Below, in pieces: positions 1 through 64,000 of a DNA stretch of 64,000 nucleotides. The stretch spans positions 62,001-126,000 of the forward strand of contig JAWQJJ010000005.1 of assembly GCA_033485155.1 (NCBI GenBank), given 5' to 3'. Origin of the DNA: Methanomassiliicoccus sp. GTDB lineage: Archaea > Thermoplasmatota > Thermoplasmata > Methanomassiliicoccales > Methanomassiliicoccaceae. The position numbers and the translations under genes were made by a program. How positions within the stretch are numbered: position 1 is the first letter of the stretch; each line of letters starts with the position of its first letter. The notes under the pieces were generated by a model. The model was given only the letters and a program-made list of their open reading frames with translations, did not search any database and was not told the origin of the DNA.

Positions 1-2
1 CT

Positions 3-1199
3 GGCAACGAGAACACCACGCTTGTCGTGTTCATTGTCGATACGGTCAAGCCGTTACTAACGATCGATTCTCCTGCCAACGGCTCATATGTTAACACGGG
101 CTCGGCGACAGTATCGTGGGAAGGAAGCGATGCTCTCTCCGGGATCGCCTACTATGATGTCGCGATCGATAACGGCGCTTTGGTCCGGTCGTCTGGACCA
201 GACCATACCTTCGATGACCTTACCGATGGGCCTCATCATATCAGGATAATAGCGACGGACAGATCAGGAAATGAGAGGATGGCTGAGGTCAATGTCACTG
301 TCGACACGATAAGGCCCAGCCTCGCCATCATCTCACCGGACGGAGGAACAAGGGTCAACTCATCAGCGCTGACGGTCATCTGGTCGGCCTCCGACGAAAA
401 TGGAGTGGATTACATCCTCGTTCGCATTGATGGCGGTGCATGGCAACTCCTCGGGGCGGGCGACCGTACCAAGATCCTCAGCCTTGTGGACGGCGAACAT
501 GTGATCGACATCGATGTTTTCGATGCTGCTCAAAATGTTCAGGGAGCTAGCGTGATCGTGATCGTTGATACTCTCGCCCCGACGGCGCTGATATCGCCGA
601 GCGGGAACGACGTTGCGATCGTCTCCGCGATTAGCGCATCGTTCTCCGAAGCGATGGATGAGAGCTCAGTGAAGATGTATGTTAACGGCATCGACGGCGC
701 ATTGTCATGGAACGGCAATATGGCCACCCTCGTTCGGTCCTTCGACCTCGCTTACGGCTCCACTTACAATGTGATTGTCAGCGGTAAAGACCTGGCCGGG
801 AATGAGATGATCCGCTCGTGGTCCTTCGCGACCCTGGAGAACGAAGGCATCATCAATGGAACGCTGGTGGATTCAGACGGCAACCCGGTCGCTAACGCGA
901 CCGTCTTGCTCAGCAATGGCAATAGTACCATCACCACCTCGAACGGATACTTCGAATTCACCAATGTTACTCCTGGAACTTATCTTTTAATCATTACCAA
1001 AGATAATGTGGAGATAGGTAGGCAGAACGTCTCGGCGAATGCCGGTGAGGTCACCATCCTGGTCGTAGTAAGTTCGGAGCACGGCGGAGCCTCTGACGAC
1101 GAGATGCCAATAGTCATTGGAGTCGTAGTGGTAGTTGCCGCCCTATTCATAATATTCCTAACCACATTCCATCGAAAACAAGAGGAGGAGAAAAAATAG
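3..1199 (+). CDS. Cell-surface protein with Ig-like repeats, 3' part only
   Basis: The reading frame is open from the first bases of the window, so the gene begins upstream; a GTG at 27 lies mid-repeat and is not a credible start. Successive Ig-like modules of about 90 residues each end in a V-D-T-[ILV]-x-P linker. They are followed by a carboxypeptidase-regulatory-like beta domain (GxLVDSDGNPVANATV) and a single C-terminal membrane helix with a short Lys/Glu-rich cytoplasmic tail. This is the layout of an archaeal type-I surface or adhesion protein anchored in the cytoplasmic membrane. Ligand unknown. The stop is TAG, and a GC-rich hairpin follows directly. Confidence 0.75.
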   Translation, partial: GNENTTLVVFIVDTVKPLLTIDSPANGSYVNTGSATVSWEGSDALSGIAYYDVAIDNGALVRSSGPDHTFDDLTDGPHHIRIIATDRSGNERMAEVNVTVDTIRPSLAIISPDGGTRVNSSALTVIWSASDENGVDYILVRIDGGAWQLLGAGDRTKILSLVDGEHVIDIDVFDAAQNVQGASVIVIVDTLAPTALISPSGNDVAIVSAISASFSEAMDESSVKMYVNGIDGALSWNGNMATLVRSFDLAYGSTYNVIVSGKDLAGNEMIRSWSFATLENEGIINGTLVDSDGNPVANATVLLSNGNSTITTSNGYFEFTNVTPGTYLLIITKDNVEIGRQNVSANAGEVTILVVVSSEHGGASDDEMPIVIGVVVVVAALFIIFLTTFHRKQEEEKK

Positions 1200-1222
1200 G
1201 GGAGCGGAGGCTCCGCAACCCC
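1199..1222 (+). terminator. Hairpin directly after the surface-protein stop
   Basis: GGGG (1199-1202) and CCCC (1219-1222) enclose GCGGA/TCCGC (1204-1208 and 1212-1216) with a 3-base loop. There is no T-run, so it may act in 3'-end stability rather than in termination. Confidence 0.35.
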
Positions 1223-1387
1223 TAACCCCATTCCAGGCAATGGCGGGTACACTGAGCGCGCCTCGCCCCAGGGCAATATCTATCCTCGGAAGATCAAAAA
1301 TAAGCATATTGTGACGCTAGTGGGTCATCTGGCCCATGCATCGAAACGGCTAAATTGAGCGTATTTTCGGATTACTGGATACAAAAA

Positions 1388-1474
1388 TGGCGCGAAGGGG
1401 GGGATTTGAACCCCCGAGACCGTGCGGTCACAGGATTAGCAATCCTGCGCCTTACCGGGCTGGGCCACCTCCGC
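1388..1474 (-). tRNA. tRNA-Ser (anticodon GCT)
   Basis: Read on the minus strand, the acceptor arms GCGGAGG and CCTTCGC pair (one G-U). The anticodon stem-loop is CAGGATT-GCT-AATCCTG, giving anticodon GCT, which reads AGC/AGU. A long variable arm is present, as in class II tRNAs, the T-arm is GGGGGTTCAAATCCCCC, and the discriminator is G as expected for Ser. The CCA end is encoded (1388-1390). No intron is visible. A TATA-like AAGTTTAAG lies about 30 bases upstream (1503-1512, minus strand). Confidence 0.95.
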
Positions 1475-1512
1475 TCTGATGCCACACAATGAGATGTCTC
1501 ACTTAAACTTTT

Positions 1513-1778
1513 TTGTCCCAGGAATGCTTGGCAATCATTCCAGATGGGTCGACATGTTGGGCAATATGGGCTCTTCGTCGCCATTGAACGCTCCTCCGAT
1601 ACTATTTGTATATAGTGAAGGTACCATCAGAGGCAGATAATGTGGGCAATCCAACCCCATAAATCGCTCGCTCCACTCGTCGCGACCGGCCAAATCGGCC
1701 GGCGAGCGCCCGCGAAAAATGGCGGCGGGTGCCCTTCCAAACGGGTGGAACACACGAAGGAAGAGCACTGCCGCAAAC
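1513..1778. other. Intergenic stretch between tRNA-Ser and the 16S promoters
   Basis: No supportable gene. It contains one GC-rich inverted repeat, CCGGCC (1686-1691) and GGCCGG (1697-1702) with a 5-base spacer, of unknown role. Confidence 0.4.
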
Positions 1779-1997
1779 CTTATATACCAGAGCTGAATAA
1801 GGAGATTCAGCTGTGAGATATGGAATAACACAGAACCCATATCTCCCATACACACGAATCGAAGAAAAAAGTCTTTCACCCTGCGTGAAAAGGCTTATAT
1901 ATGACTTCGGTTTTAGTGGGGAAAGCGCGGATGTGGTAAAATAACATACACATCCTCGCAAAAACGCAAATCCCGGGCATGCAAATGCTTAAATATA
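1779..1997 (+). promoter_or_regulatory. Three TATA-like boxes upstream of 16S rRNA
   Basis: CTTATATA at 1779-1786, CTTATATATG at 1894-1903 and CTTAAATATA at 1988-1997 are spaced about 100 bases apart upstream of the 16S gene. Multiple promoters are common for archaeal rRNA genes. The third box continues into the 12-mer TTAAATATAACA (1989-2000), which recurs exactly upstream of rpl3. Confidence 0.55.
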
Positions 1998-2231
1998 ACA
2001 TCTGCATTCGAGGGAAAGCTGCGTTTGACAGCAAACGATGCTGCGAAACGGTCCTGAGCGACGGTCGAAAGGCCGGCTATGATGCGATCGTATCCAAAGC
2101 TTCGTACACATGACATGGAGAACTAAGATCTCCGCGAATCTCGCGTGCTCTCTTGGTTCTGACGTTCGATGCAATGTAACCAACCCAATATAATGCAAGA
2201 ACAAGGAATAATATCACAGCGTGGTTACGCT

Positions 2232-2254
2232 GGTGAAACTTGGTAATCCTGCCA
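2232..2254 (+). other. 16S processing stem, 5' arm
   Basis: GGTG, CTTGGTA and TCCTGCCA in this arm pair with TGGTAGGA, TACCAAG and CACC at 3827-3845. That makes about 19 base pairs with a 3-base and a 1-base bulge on the 5' side. Such stems bring the ends of pre-16S together for cleavage by the archaeal splicing endonuclease. Confidence 0.65.
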
Positions 2255-2304
2255 ACCTATAAGTTTGTGTGTCCTGACGGCAACTTCTGTTGCTTAAGGA
2301 ATGG

Positions 2305-3772
<1,468 letters not shown>

Positions 3773-3826
3773 ACGTTAACAAACAAAGCAAGGAAAGGCA
3801 ATCGTTGCCTCTTTCTGCCCAATTCC

Positions 3827-3845
3827 TGGTAGGATACCAAGCACC
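3827..3845 (+). other. 16S processing stem, 3' arm
   Basis: This arm is complementary to 2232-2254. A small hairpin, AGGCAA-TCG-TTGCCT, lies inside the processing stem at about 3797-3811. Confidence 0.65.
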
Positions 3846-3875
3846 AAAACCAATTGCATCGAACGTCATTGTCAG

Positions 3876-3888
3876 TTTTTTCATTTTT
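3876..3888 (+). terminator. Oligo-T terminator of the 16S unit
   Basis: Two T-runs (T6 at 3876-3881 and T5 at 3884-3888) lie 31 bases after the processing stem. Archaeal RNA polymerase terminates at such T-rich stretches. The following 200 bases up to the pyrG promoter hold nothing I can identify. Confidence 0.55.
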
Positions 3889-4107
3889 CTGATGCGTTAG
3901 CGATAGAGCCGTCTTTGTGAAAATTACCTCATCACTGCTCAATCGATACAGACCATTCTCCAACACCGCAGGAGCAGGGAATCAAGATGTTACAAATTGC
4001 TGATCTCCGAAGGACGAGCAGCGATATGGGGTTAACTTTAGCATCATGTCGTCTTGGACCCGCACACGATCTGGACGACGTTGATACTGGCTACACATCT
4101 CGGAAGT

Positions 4108-4117
4108 GCTAAATACG
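4108..4117 (+). promoter_or_regulatory. TATA box of pyrG
   Basis: CTAAATACG is centred about 28 bases before the ATG at 4141, which implies a leaderless or nearly leaderless mRNA and supports that start. Confidence 0.4.
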
Positions 4118-4140
4118 CCCAAAGTTTATGGTCAAATCCC

Positions 4141-5775
4141 ATGGAGACGATGAAATATATTTTCGTCACTGGTGGGGTCATTTCTGGATTGGGGAAGGGC
4201 ATCACTGCTTCTTCCATCGGCCGACTCCTGAAATCTCGCGGCCTGGAAGTCACTGCCATCAAGATCGATCCCTATCTCAATATCGACGCCGGTACGATGA
4301 ATCCATTCGAGCACGGCGAGGTGTACGTGCTCGATGACGGGGGCGAGGTGGACCTCGACCTCGGCAACTATGAACGATTCTTGGACATCAGCCTGGGGAG
4401 CGATCACAATGTCACCACCGGCAAGGTGTACCGCACGGTCATCGAGAAGGAGAGGGCCGGGGAGTATCTCGGTAAGACCGTGCAGATCATTCCGCACATC
4501 ACCAACGAGATCAAGCGCCGCCTGATGACCGTGGCCGATGCGTCCGGGGCGGACGTGTGCATCGTCGAGCTCGGGGGCACGGTCGGCGACATCGAGTCCA
4601 TGCCCTTCCTCGAGGCGGTAAGGCAGATGAACACCGAGATGGGGCGGGGTCAAAACTGCCTCTTCGTGCACACCACCCTGGTCCCTATGCTCGGTACTGT
4701 GGGAGAGCAGAAGACCAAGCCCACCCAGCACTCGGTGAAGGAGCTAAGGGCTATCGGCATCCAGCCGGACATCATCGTCGCCAGGGCGTGTGAGCCGCTC
4801 GAATACTCGATTAAGCGCAAGATCTCCCTGTTCTGCGATGTGCCGCTGGAAGCGGTCGTATCGGCACCGGATGCCAAGTCGATCTACGAGGTCCCCATCG
4901 TCCTCGAGGAGCAGGGCCTCACCGACTATATCCTGAAGCGGCTGAGCATCGATACCCAGGGGAAGGATCTCAGCGCGTGGAGGGAGTACCTCGACCGCAT
5001 CCTGTACCCGTCGAACACCGTGCGGGTGGCCATCGTCGGCAAGTACACTCATCTCGCTGACAGTTATCTTTCGCATCTGGAGGCTTTCCATCACGCCGGG
5101 GCCGAACTGGGAACCAAGATCGAGTGTCGGTTCTTCGATTCCGAGAAGGTGGAGAAGGATGGGATATCGCAAGAGCTCGCCTGCTGCAACGCCATCCTCA
5201 TCCCCGGAGGCTTCGGGAGCAGGGGCATCGAGGGCAAGGTCATGACCGCCCGGATGGCCAGGGAGAAGAAGATTCCCTACCTCGGAGTGTGCCTGGGCTT
5301 CCAGATCGCCACCATCGAGATCGCCCGGGACCTGTTGGACATGAAGGGGGCCCATACCACTGAGCTGGATCCCAACACCGAGTTCCCGGTGGTGGACCTC
5401 CTGCCGGAGCAGCGGGGAGTTAAGGACATGGGCGGCTCGATGAGGCTGGGGGCCCAGAAGGTCCTGGTCAAGGAAGGGTCCAAGGCCGCGGCGCTGTACG
5501 GCAAGACCGAGATCGCCGAGCGCCACCGGCACCGCTACGAGGTGAACCCCGATTTCATAGATCGCCTGGAGAGCGCGGGGTGGGAGTTCACTGGTCGGTC
5601 CGAGGACGGCGTGAAGATGGAGATAGGGGAGCTGAAGGGGCACCCGTATTTCGTGGCCTGCCAGTTCCACCCAGAGTTCAAGTCCCGGCCGAAGAAGCCT
5701 TCGCCCCTGCACGTCGGCCTCATCAGGGCGGCCCTGGAGCACAAGGCCCAGCGGGTGGACCGCCAGGTCCTCTGA
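4141..5775 (+). CDS. pyrG: CTP synthase
   Basis: Makes CTP from UTP, ATP and glutamine in pyrimidine biosynthesis. The product is 544 residues, normal for the family. The N-terminal synthetase domain opens with [16 protein letters not shown] (P-loop-like). The C-terminal class-I glutamine amidotransferase domain has [10 protein letters not shown] with nucleophile Cys near residue 384 and the HPE of QFHPEF near the end. An in-frame ATG at 4054 would add 29 residues unlike the family, and the TATA spacing favours 4141 (or 4150). No Shine-Dalgarno motif is seen. It stands alone between the 16S gene and the QueG-like gene. Confidence 0.97.
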
Positions 5776-5991
5776 AACCATTTATCCTCTTCCTTTTAGC
5801 TCCGAACCTTATCGAACGGACCGAACTTGGCGATGCTCCTCGACCTCATCGACATAATATCCCTCGCGCCCGGTGACCTCACCCCGATCCATAGCTCCGC
5901 CCGGAGGTTCGTAATGCTACCCTACCAGTGTTTGGTTGAAGATCGGTGCCCAACCTACCGACTAACGGCCGATAATTATTCGAGCCTTCGC

Positions 5992-6702
5992 TCAGCCCAG
6001 CGGGCGCTTCACCGGGCAGGCCTTGAGGCACATCCCGCATCGCAGTCCCCCCAACTCGCCGAACATGTACTCCTTGCACCTATGGCGATCGATCTCTCCG
6101 GAAGCCGATAAGGCACCCACCGGACAGGCCTCGACGCATCGGCGGCAATCCTTGCACTTCTCGCTCAGCAGGCTTCGTTCCCGGTCGGTGGGCCCGAGGT
6201 CGGCGTCGGTGATTATGCCCATGAACCGGACACGGGGCCCGTACTGGTCGGTAATCAAGTTCTGGCTCAGACCGTACTGCCCCAGTCCGGCCAAATATGC
6301 GGCGTAGCGCAGCGATATGCCGCCCCTGAGCGTCTCCCGGTCTGCGTACCAGTAACCGAACTCGCTCCCTTCCGCGGGCTCGATCGTCGCTTGGTGTCCC
6401 CGCCGCTCTAGCCACCGTCCGAGATCGAAGGATATCTGCCGCAGACGAACCGTGGCGGCGAGCAGCGAGTTGGTGTACTCTCCCCGCCCCTGGGGCAGGG
6501 GCTCGATGGACCCTTGGAGCAGGGCGACCCCTACCACGACCACCGCGCGGCAATCGGACATGATGGCTTGGGGTCGGCCGCCCCTGTAGCTGTCGTCGAG
6601 GAACCCCTCGGCCGGGGCGATCCCGAACAGGTCGGCACCCAGGTCCTCGCTCAACTTCAACAGCCCATCGGTCAACTCCTTTATCTCCATCGCCCCGAAC
6701 AT
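5992..6702 (-). CDS. QueG-like double [4Fe-4S] cluster protein
   Basis: About 236 residues. An N-terminal region typical of the epoxyqueuosine-reductase family (GADLFGIAPAEGF) is followed by a substrate-domain-like middle part. The C-terminal two-cluster ferredoxin domain carries CKDCRRCVEACP and CGMCLKACP, plus an extra Cys in HRCKEYM. Bacterial QueG reduces epoxyqueuosine with a cobalamin cofactor, but archaea are not known to make queuosine, so the substrate here is unknown; a corrinoid or other redox role is possible. Starts at 6717, 6702 or 6690 are all possible. An upstream extension to 6912 looks non-coding. It is divergent from the corrinoid methyltransferase cluster. Confidence 0.75.
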   Translation of the reverse strand: MFGAMEIKELTDGLLKLSEDLGADLFGIAPAEGFLDDSYRGGRPQAIMSDCRAVVVVGVALLQGSIEPLPQGRGEYTNSLLAATVRLRQISFDLGRWLERRGHQATIEPAEGSEFGYWYADRETLRGGISLRYAAYLAGLGQYGLSQNLITDQYGPRVRFMGIITDADLGPTDRERSLLSEKCKDCRRCVEACPVGALSASGEIDRHRCKEYMFGELGGLRCGMCLKACPVKRPLG

Positions 6703-6804
6703 GGTGTCGGGAGACATCAATGTAGCGATAGATAGGTGAAACGTTACCGAGGTGTGACAATGATGATGCTTGCTGCAAACGATCTGATTACAATTTTCCT
6801 TTTC

Positions 6805-6840
6805 TGGATGGAGAAACCATCCATGTTCGACTTTTAATAA
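6805..6840 (+). promoter_or_regulatory. Inverted repeat and TATA box before the C1 module
   Basis: TGGATGG (6805-6811) and CCATCCA (6817-6823), spaced by AGAAA, form a perfect 7-base inverted repeat. TTTTAATAA (6832-6840) follows as a TATA candidate. The repeat lies just upstream of the TATA, where archaeal activators or repressors bind. A strong Shine-Dalgarno, GGAGGAGG (6902-6909), precedes the first ATG. Confidence 0.45.
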
Positions 6841-6915
6841 CTTAGAAGACGGTGATGAAGCGACCAAGCATGAGGTCTTTTCACGTCGTGCTAGGTCCGA
6901 TGGAGGAGGCATTCA

Positions 6916-8016
6916 ATGGCTAGTGAAATGACACCGACACGTAGAGCACTCGCTGCAGTTCTCGGAGGAAGGGTGGACTATGTTCCGCCCGCGAATCCTC
7001 TCGCACAGACGACGAACGAACTTATGAGGTTCGCAAACGCAGAGTGGCCCAAGGCCCATTTCGACGCAAAGATGATGGCCGATCTGGCTGCGGCACCTTA
7101 TGAGGTGTGCGGTATCGAGGCCGCCAGGCCGCAGTTCGATATTTCTTTGGAGGCCGAAGTCCTGGGGTGCAAGCTGGACTGGAACAAACCAGATAGGCCC
7201 CCGGTGATGGGGCCAGCCTACATTGATCCCGGGGACATCACCTGGCCCGATAATTTGGAGGAAGCAGGAAGGATCCCTCATGTGCTAGGCGCCATAGACA
7301 TATTGCGCAAGCGATATGACGGCAACCTACCGATCATTCCCGTCCTGACGGCCCCCTTCACGGTGGCCGGACACATCGCGGGGGTGGAGAACCTGGTGAT
7401 GATGACCGTGACCGATCCAGATAAGGCTCATACGTTCATCAATGCAGCCACTGATTTCTGCATCGAGTATGGGAGGTTGCAGACCGCCTACGGGGCGCAC
7501 ATGCTATTCCCGGCCGACCCCTCGGCCTCGGGGGATCTGATCTCCGGAGAAACATACAAGGAGTTCGTTCTCCCGTACCACAGGAGGATGGCCGCTGAGA
7601 TCAGTTGCCCTCAGATCCTTCATATCTGCGGCAATACTCGGGCCTTATTACCTTACATCCGGGAGAGCAACATCGACTGCTTCTCCTTCGACAGCGTACC
7701 CGCATGGTACGTCCGCAAGACCCTGGGCAACCGGATGTCCATCCTGGGGAGCTTGGATGTCATCGACCTCATGCCTAACGGCACCCCGGAGCAGGTTTAC
7801 GCCCGTACGGTGGAATGCATCCGACAGGGTGTGGATGTCGTGGGCTCGGCCTGTGATGTGTCCTATGGAACTTCCCTGGACAACCTAAAGGCGTACGTGC
7901 GAGCGTGCAGAGAGACCCCCATCCCGGATTATGATGACGTCGAGTCGATGGTCCGCGAGATCGGGGCGGGCAAAGCCAGGAGGATGAGGGCCGAGAGTCT
8001 CGGAGGTGGTATGTAA
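6916..8016 (+). CDS. MtaA/UroD-family corrinoid methyltransferase
   Basis: A 366-residue member of the uroporphyrinogen-decarboxylase-fold methyltransferases (MtaA, MtbA, CmuA). These move a methyl group between a corrinoid protein and a thiol such as coenzyme M in the cytoplasm. The expected zinc ligands are visible: His236 and Cys238 in LHICGN, and Cys313 in SACDVSYGT. The N-terminus [20 protein letters not shown] also fits MtaA. Its stop overlaps the next start by one base, so it is translationally coupled to its corrinoid protein. It could be the CoM-methylating enzyme (MT2) or, as in methoxy-aromatic MtoB-type enzymes of the same fold, the substrate demethylase (MT1). Sequence alone does not decide. 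Confidence 0.85.
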
Positions 8017-8849
8017 TGGTCAGGCACATGGATGTGTTGGTAGAAGAAATGCTGGAGTTGAGGGCAAGAGACCCTGCACGTTACCGGCGGCTCATCCAAG
8101 AGGGCATGCTGGTTGAGCTGGGCTTCGACGTGACGACCGGAGATTCCAAGATGCCTACGGTCGAAGAGATCAGGGCCAAGTACCGCCCCCATGAGGCATC
8201 CTACGCCGCCATAGCTGAGTCAGTCATCGCTGGCAACCGGGCAAGGGTAAAGGAATTGATCTCCTCCTCACTGGACCAGGGCAAGGATCCGGTGGACCTG
8301 GTCACCAACGCGCTGATGCCGGGCATTCAGACCCAGTGCGAACTGTACGATCTGGGTAAGGCGTTCGTGCCGGAGATACTGATGTCTAATGACGCCATGC
8401 AGGGCGGCATCCAGCTTTGCCAGGCGAAATTAGGAGACATTCCCAAGAAAGGCAAGCTCGCCACCTTCGTGGCCGAGGGCGACCTCCACGATATCGGCAA
8501 GAACATAGTGGCGGCCATCCTGAGGGCCAACGGCTTTGACGTCCTCGATCTGGGGAGGGACGTCCCCACCGCTAAGGTGGTGGCCACGGCCAGGGAGAAT
8601 GGGCTGCAGATGATCAGCGGCTCTACCCTGATGAGCACGACCAAGGCCGGTCTGAAGAGAACGGCCGAGACTCTTGAAGAGGAGGGTGTCAACGTTCCCC
8701 TAGCCTGCGGTGGAGCGGCTGTATCCAAGAGTTTCGTGGATACTTTCGGCAACTCCGTTTACGGGAGGTCTCCGCTGGATGCGGTCAAGATCGCCTCGGA
8801 GATCTGCTCGGGCAAAGACTGGAAGGAGACCCGGAACGCCCTCCACTAG
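8016..8849 (+). CDS. MtaC-like corrinoid protein
   Basis: Carries the methyl group on cobalt between the two methyltransferases. 277 residues: an N-terminal helical cap (about 60-145) is followed by the Rossmann B12-binding domain. The lower-ligand motif GDLHDIGKNI holds cobalt-ligating His158, with the supporting SGSTLMSTT and CGGAAVSKSF motifs further on. The C-terminal part resembles methanol corrinoid protein MtaC more than methylamine MtmC/MtbC. MtaC genes are usually next to mtaB, which is absent here. The stop is TAG; reading through would add only 14 residues, so it is taken as a true stop. Confidence 0.88.
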   Translation: MVRHMDVLVEEMLELRARDPARYRRLIQEGMLVELGFDVTTGDSKMPTVEEIRAKYRPHEASYAAIAESVIAGNRARVKELISSSLDQGKDPVDLVTNALMPGIQTQCELYDLGKAFVPEILMSNDAMQGGIQLCQAKLGDIPKKGKLATFVAEGDLHDIGKNIVAAILRANGFDVLDLGRDVPTAKVVATARENGLQMISGSTLMSTTKAGLKRTAETLEEEGVNVPLACGGAAVSKSFVDTFGNSVYGRSPLDAVKIASEICSGKDWKETRNALH

Positions 8850-8887
8850 GCGGAAACCTTTTCCCTTTTCCTTGACCGAGGGATAGC

Positions 8888-10006
8888 TTGAACGTGGCGG
8901 GAATCGGTGCTGGCGGCTCTTTCACCGACTGCGTGCTTCTGGAGATGCCGGGAACAAAGGTCATCCAGACGACCAAGGTCCCAACTGAGAAGGGAGATCT
9001 GCCGGCAAGCGTGTTGAGATGCTTCTCCGCATTGTCCATTCCTTCCCCCTTCCTTCTGTCCCGGTTATGTGTCTCTACCATTCTCGCCACCAACGCTATG
9101 GTGGGGGGCACGAGGAAGGATGTATTCGCCCTGTGCATCGGCATCGCCCCCAAACGCTCGATGGAAAATACCGGCGAGGTCGCGGTGATCGATGGGAGAC
9201 ATGATCCCACGGGTCCGGAGGTCCGGCTCCTGGGTCTACCGGCTTTACGGTCGGCGATCCACAGGTGCGCCAAGAGTTCCTTCGTCATCTCGGCCCGCTT
9301 CGAAGCAAGGAACCCCGAGCATGAGCTGATCGCCTACCGGGGGGTCCTGGAAGCTTGCCCCCAGGCTATAGTGGTGAGAGGGAGCGACCTCACCAGAGTG
9401 CTGGGAATGGAGGACCGTTTGTACCTGGCAGCCAAGAATGCCGAGCTTATCCATGTTATGAGGTCGCTGATGAAGGAGATCGCACCGGCTATCGCCGTCC
9501 CCGAAAGCTTGATTTACTTTCTGAAGGGCGACGGAAGCCTGGTATCAACCGAGGAGGCGACCCTCCGACCCATCCTCAGGGTAGAGATTCCAGTGGTGGG
9601 GATTGGCGCTCCGGTCCACTCATTCCTCGACCTTGTGACGGGATGGATCGACTGTCCGATCATCATTCCCCCGCACCATGAGGTGGGCAACGCCATGGGC
9701 GCGGTCTGCACCGAAGTGCTGGGTCGGATGGAGGTAATGCTCCGATACGAACCCGGGCTCGTTCAAGGCGATGAGGTGATCGCCGATCATGCTACCACCG
9801 GCGACGGCCAGAAGGTGTCCGGGTATCGGGAGCGGGCGGTCGTCTTTGCCATCGAACAGGCCACTGACGAACTACGGGAGTACATGGAGCACAGCGGCAT
9901 CCGAAGCTCTGATACCAAGGTCGAGGTCAGGGACATAACCTGTATGGAATGGAGCCTCCGCAAGGTGGCCGAGACCGTGGTTAGCATGACCACGGGGGAG
10001 AGATGA
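8888..10006 (+). CDS. Shortened hydantoinase/oxoprolinase-like protein
   Basis: 372 residues, well below the usual 500-700 of this ASKHA-fold family. The N-terminus has the family pattern (GIGAGGSFTDCVL, then VSTILATNAMVGG) and the middle has FLKGDGSLVSTEEA. The sequence then jumps to the family's C-terminal motif, VVGIGAP...IIPPHHEVGNAMGA. The segment normally lying between (around the SGPA motif) is missing, with no frameshift. Starts are TTG 8888 or GTG 8894; GAGGGAT (8878-8884) suits GTG better. It ends overlapping ramA by 4 bases. Given its place, a role in making or maintaining the corrinoid methyltransferase system is inferred, but the function is unknown. Confidence 0.7.
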   Translation: MNVAGIGAGGSFTDCVLLEMPGTKVIQTTKVPTEKGDLPASVLRCFSALSIPSPFLLSRLCVSTILATNAMVGGTRKDVFALCIGIAPKRSMENTGEVAVIDGRHDPTGPEVRLLGLPALRSAIHRCAKSSFVISARFEARNPEHELIAYRGVLEACPQAIVVRGSDLTRVLGMEDRLYLAAKNAELIHVMRSLMKEIAPAIAVPESLIYFLKGDGSLVSTEEATLRPILRVEIPVVGIGAPVHSFLDLVTGWIDCPIIIPPHHEVGNAMGAVCTEVLGRMEVMLRYEPGLVQGDEVIADHATTGDGQKVSGYRERAVVFAIEQATDELREYMEHSGIRSSDTKVEVRDITCMEWSLRKVAETVVSMTTGER

Positions 10007-11580
10007 TGCAGGCGATTTCGATCGACATAGGGACCAGTGGAATACGAGGGCAGCTGCTCGACCTCAGACGGCGAAAGGTCCTCCGAACTTGCTTAACGTC
10101 ACGCAACCCACTGCCCGGGGCCAATGTTATGGATCACCTGGACTTCGCTATGGAGCAGGGGCTGGCGCTGGCCCACGAGGTATTGATCGGGGCGGTCAGG
10201 CAAATCATCAATGTACTCGACCCTGCTTCGCTGGAGCGGATCGCGGTGTGCGGAAACCCCATACAGATATCCCTGTTCGAAGGAATCGAGATCAGGGATC
10301 TGGCATACGCCGGGAAGAACAAGCTTAGATCACAGGGCATAGAGCCCCCCGATCGCAGAGGTCATATCGCCAACGGAGGGAGCCTCGGTCTCGGAGTGGA
10401 CGTTGAGGTGCTCATTCCCCCGGCCATCCGCCACGAGATCGGCGCCGATGCGCTGGCCATGATGCTCAAGTCTGGATTTCTGGAGGGCGATCGGTGCATG
10501 GTCACCGATTACGGCACCAACGCCGAGATGGCGTTGAAGGTCGGCGATGACATTTACACTGGCTCGGCCGCGGCCGGTCCGGCCATCGAGGGACAGTCGA
10601 TCAAGGCGGGCATGCTGGCCTCCCCGGGCGCGATCAGCGACATCATACACACTCCCGAGGGGTGGCAGACCCTGGTCCTTGACGACCGTCTCGAGCCCCA
10701 GGGGGGCGCCCTCATCGGCCTGAGAAGCAATGCCCTTAAACTACGGGGCCTCCGGGCCAAGGGCATAACTGGCACTGGAGTCATCGCCCTGATATGCGCA
10801 GGATCAGAGATGGGGCGAGTGATACTGCCACGCATTACGGGAGGTGACATATTGCTTGATCGTGGGGTCCGGTTCACCACGGCGGACCTGTTGGAAGTGG
10901 GGAAGGCTATCGGAGCCATCCGGGCCGGGCACATGACGCTAATGGTCGAGGCCGGCCTCGACCCCGGGAGCCTGGGCACGATGTTCATGGCCGGGGCCAG
11001 CGGCACCTATGTCGACGCTAGGAAGGCCCAGTCCGTCGGCATGGTGCCTGCATTGGCCTCCCGGATCGTTCAGATGGGCAACACCTCTTTGGAGCTGGCC
11101 AAGGATCTCGCGGTGGAGCCTGAGCTCCTGGACCGCCTCAACGACATGCGAAGCCATCTGCTCGCCCGTCATGTGATGTTTGCCACATCTCCAACCTTCA
11201 GCGACATATATCTCCAGGAACTAGCATTCTGGACGGAGGGCATGCCTCGCGAGAGGTACTTGAATAACCTCGCCTCCTTAGGAGTGCCCGTTCCCGTCCC
11301 GCCCCGGGAGCCGACGATCATCGAACGAAGGAGACGGACGGATATCTGGGAGGTCGGAGGGTCGCTCGATATCATTGACATCTCGGTCCGCCTTGAGGGC
11401 TCGTGGGAATGCAACCGCTGCTTGCGATGCGTCAAAGCCTGTCCTGAGAGAGCATTAACACAGAAGAGTGATCGCTTCATGGTCGACACCGGGAGATGCC
11501 TGGGGACTGCCTGCCGCCGCTGCGAGGAAGCTTGCCCCCAGCGCAGGTTCTCGTTCTCCGAGATGATGCTTGAGGGTTGA
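10003..11580 (+). CDS. ramA: RamA-type corrinoid-protein reductive activase
   Basis: ATP-dependent activase that reduces accidentally oxidised Co(II) back to Co(I) on corrinoid methyl carriers. 525 residues. The N-terminal ASKHA ATPase domain begins SIDIGTSGIRGQLLDL and continues with the RamA hallmark LPGANVMDHLDFA. A long DUF4445-like middle follows. The C-terminus has two [4Fe-4S] ferredoxin motifs, CNRCLRCVKACP and CLGTACRRCEEACP. In Methanosarcina RamA serves methylamine corrinoid proteins. Here it is the last gene of a module with an MtaC-like carrier, so that carrier is its likely client. The start ATGATG overlaps the previous stop. Confidence 0.9.
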   Translation: MMQAISIDIGTSGIRGQLLDLRRRKVLRTCLTSRNPLPGANVMDHLDFAMEQGLALAHEVLIGAVRQIINVLDPASLERIAVCGNPIQISLFEGIEIRDLAYAGKNKLRSQGIEPPDRRGHIANGGSLGLGVDVEVLIPPAIRHEIGADALAMMLKSGFLEGDRCMVTDYGTNAEMALKVGDDIYTGSAAAGPAIEGQSIKAGMLASPGAISDIIHTPEGWQTLVLDDRLEPQGGALIGLRSNALKLRGLRAKGITGTGVIALICAGSEMGRVILPRITGGDILLDRGVRFTTADLLEVGKAIGAIRAGHMTLMVEAGLDPGSLGTMFMAGASGTYVDARKAQSVGMVPALASRIVQMGNTSLELAKDLAVEPELLDRLNDMRSHLLARHVMFATSPTFSDIYLQELAFWTEGMPRERYLNNLASLGVPVPVPPREPTIIERRRRTDIWEVGGSLDIIDISVRLEGSWECNRCLRCVKACPERALTQKSDRFMVDTGRCLGTACRRCEEACPQRRFSFSEMMLEG

Positions 11581-11630
11581 CTACGCCGATCGTCTGGTCC
11601 GCCTCGCGGGCTCTCCAGCACATAGCTAGG

Positions 11631-11638
11631 TTTATATC
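11631..11638 (+). promoter_or_regulatory. TATA box of aIF2-beta
   Basis: TTTATATC is centred 24 bases before ATG 11658, giving a leaderless mRNA and fixing the start. It lies after the end of ramA, so translation-factor transcription is independent. Confidence 0.6.
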
Positions 11639-11657
11639 GCCGGAGCAGCTTGGGAGA

Positions 11658-12302
11658 ATGGATTCTATGCCTGATGACGATTACTTATCATTACTAGGTC
11701 GTGCCAAGGAGAAGCTTCCCGAGACCATCGAGAAGCACGAGAGGTTTCATGTTCCAGAGCCGGATATCTTCCTGGAGGGGAAGATCACCGTCATCCGTAA
11801 CTATGGGCAGATCGTCGACGCCTTGCGCCGGGATCCAGATCACTTGTTGCAGTACCTGCTCCGGGAGCTGGGCACACCAGGGCAGATTGAGGGGCAGCGG
11901 CTCGTGCTGAAGGCCAAGCTTACCCCGGCCCAGGTCACCGACCGCATCATGAACTATACCGAGACGTTCGTGCTGTGCTCGGAGTGCGGTAAGCCGGACA
12001 CGAGGATCAACAAGGAGGGCCGCATCCTCGTCCTGGAGTGCGAGGCCTGCGGAGCCCACCGACCCGTGAACGTGCGGAAGTCCACCCGAGCTGCAGAGAA
12101 GGAAGGCATCAAGGAAGGCGGCATCTACGAGGTCATGGTCGAGGACGTCGGCCGCAAGGGCGACGGGGTGGCCAAGCTCGACAAGTACATCATCTACGTA
12201 CCTGGGGCCGCCAAGGGCACCAAGCTCAAGGTGAAGATCCAAAAGATCTCCGGAAACGTAGCCTTCTCGGTGCCGGCCCCGGCCGACGCACCGCTGAGCT
12301 GA
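11658..12302 (+). CDS. Translation initiation factor aIF2 beta with TRAM domain
   Basis: Beta subunit of the heterotrimeric aIF2, which brings initiator tRNA to the small ribosomal subunit. 214 residues from ATG 11658. The alpha-beta core is followed by the C-terminal zinc ribbon (CSECGKPDTR...CEACGAHRPV). A TRAM RNA-binding domain of about 60 residues (YEVMVEDVGRKGDGVAKLDKYIIYVPGAAKG) is fused at the end. The same fusion is known in Methanosarcina and haloarchaea. An in-frame ATG at 11577 lies before the TATA box and is rejected. Confidence 0.95.
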   Translation: MDSMPDDDYLSLLGRAKEKLPETIEKHERFHVPEPDIFLEGKITVIRNYGQIVDALRRDPDHLLQYLLRELGTPGQIEGQRLVLKAKLTPAQVTDRIMNYTETFVLCSECGKPDTRINKEGRILVLECEACGAHRPVNVRKSTRAAEKEGIKEGGIYEVMVEDVGRKGDGVAKLDKYIIYVPGAAKGTKLKVKIQKISGNVAFSVPAPADAPLS

Positions 12303-12327
12303 GGCCCCCGGGGGACCGCCCCGTCCG

Positions 12328-13572
12328 ATGCCAGGTGGTCCCACGTCCTTTTTCTCCACTCGCCTAGGAAGTACGGCACGGCAGTACGTCCTAGCAATGG
12401 GACTAGCCAACCTGTCGATGTACGTCTTCCAGGGCTACTTCATCTTCTACCTGCAGGACAGCGGTTTGAGCTATCTGCAGATGAGCGTCATCTACGCTGT
12501 CAACCTCATCCTCAGCGCTTTGCTGAGCCTGCCGATGGGCAACCTCGCCGATCGGTATGGGCGCAGGCGGTGCTTCGCCCTGGGGGCCGCGGTGATGAGC
12601 ATATCGATGGTCATCTACGCCTTCAATCGCGCATTCGGCATGTTCCTGGTGGCTGAAGCCTTCTGGGCTTCCGGCTGGGCCCTGCTCAATGGATCCAACG
12701 AGGCGTGGATCGTCGACCAGTTGAGCAAGGAGGGGCGGACTGGTGAGGCTCCCCATGCCTTCACCGTCATGATGAGCGTATCTTATACCATGGGCGTGGT
12801 CGGGGGAATCATCGCCTCCGTACTGGTGCTCTTCTCCCTGAACATGCCCTTTCTGGGAGCTGCCATCATCGCCCTGGTGTGCGCATCACTGGTGTGGACG
12901 AGGCTGCCGGAGAATTACGGCGCGGAGAGGGTTAGGCTGAAGAGCATCCTCGCCGACAGTCTGAGCTTCTACAAGCGCAGCAGGGCGCTGCAGTTCCTCA
13001 CTGCCGGGGAGACCTTTAGGTACATCACCTCGGTGATCTACCTCTTCCTCTATCAACCGTACCTGGTGGCCATCGGGCTGGGGGAGGAGTACCTTGGTAT
13101 CTACTTCTCGGTTCTCATGCTCACAAGCGCTGCGGGCAGCCTGGCCGCTCCCCGCCTGGCTGAGCGCTGGGGGGAGCATCGCGTGATGGCCATGTCCAGC
13201 GCCGGCCTGGTGGTCGGGTTCGTCCTGCTGGCGCTGTCCCCGGGGCTGGCGGCGTCCTGCCTCCTGTTCGCGGTGTGCGGCCTCTCCACCGGCCTGGGAT
13301 GGCCCCCGATGATGACCTGGAGGAACCGCCTCGTGCCGTCGAGGATCAGGGCCTCCGCCCTTTCCCTGTTCGCTTCCTTCACCTACCTCGCCGGAGCGGT
13401 CATCTCCATGGCCTTGGGCGCTCTGCTGGACTCGAGCTCGCCCACTGCTGGCTTCGTCTTTGCCGCCCTCATCGGTCTGATTTCGATACCCATGTACTTG
13501 CAGGCGGCGAAAAAGAAGTACTGGGAGGCCCCCGCTTCGGCCGCTGGCCGAGAGGGACCTCAGAAGATATAG
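12328..13572 (+). CDS. MFS transporter
   Basis: 414 residues with about 12 hydrophobic segments. The loop after segment 2 carries the MFS signature GNLADRYGRRRC. The WxxR region of the second half is weak. It is a secondary transporter of unknown substrate in the cytoplasmic membrane, probably an efflux-type member. The last 13 bases overlap the convergent HExxH gene. TAG stop. Confidence 0.85.
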   Translation: MPGGPTSFFSTRLGSTARQYVLAMGLANLSMYVFQGYFIFYLQDSGLSYLQMSVIYAVNLILSALLSLPMGNLADRYGRRRCFALGAAVMSISMVIYAFNRAFGMFLVAEAFWASGWALLNGSNEAWIVDQLSKEGRTGEAPHAFTVMMSVSYTMGVVGGIIASVLVLFSLNMPFLGAAIIALVCASLVWTRLPENYGAERVRLKSILADSLSFYKRSRALQFLTAGETFRYITSVIYLFLYQPYLVAIGLGEEYLGIYFSVLMLTSAAGSLAAPRLAERWGEHRVMAMSSAGLVVGFVLLALSPGLAASCLLFAVCGLSTGLGWPPMMTWRNRLVPSRIRASALSLFASFTYLAGAVISMALGALLDSSSPTAGFVFAALIGLISIPMYLQAAKKKYWEAPASAAGREGPQKI

Positions 13573-14081
13573 CTGGCGCAGGAGCGGTCGAACCCCTTGA
13601 CCAGCTCCATGTTCAGGTCCTCGGGCGGCTCGGTAGGAACCGCGTAGGTGAGGTAGGGGAAGAACTGGGTGATATCGGCGGCCATCCTGGTAGCGAGGTG
13701 TTCACGGCCGAACAGTCTCTCGCTTATCTCCAGCGCCCTTTTCCTGGTCAAAGCCTCATCCATGTACCCGACGGTGTGGATGTACTCATGCAGAAGGATG
13801 TGAAAGCAGTACGCTTTGTAGAGCTCTGGCTGCTCCCGAAGTATGCGGTTCATCGGCCCCTTGTTCATGACGATGATGTTGGTGGCGACCGGGTAGAAGC
13901 CCCCGACCCAGGAGTCCGGACGACCGCCCAGCTCGGCGATCCCCAGCATCAGCCCGCCCCTCGACAGCCCAAGCTGAGCCTGCACCGCGTCCTTGACGAC
14001 CTCGAAGATGTCCGCCAGGCTCTTGGCCTTCTCGAGCCTGACCGGATAAGTGGAACCGGTAGTTGTTAACCCTGTGTTCAC
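13560..14081 (-). CDS. HExxH putative zinc metalloprotease
   Basis: 173 residues, no signal peptide. LLHEYIHTVGYMDE (His98, Glu99, His102) is an HExxH zinc motif in a helix, with a nearby Asp/Glu as possible third ligand. The family is not recognised with certainty; it resembles small archaeal minigluzincin-like proteins. The context (MFS transporter and flavin-binding protein) gives no clear role. Confidence 0.6.
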   Translation of the reverse strand: MNTGLTTTGSTYPVRLEKAKSLADIFEVVKDAVQAQLGLSRGGLMLGIAELGGRPDSWVGGFYPVATNIIVMNKGPMNRILREQPELYKAYCFHILLHEYIHTVGYMDEALTRKRALEISERLFGREHLATRMAADITQFFPYLTYAVPTEPPEDLNMELVKGFDRSCASYIF

Positions 14082-14217
14082 GTGTTTTATCGAGGTTTGT
14101 CCACTAGATAAAGATTATGGCAGAAGCTTCCGCGGAGGACCTTTGACCTGTTGGGCCCGCTCGTTGTTCGCCCGCCGGCAGGCCAACTTTTTCATCGAGG
14201 GGCGCGTTGGTCCGGAC

Positions 14218-14694
14218 ATGTTCGGCAAGATGAGGAGAAGGAACCAGGCGCTATCGGGCGATGAGTGCCTCGATATACTAAGATCGTGCTCCACTGGCAT
14301 CCTTGGAGCGGCGGGGCCCGATGGATATCCATACGCCGTTCCCCTCAACTACGCCTACGACGACGGCAGGATTATATTCCACTGTGCACGGGAGGGGCAC
14401 AAGCTCGACTGCATCCGCCATAGTGAGAAGGTCTCGTTCTGCGTGGTCCAGAGCGACCAGGTGGTTCCCCAGGCGTTCGCCACCGACTATCGGAGCGTGA
14501 TCATCTTCGGTCGAGCGAGGGTGCTCACCGACGACCGTGCCCGCCGCCAAGCACTGGAGAAGTTGAACGAGAAGTACTCTCCTCAGTTTCCCGAGGAGGG
14601 AAGAAGGGAGATCGAGAGGGGCTGGAATGCGGTCTGCATCGTCGAGATCGAGATCGAACACCTGACCGGGAAGGAAGCTAAGAAACCGATCTGA
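14218..14694 (+). CDS. Pyridoxamine-5'-phosphate-oxidase-like flavin-binding protein
   Basis: 158 residues, a split-barrel FMN-binding fold. GILGAAGPDGYPYAVPLNYAYDDGRIIFHCAREGHKLDCIR is the pattern of the NimA/PNPOx-like group, which bind FMN, F420 or heme. ATG 14218 gives the usual length. Frames opening at 14050 would overlap the divergent gene and add unlike sequence. Probably a cytoplasmic flavin reductase or flavin sensor. Confidence 0.82.
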   Translation: MFGKMRRRNQALSGDECLDILRSCSTGILGAAGPDGYPYAVPLNYAYDDGRIIFHCAREGHKLDCIRHSEKVSFCVVQSDQVVPQAFATDYRSVIIFGRARVLTDDRARRQALEKLNEKYSPQFPEEGRREIERGWNAVCIVEIEIEHLTGKEAKKPI

Positions 14695-14784
14695 CGGGGG
14701 CCCCGCCACCTCCGCCTGGGGCTCGAAGAGCGAGAACGGTTCCCTCCTCGGCATCGTTATCTAGCCGGAATACCTAGTAGTGGC

Positions 14785-15705
14785 GTGCGAAAGAACCTGC
14801 CCCTACTGGCGATGGCCGGCATCTATATCCTCGTGCAGGTCTGCGCTGTCCTTCTGGCTCCTCTGTTCCTGCCCGAGTTCACGGCGTTCCCGGATCCTAA
14901 CTCGCCGACCAACCCGTTCATCTACATCTTCATGGTGCTGGTGATGACTGCCATCATCCTGATCCTGATCAAGTATGGGCGGCAACGCATCGTCCAGGCC
15001 ATCTTCTACGTCAGCATCTTCATCACCCTGCTTTACGTCTTCCTGCCCATCTTCCTGCTCTTCGACAGCGAGGGCATCCTGGCGCTCATCGCCTCGCTGG
15101 CCATCGCCTCCCTTCTCCTCGTCCTGCTGGCCAAAAGCGGGGAGTGGTACATCATCGATGCTGTAGCCCTCATCATCGGGGTGGGGGTCACCGCCATACT
15201 GGGAATGTCCTTGGGCATTCTCCCGGTGGTCATCCTGCTGGTGATTATGGCCATCTACGACGCGATCTCGGTGTACAAGACCAAGCACATGGTCGCTCTG
15301 GCCGAGGGCGTGGCTCCGTTGCGCCTGCCGGTGCTTTTCGTTGTCCCCAAGGAGAGGGGCTTCACCATGGACAAGATCGAAAAGGGAGGGATCGTGAAGA
15401 AGGAAGGTGGGGAAAGGGAGGCGTTCTTCATGGGGGTGGGGGACGCGGTCATCCCCGGCATCCTGGTGGTCTCGGCGTCCCTCTACCTTCCCGCTGCCGC
15501 GGCGCCGCTTCTAACGGCCAACCTGTGGGCGGCGACGGGGGCCATGATCGGCGGCCTGCTCGGCTACCTGGTCCTGTTCCGCATCGTTATGCGGGGCAAT
15601 CCCCAGGCGGGGCTGCCCTTCCTCAACACCGGCGCTATACTCGGTTACCTGGCTGCCTATGCCCTAGCCTACGGCACCGTGGGCCTGAGCATGCTGGGCC
15701 TGTGA
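14785..15705 (+). CDS. Presenilin-like intramembrane aspartyl protease
   Basis: 306 residues, mostly membrane helices. The two catalytic aspartates of the presenilin/signal-peptide-peptidase family are visible: Asp159 in IYDAIS (the YD motif) and Asp220 in GVGDAV (the GxGD motif). The hydrophilic loop between them is typical of archaeal PSH proteases. The C-terminal PAL motif is replaced by LPFL in GNPQAGLPFLNTG. It should cleave transmembrane peptides within the bilayer, for example remnant signal peptides. GTG start. The next gene follows closely and may be cotranscribed. Confidence 0.82.
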   Translation: MRKNLPLLAMAGIYILVQVCAVLLAPLFLPEFTAFPDPNSPTNPFIYIFMVLVMTAIILILIKYGRQRIVQAIFYVSIFITLLYVFLPIFLLFDSEGILALIASLAIASLLLVLLAKSGEWYIIDAVALIIGVGVTAILGMSLGILPVVILLVIMAIYDAISVYKTKHMVALAEGVAPLRLPVLFVVPKERGFTMDKIEKGGIVKKEGGEREAFFMGVGDAVIPGILVVSASLYLPAAAAPLLTANLWAATGAMIGGLLGYLVLFRIVMRGNPQAGLPFLNTGAILGYLAAYALAYGTVGLSMLGL

Positions 15706-15744
15706 AAAGGATATTTGAACCGGGACGGACATGAAGGAGGTATC

Positions 15745-16395
15745 ATGATGCGGTTCCTGGTCCTTTCGGACATCCATGGGCGGGAGAGCGTAGCCGATTG
15801 GGCGAAGGCTCTGGCGGCCGAGCATCGGGCGGATGCTTACATCGTCCTGGGGGACATCACCCACTTCGGCCCCGGATCATGGGCCGGAGAGTTCCTCGCC
15901 CGGCTGGACCGGCCGACCTATGCCATACCGGGCAACTGCGACCCGCCCGAGCTCGTCTGTCGGGAGATTGAGGCTCACGCGATATCGCTCCATAAGCGCA
16001 AGGTCGCCGTCGAGGGCATCACGTTCATAGGATTGGGGGGTTCGAACCCCACCATTTTCGAAACCCCCTTCGAGCTGGAGGAGGAAGACATCGAAAGCGC
16101 CCTGCGGCCTCTGATGGAGAGGAACGCGGTGCTGGCGGTCCACGCGCCTCCTAAGGGCATCAACGACCTCGTGGGCAGCGGCCTCCATGTGGGGAGCGAA
16201 ACCATCCTCCGGTTGGTGAACGAGTTCCATCCCCGGGCGGTGCTATCCGGCCATATCCACGAGGCCCGGGGGATCGTGGAGAGGAACGGCACCCTGTTCC
16301 TCAACCCGGGAGCGGCCAAGGACGGGAATGCCGCCCTCCTGGAGGTCGGTGAGGATATCAAGGCCACCCTGCTCCAGAGGCCGGGCGGGAATTGA
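15745..16395 (+). CDS. Calcineurin-like metallophosphoesterase
   Basis: About 216 residues. The di-metal motifs appear in order: LSDIHGRE (DxH), LGDITH (GDxx), PGNCD (GNxD/C), VHAPP and SGHIHEA (GHxH). AAGGAGGT at 15734-15741 supports ATG 15745 or 15748. In the third motif GNC replaces GNH, as in many archaeal Icc-like members. The substrate is unknown, possibly cyclic nucleotides or phosphate esters. Confidence 0.85.
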   Translation: MMRFLVLSDIHGRESVADWAKALAAEHRADAYIVLGDITHFGPGSWAGEFLARLDRPTYAIPGNCDPPELVCREIEAHAISLHKRKVAVEGITFIGLGGSNPTIFETPFELEEEDIESALRPLMERNAVLAVHAPPKGINDLVGSGLHVGSETILRLVNEFHPRAVLSGHIHEARGIVERNGTLFLNPGAAKDGNAALLEVGEDIKATLLQRPGGN

Positions 16396-16474
16396 TCTCC
16401 ACGCCAAGAGCATAACATTAGTTAATAGAAATATTAATTAAGGTCCTCCTCCACCCCGGTACTAGGGGATCATC

Positions 16475-17077
16475 TTGGGGACATCATCTTTGAATGTCAT
16501 GCGGTGCGCGCCGAGCGCTCGGCCATCAATCAGATCGATGGAGAACTCTGGCGCAACCATCCTTTTCGATGTGCCGTGCGTAACCCAGGGCACCGACTAC
16601 TCCTGCGGAGCAGCATCCCTCCAGGCCGTGTTGTCATACTGGGGGACGGACCTGCCGGAGAGCGAACTTATGGGTCGCCTGCATACCTCGCCCCACCACG
16701 GGACCCACGAGGAGGACATCGTTCGAGTGGCGAAGGAATTGGGCTTCGCCGCAACCATGGAGACGGGCCTTACCGTCAGAGACCTCGCCCTATCCGTACA
16801 GGAAGGGATACCGGTCATCATCGTGGCCCAGGCGTGGGCTGAGGAGCAGAGCGGCGATTTCTCGTGGGCCGACGATTGGGACCACGGCCACTACATGGTG
16901 GTGATCGGCGTCGACAACGATCACGTGTGCTTGGAGGATCCCGCCCTAGAGGAATGCCGGGAGATGCTTCCGATAGATGATTTCGAGGAGCGATGGCACA
17001 GCATCCTGGGAGTCTCACCTTCTGCCCCCGACACGGTGTTTGTCCAGCATCTGGGCATCTTCATTACCAGATCATAG
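16475..17077 (+). CDS. C39-like cysteine peptidase
   Basis: 200 residues from a TTG with AGGGGAT five bases ahead (ATG 16538 would give 179). The papain-like C39 triad is visible: Cys44 in TDYSCGAASLQAVLSYWG, His139 in DHGHYMVVIG and Asp155 in LEDPA. Bacteriocin-transporter C39 domains are fused to ABC exporters; this one stands alone with no membrane segment, so it is a cytoplasmic peptidase of unknown target. TAG stop. Confidence 0.75.
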   Translation: MGTSSLNVMRCAPSARPSIRSMENSGATILFDVPCVTQGTDYSCGAASLQAVLSYWGTDLPESELMGRLHTSPHHGTHEEDIVRVAKELGFAATMETGLTVRDLALSVQEGIPVIIVAQAWAEEQSGDFSWADDWDHGHYMVVIGVDNDHVCLEDPALEECREMLPIDDFEERWHSILGVSPSAPDTVFVQHLGIFITRS

Positions 17078-17132
17078 GAGGTTAGCGCCGCCAGCTATTC
17101 GGCGGGGCGGGGAGGCTGTCGGGGAACAAAGG

Positions 17133-17142
17133 CTTTTATATC
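17133..17142 (+). promoter_or_regulatory. TATA box of rps8e
   Basis: CTTTTATATC ends 28 bases before the ATG at 17171, giving a very short leader. Confidence 0.55.
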
Positions 17143-17170
17143 ACCTTTATTTTAGTGGCAGAGGATTAGT

Positions 17171-17554
17171 ATGGCATTGTGGCAGGGCAAGTCGAAGCGG
17201 AAGCCTACCGGTGGCCGCCTGGTGAATAACAGAAAGAAGAGGCGCTACGAGATCGGGCGCGAGCCCCTATTGACCAATCTCGGTGAGGAGAGCCTCAGGC
17301 AGTACCGCACCATGGGGGGCAACACCAAGGTCAAGATGCTCAGCGCTGCTTATGCTAACGTTGTGGATCCCAAGACCAACCAGGTCAAGAGGGTAAGGAT
17401 CGTCACCGTCAAGGTCAACCCGGCCAACCCCAACTACGTTCAGCGTAACATCATGAACCGCGGGGCTACCATCCAGACCGACATCGGTATGGCAAGGATC
17501 ACCTCCCGGCCCGGACAGGACGGCACCGTCAACGCCGTTCTCCTCTCGGAGTAG
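17171..17554 (+). CDS. rps8e: 30S ribosomal protein S8e
   Basis: 127 residues, full length for archaeal S8e. The conserved start MALWQGKSKRKPTGG and the core KRRYEIGREP...GNxKVK are present. It has its own promoter and ends with TAG. It is a small-subunit protein shared by archaea and eukaryotes. Confidence 0.97.
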   Translation: MALWQGKSKRKPTGGRLVNNRKKRRYEIGREPLLTNLGEESLRQYRTMGGNTKVKMLSAAYANVVDPKTNQVKRVRIVTVKVNPANPNYVQRNIMNRGATIQTDIGMARITSRPGQDGTVNAVLLSE

Positions 17555-17563
17555 GCCAAACCA

Positions 17564-17570
17564 TTTATCC
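17564..17570 (+). promoter_or_regulatory. TATA box of srp19
   Basis: TTTATCC is centred 25 bases before ATG 17592, so the mRNA is predicted to be leaderless. Confidence 0.45.
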
Positions 17571-17591
17571 CTCTTGGGGGATTGACCGACC

Positions 17592-17891
17592 ATGGTCTTC
17601 GACGCGGACAAGGCGTGGGTGCTGTGGCCGGAGTATTTTGACAACTCTCGTACCCGGGCGGAGGGGCGCAGGGTCCCCAAGAACCTGGCGATACCCGAAC
17701 CTCAAATGTCGATGATCGTCAAAGCGGTCGAGAAGCTGGGGCTGGAGTGGAAGCTCGAAGAGGGAAAGGCCTACCCCGGGTCCTGGTGGAACAAGCAGGG
17801 GCTGTTGCTCGTCGAGAACAACATGCCCAAGTCCAAGCTGTTGCCCCGGGTGGCAGAGATGCTACGCTCGGTGCCCAGGCCGCAGGCGTGA
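17592..17891 (+). CDS. srp19: Signal recognition particle protein SRP19
   Basis: 99 residues. Binds 7S RNA and prepares it for SRP54. The family start is clear (VLWPEYFDNSRTRAEGRRVPK), followed by the lysine-rich RNA-binding core and KSKLLPRVAEML. The 7S RNA gene is not in this window. Confidence 0.93.
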   Translation: MVFDADKAWVLWPEYFDNSRTRAEGRRVPKNLAIPEPQMSMIVKAVEKLGLEWKLEEGKAYPGSWWNKQGLLLVENNMPKSKLLPRVAEMLRSVPRPQA

Positions 17892-17937
17892 ATAAAAAGA
17901 TCTCGCGCCTTGTCGGCGGGGGAGAGGACCGTTGCGT

Positions 17938-18228
17938 TCAGCGGTCCTGCAGAGTCTCTACTTCTTCCACCAGCCGCTTGCCCGCGGACACACTGTCGAC
18001 CGAATGGATGACCGCTCCGGCCTCGGTGATGGCAGTCTCGACATCATCGAACACGATGGCGTTGCCCTCGATGGTGATCTTTACGGTCTCGGTATCCTGG
18101 TCCACCTCGACGATGGTGATGTTTACTCCAGAGGTGCCCGACAGCACGCTAAGGCGCTGGGACAGCTCCACTATCCCGGGGTGGTGTGGCTTCAGTACGT
18201 CTAAAACTACCCTTTTTATATCGCTCAA
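17938..18228 (-). CDS. DUF211 family protein
   Basis: 96 residues from TTG. It matches the archaeal DUF211 family: [20 protein letters not shown]-type start, a [14 protein letters not shown] beta strand and the [10 protein letters not shown] end. The fold is ferredoxin-like and homologues form multimers; the function is not established. It lies between convergent srp19 and divergent nnr. Confidence 0.88.
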
Positions 18229-18379
18229 TTACTCTTCACTGGTCCTGCATTTTGAATGATATCCCAGTATTAAATGGTAGCCCTCGCTGCCTGCCAGCCC
18301 TCCCGACCCTCCCCTGGCTCAACTGTCGCCCATCCGGCCAAGGCCAAATTTTAACTTCATCGGCATCATACTCCGCTTT

Positions 18380-19813
18380 ATGCTCCCCTTTCTGGAGGTG
18401 CGGGTACTGGACATCAACTCCGAACAGATCGGGGTCCCCATCGACGCGCTCATGGAGAACGCCGGCGAGGCCGTTGCCGAGACCATCACCAAGGAGGTGG
18501 GCACCGGCAAAAAGATTGCCGTGGTGTGCGGCGTTGGCAACAATGCCGGGGACGGGTTCGTGGCCGCCCGCAACCTGATGCGGCACAACGATGTCACCGT
18601 CCTGCTGGCCAACCCCCCCGGGGACATTCGTACGGATGCGGCCAAGCGGGCCTTCGAACGGGTCAAGCACATCTCCTCATCGTCAGTGGGGGTCAACTTC
18701 TCCAAGTTCGATCTGGTGGTGGACGCCCTGCTGGGCACCGGGACGCTTAAGGAAGTGCGTGAACCGTACCGCACCCTCATCAATCGCATCAACGATTCCA
18801 AGAGCTACGTCGTCGCCGTCGACGTACCGTCGGGTATGGGTACGGACTTGCAGATAAGGGCAGATCTCACCGTCACCTTCACTGACGTGAAGGAGGGCAT
18901 GACCCAGGACAACGCTGGCTACATAGTGGTGCAGGACATCGGCATCCCGGTCGACGCCAAGCGATACGTGGGGCCAGGAGAGTATGTTTACTATCCGGTC
19001 CGCCAGAAGGATTCCCACAAGGGGGAGAGCGGGAAGCTGCTCATCGTGGGCGGGGGGCCGTTCACCGGGGCGCCGGCCCTGGCTGGGCTGGCAGCATACC
19101 GCATGGGAGTGGACCTGGTCAACATAGCCACCCCCTGGATGTCCTATGGGCCCATCGCTTCCTACTCTCCCAACCTGATCGTCCACCGGCTATCGGAGGA
19201 CGTCCTCGGCCCGGAGGACGTACCGACGGTCAGGCGGTTGATGGAGAGCGCCGACGCTGTACTCATCGGCCCCGGACTGGGGATGAATGAGAAGACCGGA
19301 ACGGCGGTCAGGGAGATTGTAAAGGGGTGCGGGCTGCCGATGGTCATCGACGCTGATGCCATCGCCGCCGTCGCCAAGGACCCTTCGGTGTTGGAAGGTA
19401 AGAAATGCGTGATCACCCCCCACGCGCGCGAATACCAGTCACTCACCGGGCATGAGCTCCCAAAGGAGATGGAGGCCCGCATGGTGGAGGTGGCGGAGAG
19501 CGCGAGGACGCTGGGGGTGGTCCTCTTGGTCAAGGGCATGGTCGACGTCATCTCCGACGGCGGCTGGACAAAGCTCAACCGAACCGGCAACGCCGGAATG
19601 AGCGTCGGGGGCACCGGTGATGCCCTGGCCGGAGAGGTTGGCGCCCTGCTTTCCAAGCACCTCTCCCCGTTCAACGCCGCGCGCATCGCTGCCTTCACCA
19701 ACGGGGCGGCTGGGGACCTGGCCTTCGATCGCATCGGGTACAGCCTCATGGCCACCGACGTCATCGACAACCTGCCAGAGGTCCTGCGCCGTAGCCTGAA
19801 GAAGGTCCATTGA
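18380..19813 (+). CDS. nnr: Bifunctional NAD(P)H-hydrate epimerase/dehydratase
   Basis: Repairs hydrated NAD(P)H. 477 residues: the YjeF N-terminal epimerase domain (about 1-215, with GVGNNAGDGFVAAR) is fused to an ADP/ATP-dependent dehydratase of the ribokinase fold (about 220-477), with catalytic GGTGDALAG. No Shine-Dalgarno is seen. A TATA-like TTTTAACTT about 27 bases upstream suggests a leaderless mRNA. Confidence 0.95.
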   Translation: MLPFLEVRVLDINSEQIGVPIDALMENAGEAVAETITKEVGTGKKIAVVCGVGNNAGDGFVAARNLMRHNDVTVLLANPPGDIRTDAAKRAFERVKHISSSSVGVNFSKFDLVVDALLGTGTLKEVREPYRTLINRINDSKSYVVAVDVPSGMGTDLQIRADLTVTFTDVKEGMTQDNAGYIVVQDIGIPVDAKRYVGPGEYVYYPVRQKDSHKGESGKLLIVGGGPFTGAPALAGLAAYRMGVDLVNIATPWMSYGPIASYSPNLIVHRLSEDVLGPEDVPTVRRLMESADAVLIGPGLGMNEKTGTAVREIVKGCGLPMVIDADAIAAVAKDPSVLEGKKCVITPHAREYQSLTGHELPKEMEARMVEVAESARTLGVVLLVKGMVDVISDGGWTKLNRTGNAGMSVGGTGDALAGEVGALLSKHLSPFNAARIAAFTNGAAGDLAFDRIGYSLMATDVIDNLPEVLRRSLKKVH

Positions 19814-19852
19814 GACGCCAGAATGAAATAGCGGCACGGAAGATAGAGGGCC

Positions 19853-20530
19853 ATGAAGCTCGGCCTCATCTCCGATGTCCACGCTAACCTCGTCGCCTTA
19901 CGGGCGGTGTTGGATGACATGGAGACGAGGGGAGCGGACCCCGTTCTGTGCGCCGGGGACGTGGTCGGCTATTATCCATACCCGGTGGAGACCATCGCCC
20001 TCTTCCTGGAGAGAGGGATCCGTTCTATTCAGGGCAATCACGACCGGGCGGTGCTGAATGCCGGGGGCAGGGACATGAACCCGATGGCTGTCAGCGCCGT
20101 GGAGTGGACGGCGAGGAACATCGACCCCCGGTCGTTGGCGTTCCTCCGGAGCTTACCCCGGTACCTGTACTTGGAGGAGGACGGGGTGCGCATCGCCGTC
20201 TACCACGGGGCGCCCTTCGATGATGACTACTACACCTTCGAGGACGAGGCCGTGGAGGGCCTCCTCCAGATGGCCGGATGCGATCTTCTTGTCCTGGGCC
20301 ACACCCATATGCCATTCATCCGCCGGCACACGAGCGGGACGATTGTCAATCCCGGCTCGGTGGGGCAGCCCCGGGACGGGGACCCTGATGCCTGTTACGC
20401 CATCTTCGATACCGAGACCCGGAGGGCGATGTACCGCAGGGTGCCCTACGACATCTCGGAGGTCGTGGCGCGGACCCTCAGTTCCGGTCTCCCTCGCTCC
20501 CTGGCCGACAGGCTGAGGGTGGGACGCTGA
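19853..20530 (+). CDS. Metallophosphoesterase (YfcE/MJ0936-like)
   Basis: 225 residues. The metal motifs are ISDVHANLVA, GDVVGYYPYP, GNHDRA, YHGAP and LGHTHMP, followed by NPGSVGQPRDGD, which is typical of the Mn-dependent YfcE/MJ0936 phosphodiesterases. It follows nnr by 39 bases and may be cotranscribed. Physiological substrate unknown. Confidence 0.88.
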   Translation: MKLGLISDVHANLVALRAVLDDMETRGADPVLCAGDVVGYYPYPVETIALFLERGIRSIQGNHDRAVLNAGGRDMNPMAVSAVEWTARNIDPRSLAFLRSLPRYLYLEEDGVRIAVYHGAPFDDDYYTFEDEAVEGLLQMAGCDLLVLGHTHMPFIRRHTSGTIVNPGSVGQPRDGDPDACYAIFDTETRRAMYRRVPYDISEVVARTLSSGLPRSLADRLRVGR

Positions 20531-20592
20531 CCTCCAGAAAGGATGAAGAGAAGGAGCATAGCTTTATCCGGGGCCTCGCTCAGTGAGGGACG

Positions 20593-21390
20593 ATGACCGA
20601 CATCCTTCCCATCCCCGACCAGCTGGCCCTCGAGATCAGGGGGCCGCAGAACATCATCTGCGTCGGTGACCTCCATGTCGGCCTGGAGTCGGAGATGAGG
20701 GCCAAAGGTGTCCACGTGCCGTCGCGCACTATGCACATGGAGCGGGAGCTCGTCGCCCTCTCTGCCGCCCACGACCGGCTGGTCCTGCTGGGCGATGTAA
20801 AGAACAAAGTCCCTGGTTCCACCCACCAGGAGCATGCAGAGCTCCCCGGGTTCTTCCGCTCCCTCAAGCGCCACTTCGGCGAAGTTGATCTGGTTCGGGG
20901 GAACCACGATACCAATATCGAGGAGTTCCTGCCCGATGGCGTCGCCATCCACCCGTCCACAGGGTTCCGCATCGGGGACGTCGGCTTCGCCCATGGCCAT
21001 ACCTGGCCGTCCCCCGAGGTCATGGCCGCCCGCACGCTAATCGTCGGCCACAACCACCCCACCGTGGCCTTGGAGGACTCCCTCGGTAACATCAGCAAGG
21101 AGCCGTGTTGGGTGCGCCTCCCGGTACGGGAGGGGGCGTTAAAGCGGTATGTGGAGCATCCGGAAGAGATCATCATGGTACCAGCGTTCAACCGCAGTCT
21201 GGGCGGTTCGCCGGTCAACCTCGCCCGAGGCAGACTACTAGGGCCACTGTTCTCGGAGGGAACGATCGACGTGAGCGAGGGGCGGGTGTACCTCACCGAC
21301 GGGATCTACCTGGGCACCATTGGGAGCCTGATGGTCCAGAGCACCTCTCGGGTACGAACGCTCCCCCATCGCTCCCGGCCATATTACTGA
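20593..21390 (+). CDS. Archaeal metallophosphoesterase (MJ0037-like)
   Basis: 265 residues. VGDLHVGLESEMRAKG, LGDVKNKVP, RGNHD, FAHGH and VGHNHPT show a calcineurin-like enzyme of the archaeal group related to the SbcD/LpxH superfamily. The N-terminal VGDLHVGxE and the long insert after GHNHP match the archaeal family. It is the third such enzyme within 6 kb; the substrate is unknown. Confidence 0.86.
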   Translation: MTDILPIPDQLALEIRGPQNIICVGDLHVGLESEMRAKGVHVPSRTMHMERELVALSAAHDRLVLLGDVKNKVPGSTHQEHAELPGFFRSLKRHFGEVDLVRGNHDTNIEEFLPDGVAIHPSTGFRIGDVGFAHGHTWPSPEVMAARTLIVGHNHPTVALEDSLGNISKEPCWVRLPVREGALKRYVEHPEEIIMVPAFNRSLGGSPVNLARGRLLGPLFSEGTIDVSEGRVYLTDGIYLGTIGSLMVQSTSRVRTLPHRSRPYY

Positions 21391-21391
21391 C

Positions 21392-21994
21392 CTACACAAC
21401 AGGATGGCGTATGATCGTTCTAAGGTTCTCCGGCGCCGTCCTGTTGAAGTCGCTGAGGTAGATTTCGTGATGCTTGCCCCTCAACTCTCGCCCGCACTCG
21501 TGCACGAAGGTGTGCAGGCGATCGACCGTCGGCCGCTCGTCAGCGAACGGTCCCTTGTGCATGATCTGGGCGACGAGACCTTCTTCGAGGCGCTCGAATC
21601 TTACCTTGGGCAGGGCGGCGGGATCCTTCTTCCTGCGCAACTCCTCCGTGGCCACTCGCACGCGATCATCGGTTACGATATCGGGCTGCATGATCATCGA
21701 CGTCCACCTCCAGTTGTCCCGCCTCTCCATGTCCAGAAGAGATATATCGTCGACCCACCACAGGCCTTCCAGCGGCATGACCCCATAGTCGGTCCCTTCG
21801 GTCTTCTTGATCATGAACTTCAAGGTGTAGGAGAGGCCGAACAGCGCCTCGAGGGCCTGCCGATAATCCTCTGAGCCATTAGGGTCGCCGGTCCCGTCGA
21901 TCATCAGGAAGTTCATCGGGGGCACCTCCACCAGCGCCGGCTCTCGGGGAGCGTCATATAGTGGGCGGAGCTGCTTCCGCACATCGATCTTCAT
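21392..21994 (-). CDS. GyrI-like small-molecule-binding protein
   Basis: 200 residues. The region FLMIDGTGDPNGSEDYRQALEALFGLSYTLKF and the basket-like end (EGLVAQIMHKGPFADERPTVDRLHTFV) match stand-alone GyrI-like/YdeE proteins of the SHS2-dimer fold. These bind hydrophobic ligands or hydrolyse small esters. TTTTATAC at 22015-22024 on the minus strand sits at leaderless distance. It converges on the metallophosphoesterase with 1 base between them. TAG stop. Confidence 0.8.
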   Translation of the reverse strand: MKIDVRKQLRPLYDAPREPALVEVPPMNFLMIDGTGDPNGSEDYRQALEALFGLSYTLKFMIKKTEGTDYGVMPLEGLWWVDDISLLDMERRDNWRWTSMIMQPDIVTDDRVRVATEELRRKKDPAALPKVRFERLEEGLVAQIMHKGPFADERPTVDRLHTFVHECGRELRGKHHEIYLSDFNRTAPENLRTIIRHPVV

Positions 21995-22044
21995 GTGGTG
22001 CCAATCACCTGGAGAGTATAAAATCGCTCGATATCCTTGCTAAA

Positions 22045-22079
22045 AAAAGGTGAAAAAGGAAAAGAGTTGGGAAAAAGGG
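22045..22079 (-). terminator. Oligo-T terminator after mvhA
   Basis: On the minus strand, just after the mvhA stop, there are four T-runs (T5, T4, T5 and T7). They form a strong T-rich archaeal terminator for the hdrA-mvhDGA operon. Confidence 0.65.
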
Positions 22080-22081
22080 GT

Positions 22082-23596
22082 TTAGAAGTTCTTGATGTCC
22101 TGGTAGATGGACCCGTCGGGGTTCCTGACGATGGCCCTGAGGGGCATGTGGCCGGGCAGGGTATGGGTGGCGCACGAGTTGCAGGGGTCGTAGGCCCTGT
22201 AAGCCATCTCCACCTCGTTCAGGATACCGGGCGAGATCTGCCAGTTCTTGATCAGCGCCTTGGCCGCCCTGCGGACGGACAGGTTGATCGGGGCGTTGTT
22301 GTTGGTCGTTCCGACCACCAGGTTCACGTCGGTAGTGATACCGTTCTCGTCCGCCACATAGTGGTGGATGAGGGTACCGCGAGGCGCCTCGAGGCAGCCG
22401 ACACCCTCTCCGGGTTCTCCGGGCGGGGTCTGGATGTCCTTGCTGGTGATCTCGGGGTCCTGAGACAGCTGGAGCATGAGCTCGGCCGCGTGGACCAGCT
22501 CGATGACCCTGGCCCAGTGCATGACCATGGTGTGGTGGATCGGTCCGTTGATGCCCAGTCCCTTGAAGAAGTCCTTCATCTGCAGGTAGTAGTCCTGCGC
22601 CAGAGGGGTGGTGAAACCGGTCGAAGCGTTGATCCTGGCCAGCGGAGCGCACCGGTAGATGCCGCTCTTGGGGCCGTCGGTGAACCCGTTCCAGCCGATC
22701 TTCTTCTGGAAGCAGAACTTCTCGTAGGACCACGGCTCGACATGCTCCCCGATGTAGTCGAGGTATTTGTCGGGGTGGAACTTCCACATCTCCTTACCGG
22801 TCTGGTCGACCACACGAGCATCGCCATCGTAGAAGTTGATCTTGTTGTTCTTGTCCACCAGGCCCATGTAGTAGGTCTCGTCGTAGTAGATGCCCGGGTT
22901 GGTGATCAGCGCGAGGTAGTCCTCGTTCTTCAGCACCACATCCGTCAGCAGCTGGGCGGTGAACTTGGAGAAGTCAACGGTGGACTTCGCCCAGGTCTCG
23001 ATCTGAGCCCTCTGCTCCTCGGTGATAGGCTTGCTCATACCGCCGGGGATGCCGCACACGGGGTGGGTGGCCTTGCCGCCCATCATCTCCTGGGTCTTCT
23101 GGGCCCACGAGCGGTGCTTGATGACCTCAGCGCCAATGTTCACGCCGACCGCGTCCACGACGCCCAGGATGTTCCTCTTCTCCGCCGGGGCCATGGGGCC
23201 GAGCACGAAGTCAGCGGCCGCCAGGGCGTAGAAGTGGGCGATGTGGCTGTGGACATAGTGAGCGGCGTAGAACAGCTCACGGAGCTTCCTCCCTGCGGGT
23301 GGGGGCTCGGCCTTGAACACGCCATCCAGGGCCTTGGTGGAGGCCAGGTGGTGCGCGCCAGGGCAGACACCGCACAGACGGGGGGTGATCTTGTTCAGCT
23401 CGTCGACCGACCGGCCGATGCAGAACTTCTCGAAGCCTCTCAGCTCGGGCACCTGCCAGTAGGCGTTCGCCACATTACCCTCGTCGTTCAGGAAGATCTC
23501 GATCTTCCCGTGACCCTCCAGCCTGGTAATGGGATCGATGGTGATCCTCTTGGACTCGGACTTGTGGGTCGGTTCAGAAATTATCGGACCGGTCAT
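22082..23596 (-). CDS. mvhA: F420-non-reducing [NiFe]-hydrogenase large subunit
   Basis: Catalytic subunit that oxidises H2 for the Mvh-Hdr bifurcating complex. 504 residues. The Ni-Fe ligands are Cys75 and Cys78 (RLCGVCPGAH) and Cys472 and Cys475 (DPCNSCATH). A 26-residue tail follows the His. The N-terminal ITIDPITRLEGHGKIEI is the group 3 large-subunit start. It overlaps mvhG by 4 bases and is the last gene of the operon. Confidence 0.96.
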   Translation of the reverse strand: MTGPIISEPTHKSESKRITIDPITRLEGHGKIEIFLNDEGNVANAYWQVPELRGFEKFCIGRSVDELNKITPRLCGVCPGAHHLASTKALDGVFKAEPPPAGRKLRELFYAAHYVHSHIAHFYALAAADFVLGPMAPAEKRNILGVVDAVGVNIGAEVIKHRSWAQKTQEMMGGKATHPVCGIPGGMSKPITEEQRAQIETWAKSTVDFSKFTAQLLTDVVLKNEDYLALITNPGIYYDETYYMGLVDKNNKINFYDGDARVVDQTGKEMWKFHPDKYLDYIGEHVEPWSYEKFCFQKKIGWNGFTDGPKSGIYRCAPLARINASTGFTTPLAQDYYLQMKDFFKGLGINGPIHHTMVMHWARVIELVHAAELMLQLSQDPEITSKDIQTPPGEPGEGVGCLEAPRGTLIHHYVADENGITTDVNLVVGTTNNNAPINLSVRRAAKALIKNWQISPGILNEVEMAYRAYDPCNSCATHTLPGHMPLRAIVRNPDGSIYQDIKNF

Positions 23597-24603
23597 TGCT
23601 TAACACCTGCCTTCTTCTCCTTGACTTTCCGCTTGATGATCGACTTGGGCATGGTGAACGCGTAGAACGTTCCCAGCGGGTCCTTGATCTGAGTCATCAG
23701 CTGAAGGATCTCATCCTCGTTGAGCTGGGTCTCGTTGTCGGCGGTCCGGAAGATGGAGGCCAGGGCGCTCAGCATCGAGCCTCCCTGATCCATGACCGCA
23801 GCGGTCGGGCCCATGCATCCACGGCACGGCTGGTTGGCATCCAGGCACTTCGCTCCGCACCCGGCCCGGGTAGCCGGTCCGAGACAGATAACACCCTGCT
23901 CCAGCATGCACTTCTTAGGATCGATGGCGATCTCATAGGGCATGTTGATCTTGTCGATGGTGGTGACCTCCTTGGTCCTGCCGCACTCATCGCAAAGGGT
24001 CTTCTGGGAAGCGAGGACTGCACCCTTGGGGGGCAGCGGGGCGCCTTCCTTGACATGCTTCTCCACGACCGCCAGGAACGAGTTGATCTGGTCGGTGGTC
24101 GGCGGGCAGCCCGGCATGTAGTAGTCCACGTCGATGACGTCATCGAGGGTGAGGACCGTGTCGTACATGACCGGGAGCTCCAGTTCGCCCTCGGGGGCCT
24201 CGAACTTAGGCTGGGGCCTCACATGATTGGGGTTAACGCTGGAGAAGGTCTTGTTGTAGACGTAGTCCTGCAGATCCTTCTTATTGGTCACATTGGCGAG
24301 GCCGGGGATGCCGCCAAAGCAGGCGCAGGAGCCGAAGGAGACCACAATGGCCGACTTCTGCCTGAGCAGCTTGGCTACATGCTCGTTCTCGCTGTTCCTG
24401 ACCGCGCCGTTGTATAGGGTCAGGGTAATGCTCTTGTCGGGCATCGCCTCGACGTCCTTGAGCTTGGTGTCCACCGCAATGGGCCAGAACGCTATGTCGG
24501 CCATGTCGGCGACCCCGAGGATCTTCTCATCGATGTCCAGGAGGGCCACGTCGCAGCCACCGCAGCCGGCACCCCAATACTGTGCTATCTTGACTTTTGC
24601 CAT
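23593..24603 (-). CDS. mvhG: F420-non-reducing hydrogenase small subunit
   Basis: 336 residues. Carries electrons from MvhA through [4Fe-4S] clusters to MvhD. The proximal cluster motif WGAGCGGCDVA starts near residue 11 (Cys14, Cys17). FGSCACFGGIPG and MPGCPPT follow, and further Cys-rich motifs (CDECG, CLGPATRAGCGAKC, CRGCMGPT) complete the clusters. No twin-arginine signal is present, so the enzyme is cytoplasmic. ATG start with GGAGG upstream. Confidence 0.96.
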   Translation of the reverse strand: MAKVKIAQYWGAGCGGCDVALLDIDEKILGVADMADIAFWPIAVDTKLKDVEAMPDKSITLTLYNGAVRNSENEHVAKLLRQKSAIVVSFGSCACFGGIPGLANVTNKKDLQDYVYNKTFSSVNPNHVRPQPKFEAPEGELELPVMYDTVLTLDDVIDVDYYMPGCPPTTDQINSFLAVVEKHVKEGAPLPPKGAVLASQKTLCDECGRTKEVTTIDKINMPYEIAIDPKKCMLEQGVICLGPATRAGCGAKCLDANQPCRGCMGPTAAVMDQGGSMLSALASIFRTADNETQLNEDEILQLMTQIKDPLGTFYAFTMPKSIIKRKVKEKKAGVKQ

Positions 24604-24620
24604 GATTCCACCTTTTCCTC

Positions 24621-25133
24621 CTAATGGTGCGAAGCTCCCTCACCGCGGGGGTCTTCACCCTCGGCCTCCGTCAACGGGTTGGGCCCCATCTCTCTGATCT
24701 TCTCGGTGAACTCCTTGATCGTGGACTGGAACTTCACGCCCTCGGAGGCGGAGACCCACTCCAGGTGCAGGCGGTCAGGGTCCAGGCCGTACTGCTCGAG
24801 GAGCATCTTGAGCAGGGCGATCCTTCTCCTGGCCCGGTAGTTGCCACCGATGTAGTGGCAGTCCGCGGGGTGGCATCCCAATACCAGGACGCCGTCGGCA
24901 CCCTTGGCGAAGGCCCGGAGGACGAACTCCGGGTCGACCCTAGCCGAGCACATCGACCTTATGACCAGGAAGTTTGTCGGCATCTGGAGCCTGGAAACCC
25001 CGGCCAGGTCTGCCCCGGCGTAGGAGCACCAGTTGCAGCAGAAGGCGATGATGCGAGGCTCGAAGCCGCCCTCCGCGGGCTTGGCCGCCGCTGGGGCGGC
25101 CTCGTGTCCGTGTTGTGCTGAAGACATGTTCAC
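24621..25133 (-). CDS. mvhD: MvhD, electron-transfer subunit to HdrA
   Basis: 170 residues with a [2Fe-2S]-type Cys set: FCCNWCSYAGAD (Cys32, 33, 36), MCSARVDPEF and GCHPADCHY. It bridges the hydrogenase and HdrA. An Ala/His-rich N-terminal stretch of about 25 residues is longer than in hydrogenotrophic methanogens. Its start overlaps the hdrA stop by 4 bases. TAG stop. Confidence 0.95.
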   Translation of the reverse strand: MNMSSAQHGHEAAPAAAKPAEGGFEPRIIAFCCNWCSYAGADLAGVSRLQMPTNFLVIRSMCSARVDPEFVLRAFAKGADGVLVLGCHPADCHYIGGNYRARRRIALLKMLLEQYGLDPDRLHLEWVSASEGVKFQSTIKEFTEKIREMGPNPLTEAEGEDPRGEGASHH

Positions 25134-28100
25134 TCACTCTCCTCGAGCGCGGCGTCGATCGCAGCGATGATCTGCTGGTTCTTGAAGCCCCTCTGCTCCA
25201 TGGCGCCGGACGGGCAGGCCGCAACGCAGCAGCCGCATCCCTTGCACAGACCCTCGTTGACGATGGCCTTCTTCTTCTCGGGGTTCTTGGGATCGGCCAC
25301 GATGGTGATGGCCTTGTACTCGCAGACCGGCTCGCAGATGGCGCAGCCGTCGCAGATGTCATCGTTCACCGCTGCGATGATACCCTCGCTCTTCAGCTCG
25401 GGCTTGGAGATCACAGTCATGGCACGGGCGGCCGCTCCGGACGCCTGAGCGATGGCTTCGTCGGTGAACTTGGGCCAGTGGGCCAGACCAGCGAGGTAGA
25501 CGCCGTTGGTGGCGAAGTCGACCGGCCTGAGCTTCATGTGGGCCTCCAGGAAGTACTTGTCCTTGCTGAGCGGCACCTTGAGCATCTTGGCCAGCTCCTC
25601 GTTGTCGTGGTGCGGCCGGATGCCGGTGCTCAGGACCACCAGATCGGGCTTGATCATGATGTCCTCGCCCAGGATGGTGTCATTCGCGACCAGCTTCAGG
25701 CTGTCGCCCTCCTTGGTGACCATGGGGGGCTTGTCCTCGGGGACCCTGACGAACTTAACGCCCACCTGGCCGGCCTCCTTGTAGAGCTCCTCGCGGAACC
25801 CGTAGGTCCTGATGTCCTTGTGGAACACGTACACATCGGCCTTGGGGTTCGCCTTCTTCACCGCGATGGCGTTCTTGATGGCGTTGGCGCAGCAGACCCG
25901 GCTGCAGTAGGGCGCCTCAGAGTTCCTGGAACCGACGCACTGGATCATGGCGATCTTGTTGGCGGCGAGGGAACCCTTCTGCATCTGGTCCTCCAGCTCA
26001 AGCTGGGTGACGACCCTCTTGTCCTGTCCGTACAGGAACTCCTTGGGCTTGTACTCCTCCGCGCCGACCGCCACAACGATGCTTCCGGTCTCCAGTTCGG
26101 CATCGTCGTTGGTCTTCACCTTGAAGTTGCCGACGAAGCCGCCGACGTCCTTGACCTCGGTGTTGAGGTGCACGGTGATGTTCTTGTTGTTCCTCACACG
26201 GGTGACCAGCTCCTTGGCGAACTCCCGGAGCTTGCGGCCGTCCTCCTCGTGGTAGATCTTCATGGCGTTTCCGCCGAGCTCACCGGTGCGCTCCAGGAGG
26301 TCCACATGGAATCCCTGGGCGGCGATGTCGAGGGCTGCGGTCATACCGGAGATGCCTCCGCCCACGACCACCGAGGAGTGGGTTACCGGCAGCTTGGACT
26401 CGTACAGGGGCTCGAGCAGGCGGGATTTCGCCACAGCCATCCTGACCAGGTCTTTGGCCTTCTGGGTAGCCTTGGCGGGCTCGCCCATGTGGATCCAGGA
26501 GCACTGGTCCCTGATGTTGGCCATCTCGAACAGGTAGGGGTTGAGGCCAGCCTCCTTCAGGGTGCTCATGAACAGGGGCTCATGGGTACGGGGAGTGCAG
26601 GACGCCACCACGACCCGGTTGAGGTTCTCCTTCTTGATGGTGTCCTTGATCTTGCTCTGGGTATCGGCGGAGCAGGAGTACTTGTTCTCCTCCGCAAACA
26701 CGACGTTGGGCAGGGTCTTGACGTAGTCGACCACGCTGGGCACGTCGACGGTCCCCTTGATGTTGATGCCGCAGTCGCAGACGAAGACGCCGATCCTGGG
26801 CTCCTGGCCCTCGACGTTCAGCTCCTCCATCTTAGCCTCCTCGATGTGGCCCCTCTTGTTGGAGATGTAGGCACCGGCCTTGGCGGCGGCGCCCGATGCC
26901 TCAGCCACCGACGTCGGAATGTCCTTGGGAGCGGCGAAGGCGCCGGTCACGAAGACACCGGGGCGGCTGGAGGTGAGCGGGCTGTACACATTGGTACCAG
27001 CGAAGCCGAACTTGTTGAGGTTGACGTTGAAGATCTTGCCAAGCGCGCTCGCGCCCTTGGGGGGCTCAAGACCGAGAGACAGGACGACCAGGTCGAACTC
27101 TTCCTCGGCCACATCCCCGTTGGAGGAGTAGCGGAGGGTCAGGTTCTTGGTCACAGGGTCCTCGGAGATGCTGGCGACCCTAGAGGAGCGGTGCATGGTG
27201 ATGCCGTACTCCTTCTCGGCCCGGTTGCGGTAATCCTCGAACTCCTTGCCCACCGCACGGATGTCCATGAAGAAGATGTGCGGTACCAGCCCGGCAGTGT
27301 GCTCGCCGGCGATGATCGCCTGCTTCATGGCATACATGCAGCAGACGGAGGAGCAATAGGTGTTGCCCACCTTCTCGTCCCTGGACCCGACGCACTGCAG
27401 GAAGGCCACCTTCTTAGGGGTCTTCTGGTCGGAAGGCCTGACAACATGTCCACCGTATGGGCCGGTGGCGCTCAGGAACCTCTCGAACTCGAGGGAGGTC
27501 ACGACGTTGGGGTACTCACCATAGCCGTACTCCTTCTTCAGGCGGGCGTCGAACACGGAGAACCCGGGAGCGAGGATGATTGCTCCGACATCAAGGGTCT
27601 CCTCGACGGCCTTGTCCTCATAGTTGATGGCACCGGCTGGGCAGTTCTTCTCGCACAGACCACAGCGGCCCTTAGTAAGCTTAAGGCACTTGCTAGAATC
27701 GATCGAGTACTTCAGCGGCACAGCCTGGGCGAAGGGGATGTAGATGGCCTTTCTGTTCACCAGGTTAGCATCATACTCGTTGGGCACCTTCACTGGACAC
27801 TTCTCAGCGCAGATACCGCAGCCCACGCACTTGTCCATGCTGACGTAGCGGGGGTTGTGGCGGACCTTCACCTTGAAGTCGGGAGCCTCGCCGGCGACAT
27901 CGATGACCTCGGACATGGTCATGAGGTGGATCATCGGATGCCTGGCAGCCTCGACCAGTTTGGGCGAAAGGATACACATCGAACAATCGTTCGTCGGGAA
28001 GGTCTTGTCCAGTTGGGACATGACTCCACCGATGCTTGGCGTCTTCTCAATCAGGTAGACCTGGAACCCCGACTCCGCAAGGTCCAACGCGGTCTGTACG

Positions 28101-28150
28101 CCGGAGATACCTCCTCCGACGACCATTACTGCACCTGTCTTTTCCGACAT
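25130..28150 (-). CDS. hdrA: Double-module heterodisulfide reductase subunit A
   Basis: 1006 residues against about 650 for classical HdrA. Residues 1-435 are an HdrA core without the N-terminal domain: FAD motif VVGGGISGVQTA, CSMC at 56-59, and ferredoxin motifs CVGCGICAEKCP (108-119) and CGLCEKNCP (163-171). Residues about 450-1006 are a second HdrA unit with the usual start RIGVFVCDCGINI, a second FAD motif (VVVGGGISGMTAA, about 594), no inserted ferredoxin, and two C-terminal [4Fe-4S] motifs (CDGCAICEPVC, CKGCGCCVAACP). It is the bifurcating flavin subunit; HdrBC is not in the window. GGAGGA precedes ATG, inside the end of a 39-codon ORF. Confidence 0.95.
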   Translation of the reverse strand: MSEKTGAVMVVGGGISGVQTALDLAESGFQVYLIEKTPSIGGVMSQLDKTFPTNDCSMCILSPKLVEAARHPMIHLMTMSEVIDVAGEAPDFKVKVRHNPRYVSMDKCVGCGICAEKCPVKVPNEYDANLVNRKAIYIPFAQAVPLKYSIDSSKCLKLTKGRCGLCEKNCPAGAINYEDKAVEETLDVGAIILAPGFSVFDARLKKEYGYGEYPNVVTSLEFERFLSATGPYGGHVVRPSDQKTPKKVAFLQCVGSRDEKVGNTYCSSVCCMYAMKQAIIAGEHTAGLVPHIFFMDIRAVGKEFEDYRNRAEKEYGITMHRSSRVASISEDPVTKNLTLRYSSNGDVAEEEFDLVVLSLGLEPPKGASALGKIFNVNLNKFGFAGTNVYSPLTSSRPGVFVTGAFAAPKDIPTSVAEASGAAAKAGAYISNKRGHIEEAKMEELNVEGQEPRIGVFVCDCGINIKGTVDVPSVVDYVKTLPNVVFAEENKYSCSADTQSKIKDTIKKENLNRVVVASCTPRTHEPLFMSTLKEAGLNPYLFEMANIRDQCSWIHMGEPAKATQKAKDLVRMAVAKSRLLEPLYESKLPVTHSSVVVGGGISGMTAALDIAAQGFHVDLLERTGELGGNAMKIYHEEDGRKLREFAKELVTRVRNNKNITVHLNTEVKDVGGFVGNFKVKTNDDAELETGSIVVAVGAEEYKPKEFLYGQDKRVVTQLELEDQMQKGSLAANKIAMIQCVGSRNSEAPYCSRVCCANAIKNAIAVKKANPKADVYVFHKDIRTYGFREELYKEAGQVGVKFVRVPEDKPPMVTKEGDSLKLVANDTILGEDIMIKPDLVVLSTGIRPHHDNEELAKMLKVPLSKDKYFLEAHMKLRPVDFATNGVYLAGLAHWPKFTDEAIAQASGAAARAMTVISKPELKSEGIIAAVNDDICDGCAICEPVCEYKAITIVADPKNPEKKKAIVNEGLCKGCGCCVAACPSGAMEQRGFKNQQIIAAIDAALEESE

Positions 28151-28270
28151 TTATGCTCCTCCAAAATTCTTCTCCATAGATAATTCGTCCATGTATGATG
28201 TACAATACACGCGTCCTTTGGCCAGTTTTTTCACGGTCCTCAGAGTTGTTCCTGTCCCGCTTACGAGCAT
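28151..28270 (-). CDS. 39-codon ORF coupled to hdrA
   Basis: Starts at ATG 28270 with a very strong Shine-Dalgarno (GAGGAGGATCG directly before it). It encodes 39 residues, starting MLVSGTGTTLRTVKKLAKG and ending ELSMEKNFGGA. Its TAA is immediately followed by the hdrA ATG, and its last codons supply the hdrA Shine-Dalgarno. Ribosomes ending here would thus load onto hdrA. No family is recognised. It could be a small subunit, a leader peptide controlling hdrA, or an mRNA artefact. Confidence 0.55.
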   Translation of the reverse strand: MLVSGTGTTLRTVKKLAKGRVYCTSYMDELSMEKNFGGA

Positions 28271-28286
28271 CGATCCTCCTCTAACC

Positions 28287-28309
28287 GGACCTGGCCCCCG
28301 AGTGGGTCC
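28287..28309 (-). promoter_or_regulatory. Hairpin before the 39-codon ORF
   Basis: GGACC (28287-28291) and GGTCC (28305-28309) can pair in the mRNA just upstream of the strong Shine-Dalgarno. A possible translational control element. Confidence 0.3.
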
Positions 28310-28426
28310 ATTTCCGGTCGATTCCGACATACTGGACAAGTAGCTTCCGAAGGCCAAGAACCGCGGCTTTTTCGCGTGTGAACATTGGTCATGGCCTGGG
28401 TGCTTTTTGCCGGAAATGGAATGTTC

Positions 28427-28440
28427 GTATATTAACATAT
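28427..28440 (-). promoter_or_regulatory. TATA box of the hdrA-mvhDGA operon
   Basis: On the minus strand ATATGTTAATATAC is the best TATA candidate. It predicts a leader of about 130 bases before the 39-codon ORF. Confidence 0.45.
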
Positions 28441-28488
28441 CGAAGATTGCCCCACATCGTTTTTTATGGACCCACTTTAGCAAGGTCG

Positions 28489-28536
28489 TTTAAAAAAGTT
28501 TCGTTGTCCAAGGGATTTTTTTACGAACGTTCGTAA
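28489..28536 (+). promoter_or_regulatory. TATA box and 16-bp perfect palindrome
   Basis: TTTAAAAA (28489-28496) would start plus-strand transcription near 28520. The perfect palindrome TTACGAACGTTCGTAA lies at 28521-28536, right at that start, a classic repressor site. It also lies upstream of the hdrA promoter on the other strand, so it may control either side. Confidence 0.5.
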
Positions 28537-28667
28537 GTAGCCTTCGGATGGATCTCCCTGACGGGAGCCAGTCTCATTATCAACCCTACTAACAAAGAAA
28601 GAAGGGGCTTAAAGGGGAACAGCGGTAAAGCGCCCGTGTTTGGAACCGCTCTCTCGTTGGGGTCCCT

Positions 28668-29354
28668 ATGAGGGGATCCGGATTCGGGGAGCTGATCAGG
28701 AAGCTCATCTACATCCGTCGACCCCGTGGTGATGAGGATAAAACCCATAACGAACGTCCCCGCATCATGGTGACCGGGGCGAAGGCCCAGGTCGAAATCT
28801 GCCAGATCTGCATGGGACGCATCAAGGAAGGGACCGAGTACGTCCGCTGCGGCTCCGGCAGAGTGTTCCACTCGGTCTGCCTGGCCCGGCTGAGCGGGTG
28901 CCCTTACTGCAAGCGTACCTTCGCCATCAAGGGGCGGGAGAGCGCCACCTCCCGAGAGATGACAGAACCCATCGTGCCCGTTCCCGTCACCGAGGGACCG
29001 GCTCCGATGGTCGAGGAGACCGCACTCTGCCCGGTATGCGGGGAGAGGGTTTCCAAGAACTCATCGGGGTGCCCGGCCTGCGGCGCGATATTCGTCGCTG
29101 ATGGGGGCATCTTCCTCTGTCCGGGGTGCGGTTCGCCGGTCAAGGAGAGCGATGCGATATGTGCCAACTGCGGGGAGCCCTTTCGGATGTTCGTCCCTCG
29201 CAACTGCCCGGTCTGCGGGAGTTCGGTAGGTCCCAGCGAGGACAAGTGCCGATGCGGGGCCATCCTCGGCGACCGGTGCCCAGAGTGCGGTGCTGTCCTG
29301 GCGCAGGAAGACATCGTGTGCTCCAACTGCGGAGCCGCCTTCGAGTTCATATGA
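28668..29354 (+). CDS. RING-like and multi-zinc-ribbon protein
   Basis: 228 residues. Residues 45-81 follow C-x2-C-x12-C-x6-H-x2-C-x6-C-x2-C, which resembles a RING/RING-H2 finger lacking one ligand. Then come four zinc-ribbon units: CPVCGERV..CPACG, CPGCGSPV..CANCG, CPVCGSSV..CRCG and CPECGAVL..CSNCG. No membrane segment. RING fingers in eukaryotes recruit E2 enzymes; in archaea such domains are rare and mostly uncharacterised, so no activity is claimed. A later start at Met34 is possible. The next gene is ftsZ. Confidence 0.7.
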   Translation: MRGSGFGELIRKLIYIRRPRGDEDKTHNERPRIMVTGAKAQVEICQICMGRIKEGTEYVRCGSGRVFHSVCLARLSGCPYCKRTFAIKGRESATSREMTEPIVPVPVTEGPAPMVEETALCPVCGERVSKNSSGCPACGAIFVADGGIFLCPGCGSPVKESDAICANCGEPFRMFVPRNCPVCGSSVGPSEDKCRCGAILGDRCPECGAVLAQEDIVCSNCGAAFEFI

Positions 29355-29423
29355 TTGGCCGGGACTAAAACGGACAGCGATGCCTTCGGTGCTGAAGGCG
29401 TCAACATCACCGCTGGGAGCTAG

Positions 29424-29441
29424 CTATATACATTTTTATAT
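29424..29441 (+). promoter_or_regulatory. TATA boxes of ftsZ
   Basis: CTATATAC (29424-29431) is 24 bases (centre) before ATG 29452. A second box, TTTTATATT, at 29434-29442 would suit ATG 29479. Confidence 0.5.
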
Positions 29442-29451
29442 TATTGATTTA

Positions 29452-30549
29452 ATGTACAATCAGTTCTTCAGTAGTGGGATGCACATGAACACGACAGTAA
29501 GCAGCACTGGACCATACAATTCCAGTGTAGATTATGGCGCAGGGGTCCCAGGGTTCGGACCGGGCAACACGGACGATGACGAGCTGCGGCAGTTGGTGGA
29601 ATCGATACGCATCGGGATCACCATCATCGGATGCGGGGGCGGTGGATCCAACACCATCAACCGACTGACCCGGACAGGAATCTCCGGTGCTACCCTGGTC
29701 GCCGCCAACAGCGATGCCCGTCACCTCCTGGCAATCCAAGCGCCCAACAAGATCATTCTCGGGAAAGCCTCCACTAGGGGCCTGGGGGCTGGGGCGATCC
29801 CCGACGTCGGAAGGAAAGCGGCCGAAGAGGCAAGAGAGGAGCTACGCAAATATGTCGAGGGCAGCAAGGTAGTCTTCGTGACCGCGGGCATGGGCGGGGG
29901 TACTGGCACCGGATCGGCACCCTTCGTCGCCGAGATGGCCAAGCGGTCCGGGGCCCTGACTATGGGCATCGTTACCCTGCCCTTCAAGGCCGAGGGGCGC
30001 CTGCGCATGGAGAACGCCCAAAAAGGCCTGAGGACGCTTAGGGAGTGTTGCGATACCACCATCGTCATCCATAACGACCAGCTGCTGAAGCTTGTTCCCA
30101 AGCTCCCCCTGGAGGCCGCATTCAAAGTTGCGGATGAGGTTCTCATGTACGGGATCAAGGGCATCACCGAGATTATCACCCGGCCCGGCCTGGTCAATGT
30201 CGACTATAATGATATTGTCACTATAATGAAGGACGCGGGGACTGCCCTGATCGGAATGGGTGAGAGCCGCGACGACAAGGAAAGAGTCAAGCAGGCCGTC
30301 GCCGAGGCTATGGAGTCCCCCTTGCTGGGAACGATCGACCTGTCCTCGGCCAAGGGGGCTCTGATCCGGGTCGTGGGCGGACCGGACATGACCGTGGGAG
30401 AGGCTGAGAAAGCCGCCGAGCTGGTGTCCTCCAGGCTGAGCCCACAGGCAAGGATTATATGGGGTTGCTCCGTTGAGCCGGAGATGGAGGGCAGGGTGAG
30501 CCTGCTGGTCGTCATCACCGGGGTCAGCTCCTCGGTCGGCGACAACTAG
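29452..30549 (+). CDS. ftsZ: Cell-division GTPase FtsZ
   Basis: 365 residues from ATG 29452 (29479 or 29485 also possible). Tubulin-like GTPase that forms the division ring. The nucleotide motif GCGGGGSNTINRL, the signature GMGGGTGTGSAP (about 146-157) and the T7-like loop NVDYNDIVTIM are intact. The C-terminus stops soon after the GTPase activation domain, without a long tail. An upstream in-frame extension from 29290 overlaps the previous gene and is rejected. TAG stop. Confidence 0.95.
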   Translation: MYNQFFSSGMHMNTTVSSTGPYNSSVDYGAGVPGFGPGNTDDDELRQLVESIRIGITIIGCGGGGSNTINRLTRTGISGATLVAANSDARHLLAIQAPNKIILGKASTRGLGAGAIPDVGRKAAEEAREELRKYVEGSKVVFVTAGMGGGTGTGSAPFVAEMAKRSGALTMGIVTLPFKAEGRLRMENAQKGLRTLRECCDTTIVIHNDQLLKLVPKLPLEAAFKVADEVLMYGIKGITEIITRPGLVNVDYNDIVTIMKDAGTALIGMGESRDDKERVKQAVAEAMESPLLGTIDLSSAKGALIRVVGGPDMTVGEAEKAAELVSSRLSPQARIIWGCSVEPEMEGRVSLLVVITGVSSSVGDN

Positions 30550-30568
30550 CCGGAATCACCCCGAGAAC

Positions 30569-30880
30569 ATGGTAGTCAAATCCAAGAGGGGCAGACGTAG
30601 GTACATCGCAGTGAGGGCCCGCGAGGCAGAGAGGATGACCGACGAGGCGTTCCTAGGGGCCCTCAATTCCTCGCTGACCCGCGGCGGCGTCCGCTACAAA
30701 GTCATCCAGTTCGATGGCCGGGAGGGCATCGTGAGGGTCAGCGGAGCGGACCGGGACCGGGCCCTGGCGGCTCTGGGAGGACCGGAAGCGAGCGCCCTGG
30801 TCACACTGCGGACCTCGGGGACATTAAAAACCTTGAGGGAGGGCGTTCTCGGCGGCAGAGTGACGGACACCAGGGCCTGA
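30569..30880 (+). CDS. rnp2: RNase P protein component 2 (Pop5)
   Basis: 103 residues. The start VVKSKRGRRRYIAVRA and the Pop5/Rpp14 core (ALNSSLTRGGVRYKVIQFDGREGIVRV) are visible. It assists RNase P RNA in processing tRNA 5' ends. Its position just before psmA is the conserved archaeal arrangement. The Rpp29 partner is at 52.5 kb. Confidence 0.88.
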   Translation: MVVKSKRGRRRYIAVRAREAERMTDEAFLGALNSSLTRGGVRYKVIQFDGREGIVRVSGADRDRALAALGGPEASALVTLRTSGTLKTLREGVLGGRVTDTRA

Positions 30881-30927
30881 AGGATACATCTGTGTTGCAC
30901 AATTTTTTCCCTGGCGCACATATTAAG

Positions 30928-30936
30928 CTATATATC
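30928..30936 (+). promoter_or_regulatory. TATA box of psmA
   Basis: CTATATATC predicts transcription from about 30960. The first gene has a Shine-Dalgarno AAGGAG at 30968-30973. Confidence 0.55.
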
Positions 30937-30981
30937 ACCGAAGTGCTTTAGTGAAATCCGCTTAGTCAAGGAGTGACATTG

Positions 30982-31704
30982 ATGCAACCAGGACAAATGG
31001 CATATGACCGGGCCATCACCGTATTCTCCCCGGACGGAAGGCTGTTCCAGGTCGAGTACGCGAGGGAGGCCGTCAAGAGGGGCACTACCACGGTAGGTTT
31101 GAAGTTCAAGGACGGGGCAGTTCTCATCGTCGACAAGCGCATCGCCAGCCGCCTCATGGAGCCTAGGTCCATCGAAAAGATATTCCAGATCGACGAGCAC
31201 ATCGGATGTGCCACTTCCGGACTGGTAGCTGATGCCAGGGTCCTAGTGGACCATGCCAGGGTTACCGCCCAGATCAGCAAGATAACCTATGATGAGAGGA
31301 TCAGCGTGGAGATGCTGGTCAAGAAGATCTGCGACTACAAGCAGAACTATACTCAGTACGGCGGGGTAAGGCCCTTCGGCACTGCCCTCCTCATCGCCGG
31401 TGTGGACGACCAGGGCATACACCTCTTCGAGACCGATCCGTCCGGGGCGCTAGTCTCTTACAAGGCGGGAAGCATCGGAGCCGGTCGCAACGTCGTCATG
31501 GAGGTCTTCGAGGAACAGTACCAGGAAGGGATGGAGATGGAGGATGCCATCGTTCTCGGGCTCAAGGCGCTGAAGAAGGCCACCGAGGAAGAGAAGCTCA
31601 ACCCCAAGTCGGTCGAGATCGGCATCGTTCGCCAGGGATCCAACTTCCGCCGCCTCGAGGACGGCGAGGTCGAAGCAGTGGTGGAAAAGGCCAACACCGC
31701 ATAG
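30982..31704 (+). CDS. psmA: Proteasome subunit alpha
   Basis: 240 residues. Outer ring of the 20S proteasome, controlling entry. The start [28 protein letters not shown] is the alpha-subunit hallmark. AAGGAG, 8 bases before ATG 30982, supports it over GTG 30973. It heads the SBDS-exosome operon. The beta subunit is not in the window. TAG stop. Confidence 0.97.
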
Positions 31705-31716
31705 GCCTGTGCGTAA

Positions 31717-32421
31717 ATGGTCGACCTCGAAGACGCGATCGTTGCAAAGCTGGAGTCTCACGGGGAGACTTTCGAGATCCTCATCGACCCCAAGGTCGTC
31801 AACCTTATTCGGGAGGGCAAGGAGGTCGACCTGGCCGACCACATGGTCATCGACGAGATCTTCCGCAACGCCCATAAGGGCACCCGCCCCGAAGAGAAGA
31901 AGGTCAAGGAGGTCTTCGGCACCACCGACCCTACCGAGGTCGCCAAACACATTATCTTGAAGGGCGAGGTCCAGCTGACGACCCAGCAACGCAAAGAGAT
32001 GCTGGAGAGCAAGCGGAGGCGCATTATAATGGAGATCGCCAGGAATGCCATCAACCCTCAGACCTCCGCCCCCCACCCTCCAGCCAGAATCGAAGCGGCG
32101 ATGGAAGAGGCAAGGGTCCACGTGGACCCCTTCAAGTCCGTGGAATCGCAGATCGAGCCCACCCTAAAGGCCCTCCGCCCCCTGATCCCCATTCGCTTCG
32201 ACAAGGTCCGCATCGCTGTAAAGCTGACCGGGGAGCAGTACGGGCGGTGTTACGATTACATCGCCCAGGCGGGGAAGGTCACCAAGGACGAGTGGCAAAC
32301 GAACGGCAGTTGGATTGGCATCGTGGAACTGCCGGCAGGCATGCGCGACGATTTTCTCGGGAAGCTAGCCGAGAGGACCAAGGGGGATGTTGAGACCAAG
32401 ATCCTCAAGGGCGCCATCTGA
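31717..32421 (+). CDS. SBDS/Sdo1 ribosome maturation protein
   Basis: 234 residues in three domains. The start has the FYSH pattern ([22 protein letters not shown]). The middle contains [29 protein letters not shown], strongly diagnostic. Homologues release the anti-association factor from the large ribosomal subunit. It lies 12 bases after psmA. Confidence 0.96.
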
Positions 32422-32427
32422 GCGAAT

Positions 32428-32531
32428 TCTTAAGATATAAGATAATATACGCCGTCACAGGTCGAGCAAAGACATTTAAGAATGTAGACCATCAACAAGA
32501 TATTCGTGTGTTAATTTCAAAGGAGATATGA
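32428..32531 (+). promoter_or_regulatory. Internal promoters and Shine-Dalgarno of rrp4
   Basis: In the 111-base gap between SBDS and rrp4 lie two TATA-like boxes (AAGATATAAG about 32433-32442, ACATTTAAG about 32471-32479). AAAGGAGATATG (about 32519-32530) precedes ATG 32533. The exosome genes can therefore be transcribed without psmA. Confidence 0.5.
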
Positions 32532-32532
32532 T

Positions 32533-33234
32533 ATGAACAGTGAAGGGTCGAGACAACCACGGGAGATAGTCATGCCCGGTGACCTCCTGGATGGCGACAA
32601 GTTGAAGCCTGGGGCGGGTACCTATGTTTCTGAAGGCAAGATCTACGCCGCCCTCCTTGGTATCAAATCTGTAAAATCGAACTACGTGAACATCATTCCC
32701 TTGAGCGGCCGCTATATACCTGCCGTAGGGGACAGCGTCATCGGCAAGGTGGAGGATATCGGTCCCTCCAACTGGCTAATCGACATCAATTCTCCCTATC
32801 CTGCCCCGTTGCACGTGAACGAGGTCCCTTGGAGGGTCGAGTTCGGTGACACTGCGAGATACATGAACGTGGGCGATGTGATCCTGGCGAAGGTGCTCAT
32901 GGTGGACGAAACCATGAGAGTGCAGGTCACCATGAAGGACCAGGGATTGAGAAAACTGCAGGGAGGACAGATCATCGAGATCTCTCCCAGCAAGGTGCCC
33001 AGGGTGATAGGGAAGAGCGGCTCAATGATCCAGATGATCAAGGGATATACGAACTGCCGCATCTTCGTAGGGCAGAACGGGAGGATCTGGCTCGATGGCG
33101 AGGTCGACAACATCATGCACGCCATCAAAGCCATCCAGATGATCGAGCAGGACGCCCATTCCTACGGGTTGACCGAGAAGGTGAAGGCGTACCTTGAGGC
33201 GGGGTCCCAGCAGTCCGCCCCGAGCTCGGAGTGA
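32533..33234 (+). CDS. rrp4: Exosome subunit Rrp4
   Basis: 233 residues. RNA-binding cap of the archaeal exosome. An N-terminal domain ([24 protein letters not shown]) is followed by an S1 domain (about 65-140) and a KH domain with [20 protein letters not shown]. The order rrp4-rrp41-rrp42 is the classical archaeal one. Confidence 0.97.
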
Positions 33235-33244
33235 GGTGAAGCTG

Positions 33245-34024
33245 ATGTCCGGAATGACAACTGATATCGATCTGATCGATGACAATGGAATAAGGATAGA
33301 TGGAAGGAAGGTGGACGAGCTCCGGCCGTTGAAAATTGAGGCCGGCGTGCTGAAGAGAGCGGACGGGTCCGCCTATGTAGAGTGGGGGAAGAACAAAGTC
33401 CTGGCCGCCGTGTACGGGCCGAGGGAATGTCACCCCCGCCACATGCAGAACCCGGCCAAGGCCATCGTCCAATGCAAGTACAACATGCTCTCGTTCTCCG
33501 TGTCCGACCGCAAGCGGCCCGGACCGGACCGGAGATCCATTGAGATCTCTAAGATCATTTCCGAGGCGCTCGAGTATGTGGTGTTCACCGAGAACTACCC
33601 CCGCGCCTCCATCGACGTATACATCGAGGTTCTGCAGGCCAACGCCGGCACCCGATGTGCCGGCTTGACCGCCGCCTCCGTGGCCCTGGCTGACGCTGGG
33701 ATTCCCATGAAGGACCTGGTCCCCGCGGTCGCCATCGGCAAGGCCGATGGGCAGATCGTGCTGGACCTCAACAAGGAAGAGGATAACTACGGCAACGCCG
33801 ACCTCCCCATCGCCATGATCCCCCGGACCGGTGAGGTCCTGCTCATGCAGATGGATGGCCACATGACCATGGAGGAGTTCGACCGTGCGCTCGAGTACGG
33901 GAAGAAGGCTTGCCAAATGGTGTACGATGTCCAGAAGGACGCCCTTCGCCGGCGCTACGCTGTGCAGGCCGCCAGCGGAGAGGGTGAGGACGAGGCTCCC
34001 CAGAGCAACGGAACGGAGGCCTGA
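33245..34024 (+). CDS. rrp41: Exosome catalytic subunit Rrp41
   Basis: 259 residues from ATG 33245, with Shine-Dalgarno GAGGTGA at 33233-33239. Phosphorolytic RNase PH-fold subunit that degrades or tails [28 protein letters not shown], RxGPDRRS and [18 protein letters not shown] carry substrate and phosphate-binding residues. A C-terminal acidic tail of about 20 residues follows. Confidence 0.97.
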
Positions 34025-34026
34025 AC

Positions 34027-34800
34027 ATGTCCGAACCGGTTATGTCTGAGATCAAGAAGGGGCACATCCACAAGCTGCTGTCCACCGGCAAGAGGGTTGA
34101 CGGGCGTGCGCTGGACGAGTACCGCCAGATCAGCATCGAGACCAATTACATCGAGAGCGCCCAAGGTTCCGCCCGGGTCCGCCTGGGCAACACCGACGTG
34201 CTCGTCGGAGTGAAGATGGAGGTCGGGTCCCCGTTCGCCGACACCCCCGACCGCGGTGTGTTGACGACCAACACCGAACTCATCCCGCTGGCCTCCCCGA
34301 CCTTCGAGTCGGGGCCCCCAGACGCTGGCGCCATTGAGCTGGCCAGGGTCATCGACAGGGGCATCCGAGAGAGCGAGATGATCGACCTCAAGAAGCTGTG
34401 CATCAAGCATGGTGAGGAAGTCTGGATTAACTTCCTGGACATCTACGTCCTTGATTACGACGGCAACCTCTTCGACGCTTGCTTCCTGGGTGCCATCGCC
34501 GCGCTCAAGACCACCATCGTGCCGGCGAAGGAGAATGAGAAGGGCGAAGACTATCCCATGCCTCTGAACCATCTGCCCATTCAGACCACGGTCGTAAAGA
34601 TAGAAAACTCTATATTGTTTGACCCGACTCTCGACGAAGAGAAGGTCGCGGACGCTCGCCTGACCGTCACTACCGACGAGAACGGTGACCTAAGGGCAAT
34701 GCAGAAGGGACTCTCCGGCGCTTTCACGCTGGATGAGGTCAAGCAAGTGATCGACATGTCCCTGCAAATGAGCAAGGGCCTCAGAAACATCATAGGGTGA
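34027..34800 (+). CDS. rrp42: Exosome subunit Rrp42
   Basis: 257 residues. RNase PH-fold partner of Rrp41, inactive itself but forming the hexameric ring. RVDGRALDEYRQISIETNYIESAQGSARVRLG and ELIPLASPTFESGPPD are diagnostic. Spacing from rrp41 is 2 bases. Confidence 0.97.
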   Translation: MSEPVMSEIKKGHIHKLLSTGKRVDGRALDEYRQISIETNYIESAQGSARVRLGNTDVLVGVKMEVGSPFADTPDRGVLTTNTELIPLASPTFESGPPDAGAIELARVIDRGIRESEMIDLKKLCIKHGEEVWINFLDIYVLDYDGNLFDACFLGAIAALKTTIVPAKENEKGEDYPMPLNHLPIQTTVVKIENSILFDPTLDEEKVADARLTVTTDENGDLRAMQKGLSGAFTLDEVKQVIDMSLQMSKGLRNIIG

Positions 34801-34805
34801 TAGTA

Positions 34806-35111
34806 ATGTCCAAGTCAACAGAGAAGGCTGGCAGCTCGGGAAGGTTCGGCACTAGGTACGGCGTGGTCGTCAGGAACCGCGTCCGGGACATCGATAAGAT
34901 GAGGACCGCGGCCCACGAGTGCCCCAACTGCCACAGGAACAGCGTATCGCGCGTCAGCAGCGGCATCTGGGAATGCAGCAAGTGCGACACCAAGTTCGCC
35001 GCTGGGGCCTACTCCCCGATCTCCAAGAAGGAGACCTCTGAGGAGTTCAAGGCAGCCCAGGCTGCCAAGGTCGAGAGCGAGGTCAGCAACGACCAGACCA
35101 AGGGTGCATAA
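34806..35111 (+). CDS. rpl37ae: 50S ribosomal protein L37Ae (L43e)
   Basis: 101 residues. Zinc ribbon CPNCHRNSVSR..GIWECSKCDTKFAAGAY after the conserved start GRFGTRYGVVVRNRV. An acidic C-terminal tail extends it by about 20 residues. ATG 34806 is preferred over GTG 34797. Confidence 0.95.
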   Translation: MSKSTEKAGSSGRFGTRYGVVVRNRVRDIDKMRTAAHECPNCHRNSVSRVSSGIWECSKCDTKFAAGAYSPISKKETSEEFKAAQAAKVESEVSNDQTKGA

Positions 35112-35113
35112 AG

Positions 35114-35248
35114 ATGTACAAGTGCGGGAACTGCAACGAGCCTATCCGCTCCAACGTCAACACCGTGGGCATCCAGTGCGAGAAGTGCGGTTCCAAGATC
35201 TTCTATAAGGAGCGACCTAACGTCAAGAAGGTCATCAAAGCCCGGTGA
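35114..35248 (+). CDS. rpoP: DNA-directed RNA polymerase subunit P (Rpb12-like)
   Basis: 44 residues, easily missed because of its size. A zinc ribbon, YKCGNCNEP..GIQCEKCGSKIFYKERP, matches archaeal RpoP. It begins 2 bases after the L37Ae stop and ends 3 bases before pcc1, fitting the conserved order L37Ae-rpoP-pcc1-pfdB. Confidence 0.93.
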   Translation: MYKCGNCNEPIRSNVNTVGIQCEKCGSKIFYKERPNVKKVIKAR

Positions 35249-35251
35249 AGG

Positions 35252-35494
35252 ATGCCTCGGGCAACCCTTCGCTTGGCCACCCCACACGGAAAGGCCGTGT
35301 GGGGCGCGCTCCATCCCGAGGTTGGAAGGGAGATCCCTCGCACCAAAGTCAAGCTGGCCCCTGGTGAAGGGGAGATCATCCTCGATATCGAGGCCTCCGA
35401 TCTCGGGGCCTTGCGAGCCGCACTAAATTCATATCTTAGGTGGATAAGACTCTCGGAAGAGATCGGAAACATGGTAGGTGAAGAACATGAATGA
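35252..35494 (+). CDS. pcc1: KEOPS complex subunit Pcc1
   Basis: 80 residues. Dimerisation subunit of KEOPS, which makes t6A on tRNA. IPRTKVKLAPGEGEIILDIEASDLGALRAALNSYLRWI is the conserved core. It overlaps the start of pfdB. Confidence 0.88.
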   Translation: MPRATLRLATPHGKAVWGALHPEVGREIPRTKVKLAPGEGEIILDIEASDLGALRAALNSYLRWIRLSEEIGNMVGEEHE

Positions 35495-35873
35495 ACTTAG
35501 CCCCAAGGTCCAAAATCAGATCGCTCAGTTCCAGCAGCTCCAGCAGCAGTTGCAGGCAGTGCTCAACCAGAAGTTCCAGATGGATGCCCAGCTGAAGGAG
35601 ATACAGCGCACCACGGAGGAATTGAACAAGTCCCCCGAGGATGTTGTCATCTACAAGTCCGTCGGCTCCCTCATGATCAAGGCGGAGAACAAGGAGGCTG
35701 TCCTCAAAGAGATCGAGGAGGACAAGGAGACCATGGAGGTCCGGGTCAAGACCCTGGAGAGGCAGGAGAAGTCCCTGAAGGACCGCTACCAGGTGCTCCA
35801 GGATCAGCTTAACAAGGCTCTCTCCTCCGGCGCCGCCCCCATGGGACCCATGGGCAGGACGCTTAGCGAGTAA
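35487..35873 (+). CDS. pfdB: Prefoldin subunit beta
   Basis: 128 residues. Two long coiled coils flank a beta hairpin (VVIYKSVGSLMIKA). It hands unfolded proteins to the chaperonin. AGGTGA precedes ATG 35487. Its 8-base overlap with pcc1 shows translational coupling. A T6 run at 35909-35914 is a possible operon terminator. Confidence 0.95.
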   Translation: MNELSPKVQNQIAQFQQLQQQLQAVLNQKFQMDAQLKEIQRTTEELNKSPEDVVIYKSVGSLMIKAENKEAVLKEIEEDKETMEVRVKTLERQEKSLKDRYQVLQDQLNKALSSGAAPMGPMGRTLSE

Positions 35874-36010
35874 AAACCTCTTCCCGGCATTCCCGGCCCT
35901 TCCAGTTTTTTCATCTTTCTACAGAGCTTACCGCATTCTCATGTCACATCGCTCCTGCCCATGCCCCTCTCGGGGAAAGGTCTAATATCCCCGGGGCATA
36001 CCGTTTTGGG

Positions 36011-36973
36011 ATGCTGTCCACCATCGTCCAGAAGCTCATGTCTGGAAAGAAGGTCGTCCTATTGCACGGCAACGCCGACCCCGATGCCTTGGGCTCGGCC
36101 TACGCCCTCTATCGTGCCTTTCCCGATATCACAGTCGCCGCCCTGGGCGGCCTCGATCGCCTGGCCAAGGTTATGGCCATAAATCTCCAGTTCGAGGTGC
36201 TGAGCTTCGTCGACCTGGACGCGTTCGACACGGTGGTGGCAGTGGATTCCTCGTCTATGGAACAGGTCGGCGTCGACCTAACCGGGCGAGATATCGTAGC
36301 TATCGACCATCATGCCCCCTGTGGGGATTGGGACGAGGCTCTGTTCCTTTGCGACGAGACCAGGCGCAGCTGCGCGGAGATCGTGTTCGAGGTCCTCAAG
36401 GTGGCGGGGACCGCAATCGACCGCCGTATAGGGCTGGCCCTGGCCGTAGGCATGCTCACCGACAGTGGTCACTTCCGCTTCGCCAACGCCGCCATGATGC
36501 GCACGTTCTCCGAGGTCATGGATGCCAGCGGCATCAACATGGACGAGGCCATGGACCTGACCGACCTTGACCCCGACGTCTCGGAGCGTATCTCTCAGCT
36601 CAAGGGGGCGCAGAGGATGCGCTTTGATCGCCTAGGGGACCACATAGCAGCCATCTCCTTGGGGAGCGCCCATGAATCCTCTGTATGCAAGGCCATCCTC
36701 AACATCGGCGCCGATGTCGCGTTCGTGGGCTCTCAGCGGGACGAGAAGTTCCGCATCAGCGCCCGGGCCCGGCAGGACATCGTCAGGAAGGGGTTGCATC
36801 TCGGGAAGCTGCTGGACGATATCGGCGGCGAGACCAGCAACAACGGAGGGGGGCACGCCGGCGCTGCCGGTCTGACCGGAGTAGGTGACGTGGAGGCCAT
36901 CCTCAACATCTGCCTGTCCCGCTCCATGGCCTTCTTCCGAGAGCACCGAGACGCTGTCCGCTCTCAGAGCTGA
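36011..36973 (+). CDS. DHH/DHHA1 phosphoesterase
   Basis: 320 residues. The DHH motifs are HGNADPDALGSA, VAVDSSS, AIDHHAP and LTDSGHFRFA, and the DHHA1 domain ends with NNGGGHAGAAG. It is an archaeal nanoRNase/RecJ-like Mn-dependent enzyme that cleaves short oligonucleotides or phosphate esters. TATA-like CTAATATCC about 25 bases before ATG suggests a leaderless mRNA. It overlaps the convergent HAD gene by 10 bases. Confidence 0.9.
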   Translation: MLSTIVQKLMSGKKVVLLHGNADPDALGSAYALYRAFPDITVAALGGLDRLAKVMAINLQFEVLSFVDLDAFDTVVAVDSSSMEQVGVDLTGRDIVAIDHHAPCGDWDEALFLCDETRRSCAEIVFEVLKVAGTAIDRRIGLALAVGMLTDSGHFRFANAAMMRTFSEVMDASGINMDEAMDLTDLDPDVSERISQLKGAQRMRFDRLGDHIAAISLGSAHESSVCKAILNIGADVAFVGSQRDEKFRISARARQDIVRKGLHLGKLLDDIGGETSNNGGGHAGAAGLTGVGDVEAILNICLSRSMAFFREHRDAVRSQS

Positions 36974-37668
36974 AGGCGATCGGCAAGCTCGTACAGATTG
37001 ATCACCCGATCATATCCCTGGCCGACGAACTCCACCCGGCGGTCCAGCAGCACCCCCGGTATGCCCATCCTTCTAGGCCCGTCGACGTCCCACACCGGGT
37101 TATCGCCAACGAACAGGCATTCCTCCGGACGAGCCTTGGCGACCTCCAAGGCGTGGGTGAAGATGTGTGGATCTGGTTTCCTCCACCCCACGTCTCGGCA
37201 GAACACCGTCCCGCGGACCCGGGAACCGATACCCGTCCTCGCGAGCTGTTCCCGCCATAGATCGGCCGGGCTTCCCCAGGTAGTGTTGGACACTATGACT
37301 GCCTCGTACCCCTGCGTAAGCAGAGCGTCGAGGAATGGTAGAGCGTCTTCGAACACCCTCGCCTGTCCGAACAGCGGAGTCATGAACGATCGGCACATGG
37401 CCGGAAGAAGAGGGGTATCCTCTGCCCTCAGGTCGAAAGTGATGGACAGACGATGCTCCAGGGGACGCACCACTGGGTCGTTGGGGCTCTGGGCGCTGAG
37501 GCCCCATCTGGCTTCCAGGGCATCGAGGGAGAGCACTTCCCGCCCGCTCTGCATCAAAGTCCGGCGGGCCGAGTCCAGGGACGATGGCAGGACCAGGCCA
37601 GGCAGGGTATGACCGAAGAAGTCGACCAAGGTCCCTCCGAGATCGATGAGCAGCACGCGTGGAGTCAT
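36964..37668 (-). CDS. HAD-superfamily protein with altered motif I
   Basis: 234 residues from ATG 37668. HAD motifs: LLIDLGGTLVD (Asp9), VIVSNTT, RKPDP and FVGDNPVWDVDGPRR. In motif I the second Asp of the usual DxD is Gly11. That residue is the general acid/base in phosphatases, so the reaction may not be simple phosphate hydrolysis. Cytoplasmic. Substrate unknown. Confidence 0.85.
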   Translation of the reverse strand: MTPRVLLIDLGGTLVDFFGHTLPGLVLPSSLDSARRTLMQSGREVLSLDALEARWGLSAQSPNDPVVRPLEHRLSITFDLRAEDTPLLPAMCRSFMTPLFGQARVFEDALPFLDALLTQGYEAVIVSNTTWGSPADLWREQLARTGIGSRVRGTVFCRDVGWRKPDPHIFTHALEVAKARPEECLFVGDNPVWDVDGPRRMGIPGVLLDRRVEFVGQGYDRVINLYELADRLQL

Positions 37669-37734
37669 GTGATGAACCAGGGCATGCCAACTCAAATACC
37701 TGACGATTGACGCTTCAGCCCTGTCCCCTTAAGA

Positions 37735-37742
37735 CAAAAAAA
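37735..37742 (-). terminator. Oligo-T terminator after tyrS
   Basis: On the minus strand a T7-8 run follows 5 bases after the tyrS stop. Confidence 0.55.
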
Positions 37743-37746
37743 GGGT

Positions 37747-38790
37747 TCAGAGGAGGCCGATGGACCTCTTCATGGCGATGAAGTTTTCGGGGTTCCTCTC
37801 GAAATACTCCCGCGCTGGAGCTAGCTGATCGCTGAGGGCCTTAGCCACTCCGTTCTTCAGGTCCATAGGGTGCAGCTTCCCGGCGACGTAGGTCTCCTCC
37901 AGCTCGGCGTAGGAATGGAACTCCAGCCGACCTCCGAACTTCTCCGGACGGTCGATGGCGAACACCGGGCTCTTTTGGAAGAGGATCATCTGGCAGATAG
38001 CAAGCATAGGATTCCCGGCGACCTCCGGCGGGCAGAAGGCCTTCTTGATCTTGCGGTCGATGTCCTCTGGGGCGTCGTGGATGAGGATCCCGCTGTCGGG
38101 ATCGGACTTTGACATCTTATTGGCGATGGGGTCCATGCGGTTGACGCCCTTCAGCCCGGGGAGCAGAGGGGTGTGCAACGCTACGGGCACCTTCCATTTC
38201 AGCTTCTCCCCGGCCTCGCGGGCCAGCATGTGCGCCCTCCTCTGATCTATGCCAGAATAGGCAAGGTCGATGTTCATCCGGAATATGTCCGTCGCCTGCA
38301 TCAACGGATATAGGAACTTCGAGGAGTCAAGCTCGGCATCGTCCTCCTTGCGCCCCATGATGGTCATGGCACGCTTGATGCGGGACAGGGAAGTCACCTT
38401 CCCCACCTTCATGACCATCTCCCAGTACTCCATACCCATGATCTCTGAGGCCAGCACGAACTTGACCTTGTCCCGGGGAACTCCCAGCGCTTCGAAGCAA
38501 TCCTCCATGTACCTGGCGCAGGTGCGTATCCGCTCGATATCCCCGCCCAGCTTGTCGTTGATGTAGGCGTGCCAGTCGGCGAAGAAGATGGTCACTTCGA
38601 AGCCGGCGTCGACAAGGTCTTTGACCTTGTTGGCGCAGATGACCCAGCCCAAATGGACGAGCCCAGAGGGCTCGAACCCAATATAGGCACGGGGAGACGG
38701 ATTGGTGGCGAGGAGGTTCTTTAGCTCCTCGACGGTGACGATCTCCTCGGTGTTCCTAGCCAGCAGGTTGAACCTCTCTTCGGCGTCCAT
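37747..38790 (-). CDS. tyrS: Tyrosyl-tRNA synthetase
   Basis: 347 residues, archaeal/eukaryotic type. The ATP motif is HLGW (46-49, for HIGH) and the KMSKS loop is intact (225-229). SGIDQRRAHMLAREAGEK is characteristic. A TATA-like ATAAATAA on the minus strand near 38816-38826 lies about 30 bases upstream, so the mRNA is short-leadered or leaderless. Confidence 0.97.
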   Translation of the reverse strand: MDAEERFNLLARNTEEIVTVEELKNLLATNPSPRAYIGFEPSGLVHLGWVICANKVKDLVDAGFEVTIFFADWHAYINDKLGGDIERIRTCARYMEDCFEALGVPRDKVKFVLASEIMGMEYWEMVMKVGKVTSLSRIKRAMTIMGRKEDDAELDSSKFLYPLMQATDIFRMNIDLAYSGIDQRRAHMLAREAGEKLKWKVPVALHTPLLPGLKGVNRMDPIANKMSKSDPDSGILIHDAPEDIDRKIKKAFCPPEVAGNPMLAICQMILFQKSPVFAIDRPEKFGGRLEFHSYAELEETYVAGKLHPMDLKNGVAKALSDQLAPAREYFERNPENFIAMKRSIGLL

Positions 38791-38912
38791 ATCACTCGGG
38801 TACCGATTCCCTGAGCATTATTTATCATTTCGGACCGGCGGCAAGGCGGGCCTTGAGCAGGGGTCCCGTCCGGCCCTAAGGCCGCTTCGGAGCACAAGGA
38901 AATATGCCAGAA

Positions 38913-38944
38913 GGAATCAAAAATTCCAATGGTACATATGTATC
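38913..38944 (+). promoter_or_regulatory. NrpR-like half-sites upstream of glnA
   Basis: GGAA-N7-TTCC (38913-38927) and GGTA-N6-TATC (38931-38944, including palindrome TACATATGTA) lie about 45-75 bases before the glnA TATA box. The nitrogen repressor NrpR binds GGAA-N6-TTCC in Methanococcus and GGTA-N6-TACC in Methanosarcina. The first site has one extra spacer base and the second has one mismatch. Confidence 0.4.
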
Positions 38945-38985
38945 ATAACGTTATTTCTACCTCAACATTTGTCTCACAAGAAAAA

Positions 38986-38994
38986 TTTATATTA
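38986..38994 (+). promoter_or_regulatory. TATA box of glnA
   Basis: TTTATATTA predicts a start near 39015 and a leader of about 115 bases. Confidence 0.55.
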
Positions 38995-39012
38995 CGCATT
39001 TGTCTACGGTGA

Positions 39013-39108
39013 TTCGTCCCGGGCGAGGGCGATCATATCTTATGAGCATGCTCACCGGAGCCCAGGCCGGACCGGAGGTCCATGCCGCCGCTAAGCCCGG
39101 GGGACGAA
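39013..39108 (+). promoter_or_regulatory. Structured 5' leader of glnA, possible riboregulator
   Basis: TTCGTCCCGGGC (39013-39024) pairs along its whole length with 39095-39108 (GCCCGG-gg-GACGAA), a 12-bp stem with a 2-base bulge. Inside it are hairpins GAG-CATG-CTC (39044-39053) and GGACC-GGA-GGTCC (39069-39081). The closing stem ends 21 bases before the ATG. The shape is a closed multi-branch RNA. No known riboswitch class is recognised. Confidence 0.45.
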
Positions 39109-39129
39109 CGGCAGAAGGATGTGAGAGGT

Positions 39130-40578
39130 ATGTCAGAGATTTCGAAGCTCAGCGCCGAAGAGAAAAAGGCGAAGGCCATGGAGATGTGCTCCTCTGGCCA
39201 GGTCAAGATGGTCGATTTCAAGTTCACCGATGTGCCGGGCACGCTCCAGCACATCTCCTATCCATCGGGACGGATGTGCGAGGACCTGCTGGAAGACGGT
39301 GTCGGGTTCGACGCCTCATCCATTCGAGGCTTTGCGTCGATCAACGAGAGCGACATGCTGCTAATGCCGGACATGAAGACGGCAATCCTGGACCCTGCTT
39401 GCAAGGTGCCAACCCTGTCGGTCTTCTGCGACGTCCGTGAGCCGGTCAAGGGCGAGCGGTACGAGAAGGACCCCCGGTACATCGCTCAGAAGGCCGAGGC
39501 CTACCTGAAGAGCACCGGCATCGCCGATACCGCGTACTTCGGCCCCGAGCTTGAGTTCTTCGTCTTCGACTCCGTTCGGTTCGAGCAGAACCAGCACTCC
39601 GGTTACTACTACATCGATTCCGATGAGGGCATCTGGAACTCCGGCAACAACGTGAACGGCTTCAACCATGGCCATCGTCCCCGGAACAAGGAGGGTTACT
39701 TCCCCGTTCCCCCCACCGACTCCCTGCAGGACTTCCGGTCCGAATGCGTCATCAACCTGATGAATGCTGGCATCGAATGCGAAGTGCACCACCATGAGGT
39801 CGCTACCGCGGGGCAGGGCGAGATCGGCATGCGCTTCCAGACGCTCACCAAGATGGCCGACCAGGTCATGATGTATAAGTACGTACTGAAGAACACCGCC
39901 CACGCCCATGGCAAGACGATCACGTTCATGCCCAAGCCACTGTTCGGTGACAACGGTACCGGCATGCACGTCCACCAGAGCATGTCCCTGGAGGGCAAGA
40001 ACGTCTTCTACGACGCTGACGGCTACTCGCTGCTGTCCCAGAATGCGCTGTACTACATCGGCGGTCTGCTCGAGCACTCCGCTGCCCTGCTGGCGCTCAC
40101 GAACCCCTCGACCAACTCCTACCGTCGCCTGGTCCCCGGCTTCGAGGCTCCCGTGAACCTCGTCTACTCCCAGAGGAACCGGTCGGCCGCGGTGAGGATT
40201 CCGGTGTACTCCAAGAGCCCAAAATCGAAGCGTATCGAGTACCGCCCGCCAGACTCTACCTCGAACCCCTACCTGGCGTTCTCCGCCATGCTCATGGCAG
40301 GTCTGGACGGTATCAAACACAAGATCAGCCCGGGCGAACCGCACGATATGGACATGTTCGAGCTTTCCAAGGAGGAGCTGGCCAAGATCCGCACGGTGCC
40401 TGGTTCACTGGAGAAGGCCCTGGACTCGCTGAAGTCGGATAACGCCTTCCTGCGCCAGGGCGATGTCTTCACCAAGGACTTCGTCGACGGCTGGATAGAC
40501 TACAAGCTCCACAAGGAGAACGACTACGTCCGCCTGAGGCCTCACCCCTCGGAGTTCTATCTGTACTTCGACGCGTGA
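39130..40578 (+). CDS. glnA: Glutamine synthetase
   Basis: Assimilates ammonium by making glutamine from glutamate and ATP. 482 residues, type I. Motifs: GVGFDASSIRGFASINESDMLLMPD, GPELEFFVFDSV, the ATP-binding KPLFGDNGTGMHVHQS and RSAAVRIPVYSKSPKSKRIEYRPPD. No adenylylation Tyr motif (NLYDLP) is seen. ATG 39130 is preferred over 39082 because homology starts there. Expression is likely nitrogen-controlled (see the upstream sites and leader). Confidence 0.97.
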   Translation: MSEISKLSAEEKKAKAMEMCSSGQVKMVDFKFTDVPGTLQHISYPSGRMCEDLLEDGVGFDASSIRGFASINESDMLLMPDMKTAILDPACKVPTLSVFCDVREPVKGERYEKDPRYIAQKAEAYLKSTGIADTAYFGPELEFFVFDSVRFEQNQHSGYYYIDSDEGIWNSGNNVNGFNHGHRPRNKEGYFPVPPTDSLQDFRSECVINLMNAGIECEVHHHEVATAGQGEIGMRFQTLTKMADQVMMYKYVLKNTAHAHGKTITFMPKPLFGDNGTGMHVHQSMSLEGKNVFYDADGYSLLSQNALYYIGGLLEHSAALLALTNPSTNSYRRLVPGFEAPVNLVYSQRNRSAAVRIPVYSKSPKSKRIEYRPPDSTSNPYLAFSAMLMAGLDGIKHKISPGEPHDMDMFELSKEELAKIRTVPGSLEKALDSLKSDNAFLRQGDVFTKDFVDGWIDYKLHKENDYVRLRPHPSEFYLYFDA

Positions 40579-40646
40579 GCTGTGACCGGTGAAGATTAAA
40601 TCTCTTCTGCCCGTCAAACCCCTTCAAACCCTTTTCATATTTATTC

Positions 40647-41138
40647 TCATACCAGGAGGCCGTTTTCGGTCGGGCGGGTAAGGTCCTCCTCCTCGAAATG
40701 CAGCCTGGTCATGCCATTCCCGCCGGTCATCACTGCGGTGAACCGTCCAGGGTGATGCTTGTTGAGCATCCGCCTGACCGCCTTGCCTGGGTTGAGGACG
40801 AATAGCTCCTCACCCCTCCGGAACCCGCGCATGAAGTCCTCCACCATGTCCAAAGCGATATGCCGCCCCCGCTTGCTCGGGACGACATAGAGGACATCGA
40901 TCCTCCTGCTCGATGAAGTATAGGTGTAGAACCCCACGATCTTGGGAAAGTGGTCCTTTGTTATGACCAGCTTAGCCTCTGACCCCTCGTCGACATATGG
41001 CAGGTTGATGTGTTCCGAGGGCGCGTAACACCATCGGAACCGGCCATCCTTGCCCTCCTCATTACACTGCTCGACGAGTTCGTTGATGATCCAATAGTCC
41101 TTGTAGTTCCTAGCCTTGATAAACTTGAACCGTCCCAC
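40647..41138 (-). CDS. GNAT-like acetyltransferase, tentative
   Basis: 163 residues from GTG. A strand-turn-helix, IVGFYTYTSSSRRIDVLYVVPSKRGRHIALDMVEDFM, resembles the GNAT acetyl-CoA-binding motif A (RGxG/A). No close family is recognised, and the substrate is unknown. It converges on glnA. A T-rich stretch between the two genes could terminate both. Confidence 0.55.
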   Translation of the reverse strand: MGRFKFIKARNYKDYWIINELVEQCNEEGKDGRFRWCYAPSEHINLPYVDEGSEAKLVITKDHFPKIVGFYTYTSSSRRIDVLYVVPSKRGRHIALDMVEDFMRGFRRGEELFVLNPGKAVRRMLNKHHPGRFTAVMTGGNGMTRLHFEEEDLTRPTENGLLV

Positions 41139-41267
41139 CCACTCACCACTCTCGTCCCACTATGCGAACCGTTCAAATACTGGATCTCGGCACGGTTATT
41201 ATGGCCGTAAACGATATAGAACTGACGACCTCGTTTACCTTTATCATAGTGGAAAAATGATGCTCAA

Positions 41268-41287
41268 GGCCGCGTTGGAACGCGGCC
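41268..41287 (-). terminator. Hairpin terminator of the 48-codon ORF
   Basis: GGCCGCGTT (41268-41276) and AACGCGGCC (41279-41287) form a stem. On the minus strand a T5 run follows 11 bases later (41252-41256). Confidence 0.45.
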
Positions 41288-41317
41288 CTATAGCATGGTG
41301 GTTTTTGCGGCCAATTA

Positions 41318-41464
41318 TCAGGCGCCCGGTGCTTTGGGCGCGAGATTCACGCTACTGGGTACGGGCTCGGGATACTTCAGGGACGGGATCGCGTCCTTCT
41401 CGCCCTGCAGTCCGCTCAGCAGGCGGGCCGCCGTCTTGGCTTGGAGGATTTCCGAGTCTCTCAT
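41318..41464 (-). CDS. 48-residue protein of unknown function
   Basis: ATG 41464 has Shine-Dalgarno GGAGGAA five bases ahead. A TATA box (AATATATT, 41505-41512) would start transcription about 17 bases before the ATG, and a hairpin terminator lies 31 bases past the stop. The product begins MRDSEILQAKTAARLLSGL (amphipathic helix) and ends in a Pro-rich tail. No family is recognised. The complete promoter-SD-ORF-terminator set makes it a credible gene. Confidence 0.55.
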   Translation of the reverse strand: MRDSEILQAKTAARLLSGLQGEKDAIPSLKYPEPVPSSVNLAPKAPGA

Positions 41465-41533
41465 GTCGATTCCTCCGCATCCCTGACGACAGACCAAGTG
41501 CACAAATATATTGGAGCGACTACTATTTCAAGC

Positions 41534-41553
41534 GACCGATAATATTATCGGTC
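41534..41553. promoter_or_regulatory. 20-bp perfect palindrome
   Basis: GACCGATAAT and its exact reverse complement ATTATCGGTC are joined without spacer. It lies 21 bases upstream of the TATA box of the 48-codon ORF and 20 bases past the sulfur-carrier stop. It may be an operator or a 3'-end hairpin. Confidence 0.5.
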
Positions 41554-41573
41554 TTGATATATAGATGGCATTT

Positions 41574-41858
41574 TCATCCGCCCGCGGTTATAGGGAGGAT
41601 GGAAACCGTATCTCCGTCCTTCAGCGTGGCCGACGTCCCTCCCAGATGTTCGATATTCTTACCGTTGACCAGGACGAACAGCATGTCCGAGAGGGCGCCG
41701 TCCTTGGGATAGAGATAGCCGCGCATGGGCGCTCCGAACCGAGCTGTGAGCTCACTCAGCAAATCTCCTACCGTCGTCCCCGGGAACTCGACTTGGGCCT
41801 GGTGCCCACCTATCACCGAGGTAAGCGGCCCGAAGGTTCGGATGGCCACTTGCGTCAT
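41574..41858 (-). CDS. Ubiquitin-like sulfur carrier (MoaD/ThiS/SAMP type)
   Basis: 94 residues from ATG 41858, beta-grasp fold ending in Gly-Gly (LPITAGG). The middle motif TTVGDLLSELTARFG...FVLVNGKNIEHLGG..LKDGDTVSILP is typical. The C-terminal glycine can be adenylated by an E1-like enzyme to carry sulfur for molybdopterin or thiolated tRNA, or be attached to proteins as a SAMP. It starts 1 base after the flavoprotein stop, so the two are coupled. Confidence 0.85.
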   Translation of the reverse strand: MTQVAIRTFGPLTSVIGGHQAQVEFPGTTVGDLLSELTARFGAPMRGYLYPKDGALSDMLFVLVNGKNIEHLGGTSATLKDGDTVSILPITAGG

Positions 41859-41859
41859 C

Positions 41860-43209
41860 TCATAACCTCTGCACGAGGTCCTCTGCCGCTGCATTGACGA
41901 CGTCCTTGACCATCGAGGTCGGCGGACAGTAGGCGTTCTCGAAGGAGTTGACGAACTCCTCGGCCGTGACCCCTTTGAGTATGGCAGCGGTCAGCCAATT
42001 GATGCGACCGGTCACCTCGCTACCGGCCACCACCTGCGCTCCAAGCAGCCTGTGGGTCTCACGGTCGGCGATGAGCTTCACCAGGAGCTTCCTCCCTCCG
42101 GGGTAGTATCTAGCGCAGGTTAGCCCAGTCGCCTTACCCTCCACAACGCTAAGGCCGTAGTATTCGGCCAGTCCCTTGGACAGCCCGGTCCCTCCGACCT
42201 GCAGGTCCCCGACCTGAGATACCCAGGCGCTCAGCACGGCGGGAAAGGTGGCGTACTTGCCGGCGGCGTTGAGGCCGGCGACCCGTCCCTGCCTCACCGC
42301 GGTCGCCCCCAGTTGGCTCATGGTCGGCCCAGGGGCAGCAGCGCTCTGGCACATTACAACGTCCCCCGCCACATATACGTCCTTCAACAGCCGGCCCTTT
42401 CGGTACGGCTGCAGCGTCGGGGAGACTCTGACCGCACCCAGGGCCCCGATCTCCAGGCCCATGGCATTTGGCAGCTGGAGATTGGCCCGGACTCCGGTGG
42501 CCATGATGACCATCTCGCAGGGTATCTCGGTCTTGCCGGCCACCACCGCCTCAACCTTGCCTGTGCCCTTGATTGCCCCCAACGGAGTGCTCATGACGAA
42601 CTTTATGCCAAGACCTTCGCAGTAGTCCTGGACCTCCTTGGCCATGTCTGAGTCACAGATACGGGGGATCACCTGAGGGAACATCTCCACCACTGTGACC
42701 TCCTTCCCGGCGTGCCTCAGCGCGACCGCGATCTCTAGGCCGATGACACCAGCGCCGGCGACGACCACCGAGCGTGTGGTGGGCATGGCTTTCTGTACGT
42801 CGATCCCGTCCTGGATGAAGCGGACCTTGTATACCCCAGGCAGGTCAGCGCCCTCGATGGGGGGTACGAACACCGTCCCCCCGGTTGCCATGATCAGGGC
42901 GTCGTACGGGTGGACCGAGCCATCGACGAGCTTGACCGCCTTAGCGTCTACGTCCACCGCGCTGACCATGGCCTTGGTGCGCACCTCGATCCGCCGCTCG
43001 CGTCGGTAGAACTCTGGATCATGCATTACGATGGACGCGAAGTCCTTTATCCTGCCTTCGAGGACGAACGGTATAGCGCAGGGCGAGTAGGAGATGTGCT
43101 CCTCGGTGGTGAAGACCGTTATCTCAGCGTCCTTGTCCGCTGCCCTCGCCGAGGACGCCGCAGTCATCCCCGCAGCCCCCGACCCGATGATGATTATCCT
43201 CTTGGCCAT
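41860..43209 (-). CDS. CoA-disulfide-reductase/NADH-oxidase-like flavoprotein
   Basis: 449 residues. FAD motif IIIIGSGAAGMTAA at the N-terminus, single redox Cys in SYSPCAIPFVLEG near residue 43, NAD motif VVVAGAGVIGLEIA, second FAD motif VYVAGDV, and a C-terminal dimerisation domain. The single-Cys active site fits CoA-disulfide reductase, polysulfide/persulfide reductase or NADH oxidase. Coupling to a sulfur carrier favours sulfur or thiol chemistry. A TATA-like TTTAATATT on the minus strand lies about 25 bases before ATG. Confidence 0.88.
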   Translation of the reverse strand: MAKRIIIIGSGAAGMTAASSARAADKDAEITVFTTEEHISYSPCAIPFVLEGRIKDFASIVMHDPEFYRRERRIEVRTKAMVSAVDVDAKAVKLVDGSVHPYDALIMATGGTVFVPPIEGADLPGVYKVRFIQDGIDVQKAMPTTRSVVVAGAGVIGLEIAVALRHAGKEVTVVEMFPQVIPRICDSDMAKEVQDYCEGLGIKFVMSTPLGAIKGTGKVEAVVAGKTEIPCEMVIMATGVRANLQLPNAMGLEIGALGAVRVSPTLQPYRKGRLLKDVYVAGDVVMCQSAAAPGPTMSQLGATAVRQGRVAGLNAAGKYATFPAVLSAWVSQVGDLQVGGTGLSKGLAEYYGLSVVEGKATGLTCARYYPGGRKLLVKLIADRETHRLLGAQVVAGSEVTGRINWLTAAILKGVTAEEFVNSFENAYCPPTSMVKDVVNAAAEDLVQRL

Positions 43210-43354
43210 GCCTTAACCTTCTGGTCCAGGATTGACCGTACAATATTAAAGGGTTGGTAGGTAGGAGCCTGGCCGGGCTCACACCTGCGCCCATCGACGA
43301 GGGGAAAGGAAAAGTAATAATCGAAGAGCCCATGTCCATCGGGAAAGTGATGAA

Positions 43355-44353
43355 ATGGTCCGTTTGAGCGCCGAGGAGCTGCAGAACCCTGTCAGCATCT
43401 GGAAGGAACAGGATGTCGTCGATGACCGGAGGGTCGACGCGTTCGTCGTCATCCTGCGAACGAGGGGTTGCTGGTGGTCCTGGCAGAAGGGCTGCACGAT
43501 GTGCGGCTACAACGCGGTCAGCTCTAAAGCGGTCACCACTGAGGATCTAAGAAGGCAGCTGGAAAAGGCGGTGCAAAGGTACCAAGGCGAGGGCATGGTG
43601 AAGATCTATACCTCCGGCTCGTTCCTCGATCCCGAAGAGGTCCCGCTTGACCTGCGCTCCGAGGTACTGTCGTCCTTCACGGCGGCAGAGAGGATACTCT
43701 TCGAGAGCCGGCCGGAGTTCATCACCGACGCGAACCTCAAGGACATCGATCCCCGGTCGGCGGTGGCCATCGGATTGGAGACGGCCAATGAGGAGGTACT
43801 GAGGCGATGCGTCCGCAAGGGCTTCACCGTCCAGGATTATCAAAGGGCGGCGGAGGTGTTGCTCGAGCGTGAGCTGCCCCTGCGCACCTACCTGCTGCTC
43901 AAGCCTCCCTACCTCACGGAAAGGGCGGCGGTGCAGGACGCCATCGCCTCGGCCCTCTTCGCCGCACGGTTCTCGGAGAGTGTAAGCGTGAACCCGGTGA
44001 ACGTGCAGAGAGAAACGGTGGTCGACGCCCTGTGGAAACGAGGCAACTATCGTCCACCATGGCTATGGTCACTGGTCGAGGTGCTCCGGCAGGGCCGGGA
44101 GAACACCGATACCCGGATAATGTCCTCTCCCTCAGGGGGCGGGACCGCCCGTGGCGTCCACAATTGCGATCACTGTGATAGAAAGATACTTGATGCGGTC
44201 CAACGCTTTTCGTTCAGCCAGGATCTCGATGACCTCGGGGGGCTGGGGTGCGGATGCCGCGAGGAGTGGACCGCCATAATGGACCTCCAAGATACCATGG
44301 GGACCGCCGTGGACGTGGCCAGGTACTTGAGCGATGAGCTGGAGTTCGATTAG
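43355..44353 (+). CDS. Archaeosine biosynthesis radical SAM protein RaSEA
   Basis: 332 residues. The iron-sulfur motif is RGCWWSWQKGCTMCGYN (Cys39, Cys47, Cys50), the unusual C-x7-C-x2-C of this family. It is followed by a radical SAM barrel (KIYTSGSFLDPEEVP, IGLETANEEVLRRCVRKGF). With ArcS it converts lysine-modified preQ0 in tRNA to archaeosine at position 15. TAG stop. Confidence 0.88.
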   Translation: MVRLSAEELQNPVSIWKEQDVVDDRRVDAFVVILRTRGCWWSWQKGCTMCGYNAVSSKAVTTEDLRRQLEKAVQRYQGEGMVKIYTSGSFLDPEEVPLDLRSEVLSSFTAAERILFESRPEFITDANLKDIDPRSAVAIGLETANEEVLRRCVRKGFTVQDYQRAAEVLLERELPLRTYLLLKPPYLTERAAVQDAIASALFAARFSESVSVNPVNVQRETVVDALWKRGNYRPPWLWSLVEVLRQGRENTDTRIMSSPSGGGTARGVHNCDHCDRKILDAVQRFSFSQDLDDLGGLGCGCREEWTAIMDLQDTMGTAVDVARYLSDELEFD

Positions 44354-44363
44354 AGGGATTCAA

Positions 44364-44684
44364 ATGGAGTTCGATGTGAAGAAGGGACACGGTGCCAGTC
44401 TGGAAGGCGATGGTCTACGGGACCTGATGAAGAGCATCCTCGGGGAGGTCAAAGAGGAGAACGGAGCGCTGGTCACCTCCTTCGGCGCGACCACCCGGTT
44501 CGAGGTCAAGTTGCTGAGCAAGAACGCTCTGTCGGTGATCAGCACCTCAGACAAGAACGCTACCACCGAGGCGATGATGGAGTCGAACCGCAAGTATAAC
44601 GAGTTCATGGAGAAGGCTACTGGGTTCAACGCCAAGGAGAGATCCAAGCGCCTACAGAAAAAGGCTAAGGAAGGCAAGCTCTGA
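44364..44684 (+). CDS. DUF5611-like protein
   Basis: 106 residues from ATG 44364 with GAGGGATT upstream. The pattern (VKKGHG..L, ENGALVTSFGATTRFEVKL, SDKNATTEAMMESNRKYNEFMEKATGFNAKERSKRLQKKAK) matches a small archaeal family I recall as DUF5611. Function unknown. It follows RaSEA by 10 bases, so a tRNA-modification link is possible. Confidence 0.75.
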   Translation: MEFDVKKGHGASLEGDGLRDLMKSILGEVKEENGALVTSFGATTRFEVKLLSKNALSVISTSDKNATTEAMMESNRKYNEFMEKATGFNAKERSKRLQKKAKEGKL

Positions 44685-44700
44685 TCAAGCGCGGGGCAGC

Positions 44701-44997
44701 CTATCGCTTCCCCCCGCCCCCCCGGCGAGCCAGCTCCTGAGGATGTTGCCGATAGTAGGCGCTGAGCTCGACGGCGGAGGGGTTCCGGCCGTTCAAGCGC
44801 TTGAACTGGTCCTTGAACGCTTCGATGGTGACGGCATTTAATGGATCGACGATATCAAAGTTCAGAAGGGTCCTCTGGGCCGGATCGGCCCCTCTTGGCT
44901 TGATCAGTGCATCCCTCGACGACCAGAAGAGGGGCGGACCACATATATTTTCCCAAGTCGATTTTGAATATGTGATGAGTACGGGGGTTTCGCCCAT
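44701..44997 (-). CDS. Hypothetical protein
   Basis: Up to 98 residues. The C-terminal half (LNAVTIEAFKDQFKRLNGRNPSAVELSAYYRQHPQELA) looks like a genuine helical protein. The N-terminal half is doubtful: a TATA-like AAATATATG at 44944-44953 on the minus strand lies inside the frame, so the true start may be internal. Convergent with the DUF5611 gene. TAG stop. Confidence 0.45.
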   Translation of the reverse strand: MGETPVLITYSKSTWENICGPPLFWSSRDALIKPRGADPAQRTLLNFDIVDPLNAVTIEAFKDQFKRLNGRNPSAVELSAYYRQHPQELARRGGGGKR

Positions 44998-45259
44998 GCA
45001 TCTGGATTCGGGGGATGACCGAGATGCTCTCGTTCCTCTTCCTCATCCTGCACATTTGACCTAAAAAAACGGCCGATCAAGACAAGCGATGAAGCACAAC
45101 TTTCGTTGAGGAGATTAATGGGCCCCTATTTCCAAGAGGTGCTTTCGCCCGAGGCACCGATTTGAAGTGAAATTATCCGCTTTCCGATTTTTATTGAAAC
45201 ATCCTTCAATACTCTTCCTTGGAAGTTTGATAAACTGGTAGCGTCGATAATTCTTCACG

Positions 45260-46543
45260 ATGCCGCCACTCAAGGCCACCCCAGGGTTGAAACCCAGTCT
45301 GAACCTAACAGATGCGACGGCCATAAACATCGGGGCCATTATCGGTTCGGGCATATTTGTTGTCACAGGAATATCGGCCGGATATGCGGGCTCAGCGATC
45401 GTGGTGTCAATCGTGATCGCCGGAGTCGTGTCCGTTCTGACGGCCATGAGCATCGTGGAGCTGACCCTCTGGGATCCTAAAGAAGGAGGAGTCTATGATT
45501 ATGCATGCAGGCTCATCTCGCCCCTGGCCGGATTCATATCTGGCTGGATATGGGCTTTTTCTAATACTCTGATAGGTGCGGCGGTGGCATTGAGCTTCGC
45601 CTATTACCTCGACGCGATCGTCCCCGGTGTGAGTGTCAACATTGTGGCTGCCCTCATCTGCCTGGTATTCACGGTGCTGAACTACCTGGGTGCGAGCCAT
45701 TCCTCCGAGATCAACAACATCATTGTCGTCGCTAAGCTAGCTCTTCTCTCGTTCTTCGTTGTGTTCGGGCTGCTATTCATCAATCCTTCCAATTTCTTAC
45801 CGTTCGAGCCTCTTCAGATGGGGGTGCTCGTCGGGGCATTCTACATCTTCTTCTCTTTCGGGGGGTTCGCCCGGGTCACGGTCATTGCTGAGGAGATCAA
45901 AAATCCGAGGAAGAACATACCAAGGGCCATCTTCCTATCGATCGCCATCTCGATCGTTTTTTACATCCTCGTCGCGCTCGTGGCGATCGGCGTGGTCGGT
46001 GCCCCCGCTCTATCCGGCTCCAGCTCTCCACTGGCTTATGCGATGGGGAGGACGGGGAATCAGTTAGCCGTCCTCCTGATATCCATCGGTGGGATATTGG
46101 CCACCGCCAGCGTGCTCATCACGACCATATTAGGCGTTTCCCGGATGGAGTATGCCATGGCTCGGAGGGGGGACCTACCGAGGCGGCTCAGCTACCTTCA
46201 AAAGCGTCATGGTACGCCTTACTGGAGCATTTGGATAACCGGAACGATAATCATAATCCTTGTCCTGTTCGTCGACGTCGTTAGCGTGGTGGCACTAAGC
46301 ACCTTTACTCAGATCGTGTATTACATGGTCGCCAATCTATCTGCATTTCGTCTGAAGGGGGTGAACCGGCGATATCCAAAGTCCGTACCCGTGCTCGGCC
46401 TCTCATCATGCGTAGTCCTCCTCCTCGCATCGGTTTTCATCGCCCCTCAGGCAATCGTTCTCGGGACATTGGGAATCGTTTCCGGTTTGATTATCTGGGC
46501 GATAAGTACTGAGATCACGAAAAGGTCAAAGTACGATCAATAG
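45260..46543 (+). CDS. APC-family amino acid permease
   Basis: 427 residues, about 12 membrane segments. The start LNLTDATAINIGAIIGSGIFVVTG is the APC hallmark (IGxGIFV), and EEIKNPRKNIPRAI follows segment 6. Proton- or sodium-coupled uptake or exchange of amino acids or amines; substrate unknown. GATAAAC about 30 bases upstream gives a leaderless start. The 260-base gap before it holds a 15-codon ORF with a Shine-Dalgarno (45118-45165). TAG stop. Confidence 0.9.
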   Translation: MPPLKATPGLKPSLNLTDATAINIGAIIGSGIFVVTGISAGYAGSAIVVSIVIAGVVSVLTAMSIVELTLWDPKEGGVYDYACRLISPLAGFISGWIWAFSNTLIGAAVALSFAYYLDAIVPGVSVNIVAALICLVFTVLNYLGASHSSEINNIIVVAKLALLSFFVVFGLLFINPSNFLPFEPLQMGVLVGAFYIFFSFGGFARVTVIAEEIKNPRKNIPRAIFLSIAISIVFYILVALVAIGVVGAPALSGSSSPLAYAMGRTGNQLAVLLISIGGILATASVLITTILGVSRMEYAMARRGDLPRRLSYLQKRHGTPYWSIWITGTIIIILVLFVDVVSVVALSTFTQIVYYMVANLSAFRLKGVNRRYPKSVPVLGLSSCVVLLLASVFIAPQAIVLGTLGIVSGLIIWAISTEITKRSKYDQ

Positions 46544-46567
46544 GAAAAAGAAAGATAAAAAGAGGTT

Positions 46568-46909
46568 TTACCAGCAGGCACGAACTTTGTCCCTAGTCTG
46601 GTCCTGGTCACAGGTCAGGTCCTGGCACGATCCATCCTGTAACTTTTCCTGGTCCTGGATATGGTCCTGGTCACAGGTTGCATCCTGGTCTACAGTTGGA
46701 TCGAGACATGAACCATCCTGAGCCATTATTCGGTCTGGATCGCAGGTTTGATCCTGGACCTGGTCGCGGATATGGTCGAGGTCGCCGTTCCATTCGCCGG
46801 TCGCTCCGTAGCCAAGAGCAGAAGCGTTGCCGCTCATGAGCACGATGGCTACTCCAGCGACCATCAGGGCGGCAAACGCTCCGAATACCAATTTTTTGTT
46901 GTGTTTCAC
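46568..46909 (-). CDS. Small exported Cys/Asp/Gln-repeat protein
   Basis: 113 residues from GTG. A signal peptide (KK, hydrophobic 8-25, NASA at 28-31) is followed by a strongly acidic mature part. It is built from repeats of QDGSCxD and TCDQDxxxDQ, with six Cys (56, 68, 79, 95, 100, 112) spread evenly. No hydrophobic core is left, so disulfides or metal (Ca or transition metal) must hold it. No family is recognised. It is convergent with the APC permease, 24 bases apart. Confidence 0.7.
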   Translation of the reverse strand: MKHNKKLVFGAFAALMVAGVAIVLMSGNASALGYGATGEWNGDLDHIRDQVQDQTCDPDRIMAQDGSCLDPTVDQDATCDQDHIQDQEKLQDGSCQDLTCDQDQTRDKVRACW

Positions 46910-47362
46910 TTAGACACCCGTAAATCATTAACACAATACCATTAAATTACCAATGCGAAGGAATCGTATGTATGAATCGTATAGTTTTTGACCTCAGAAG
47001 GTGCCCATGGTTCTACTGCCCTAGGTCGGGCTTTGCCCGGTGTTTGATCCTGAGGACAGACTAGGATCTCCCCTCGCTCCCACCTCTACCTGCTTTTAGA
47101 AGTATGGAACTTGATCTGTCAGCACCCGATCGAGGGCTGAATTTATGTCGAACTCATTGCCTTCGACGCCATAACTAACAGTTCCCCTCGCGAACCTGCT
47201 TTAACCTCTTTGCGGAAATCCGGCCCTCCTTGGATTGATATCGGTCTTGAAAGCCCATTCAGGAAGGGCGAGCATTGAACTCACTGATTGCCCATGCTTC
47301 AGGAATGTTCCCGAAAAATGGAATACGGCATGGCCAGATAGTATGATGACACCCACGGCAGG
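46910..47362. other. Intergenic region before the ribosomal operon
   Basis: About 450 bases with no supportable gene. It contains a direct repeat, GAATCGTAT (46967-46975 and 46979-46987 approximately), near the promoter of the exported protein, and a small hairpin, CGGGC-TTT-GCCCG, near 47027-47039. An unannotated small RNA cannot be excluded. Confidence 0.4.
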
Positions 47363-47375
47363 TTTAAATATAACA
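47363..47375 (+). promoter_or_regulatory. TATA box of the rpl3 operon
   Basis: TTTAAATATAACA; its last 12 bases are identical to the third 16S promoter box. It predicts a leader of about 190 bases. Confidence 0.6.
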
Positions 47376-47509
47376 ACCATAATCCCACAGGCACGCTGTA
47401 AGCGCTGAGGACGTTCGACCAGACGCCATGGGCAATGCTCCGCATCCCAATTTCCCCTCTAACTCCATTCTCGGAGGGTGGATAACGCGTCACGGTCGAA
47501 GGTGCTGAC

Positions 47510-47560
47510 CTCGAGCGATCGAGTAAGAAAGAGGCGCAAGCACAGAGAGTGGATTCTCTC
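47510..47560 (+). promoter_or_regulatory. Leader hairpins before rpl3
   Basis: CTCGA-GCGA-TCGAG (47510-47523) is a hairpin with a GNRA loop. GAGAG-TGGATT-CTCTC (47545-47560) follows. The CTCTC arm could also pair with GAGAG in the Shine-Dalgarno region (about 47568-47577), suggesting translational control. Confidence 0.4.
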
Positions 47561-47581
47561 AATGAGAAGAGAGGGAGAATC

Positions 47582-48583
47582 ATGCCAAACAAGAGACGTC
47601 CAAAACAAGGTTCGCATGCGTATTCGCCCAGGAAGCGAGCGATTAGCCAGACGCCCAGGTTAGACTCCTGGCCCGAGATCAGCGAAGGCCCTAAACTGCA
47701 GGGTTTCGCCGGATATAAGGCCGGGATGACCCATGCATTCGTGGTGGACTTTGACAAGAACAGCCTCACCGCGGGTCAGGAGATCCAGATCCCGGTCACC
47801 GTTCTCGAGGTGCCCCCGATGAAGGTCGCCGCGGTCAGGGTCTATGAGAGCTCCCGCTACGGTCTGAGGACTGCTGGCGAAGTATGGGCCAGCGGTCTCG
47901 ACCAGACCCTCGCCCGGAGGCTCCCGATTCCCAAGAACCAGGATGCTGAGAAGGCCTGGAGCGAGCTGAGCAAGAAGGACATCGAGGATGTCCGCGTATT
48001 GACCTACACTCAACCAAAGATGATCACCGGCGTGCCCAAGAAGGTCCCCGATCTGATGGAGACCCGTGTCGGCGGCGGTTCCGTGACCCAAAGGCTCGAG
48101 TACGCGAAGGGATTGCTCGGAAAGGAGATCACCGTCACCGAGTTCGCCAAGGACGGCGCCATCATCGACGTATCCGCGGTGACCAAGGGTAAGGGGTTCC
48201 AGGGCGCCATCAAGAGATGGGGCGTTAAGCTTTTGTCCCACAAGAACTCCAAGCACCGCAGGATGGTCGGGACCCTTGCCCCCAAGAGGCCCGGGTTCGT
48301 TCGGCCCCAGGTTCCCCAGGCCGGTCAGGTCGGCTACCACCAGAGGACCGAATTCAACAAGCGGATCCTAAAGATCGGGGAGAAGGGCGACGAGGTCAAC
48401 CCCAAGGGCGGCTTCATTCACTACGGCAGCGTAAGGAACAACTACGTTCTTATTCACGGCTCCGTACCGGGCCCCACCAAGAGGCTCATCCGTCTAAGGG
48501 ACCCCGTTAGGCCGGCCGGTACCGTGCTCAAGGAGGCGCCCAATATGGTGTATGTCTCCACCGAGTCCAAGCAGGGGGCTTGA
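47582..48583 (+). CDS. rpl3: 50S ribosomal protein L3
   Basis: 333 residues. GFAGYKAGMTHAF, VTKGKGFQGAIKRWGVKLLSHKNSKHRR and RPQVPQAGQVGYHQRTEFNKRI are universal L3 motifs. GAGGGAG precedes ATG. It is the first gene of an operon running to cbf5. Confidence 0.98.
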   Translation: MPNKRRPKQGSHAYSPRKRAISQTPRLDSWPEISEGPKLQGFAGYKAGMTHAFVVDFDKNSLTAGQEIQIPVTVLEVPPMKVAAVRVYESSRYGLRTAGEVWASGLDQTLARRLPIPKNQDAEKAWSELSKKDIEDVRVLTYTQPKMITGVPKKVPDLMETRVGGGSVTQRLEYAKGLLGKEITVTEFAKDGAIIDVSAVTKGKGFQGAIKRWGVKLLSHKNSKHRRMVGTLAPKRPGFVRPQVPQAGQVGYHQRTEFNKRILKIGEKGDEVNPKGGFIHYGSVRNNYVLIHGSVPGPTKRLIRLRDPVRPAGTVLKEAPNMVYVSTESKQGA

Positions 48584-48588
48584 AGATC

Positions 48589-49359
48589 ATGCCCAAGAAC
48601 AATGTCAATATCTACTCTGTAAAAGGCGATGTCGTCAAGAGCGTGGAGCTCCCCGCCGCCTTTGCCACCGACTACCGGCCGGACATCATCCACCGTGCCG
48701 CCGTAGCCGAGCATGCCAACCGGCGCCAGGCCTACGGGCCGAGCCCCACCGCGGGTGTCCGGCACGCCGTCTCCCAGTGGGGTAAGGGCCGCGGTACCTC
48801 CCGTGTCCAGAGGCTCACCCAGGGCAGCAAGGCCGCCGAATCCCCCAATAACGTTGGTGGTCGCCGGGCCTTCCCGCCCAAGCCGGAGAAGGACTACTCC
48901 AAGAAGGTCAACCGCAAGGAGAAGTTCAAGGCCAAGCTGTCCGCGCTGGCCGCCCTGTCAGACCCTGAAATGGTTAAGAAGAGGGGGCACCAGTTCGATG
49001 ACGGGCTGACCATGCCCGTGATCGTGGAGGACGACTTCGAGAGCCTAGCCACCACCAACGATGTCGTGTCCGCCCTGGAGAAGATCGGCGTCTCCGCCGA
49101 CCTGGAGAGGGCCAAGGACGGCAAGAAGGTCCGTGCTGGCCGCGGTAAGATGAGGGGCAGGAAGTACAAGACTCCCCGCAGCATCCTGGTCGTCGTTTCG
49201 GCCCAGGAAGCACCCGTGTTCATGGGTGCCAACAACCTGCCGGGCGTCGAGATCGTGTCGACCGAGGGACTGAGCGCGGGTGTGCTGGCCCCAGGCGGCG
49301 TGGCAGGAAGGCTAGCGGTCTTCTCTGAGTCCGCCATCAAGAAGATAGGAGAGTGGTGA
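48589..49359 (+). CDS. rpl4: 50S ribosomal protein L4 (L1e type)
   Basis: 256 residues. The archaeal/eukaryotic L4 pattern is VELPAAFATDYRPDIIHRAAVAEHANRRQAYG with the long loop AVSQWGKGRGTSRVQR. It contacts 23S RNA in the exit tunnel. Five bases separate it from L3. Confidence 0.98.
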   Translation: MPKNNVNIYSVKGDVVKSVELPAAFATDYRPDIIHRAAVAEHANRRQAYGPSPTAGVRHAVSQWGKGRGTSRVQRLTQGSKAAESPNNVGGRRAFPPKPEKDYSKKVNRKEKFKAKLSALAALSDPEMVKKRGHQFDDGLTMPVIVEDDFESLATTNDVVSALEKIGVSADLERAKDGKKVRAGRGKMRGRKYKTPRSILVVVSAQEAPVFMGANNLPGVEIVSTEGLSAGVLAPGGVAGRLAVFSESAIKKIGEW

Positions 49360-49361
49360 GC

Positions 49362-49643
49362 ATGGTCAAGTCGGACATCCTTCTCCACCCTTATGTTACT
49401 GAAAAGACAATGAACCACATGACCGGGACCCCTACCCAGGACTTCAAGGACGGCAACCGGATTGAGTTCGTCGTCCTCAAGGAGGCCACCAAGAAGGAGA
49501 TCAAGGAGGCCTTCGAGAAGCACTTCGACGTCAAGGTCCTCAAGGTCTGGACCAAGATCACCAAGGAAGGAAAGCGCGCCACCATCCAGCTCGCCGAGGG
49601 TTATTCGGCCGAGGACATCGGGATGAGGATTGGAGTGTTCTGA
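49362..49643 (+). CDS. rpl23: 50S ribosomal protein L23
   Basis: 93 residues from ATG 49362. HPYVTEKTMNHM and NRIEFVV..ATKKEIKEAFEKHFDVKV are the L23 core. It sits at the tunnel exit where SRP and the translocon dock. Confidence 0.97.
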   Translation: MVKSDILLHPYVTEKTMNHMTGTPTQDFKDGNRIEFVVLKEATKKEIKEAFEKHFDVKVLKVWTKITKEGKRATIQLAEGYSAEDIGMRIGVF

Positions 49644-49652
49644 GGGGATAAT

Positions 49653-50348
49653 ATGGGAAAGCAACTCAGACAGCAAAGACGCGGCAAGGGCGGCGCGGTC
49701 TACCGCAACCCTGGCCACAGGCAGCTTAGCAGCATTCGGTATCCTAACGTCGATGCCGGCAACGGCAAGATCGTCGACCTTATCCACGCCCCGGGGCGCA
49801 GCAGTCCCCTGGCCAAGGTCGACTTCTCCGGGGAGAGCGTCCTAATGCTCGCCGCCGAGGGCATGATGGTCGGCAAGACCATCAGTTACGACCTCGGGGC
49901 GACCGACCTCACTCCCGGCAATGTGGTCCCCCTCAGCTCCGTGCCCGAGGGGAGCTTCGTTTACAATATCGAGGGACAGCCCGGTGACGGCGGAAAGTTC
50001 GTCCGCGTGGCCGGAGCGTCCGCGACCGTAGTGAGCAGAGGCGACAAAGTGGTCGTCCTCATGCCATCCGGTTCGTTCAAGACCTTCGACCCCCGGTGCC
50101 GGGCTTCGCTCGGAGTGGTGGCCGGAGGCGGTCAGAGAGAGAAGCCGTTCGGTAAGGCTGGGAACAAGTTCCATGCTTACCGCAGCAAGGCTAAAGCGAA
50201 CTTCAAGGTCAAGGGAGTGGCCATGAACGCGGTGAACCACCCCCACGGCGGCGGTGGCCACCCCCATGTGGGTAAGCCGAGCACTGTCAGCCGGAATGCA
50301 TCACCCGGACGTAAGGTCGGCCGCCTGTCGCCCAAGCGGAGGAAGTGA
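49653..50348 (+). CDS. rpl2: 50S ribosomal protein L2
   Basis: 231 residues. The near-universal GVAMNAVNHPHGGGGHPH near the peptidyl-transferase centre is present, and the start GKQLRQQRRGKGG is archaeal. Confidence 0.98.
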   Translation: MGKQLRQQRRGKGGAVYRNPGHRQLSSIRYPNVDAGNGKIVDLIHAPGRSSPLAKVDFSGESVLMLAAEGMMVGKTISYDLGATDLTPGNVVPLSSVPEGSFVYNIEGQPGDGGKFVRVAGASATVVSRGDKVVVLMPSGSFKTFDPRCRASLGVVAGGGQREKPFGKAGNKFHAYRSKAKANFKVKGVAMNAVNHPHGGGGHPHVGKPSTVSRNASPGRKVGRLSPKRRK

Positions 50349-50353
50349 TCTAG

Positions 50354-50815
50354 ATGGCAAAGGAGAAGATTGGCGGTCAGAAGGCCGCGCGCAGGAAGCA
50401 GCGCAAGAAGAAGGGCGGCATCACCGCTCGGCGCAAGAAGGAGTTCACCTACCGTGGCTTCACTATGGAGGAGCTGCTGGAGATGCCCTTCGATGAGATG
50501 GTCACTTTGCTCCCGTCCCGGGCCAGGAGAACCTTGGCCCGCGGAATGAACGAAGAGCAGAGGACCGCATTCGAGGTGCTCAGGTCCGGGAACCGTGAGG
50601 TAACCAGGACCCACCGCAGGGACGTCCCCATCATCCCCCAGTTCGTAGGGAAGAGGGTCGCCGTCCACAACGGTAAGGAGTTCTTTGAGTTCGAGATCAA
50701 GCCCGAGATGATCGGGCACTTCACGGGCGAGTTCGCCATGACCAGGCACGAAGTGAAGCACTCTGGACCGGGCGTAGGTGCCACCAGGGGTTCCAAGTTC
50801 CTGCCGCTTAAGTGA
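50354..50815 (+). CDS. rps19: 30S ribosomal protein S19
   Basis: 153 residues. A basic N-terminal extension precedes the S19 core (THRRDVPIIPQFVGKRVAVHNGKEFFEFEIKPEMIGHFTGEFA) and RHEVKHSGPGVGATRGSKF. Confidence 0.98.
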   Translation: MAKEKIGGQKAARRKQRKKKGGITARRKKEFTYRGFTMEELLEMPFDEMVTLLPSRARRTLARGMNEEQRTAFEVLRSGNREVTRTHRRDVPIIPQFVGKRVAVHNGKEFFEFEIKPEMIGHFTGEFAMTRHEVKHSGPGVGATRGSKFLPLK

Positions 50816-50824
50816 GGTGGAAAC

Positions 50825-51271
50825 ATGGCTGGATACACTCAGTACGCAGATCCGGACAAGACCGCGAAGGCCATTGGAAAGGAGAGACCTGTCTCTCCCA
50901 AGGACTCCCGCGAAATCTGCCGCATGATCAGGGGCAAGAAGGTCAATGTGGCCATCAAGATGCTTGAGGAGGTCGTCGACCTCAAGAGGCCGGTCCAGTT
51001 CGCCCGGTTCAATACCGGCGTGGCCCACAAGCCCGGTGTCGGCCCCGGCCGCTTCCCCGCGAAGTCGGCCGCAGCCATCTTGGAGGTCATCAACAGCGCC
51101 AAGCACAACGCCGAGTACAAGGGCCTGGACGCTGACAACATGAAGGTCAAGGTCGTCACTACGAACCTCGGTCGGACCATCCCCGGACATATGCCCCGCG
51201 CCTACGGCCGGAGCACTCCCTGGAACCAGCAGACCGTCAATATCGAGGTCATCTTGGAGGAGGCACAGTAA
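50825..51271 (+). CDS. rpl22: 50S ribosomal protein L22
   Basis: 148 residues. SPKDSREICRMIRGKKVNVAIKMLEEV and the C-terminal MPRAYGRSTPWNQQTVNIEVI are conserved in archaeal L22. Confidence 0.98.
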   Translation: MAGYTQYADPDKTAKAIGKERPVSPKDSREICRMIRGKKVNVAIKMLEEVVDLKRPVQFARFNTGVAHKPGVGPGRFPAKSAAAILEVINSAKHNAEYKGLDADNMKVKVVTTNLGRTIPGHMPRAYGRSTPWNQQTVNIEVILEEAQ

Positions 51272-51273
51272 AT

Positions 51274-52026
51274 ATGGCGAACGAGAGGAAGTTCATAGCC
51301 GAGAACGTCCGCAGGGTCCTCCTCAAGGAATACTTGATGAAGGAGGTAACCAGGGCGGGATTCGGCGGGCTAGACGTGCAGAGGACCCCCATGGGGACCA
51401 GGGTTACGCTCGTCACCGAGCGCCCTGGCATCGTGATCGGTCGCCGGGGCGCGGCCATCAAGAACCTGACCCGGGCGATCGAGGAGGACTTTAAGTTCGA
51501 CAACCCCCAGGTCGAGGTCCAGGAGGTCGCCAACCCCAACCTCAACGCCCAGATCATGGCCGAGAAGCTGGCCTTCGCCCTCGAGCGGGGCTGGCACTTC
51601 AGGCGGGCCGGTCACAGCACCATCCGCCGGGTCATGGACTCCGGAGCGCGGGGCTGCCACATCATCATCGCCGGCAAGCTTACCGGTCAGAGGCACCGCA
51701 CCGAGAAGTTCAAGGAAGGCTACATCAAGTTCTGCGGCGAGCCGAAGCTCAAGGACGTGGACAAGGGCTACGCGGTCGCGAAGCTCAAGCCCGGCGTCAT
51801 TGGCGTCACCGTGGAGATCATGCGCCCGGAGACCAAGCTGCCGGACGAGATCGATGTCACCGCGCCTGCCGAGGCAGCTGAGAAGTTCCCAGAGCTCGCC
51901 CCGCTGATGGTGAAGAAGGAAGAGCCTTCCGTCATCGTCCCCAACGAGGAGAGCGCGCAGAGCGCCACAGAGGAGCCTGCTGCCCCGGTCGAAGAGGGCA
52001 CCGACGCACCGGAGGGTGAGCAGTAA
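51274..52026 (+). CDS. rps3: 30S ribosomal protein S3
   Basis: 250 residues. The KH domain contains IVIGRRGAAIKNLTRAIEE. The C-terminal S3 domain is followed by an acidic Ala/Glu-rich tail of about 50 residues, as in many archaea. Confidence 0.97.
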   Translation: MANERKFIAENVRRVLLKEYLMKEVTRAGFGGLDVQRTPMGTRVTLVTERPGIVIGRRGAAIKNLTRAIEEDFKFDNPQVEVQEVANPNLNAQIMAEKLAFALERGWHFRRAGHSTIRRVMDSGARGCHIIIAGKLTGQRHRTEKFKEGYIKFCGEPKLKDVDKGYAVAKLKPGVIGVTVEIMRPETKLPDEIDVTAPAEAAEKFPELAPLMVKKEEPSVIVPNEESAQSATEEPAAPVEEGTDAPEGEQ

Positions 52027-52230
52027 ATGGCTCTCCTGCGGACGTCGGAGATCAAGGACATGACCGTCGAGGACCGCGCTAAGAAGCTGCGCGAGCTCCG
52101 CGACGAGCTCATGCACGAGAGAGGCACCGCCGCGATGGGCGGGGCGCCCACCAACCCCGGAAGGATACGGGCCCTCAGGACCAACATTGCTCGGATCGAG
52201 ACCATCCAGACGGAGGAGGAGAAGCACTAA
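52027..52230 (+). CDS. rpl29: 50S ribosomal protein L29
   Basis: 67 residues, two helices, starting directly after the S3 stop. LLRTSEIKDMTVEDRAKKLRELRDELMHERG and NPGRIRALRTNIARIETI are typical. Confidence 0.96.
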   Translation: MALLRTSEIKDMTVEDRAKKLRELRDELMHERGTAAMGGAPTNPGRIRALRTNIARIETIQTEEEKH

Positions 52231-52529
52231 TGGCCGAAATCTGCCCGGTATGTGGGCTGCCCAAGGAACTGTGCATGTGCGAAGAGATCGCGCGTGAACA
52301 GCAAACCGTACGGATCAGCACTGACAGCAGGCGCTATGGTAAGATCGTAACCGTGGTCGAAGGGATCGACGAGAACGACATCGACATGGACGACCTGGCT
52401 AAGAAGCTGAAGAGCAAGTGCGCTGCTGGCGGTACGGCCAAAGAAGGCCGCATTGAGCTGCAGGGTGACCACAAGAAGAAGGTCAAAGAGGTCCTCGAAC
52501 AGATGGGCTTCAAGACGGATGTCAGATGA
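52230..52529 (+). CDS. Translation initiation factor aIF1 (SUI1)
   Basis: 99 residues. N-terminal zinc-knuckle-like ICPVCGLPKELCMCEEI, then the SUI1 domain (RRYGKIVTVVEGIDEN..CAAGGTAKEGRIELQGDH). It monitors start-codon selection. It overlaps L29 by one base. Confidence 0.96.
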   Translation: MAEICPVCGLPKELCMCEEIAREQQTVRISTDSRRYGKIVTVVEGIDENDIDMDDLAKKLKSKCAAGGTAKEGRIELQGDHKKKVKEVLEQMGFKTDVR

Positions 52530-52789
52530 ACGTGAACAAGAGGGATTTCATGAGGTCAGAACTGATCGGCTTGGAAGTGGAGGTCTTGCCCAATCCCGGC
52601 TGCGGGAATGTCCGCGGCGTAGTGGTGGATGAGACCAAACGGACCTTCGTCGTCCGCAAGGGCGAACGCGAGGTCACTGTCCCCAAGTCGAGCAATGAGT
52701 TCCTGTTCACATACCAGGGAGATAAGGTCCAGATTCACGGTTCGGAGATCCAGCACCGACCTGAGGATCGTATCAAGAAGATTAGGTGA
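52526..52789 (+). CDS. rnp1: RNase P protein component 1 (Rpp29)
   Basis: 87 residues. ELIGLEVEVLPNPGCGNVRGVVVDETKRTFVV is the Sm-like Rpp29 core. Its place between aIF1 and S17 is conserved in archaea. It overlaps the aIF1 stop by 4 bases. Confidence 0.93.
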   Translation: MNVNKRDFMRSELIGLEVEVLPNPGCGNVRGVVVDETKRTFVVRKGEREVTVPKSSNEFLFTYQGDKVQIHGSEIQHRPEDRIKKIR

Positions 52790-52794
52790 TCCCA

Positions 52795-53124
52795 ATGGCT
52801 AACGAAGTCAAGGATATAGGAATCGATGTCAGGGCGCCTGAGTCCACATGCACCGACAAGCACTGCCCCTTCCATGGGGAGCTGTCGGTCAAGGGCCAGA
52901 CCATCGAAGGGGTTGTCATTTCCACAAAGATGGACAAGACCGCGGTGGTTGAGCGCAACTATCTGAAGTACCAAGAGAAGTACGAGCGTTACGAGAAGAG
53001 AACGAGCCACTACTCAGTGCACAACCCCCCCTGCTTGGGGGTCAAGGCCGGCGACCAGGTCAAGATCATGGAGTGCCGCCCGCTGAGCAAGACCGTGTCC
53101 TTCGTGATCATCGAGAAGAGGTGA
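52795..53124 (+). CDS. rps17: 30S ribosomal protein S17
   Basis: 109 residues from ATG 52795. DIGIDVRAPESTCTDKHCPFHGELSVKGQTIEGVVISTKMDKTAVV is the archaeal S17 pattern. Confidence 0.97.
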   Translation: MANEVKDIGIDVRAPESTCTDKHCPFHGELSVKGQTIEGVVISTKMDKTAVVERNYLKYQEKYERYEKRTSHYSVHNPPCLGVKAGDQVKIMECRPLSKTVSFVIIEKR

Positions 53125-53129
53125 ACGTG

Positions 53130-53528
53130 ATGAAGGGAGTTGCAGGTAAACAGTCGCGCGGCGTCCAGACCGGCACCGTGCTCAACGTTATCGACAACAC
53201 GGGCGCCAAGACGATCGCGATCGTCACCGTCCCGGGCTACCATGGCACCAACCGCCGGTACCCCAAGGCCGGTGTCGGAGACATAGTCATCGCCTCCGTC
53301 AAGAAGGGAAGCCCTGAGATGAGGAGGCAGGTAGTGTACGCCATCATCGTCCGTCAGCGCCGGCCGTTCCGCCGGGCCGATGGAGTCATGGTCTCCTTCG
53401 AAGACAACGCCGCGGTCATCACCACCGAAGAGGGTGAGACCAAGGGAACGGATATCAAGGGACCTGTGGCGAGGGAAGCGGCGGAGAGGTGGCCCCGCAT
53501 AGCGGCGACCGCCTCGACGATCATCTGA
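53130..53528 (+). CDS. rpl14: 50S ribosomal protein L14
   Basis: 132 residues from ATG 53130 (GTG 53127 is also possible). AGKQSRGVQTGTVLNVIDNTGAKTIAIV and RPFRRADGVMVSFEDNAAV are diagnostic. GAGGTGAA lies directly upstream. Confidence 0.97.
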   Translation: MKGVAGKQSRGVQTGTVLNVIDNTGAKTIAIVTVPGYHGTNRRYPKAGVGDIVIASVKKGSPEMRRQVVYAIIVRQRRPFRRADGVMVSFEDNAAVITTEEGETKGTDIKGPVAREAAERWPRIAATASTII

Positions 53529-53538
53529 AGGTGATATA

Positions 53539-53916
53539 ATGGTACAGAGCAAGAAAGCACGGAAGCAGAGGAAGTCCTTCTATAACGCTCCCAGTCACAT
53601 CCGGAGGAAGAACATCTCCTCCCACCTGAGCGAGGAACTGCAGAAGGAGTACAAGCTCCGCTCGCTGCAGGTCATCACGGGAGACACCGTGAGAGTGATG
53701 CGCGGCGACGAGGAGATCGTCGGCGTCGAGGGCAAGGTCGCTGCGGTCATAACCAAGACCGGAAGGGTTACCGTCGAGGGCGTCACCATCGCCAAGGCCG
53801 ACGGCACCCAGATCGCTAGGCCGGTCCACGCGTCCAAGGTCATGATCACCAAGCTCGACCTCTCCGACCCCAAGCGGAAGGAGAAGCTGGCCAGGGCCAA
53901 GGAGGTTTCACAATGA
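53539..53916 (+). CDS. rpl24: 50S ribosomal protein L24
   Basis: 125 residues. KARKQRKSFYNAPSHIRRKNISSHLSEELQKEY is the archaeal N-terminus, and the KOW motif (VITGDTVRVMRGDEEIVGVEGKV) follows. Confidence 0.97.
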   Translation: MVQSKKARKQRKSFYNAPSHIRRKNISSHLSEELQKEYKLRSLQVITGDTVRVMRGDEEIVGVEGKVAAVITKTGRVTVEGVTIAKADGTQIARPVHASKVMITKLDLSDPKRKEKLARAKEVSQ

Positions 53917-54623
53917 GCAACGAGATGAAGAGATTGACATCGCCCCGCAGCTGGCCGGTGAAGAGGAAGACCGCCCACTGGATCACAAAGCCCTCCCCTG
54001 GCGCTCACGCCATCGAGGGAAGCATCCCCGTGGTCGTCGTCCTCCGGGACATGCTGCAGGTGTGCAAGACCGCCGCCGAGGTCCGGGCGGTCATATTCGA
54101 GAAGGGCATCTTGGTCGACGGAAAGGTCGTCGCCAATCCCAAGCAGGGCATCGGCCTGATGGACGTTGTGTCCCTCCCCAAGGCCGGGACCGCCTACCGC
54201 ATGGTCATGGACCGGCGGGGCAAGCTGCAACTAGCCAAGATCCCCCAGGAGAAGGCGTCCTGGAAGCTGTGCCGCATCGAGAACAAGACCATCGTCAGCG
54301 GCGGCAAGGTCCAGCTCAACCTCCACGACGGAAGGAACATCCTGGTGGAGAAGGACAGCTACAAGACCGGGGACGTCCTCAAGATCGAGATCCCCAGCCA
54401 GAAGGTCCTGGACCATTACTCTCTGGATAAGGGCAGCCTGACCCTGATCACCTCCGGTTCCCACGTCGGCGAGACCGCGGTGGTCGATGAGTACCTCATC
54501 ACCAGGCTCACCTCAGAGAACCTCGTCAAATTCAAGGACGGCACGTCCACCGTCAAGAGCAACGTGTTCGTGATCGGTGTCAAGGCACCTGAGATCGAGC
54601 TGCCCGAGGAGGCCGCGATATGA
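53913..54623 (+). CDS. rps4e: 30S ribosomal protein S4e
   Basis: 236 residues. LTSPRSWPVKRKTAHWITKPSPGAHAIEGSIPVVVVLRD is diagnostic. S4-like and KOW domains follow. It overlaps both neighbours by 4 bases. Confidence 0.97.
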   Translation: MSNEMKRLTSPRSWPVKRKTAHWITKPSPGAHAIEGSIPVVVVLRDMLQVCKTAAEVRAVIFEKGILVDGKVVANPKQGIGLMDVVSLPKAGTAYRMVMDRRGKLQLAKIPQEKASWKLCRIENKTIVSGGKVQLNLHDGRNILVEKDSYKTGDVLKIEIPSQKVLDHYSLDKGSLTLITSGSHVGETAVVDEYLITRLTSENLVKFKDGTSTVKSNVFVIGVKAPEIELPEEAAI

Positions 54624-55132
54624 GCGATCTCATGAGGCAGCCTCGGATCGAGAAGGTCGTCGTGAACATCGGGGTCGGCGAGGCCGGCGAGCGGCTGAAC
54701 AAGGCCCAGAAGGTCCTGAACATGGTCACCAAGCAAAAGCCCGTGATCACCTTCGCCAAGGTCACCAACCGTGACCTCGGGGTGAGGTACGGCATGCCCA
54801 TCGGGTGCAAGGTTACCATGAGGGGAGAGAAGGCCCAGGACTTCATCAAGAAGGCCCTCACCATCCGGGAGAACCGGGTGGCGGTCTACTCCTTCGACAA
54901 GGAGGGCAACCTGTCGTTCGGGATCCCCGATTACACCGACTTCGAGGGTATGAAATATGATCCCGAGATCGGCATCTTCGGCATGGATGTCAACGTGGTC
55001 TTCATGAGGCCGGGTTACCGGGTGGCTAAGAGGCGCATCATGGCCCGGAAGATCCCCAAGGAGCACCGCATGACCCGGGATGAGGCTATCAGCTTCATGA
55101 AGGAACAGTTCAAAGTCGAGGTGGTCGAGTGA
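54620..55132 (+). CDS. rpl5: 50S ribosomal protein L5
   Basis: 170 residues. [34 protein letters not shown] and [30 protein letters not shown]-type motifs are present. Contacts 5S RNA. Confidence 0.97.
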
Positions 55133-55275
55133 AGACTAAGAAGGAATATGGAAGGAAGAAGGGGTGCCTGCGCTGTGGAAGAAAGCGGGGCATCGTACGC
55201 CGCTACGGTATGCACGTCTGCCGGCAGTGCTTCCGCGAGATAGCCCCGGAGATCGGGTTCAAGAAGTATAGCTGA
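55129..55275 (+). CDS. rps14: 30S ribosomal protein S14 (zinc type)
   Basis: 48 residues from GTG 55129, overlapping the L5 stop by 4 bases; easily missed because it is short. The zinc ligands are CLRCG..HVCRQC, and the C-terminal [14 protein letters not shown] is the archaeal S14 end. Confidence 0.95.
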
Positions 55276-55284
55276 GGTGATGAC

Positions 55285-55674
55285 ATGCAGAGCGACCCAC
55301 TTAACGACGCCATGTCGACCATCAAGAACGCGGCCTCGGTCGGTAAGAGCGAGTGCACCATCCGCCCCTCCTCGAAGCTCATCGGACGGGTACTGAAGGT
55401 CATGCAAGAGTATGGCTACATCAACCAGTTCGAGTTTGTCGAGGACGGAAAGGCCGGCGTGTTCAAGGTAAGGATACAGGGAAAGATAAACGACTGCGGC
55501 GTGATAAAGCCGAGATATTCGGTTCAGAAGAACGATCTGGAGAGGTTTGAGTCCAGATACCTACCCGCTCAGGACTTTGGAGTGCTCATAATGACGACCA
55601 CCGCGGGCGTCGTGAGCCATGCCAGGGCCAAGGAGCTTGGTGTGGGTGGAAAGCTTCTGGCCTACGTGTACTGA
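55285..55674 (+). CDS. rps8: 30S ribosomal protein S8
   Basis: 129 residues. [43 protein letters not shown] is the archaeal S8 start. GAGGTGATG precedes the ATG. Confidence 0.97.
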
Positions 55675-55684
55675 GGGGACTTCG

Positions 55685-56236
55685 ATGACACTTAGCGGAA
55701 TACTGGAAGAGAGGGTGGCCATCCCCAAGGGGGTCACCGTCGCCGTGAATGGTTCCATCGTAGAGGTCAAGGGCCCCAAGGGAAAGTTGAGCCGGGACTT
55801 CTACAACCCCAAGACCAAGGTCAGGTTGGACGGAGACCATCTGGTCGTCAGCTGCCAGATGCCCAGGGTGAAGGACAAGGCCATGATCGGCACCTTCGCC
55901 TCGCATCTCAACAACATGATCGAGGGAGTGACCGTGGGATTCGAGTACCACATGAAGATCGTGTTCTCCCACTTCCCGATGAAGACGGCGGTGAAGGGTG
56001 ACAAGTTCATCATCGACAACTTCCTCGGCGAGCGGTCTCCCCGCCAGGCCAAGATCCTGGGGGACACCAAGATCGTGGTCAAGGGCAACGACGTGGTGCT
56101 CACCGGCACGGACGTCGAGGCCGTCGGGCAGACCGCGGCCAACATCGAGTACGCCACCAAGATCTGGGGCTATGATCCCCGGGTGTTCCAGGATGGCATT
56201 TACATCACCGAGAAGGCCAAGAAGGTGAGCTCATGA
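55685..56236 (+). CDS. rpl6: 50S ribosomal protein L6
   Basis: 183 residues from ATG 55685, with AGGGGAC upstream. VAIPKGVTVAVNGSIVEVKGPKGKLSRDF and the second domain NFLGERSPRQAKILGDTKIVVKGNDVVLTGTDVEAVGQTAANIE are typical. Confidence 0.97.
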   Translation: MTLSGILEERVAIPKGVTVAVNGSIVEVKGPKGKLSRDFYNPKTKVRLDGDHLVVSCQMPRVKDKAMIGTFASHLNNMIEGVTVGFEYHMKIVFSHFPMKTAVKGDKFIIDNFLGERSPRQAKILGDTKIVVKGNDVVLTGTDVEAVGQTAANIEYATKIWGYDPRVFQDGIYITEKAKKVSS

Positions 56237-56967
56237 GCAAGGAGAAGAAGGCAGATATCAACGAGCTGGCGGACCTCCCTCATTACAAGGAGGAGTTCGG
56301 CTCCCAGCTCGAGGACATGGGCATCACGAACGTTCCTGACCTTAAGGACGCCCTCCGCAACGCGGAGAAGAGCAAGAAGATCATGGACGAGCTCGTGGGG
56401 GTAGGCCCCAAGACTATCAAGACCTGGAGAGAGCTCCTCGATGTTAAGGTCGAGAAGAAGTCCAGGAAGGCCATCGTGCCCGCGACCGAGTCCAAGCCCG
56501 CTGCGAAGGACGTGGAGATAGTGGATAAGCCGCCGGCCGAGGTCGTCGAGAAGGGCGCCTACGTCGCCAAGAAGAAGCCGGTCCTCGATGATGAGACCAA
56601 GAAGCTCCTTGCCCTCCGCTACGAGATGAGCCACGACCGCATCGCCTTCCTCAGGCAGGAGTGGTTCCGCTTCCCCCGTCTGGGAGAGAAGTGGAGGAAG
56701 CCCCGCGGCATGCACAGCAAGATGCGCCGCCACATACAGTACCGGCCGAACGTCGTGAGCATAGGCTACCGCGGACCGGCCAAGGTGCGCGGCCTGCACC
56801 CCTCCGGATTCGAGGAGGTCATGGTGTGGAACCCCGATCAGCTGGAAAAGGTGGACCCCAAGGTCCAGGCGGTCAGGGTCGGCGGCAGCGTAGGATTCAA
56901 GAAGAGGCAGGCCATCGAGCAGAAGGCCGATGAGCTGGGCATTCGTGTCCTGAACAGGACGGGATGA
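56233..56967 (+). CDS. rpl32e: 50S ribosomal protein L32e with helix-hairpin-helix extension
   Basis: 244 residues. An N-terminal helix-hairpin-helix-like region (about 1-75: LEDMGITNVPDLKDAL..LVGVGPKTIKTW) and a linker precede the L32e domain (about 135-244: FLRQEWFRFPRLGEKWRKPRGMHSKMRRHI). Similar extensions occur in haloarchaeal L32e. Confidence 0.95.
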   Translation: MSKEKKADINELADLPHYKEEFGSQLEDMGITNVPDLKDALRNAEKSKKIMDELVGVGPKTIKTWRELLDVKVEKKSRKAIVPATESKPAAKDVEIVDKPPAEVVEKGAYVAKKKPVLDDETKKLLALRYEMSHDRIAFLRQEWFRFPRLGEKWRKPRGMHSKMRRHIQYRPNVVSIGYRGPAKVRGLHPSGFEEVMVWNPDQLEKVDPKVQAVRVGGSVGFKKRQAIEQKADELGIRVLNRTG

Positions 56968-57425
56968 AAATGGATCTGAAGAATCAGAGGCGTATGGCGG
57001 CCGAGATCCTGGACTGCGGTGAGAACCGCGTGTGGATCGATCCCAACCGGGCCGAGGACCTTGCCGACGCCATCACCAGGGCGGACATCCGCACCGCCAT
57101 CGAGTCCGGCACCATCAAGGCGCTGCCCAAGGCCGGCATCTCGAAGGGACGGACCAGGTACAACGCCGCCCAGCGCAAGAAGGGCCGCCAGCGCGGCCCC
57201 GGAAGCAGGAAGGGCAGGGCCGGAGCCAGAACCCCTACCAAGAGGGACTGGATCCAGACCATCAGGCCCATCCGCGCCGAGCTGCGGGACCTCAGGGACA
57301 GCGGCAAGATCTCCAAGAGCGTCTACCGCGAGTTCTACATGAAGGCCAAGGGAGGGGTGTTCAAGAGCCGGGCTCACCTGCTCACTCACCTCAAGACCGA
57401 GGGCCACCTGCAGGAGGCTAAGTAA
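56964..57425 (+). CDS. rpl19e: 50S ribosomal protein L19e
   Basis: 153 residues. LKNQRRMAAEILDCGENRVWIDPNRAEDLADAITRADIR and the basic GRQRGPGSRKGRAGARTPTKRDWI are diagnostic. Confidence 0.97.
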   Translation: MKMDLKNQRRMAAEILDCGENRVWIDPNRAEDLADAITRADIRTAIESGTIKALPKAGISKGRTRYNAAQRKKGRQRGPGSRKGRAGARTPTKRDWIQTIRPIRAELRDLRDSGKISKSVYREFYMKAKGGVFKSRAHLLTHLKTEGHLQEAK

Positions 57426-57926
57426 ATGGCAGAAGGACCGAGATACAGGGTGAACTTCCGCAGGCGCAGGGAAGGAAGGACCGATTACAGGCAGAGGCAG
57501 AGGCTGCTGAGGGGACGCGTGCCCCGGGCGGTCGTACGCATCTCGCTGAGGAATGCGAACGTACAGTTCATAAGCTACGACGAGAAGGGGGACAAGGTCC
57601 TCGCCGCCGCCACCTCCAAGGAGCTGGCTAAGCTCGGCTGGACCGGCGCGACCGGGAACCTTCCCGCCGCCTATCTCACTGGCTATCTGGCCGGCAAGAG
57701 GGCGTCCCAGAACGGCGTAGAAGAGGCTGTGCTGGACATCGGCCTGAAGGGACCGGCAAGAGGCTCCGCCATCTTCGCCGCCCTGAAGGGCATGCTCGAT
57801 GCCGGGATCGAGATCCCCCACGGCGAGGAGGTTCTCCCCGCCGATGAGAGGATCAACGGCGCCCACATCGACGAGAACATGGGAAAGATGGTCGAAGAGG
57901 TCAAGAGCCGGATGGAGGCGAAGTAA
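57426..57926 (+). CDS. rpl18: 50S ribosomal protein L18
   Basis: 166 residues. [40 protein letters not shown] is the archaeal L18 start. Binds 5S RNA. The ATG directly follows the L19e stop. Confidence 0.97.
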
Positions 57927-57927
57927 G

Positions 57928-58623
57928 ATGGCAGAATGGAATCCCAAGACAAGACTGGGCAAGATGGTCCTGAGCGGTGAGATCACCACCATGAGCCAGG
58001 CCCTTGCCACCAAGCTCCCCTTGAGGGAGCCCGAGATCGTCGACATCCTGCTGCCCGAGATGAAGGACGAGGTCATCGACCTCAACATGGTACAGAGGAT
58101 GACCGACTCCGGCCGCAGGGTCCGGTTCGCGGTCACCAGCTGCGTCGGCAACGGCGATGGGTTCGTCGGCTTGGGCCGCGCCAAGGGCAAGGAGGTCGGA
58201 CCGACCATCCGCAAGGCCATCGACAACGCCAAGCTCAACATCATCGAGATCAAGCGGGGCTGTGGCTCATGGGAATGCGGCTGTGGCACCGCCCACTCGA
58301 TCCCCCTGGCCGTCGTCGGCAAGGCCGGATCGGTGGAGGTCACCCTCAAGGCCGCCCCCCGTGGCATTGGCCTGGCGGTCGGCGATGTGGCTAAGACCAT
58401 CCTCGGTCTGGCCGGGGTCAAGGATGCTTGGGGCTTCGCCCGTGGGCACACCAAGACCACCGTCAACTACGCCCTAGCGACCTTTGACGCCCTTAAGAAG
58501 ACGTCCGAGATGAGGGTCACCGACGAGCAGGAGAAGCGCTTGAAGATCATCAGCGGACCCACCCGGGTCCACGTGGCCGGCGCCCCCATCGAGGGCGACG
58601 CCGATGCGCTCAAGGAAGCGTGA
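57928..58623 (+). CDS. rps5: 30S ribosomal protein S5
   Basis: 231 residues from ATG 57928. [48 protein letters not shown] is the archaeal S5 double-stranded RNA-binding motif. A start at 57799 would overlap L18 and is rejected. Confidence 0.97.
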
Positions 58624-58628
58624 TTGAA

Positions 58629-59093
58629 ATGGCATTCGCGGTCATCAGAGTTCGCGGACACAGAAAGATAAACAAGGATATCGAAGACACGATGTGCATG
58701 CTCCGCCTCACCCGCGTCAACCACTGCGTCATCATCCCCGAGGACAAGACCATGAGGGGGATGCTGCAGAAGGCCAAGGACTTCATCACCTGGGGAGAGG
58801 TCTCCGAAGAGACCCTCGCCAAGATGATCCAGTCCCGCGGCCGGCTCATGGGGGACAAGCCCATCGATGATGCCTACGTGGGAGCCAACTCCCCGTTCGG
58901 CTCCATCCAGGAGTTCGCCACGAGCGTGGTCAAGGACGAGACCAAGTACTCCGAGCTGAAGGACGTCAAGCCCCTGTTCAGGCTGCATCCTCCCGTCCAG
59001 GGTTACGAAGGCGTAAAAAAGGACCTCAAGACCCACGGGTCCCTGGGGTACCGGGGCGACAAGATAAACGCCCTCATCGAGAAGATGCTATGA
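58629..59093 (+). CDS. rpl30: 50S ribosomal protein L30
   Basis: 154 residues. AFAVIRVRGHRKINKDIEDTMCMLRLTRVNHCVIIPE is the archaeal L30/L7e pattern. Confidence 0.97.
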   Translation: MAFAVIRVRGHRKINKDIEDTMCMLRLTRVNHCVIIPEDKTMRGMLQKAKDFITWGEVSEETLAKMIQSRGRLMGDKPIDDAYVGANSPFGSIQEFATSVVKDETKYSELKDVKPLFRLHPPVQGYEGVKKDLKTHGSLGYRGDKINALIEKML

Positions 59094-59103
59094 GGTGCTA
59101 GAC

Positions 59104-59529
59104 ATGCCAAGCAGGACCAACAAGTTCAGAGGAGGCCGCACCCATGGCCGCGGCAAGAAGAGCGGCAGGGGCGCTGGCAAGACCGGAGGTACCGGCAACG
59201 CCGGCCTCCACAAGCACAAGACCATCAGCGTGCTCAAGTACGACCCGATGCACTTCGGCCGCCATGGCTTCAAGCGCCCACAGAAGGTCGTTTCCGCCAA
59301 GATCACCCTCAATGTAGGGGACCTTGAGGAGCGCCTTGAGGAGTTCCAGAAGCAGGGCTTTGCTGTGAATGAGGACGGCAAAGTAAAAATCAACCTTGCT
59401 AATATGGGCGTCGACAAGCTCCTGGGTTTCGGGAAGGTCTCAAACTCCTTCGAGGTAGTGGTCGCCGAGTCCTCGGCCCGAGCGAAAGAGAAGCTCGAGG
59501 CCGCCGGGGGCTCGGTAGCCCAACCTTAA
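59104..59529 (+). CDS. rpl15: 50S ribosomal protein L15
   Basis: 141 residues. Glycine-rich basic start (RGGRTHGRGKKSGRGAGKTGGTGNAGLHKHK) and the C-terminal LLGFGKVSNSFEVVVAESSARAKEKLEAAGG. Confidence 0.96.
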   Translation: MPSRTNKFRGGRTHGRGKKSGRGAGKTGGTGNAGLHKHKTISVLKYDPMHFGRHGFKRPQKVVSAKITLNVGDLEERLEEFQKQGFAVNEDGKVKINLANMGVDKLLGFGKVSNSFEVVVAESSARAKEKLEAAGGSVAQP

Positions 59530-59572
59530 ACACCAACCTTAGCCAGGCAGTATGCACTAATAGGGATGACTC

Positions 59573-61156
59573 ATGGCCGAGCTACAGAACAGCCGACTCT
59601 ACAGGTTGAAGCCGCTTACGGAAAGACTTCCATCGGTCAAACGTCCGGAGGGGCACGTGCACTTCCGGACCAAGATCATGTGGGTCATCCTTATGCTGGT
59701 CTTCTACTTCGTGATGACCAATGTGTTCCTCTTTGGTCTTAACCAACAGAACATCATTGACATTTTTGGTCCGTACCGGGCCATCCTTGCCGGGGCGCAG
59801 GGATCGCTCATGCAACTGGGCATCGGCCCGATAGTCACTGCATCGATCATCATGCAGCTGTTCGTCGGGGCCAAGATCATCAAGCTTGATCTGACCAACG
59901 ACGAGGACAAGGCGGTGTACCAGGGGACCCAAAAGCTCCTGGTCATAATCATGATCCTGGTGGAAGCGGTCCCCCAGGTCTTCGGTTACCTGACGCCCTC
60001 CACCACCCTGATCAGCGGCCTGAATAACGTCGTTGGGGCTTCCGGTGCCATCAACGGCACCAGCATAGCGCAGATCATCCTGATAGCGCAGATGTTCGCC
60101 GGCTCTTATCTCGTCTTCCTCATGGACGAGGTCGTATCCAAATGGGGCATCGGCAGCGGCATATCGCTGTTCATCGCCGCGGGGGTGGCGCAAGCCATAT
60201 TCACCGGTACGGTCAACTGGTACCCAATCAATGGAAGCGAGGCGCTGAGCGTCAGCAATCCGCCGGCGGGTACCATACCCAAGACCATCTACTTGCTGAC
60301 CAACATGTCGGCCAGTCAGCTGGCCTCGGGAGGCTACGAGAAGATACTGATCCAAAACCCTAACCCGGTGGTGGCGTTGATCGGGACGATCGCGATCTTC
60401 CTGTTCGTCTCCTATATCGAGTCGGCGAGGATCGAACTACCTCTGGCCCACGGCACCGCAAGGGGCGCCAGGGGCAGGTACCCCATCAAGCTGCTGTACG
60501 CCTCCAACATCCCGGTCATCTTGATGGCCGCGGTGCTGGCCAACATCAGCATGTTCGCGTACCTGTTCTATACCAATAGCTTCCTGTCGCAGATACCGAT
60601 CCTCGGCCACAATCCTCTGCTAGGGTACTATACTACGGCCTCGGGGACCTCTCCAGCCGGAGGGCTGGCGTGGTATCTGACCACGCCCAGCGGGTTGGCC
60701 GGATGGCTATTGCCGCTGCTCAATCCCACTACCTATGCCAGCGTGGTGTACGACCATAGCTCGCTGCAGATCTTCATCAAGGTCGTGGTCTTCTTCGGAG
60801 TGATGGTCCTCGGCTCGGTGGTCTTCGCCAAGTTCTGGATCATGACCACCAACATGGGTCCGGAAGCGGTGGCGAGGCAGATCGAAAACTCCGGCATGCA
60901 GATACCCGGGTTCCGTAGGGACCCCCGGGTCCTGAAGCGGGTGCTGGAGAGATACATCCCCGTGGTCACGGTCATATCTGGTGCCCTGGTCGGCGCGCTG
61001 GCGGCGGGAGCGGACCTCATCGGTACGGTAGGTAACGCCTCAGGTACCGGTGTGCTGCTCGCGGTGGGCATCCTGATCCAGTTCTACGAGGCACTAGGAA
61101 GGGAACAAATGATGGAAATGCACCCCATGCTCCGGGGCTTCTTCGGAGGCGATTGA
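59573..61156 (+). CDS. secY: Protein translocase subunit SecY
   Basis: 527 residues, about 10 membrane helices; main channel for secreted and membrane proteins. PSVKRPEGHVHFRTKIMW at the start, the plug region after helix 1, ESARIELPLAHGTARGARGRYPIKLLYASNIPVIL and the C-terminal GTGVLLAVGILIQFYEALGREQ are diagnostic. Extracytoplasmic loops are longer than in Methanocaldococcus SecY. Confidence 0.97.
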   Translation: MAELQNSRLYRLKPLTERLPSVKRPEGHVHFRTKIMWVILMLVFYFVMTNVFLFGLNQQNIIDIFGPYRAILAGAQGSLMQLGIGPIVTASIIMQLFVGAKIIKLDLTNDEDKAVYQGTQKLLVIIMILVEAVPQVFGYLTPSTTLISGLNNVVGASGAINGTSIAQIILIAQMFAGSYLVFLMDEVVSKWGIGSGISLFIAAGVAQAIFTGTVNWYPINGSEALSVSNPPAGTIPKTIYLLTNMSASQLASGGYEKILIQNPNPVVALIGTIAIFLFVSYIESARIELPLAHGTARGARGRYPIKLLYASNIPVILMAAVLANISMFAYLFYTNSFLSQIPILGHNPLLGYYTTASGTSPAGGLAWYLTTPSGLAGWLLPLLNPTTYASVVYDHSSLQIFIKVVVFFGVMVLGSVVFAKFWIMTTNMGPEAVARQIENSGMQIPGFRRDPRVLKRVLERYIPVVTVISGALVGALAAGADLIGTVGNASGTGVLLAVGILIQFYEALGREQMMEMHPMLRGFFGGD

Positions 61157-61159
61157 TAG

Positions 61160-61834
61160 ATGCAGCAGGCACCTCTCCCGCCCCGTCCAGCCCCCGACCC
61201 GAAGAAGCAGATGAACCAGTTCATCACCATCTTCATCTTCGTGTTCGCCATGTTCGTGCTCTTCGACCAGTCCCTCCGGACCTGGTTGGGCACCATCGTG
61301 GGATACGTCCTTGAACCGCTAGTCGGCCTCAACGGCACCGTGCCGGTGGTGACGCTTATTCTCACGGGCATCATCATGACCGCACTGTCGGTCGTCCTGA
61401 GGCACTTCTTCACCGATTACGTCGGGCAGGCCGAGAGCCAGAAGATCGTCAGCGCCTTCAACAAGGAGCTCCAGAAGGCCAGGGTGGAGAACAACAAGTA
61501 CAAGATCAAGAAGCTTACCGAGGAGCAGCCCAACATCCTCAAGAAGTCCATGGAGATGTCCACAAGCCAGATGAAGCTGATGCCAGTCACCATGCTGGCC
61601 ATCATCCCCATCTTCGCCTGGCTTTCGGTGTGGATTGGGCACCTGGACCCTGCCATCGCAGTGGTCAACGTCCCCTGGGCCACCAACGTGAGCCTCACTG
61701 CCTCGAACGTGCTGCCCAACTGGGTGCTGCTGTACTCGCTCATCAGCATACCGTTCGGTCAGATCCTCAGCCGTGCCCTGCGTTACTTCGAGTTCCGCAA
61801 GCGGCTGCGTGAGATCGAGGCCCAGCCGGCATGA
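61160..61834 (+). CDS. DUF106 membrane insertase-like protein (YidC/Get1/EMC3 superfamily)
   Basis: 224 residues. One N-terminal helix (about 19-36), a second after residue 58, a cytoplasmic coiled coil (QKIVSAFNKELQKARVENNKYKIKKLTEEQP), then KLMPVTMLAIIPIFAWLSVWI and a last helix. This is the archaeal Ylp1/DUF106 layout. It starts 3 bases after secY, fitting a role in membrane-protein insertion. Confidence 0.92.
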   Translation: MQQAPLPPRPAPDPKKQMNQFITIFIFVFAMFVLFDQSLRTWLGTIVGYVLEPLVGLNGTVPVVTLILTGIIMTALSVVLRHFFTDYVGQAESQKIVSAFNKELQKARVENNKYKIKKLTEEQPNILKKSMEMSTSQMKLMPVTMLAIIPIFAWLSVWIGHLDPAIAVVNVPWATNVSLTASNVLPNWVLLYSLISIPFGQILSRALRYFEFRKRLREIEAQPA

Positions 61835-62367
61835 GGATCACCATCAGCGGCCCGCCGGGGTCGGGGAAGACCACGGCTTGCCGGTTGGTCGCGGAAAGGC
61901 TCCACCTAAGGGTGGTCATCTCGGGAGATATCTTTCGGCAGCTGGCCAAGGAATCGTCAATGTCCCTGGCCACCTTTGGCTCGATGTGCGAGTCCGATCC
62001 CGATGTCGATCGACGTCTAGACGAACGCATGGTAGAGATCGCCCGATCCGGGGACGATCTCCTTCTGGAAGGGCGCCTCACCGCCCACATGCTGACCATG
62101 CACGGCATCCCGGCCTTTAGGGTGTACATGGGAGCTGACCTCGAGGTCCGCGCGGCCCGAGTAGTAGAGAGGGAGGGGGGCACCCAGGCCCAGAGGAAGC
62201 AGGAGATCGTGGAGAGAGAAAAATGCGAGGCCCGCCGGTACCGCGCCTATTATGATATTGATATAAACGACCGGAACATCTACGATCTGGTGATCGATAC
62301 CACTGATAAGACCCCTGAGCAGGTGTCTGAACTCATCTGCGACGCGGCGGTGGCCTACCATGGCTGA
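61831..62367 (+). CDS. cmk: Cytidylate kinase
   Basis: 178 residues. P-loop ISGPPGSGKTTACR, then GDIFRQLAKESSMSLATFG and LLLEGRLTAHM, the archaeal CMP kinase pattern. It overlaps DUF106 by 4 bases and cbf5 by 8. Confidence 0.95.
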   Translation: MRITISGPPGSGKTTACRLVAERLHLRVVISGDIFRQLAKESSMSLATFGSMCESDPDVDRRLDERMVEIARSGDDLLLEGRLTAHMLTMHGIPAFRVYMGADLEVRAARVVEREGGTQAQRKQEIVEREKCEARRYRAYYDIDINDRNIYDLVIDTTDKTPEQVSELICDAAVAYHG

Positions 62368-63313
62368 TGTGCTGATCCGTGACAAGAGCCCCCTGGGCGT
62401 GAACGCCGGGAAGAAGCCGTCGGAGAGGACGATAGAGGAGCTCCTGGAGGCGGGGGTCATCATAATGGACAAGCCGATGGGTCCGACGTCCCATCAGGCG
62501 ACGGCGTGGGTCCGGGACATCCTGCACATCGAGAAGATCGGCCACGGAGGCACTCTCGATCCCAAGGTGTCCGGCGTGTTGCCCATCGCCACCGGCCGCG
62601 CGGTCCGCGCGCTCAACCTCGTACTGCGCTCGGACAAGGAGTACGTCTGCCTCATGCGCCTGCACCGCGACCGGAAAGAAGAGGACGTCCGCCAGGTCAT
62701 GGCCACCTTCATCGGCCGGATCTACCAGACCCCCCCGGTGCGCTCGGCGGTCAAGCGGCAGATGCGGGTGCGGACGATCCATACGCTGAACATCCTCGAG
62801 ATCAAGGGACGCGACGTCCTGTTCCGCGTGGAATGCGACGCCGGCACCTACATCCGGACGCTGTGCGTAGACATCGGCGATGCTCTAGGGGTGGGGGCGA
62901 GTATGGAAGATCTCCGCCGAACGCGATCGGGAGACATGCTCGAGGACAAGGCAGTCACTCTGCAGGACATCAAGGACGCGTATGTCGAGTGGAAGGAAGG
63001 GGACGAGCGGTGGCTCCGTTCGATGCTCCTGCCCATCGAGGTGCTTTTCGACCCCCTGCCCAAGGTCGTCATCAAGGACAGCGCGGTGGACGCCGTGTGC
63101 CACGGCGCAGACCTCGCCGCGGTCGGAGTGGCCAAGGTGGACGCGGCGGTGAAGAAGGACGGCATGGTGGCGATGTTCACCGCCAAAGGAGAAGCGGTGG
63201 CAGTCGGCACGGCATCGATGTCCCCCGAGGAGATGGTAAGGGCCAAGGAAGGCGTGGCCGTCTCCACCGACCGCGTATACATGCCAGCCAGCACCTACCC
63301 CAAGATGTGGTAG
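62360..63313 (+). CDS. cbf5: tRNA/rRNA pseudouridine synthase Cbf5 (TruB family)
   Basis: 317 residues. Catalytic Asp67 in GHGGTLDPKVSGVLP, then YxCLMRLHRD and DAGTYIRTLCVDIGDALG, and a C-terminal PUA domain. Catalytic subunit of H/ACA RNPs, also acting at tRNA position 55. Last gene of the operon. TAG stop, hairpin after it. Confidence 0.96.
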   Translation: MADVLIRDKSPLGVNAGKKPSERTIEELLEAGVIIMDKPMGPTSHQATAWVRDILHIEKIGHGGTLDPKVSGVLPIATGRAVRALNLVLRSDKEYVCLMRLHRDRKEEDVRQVMATFIGRIYQTPPVRSAVKRQMRVRTIHTLNILEIKGRDVLFRVECDAGTYIRTLCVDIGDALGVGASMEDLRRTRSGDMLEDKAVTLQDIKDAYVEWKEGDERWLRSMLLPIEVLFDPLPKVVIKDSAVDAVCHGADLAAVGVAKVDAAVKKDGMVAMFTAKGEAVAVGTASMSPEEMVRAKEGVAVSTDRVYMPASTYPKMW

Positions 63314-63319
63314 CGACCG

Positions 63320-63340
63320 CTGGGCATTCTTTCAGCCCAG
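63320..63340 (+). terminator. Hairpin after cbf5
   Basis: CTGGGC (63320-63325) and GCCCAG (63335-63340) with a 9-base loop lie 6 bases past the stop, followed by an AT-rich but not oligo-T stretch. Likely the end of the ribosomal operon. Confidence 0.45.
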
Positions 63341-63394
63341 ATACTTATTCATAGATGTCCATTTTCAGTCGGTCGGACCAATCCGCCGTTCAGA

Positions 63395-63489
63395 TTTAAT
63401 ACTCATCTCCGTCCGAACATGTTCGTCACCTAATGGAAATAACCACCCAGGCATCTAGCTCGCAACGGCTCATCGGCTTGTCCGATGAG
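63395..63489 (+). promoter_or_regulatory. Promoter, palindrome and leader hairpin of the last gene
   Basis: TATA box TTTAATAC (63395-63402) predicts a start near 63425, exactly where the perfect palindrome CGAACATGTTCG (63414-63425) ends. In the leader, CTCATCGG (63469-63476) and CCGATGAG (63482-63489) form an 8-bp hairpin with loop CTTGT, just before GAGGAGGG. Confidence 0.5.
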
Positions 63490-63506
63490 GTGAGGAGGGT
63501 TATTGA

Positions 63507-64000
63507 ATGACACTGGAAAAGAGTAAAGTACAGAAGGTCCTGCGATACCGGTGGGCGGTGTTCGGGATTATGGCGTTCGCCTACTTCTTTGTGTACTTCC
63601 ACAGGGTGTCCACATCGGTCGTCTCCAGCGACCTTCAGGACACTTTCGGAGTGGGCGCAGCGTCCATCGCGCTGTTGAGCTCGGCGTACTTCTACGCCTA
63701 TACCGTCATGCAACTACCGTCGGGCATACTGACGGACAGCTGGGGACCGCGCAGGACGGTGAGCCTGTTCACTCTCGTCGCTGCGGTCGGCGCCATACTG
63801 ACCGGGGTCGCCACGGACTTCGAACTGGTCATCGTCGGCCGTGTGATGATCGGCGTGGGCGTGGCCATGGTGTACATCCCCATCATGAAGATCCTGGCCA
63901 CCTGGTACCGCAAGAACGAGTTCGCCTCGCTCAGCGGAATCCTGCTGGCGGTCGGCAACATCGGTGCCCTGAGCGCCGCCGGCCCCCTGGGCATCCTGTC
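63507..64000 (+). CDS. MFS transporter, 5' part only
   Basis: Runs off the window; about 164 residues are visible. YRWAVFGIMAFAYFFVYFHRVSTSVVSSDLQDTFGV and the loop GILTDSWGPRRTVS followed by GVGVAMVYIPIMKILATWY resemble the organophosphate/nitrate-type (GlpT/NarK-like) MFS branch. Shine-Dalgarno GGAGGG, ATG 63507. Substrate unknown. Confidence 0.88.
   Translation, partial: MTLEKSKVQKVLRYRWAVFGIMAFAYFFVYFHRVSTSVVSSDLQDTFGVGAASIALLSSAYFYAYTVMQLPSGILTDSWGPRRTVSLFTLVAAVGAILTGVATDFELVIVGRVMIGVGVAMVYIPIMKILATWYRKNEFASLSGILLAVGNIGALSAAGPLGIL

Follow-up and report, generated by a model that had tools for sequence, protein, structure and literature searches.

The four-gene block at positions 6916-11580 of the window, that is, of the whole analysed stretch of 64,000 nucleotides from a Methanomassiliicoccus sp. 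(assembly GCA_033485155.1, contig JAWQJJ010000005.1), is, judging by its sequence, very probably an mtsA-mtsB-ramA operon coding for a methylated-thiol:coenzyme M methyltransferase in a methylotrophic methanogen that depends on H2. Orthology, gene order, the metal ligands and purifying selection on mtsA and mtsB are observed directly; the methylated thiol:coenzyme M activity and the exact sulfur substrate we infer by analogy with Methanosarcina barkeri. The system is already known, and mtsAB has been reported earlier in Methanomassiliicoccales. An earlier reading of the DNA made without database searches (hereafter the sequence-only reading) had described the block as lacking a recognisable substrate methyltransferase, which does not hold, since the orthologues of the pair are MtsA/MtsB, two characterised proteins that together act on methylated thiols and do not require a separate MT1. 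The sulfide that it had listed among possible methyl donors fits this orthology, but the undescribed methylotrophic substrate that it had proposed is not supported: with the block assigned to the known MtsA/MtsB system, there is no new substrate to postulate.

The block consists of four genes on the same strand, and all the ORFs were confirmed, along with the zinc and cobalt ligands named in the sequence-only reading:

6916..8016, plus strand: mtsA orthologue (P0001), a 366-aa UroD-fold Zn methyltransferase of the MtaA/CmuA family with His236, Cys238 and Cys313
8016..8849, plus strand: mtsB orthologue (P0002), a 277-aa corrinoid carrier with the cobalt ligand His158 (PF02607 and PF02310)
8888..10006, plus strand: truncated hydantoinase/oxoprolinase (HyuA)-like ASKHA ATPase, 372 aa, TTG start
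10003..11580, plus strand: RamA-type corrinoid reductive activase, 525 aa, with an ASKHA domain and C-terminal cysteine motifs for two [4Fe-4S] clusters

All four had been called overlapping, which is correct for genes 1 and 2 (1 base) and genes 3 and 4 (4 bases) but not for genes 2 and 3, which are spaced by 38 bases. In the Pfam and NCBIfam profile searches P0001 (40.1 kDa) matches PF01208 and, at 460 bits, the MtaA/CmuA family TIGR01463. P0002 (29.9 kDa) contains B12-binding domains, and the only Pfam match of the third gene is PF05378, corresponding to the hydantoinase N-terminal half. The role of the fourth gene as the activase of the system is supported by a TIGR04270 score of 674.8 bits against a cut-off of 500 and by the presence of PF14574; its C-terminal Fer4 domains match as well, individually mostly below the Pfam cut-offs. 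Genes for MtaB, MttB, MtmB and MtbB were sought in the block and none was found, in agreement with the sequence-only reading, and MtaB and MttB are encoded elsewhere in the genome. Upstream, on the minus strand (5992-6912) and divergent from mtsA, there is a ferredoxin-like protein gene with weak matches to QueG/reductive dehalogenase models, for which the relatives showed no counterpart at the same place; as called, the ORF extends with a long N-terminus over the region upstream of mtsA, and a start near 6690 is likelier.

The identification of the pair relies on three reference genomes. The MtmC of one of them (G157) is a 100% match over 169 residues to PDB 3EZX, which we take to be a M. barkeri protein, and this genome was therefore identified as M. 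barkeri. Another (G163) has an MtaA that is a 100% match to 4AY7 and was accordingly identified as M. mazei. The third (G029) is the rumen isolate ISO4-H5, as its CRISPR array of 35 copies near 1,153,890 is as published (PMC5011839). The M. barkeri genome has six TIGR01463 proteins, two of which are orthologues of P0001 with masses of 40.2 and 40.1 kDa, each gene overlapping that of a 29.6- or 29.7-kDa corrinoid protein, respectively, while the other four, at 36-37 kDa, are not flanked by such a corrinoid gene. These two copies of mtsAB are arranged in tandem (L191 7249-13801), with a ramA homologue after the downstream one only. The published masses are 41 kDa for MtsA and 30 kDa for MtsB of M. 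barkeri (PMC7374477), the published sequences being UniProt Q48924 and Q48925 (PMC10689795). Since no other M. barkeri pair fits this description, P0001 and P0002 are taken as orthologues of MtsA and MtsB, the final link to the published proteins being drawn from the identity of the species, the masses, the adjacent genes and the exclusion of other pairs. MtsA is known to catalyse both half-reactions (Tallant 2001), first moving the methyl group of methyl sulfide onto Co(I)-MtsB and then onto coenzyme M, so that a missing MtaB, MtmB or MttB partner is just what would be expected; the suggestion of the sequence-only reading that the first gene product takes up the methyl group itself is very probably correct.

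In the tree, all twelve Mts-type proteins, P0001 included, form one clade with 100/100 support, from which MtaA and MtbA are excluded. The tree of the carriers agrees with this, P0002 grouping with the partners from M. barkeri, M. mazei and ISO4-H5 apart from MtaC. The His-Cys-Cys zinc ligands are invariant across the Mts clade; this is the zinc site of S-methyltransferases, whereas O-demethylases have carboxylates or other residues instead (PMC10418091). P0001 is 81 and 77% identical to the two M. barkeri copies. The identity of P0002 to the M. barkeri carriers is only 53-58%, which was counted against its identification as MtsB.

The orthologues of P0001 share 73-97% identity with it (69% for one fragment), and the next most similar proteins are paralogues at no more than 37%. 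According to counts from the tables, an orthologue is present in nine of the 15 genomes of its own family, Methanomassiliicoccaceae, in 21 further genomes, all belonging to a family labelled f2, and in 17 of the 31 Methanosarcina genomes; it was sought and not found in the Methanosarcina genome G155. Besides M. barkeri, the pair occurs in M. mazei and ISO4-H5. In the Methanosarcina and Methanomethylophilaceae operons examined, the core comprises the UroD-family gene, the corrinoid gene and usually ramA downstream, with no hydantoinase gene. In Methanomassiliicoccaceae, the block lies between pyrG and the aIF2-beta gene with the hydantoinase gene included, and its conservation at this place in related genomes is far beyond chance. 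The block sought in other genomes was recovered in the relatives, although with the hydantoinase gene inside the operon only in Methanomassiliicoccaceae. The within-family omega values are 0.02-0.05 for mtsA, 0.06-0.12 for mtsB and 0.09-0.15 for ramA, and mtsA and mtsB are under strong purifying selection.

The presence of mtsAB in the order is consistent with earlier accounts: Borrel (2014) noted that, of three genomes, only that of Ca. M. intestinalis lacked it, an environmental Methanomassiliicoccales MAG was described with MtsAB, and ISO4-H5 was described and drawn with MtsA and MtsB. In the ISO4-H5 genome (L188 6405-13423), the mtsAB-ramA block faces away from a second UroD-corrinoid pair, with an MFS transporter gene, likewise divergent from the block, lying between the two. 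As this second pair is only 2.5 kb away, the published naming alone does not settle which of the pairs was meant. The arrangement is reminiscent of mtpCAP.

Several genomes show local peculiarities. In the closest relative, G005 (UBA6), whose mtsA is 97% identical to that of the window, ramA is missing at the locus (L056 9432-9439), where 7 bases separate the end of the hydantoinase gene from the aIF2-beta ORF. An apparent 866-aa fusion in the same genome proved to be an ORF-calling artefact, with tblastn giving a normal 277-aa mtsB. The genome G009 contains, besides the pyrG-linked block, a second mtsA-type gene (C12:550132-551223, L192) with 81% identity to P0001, possibly a separate acquisition. 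The genes downstream of the block in Methanosarcina, read by eye, were considered as a clue to the substrate and discarded, being housekeeping only (PAP2, PdxS, PdxT and a pyridoxamine-oxidase-like protein).

The third gene is an accessory confined to the operons of Methanomassiliicoccaceae, and its copy in the window is probably decaying. Its orthologues in seven relatives have 572 residues compared to 372 in the window, where exactly 200 codons (600 bp) are deleted in frame after residue 229 (LRPI/LRV). The deletion removes the second ASKHA motif (V/I)(V/I)D(I/V)GGTTTD, and the first motif reads GIGAGG in place of GIDVGG; the intact N-terminal and catalytic ASKHA halves looked for in a HyuA protein are not present in this copy. 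The deletion junction is located at similar LRPI/FRPV coding stretches, and the deletion possibly arose by short-homology recombination. The omega values of the gene (0.20-0.27) are above those of mtsA, mtsB and ramA, but those of the intact copies are 0.15-0.28, so it is the deletion and the motif loss, rather than omega, that are the main evidence for decay. The copy in G009 has an aberrant C-terminus, as after a frameshift. In G005, which has lost ramA at the locus, the hydantoinase gene is intact and mtsA and mtsB are kept. Being broken in the window, aberrant in G009 and missing from the operons examined in Methanosarcina and Methanomethylophilaceae, the gene is dispensable for the core Mts system.

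It is very unlikely that the intact ATPase of Methanomassiliicoccaceae serves Mts, for instance as a second ATP-driven factor of corrinoid maintenance or by freeing methylthio compounds from some larger precursor, with the window organism representing a loss of this branch. A similarly small chance is given to a shift of the Mts-clade enzyme in this family to some other thioether or selenoether donor, in which the hydantoinase-like ATPase would assist in setting the methylated moiety free. Such a shift is in line with the restriction of this gene within the operon to Methanomassiliicoccaceae and with the existence of UroD-type S/Se-methyltransferase clusters with other proposed donors (PMC10418091), but sits badly with the close similarity of mtsA to the M. 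barkeri genes, its low within-family omega and the state of the hydantoinase gene outlined above.

An accessory methanol system, in which the MtaC-like carrier would be methylated by a distant MtaB with P0001 acting as MtaA, is most improbable. The genome encodes twelve UroD-family and twelve corrinoid proteins, four RamA proteins, an MttB with an in-frame TAG and McrA, the last of which marks it as that of a methanogen. It has two full mtaB genes and a third one split over two contig ends, and the best solved relative of P0002 is indeed MtaC (PDB 2I2X). However, three of the corrinoid proteins, MtaC, adjoin the mtaB genes, and P0002 is only 32-34% identical to them and belongs to a different clade, so the block is not a detached part of the methanol system. 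The mtaB genes looked for elsewhere in the genome do exist, but each of the two full ones has its own MtaC, and P0001 is not placed deep in the MtaA clade, where the sequence-only reading would have expected the enzyme of an ordinary methanol system, but in the separate Mts clade. As MtaA, P0001 was rejected with 252.8 bits against the NF040654 cut-off of 400, and as MtbA with 202.4 bits against the NF041608 cut-off of 600. P0002 was rejected as MtaC with 219.4 and 215.0 bits against the NF040655 and NF040669 cut-offs of 420 and 450, respectively, and has no mtaB neighbour. Another region of the same genome (C2:40.2-55.4 kb, L066 4241-19426) harbors two corrinoid genes with a divergent UroD-family gene between them, a CobW-like GTPase gene, an HTH_10 regulator gene and three full-length hydantoinase/oxoprolinase genes; its substrate is unassigned, making it more of an orphan than the mts block. 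An aromatic O-demethylase of the MtoB/MtvB type, suggested by the sequence-only reading on account of the common UroD fold, has a negligible chance, since the zinc ligands of P0001 are of the S-methyltransferase type and not carboxylate-substituted, the protein belongs to TIGR01463 while MtoB is a relative of MtvB and not a member of the MtaA/CmuA family (PMC8630106), and the block has no MtrH-like acceptor methyltransferase.

Under the preferred MtsA/MtsB assignment, RamA with ATP and a low-potential donor would bring the cobalt of MtsB to the reduced Co(I) state, and Zn-bound MtsA would activate the sulfur atom of dimethyl sulfide, methanethiol or methylmercaptopropionate, loading the methyl group onto Co(I)-MtsB before handing it on from the cobalt to coenzyme M. 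The methyl-coenzyme M would be reduced with H2-derived electrons, and the truncated hydantoinase-like gene would be unnecessary for the methyl transfer. The lineage would thus probably make methane from methylated sulfides. The tight clade also allows the mtsA genes of gut and environmental methanogens belonging to it to be named as such rather than as "MtaA/UroD", and there are small evolutionary points in the sporadic spread among Methanosarcina and Methanomassiliicoccales and in a hydantoinase gene decaying within an operon.

Compared to known systems, the block is closest to MtsA/MtsB of M. barkeri, sharing with it the UroD-corrinoid order, overlapping genes, masses of about 40 and 30 kDa, a single clade, the lack of a separate MT1 and, in one M. 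barkeri copy, RamA downstream; the difference is the hydantoinase-like gene that Methanomassiliicoccaceae have between mtsB and ramA and that is truncated in the window. MtpCAP, which handles methylmercaptopropionate with the same ingredients, and MtsD/F/H of M. acetivorans likewise use a UroD methyltransferase and a corrinoid partner on methylated sulfur compounds, but the former has the order corrinoid-UroD-transporter and the latter are single fused proteins (PMC7374477). Type 1 mlp clusters combine an MtaA-like protein having the His-Cys-Cys site with a corrinoid protein and a Ram activase, but possess two or three different Mlps and are mostly bacterial, unlike the single MtaA-like protein of this methanogen (PMC10418091). 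MtaA and MtbA share with P0001 the TIGR01463 family and the zinc ligands, and MtaA (4AY8/4AY7) is the best fold match of its AlphaFold model, a mediocre one (pLDDT 66.6) matching with a TM of about 0.6 and a large rmsd. Their identity to P0001 is 31-32%, comparable to the approximately 30% reported among MtsA, MtaA and MtbA of M. barkeri (PMC10418091), and they form separate clades and lack its approximately 30 extra C-terminal residues.
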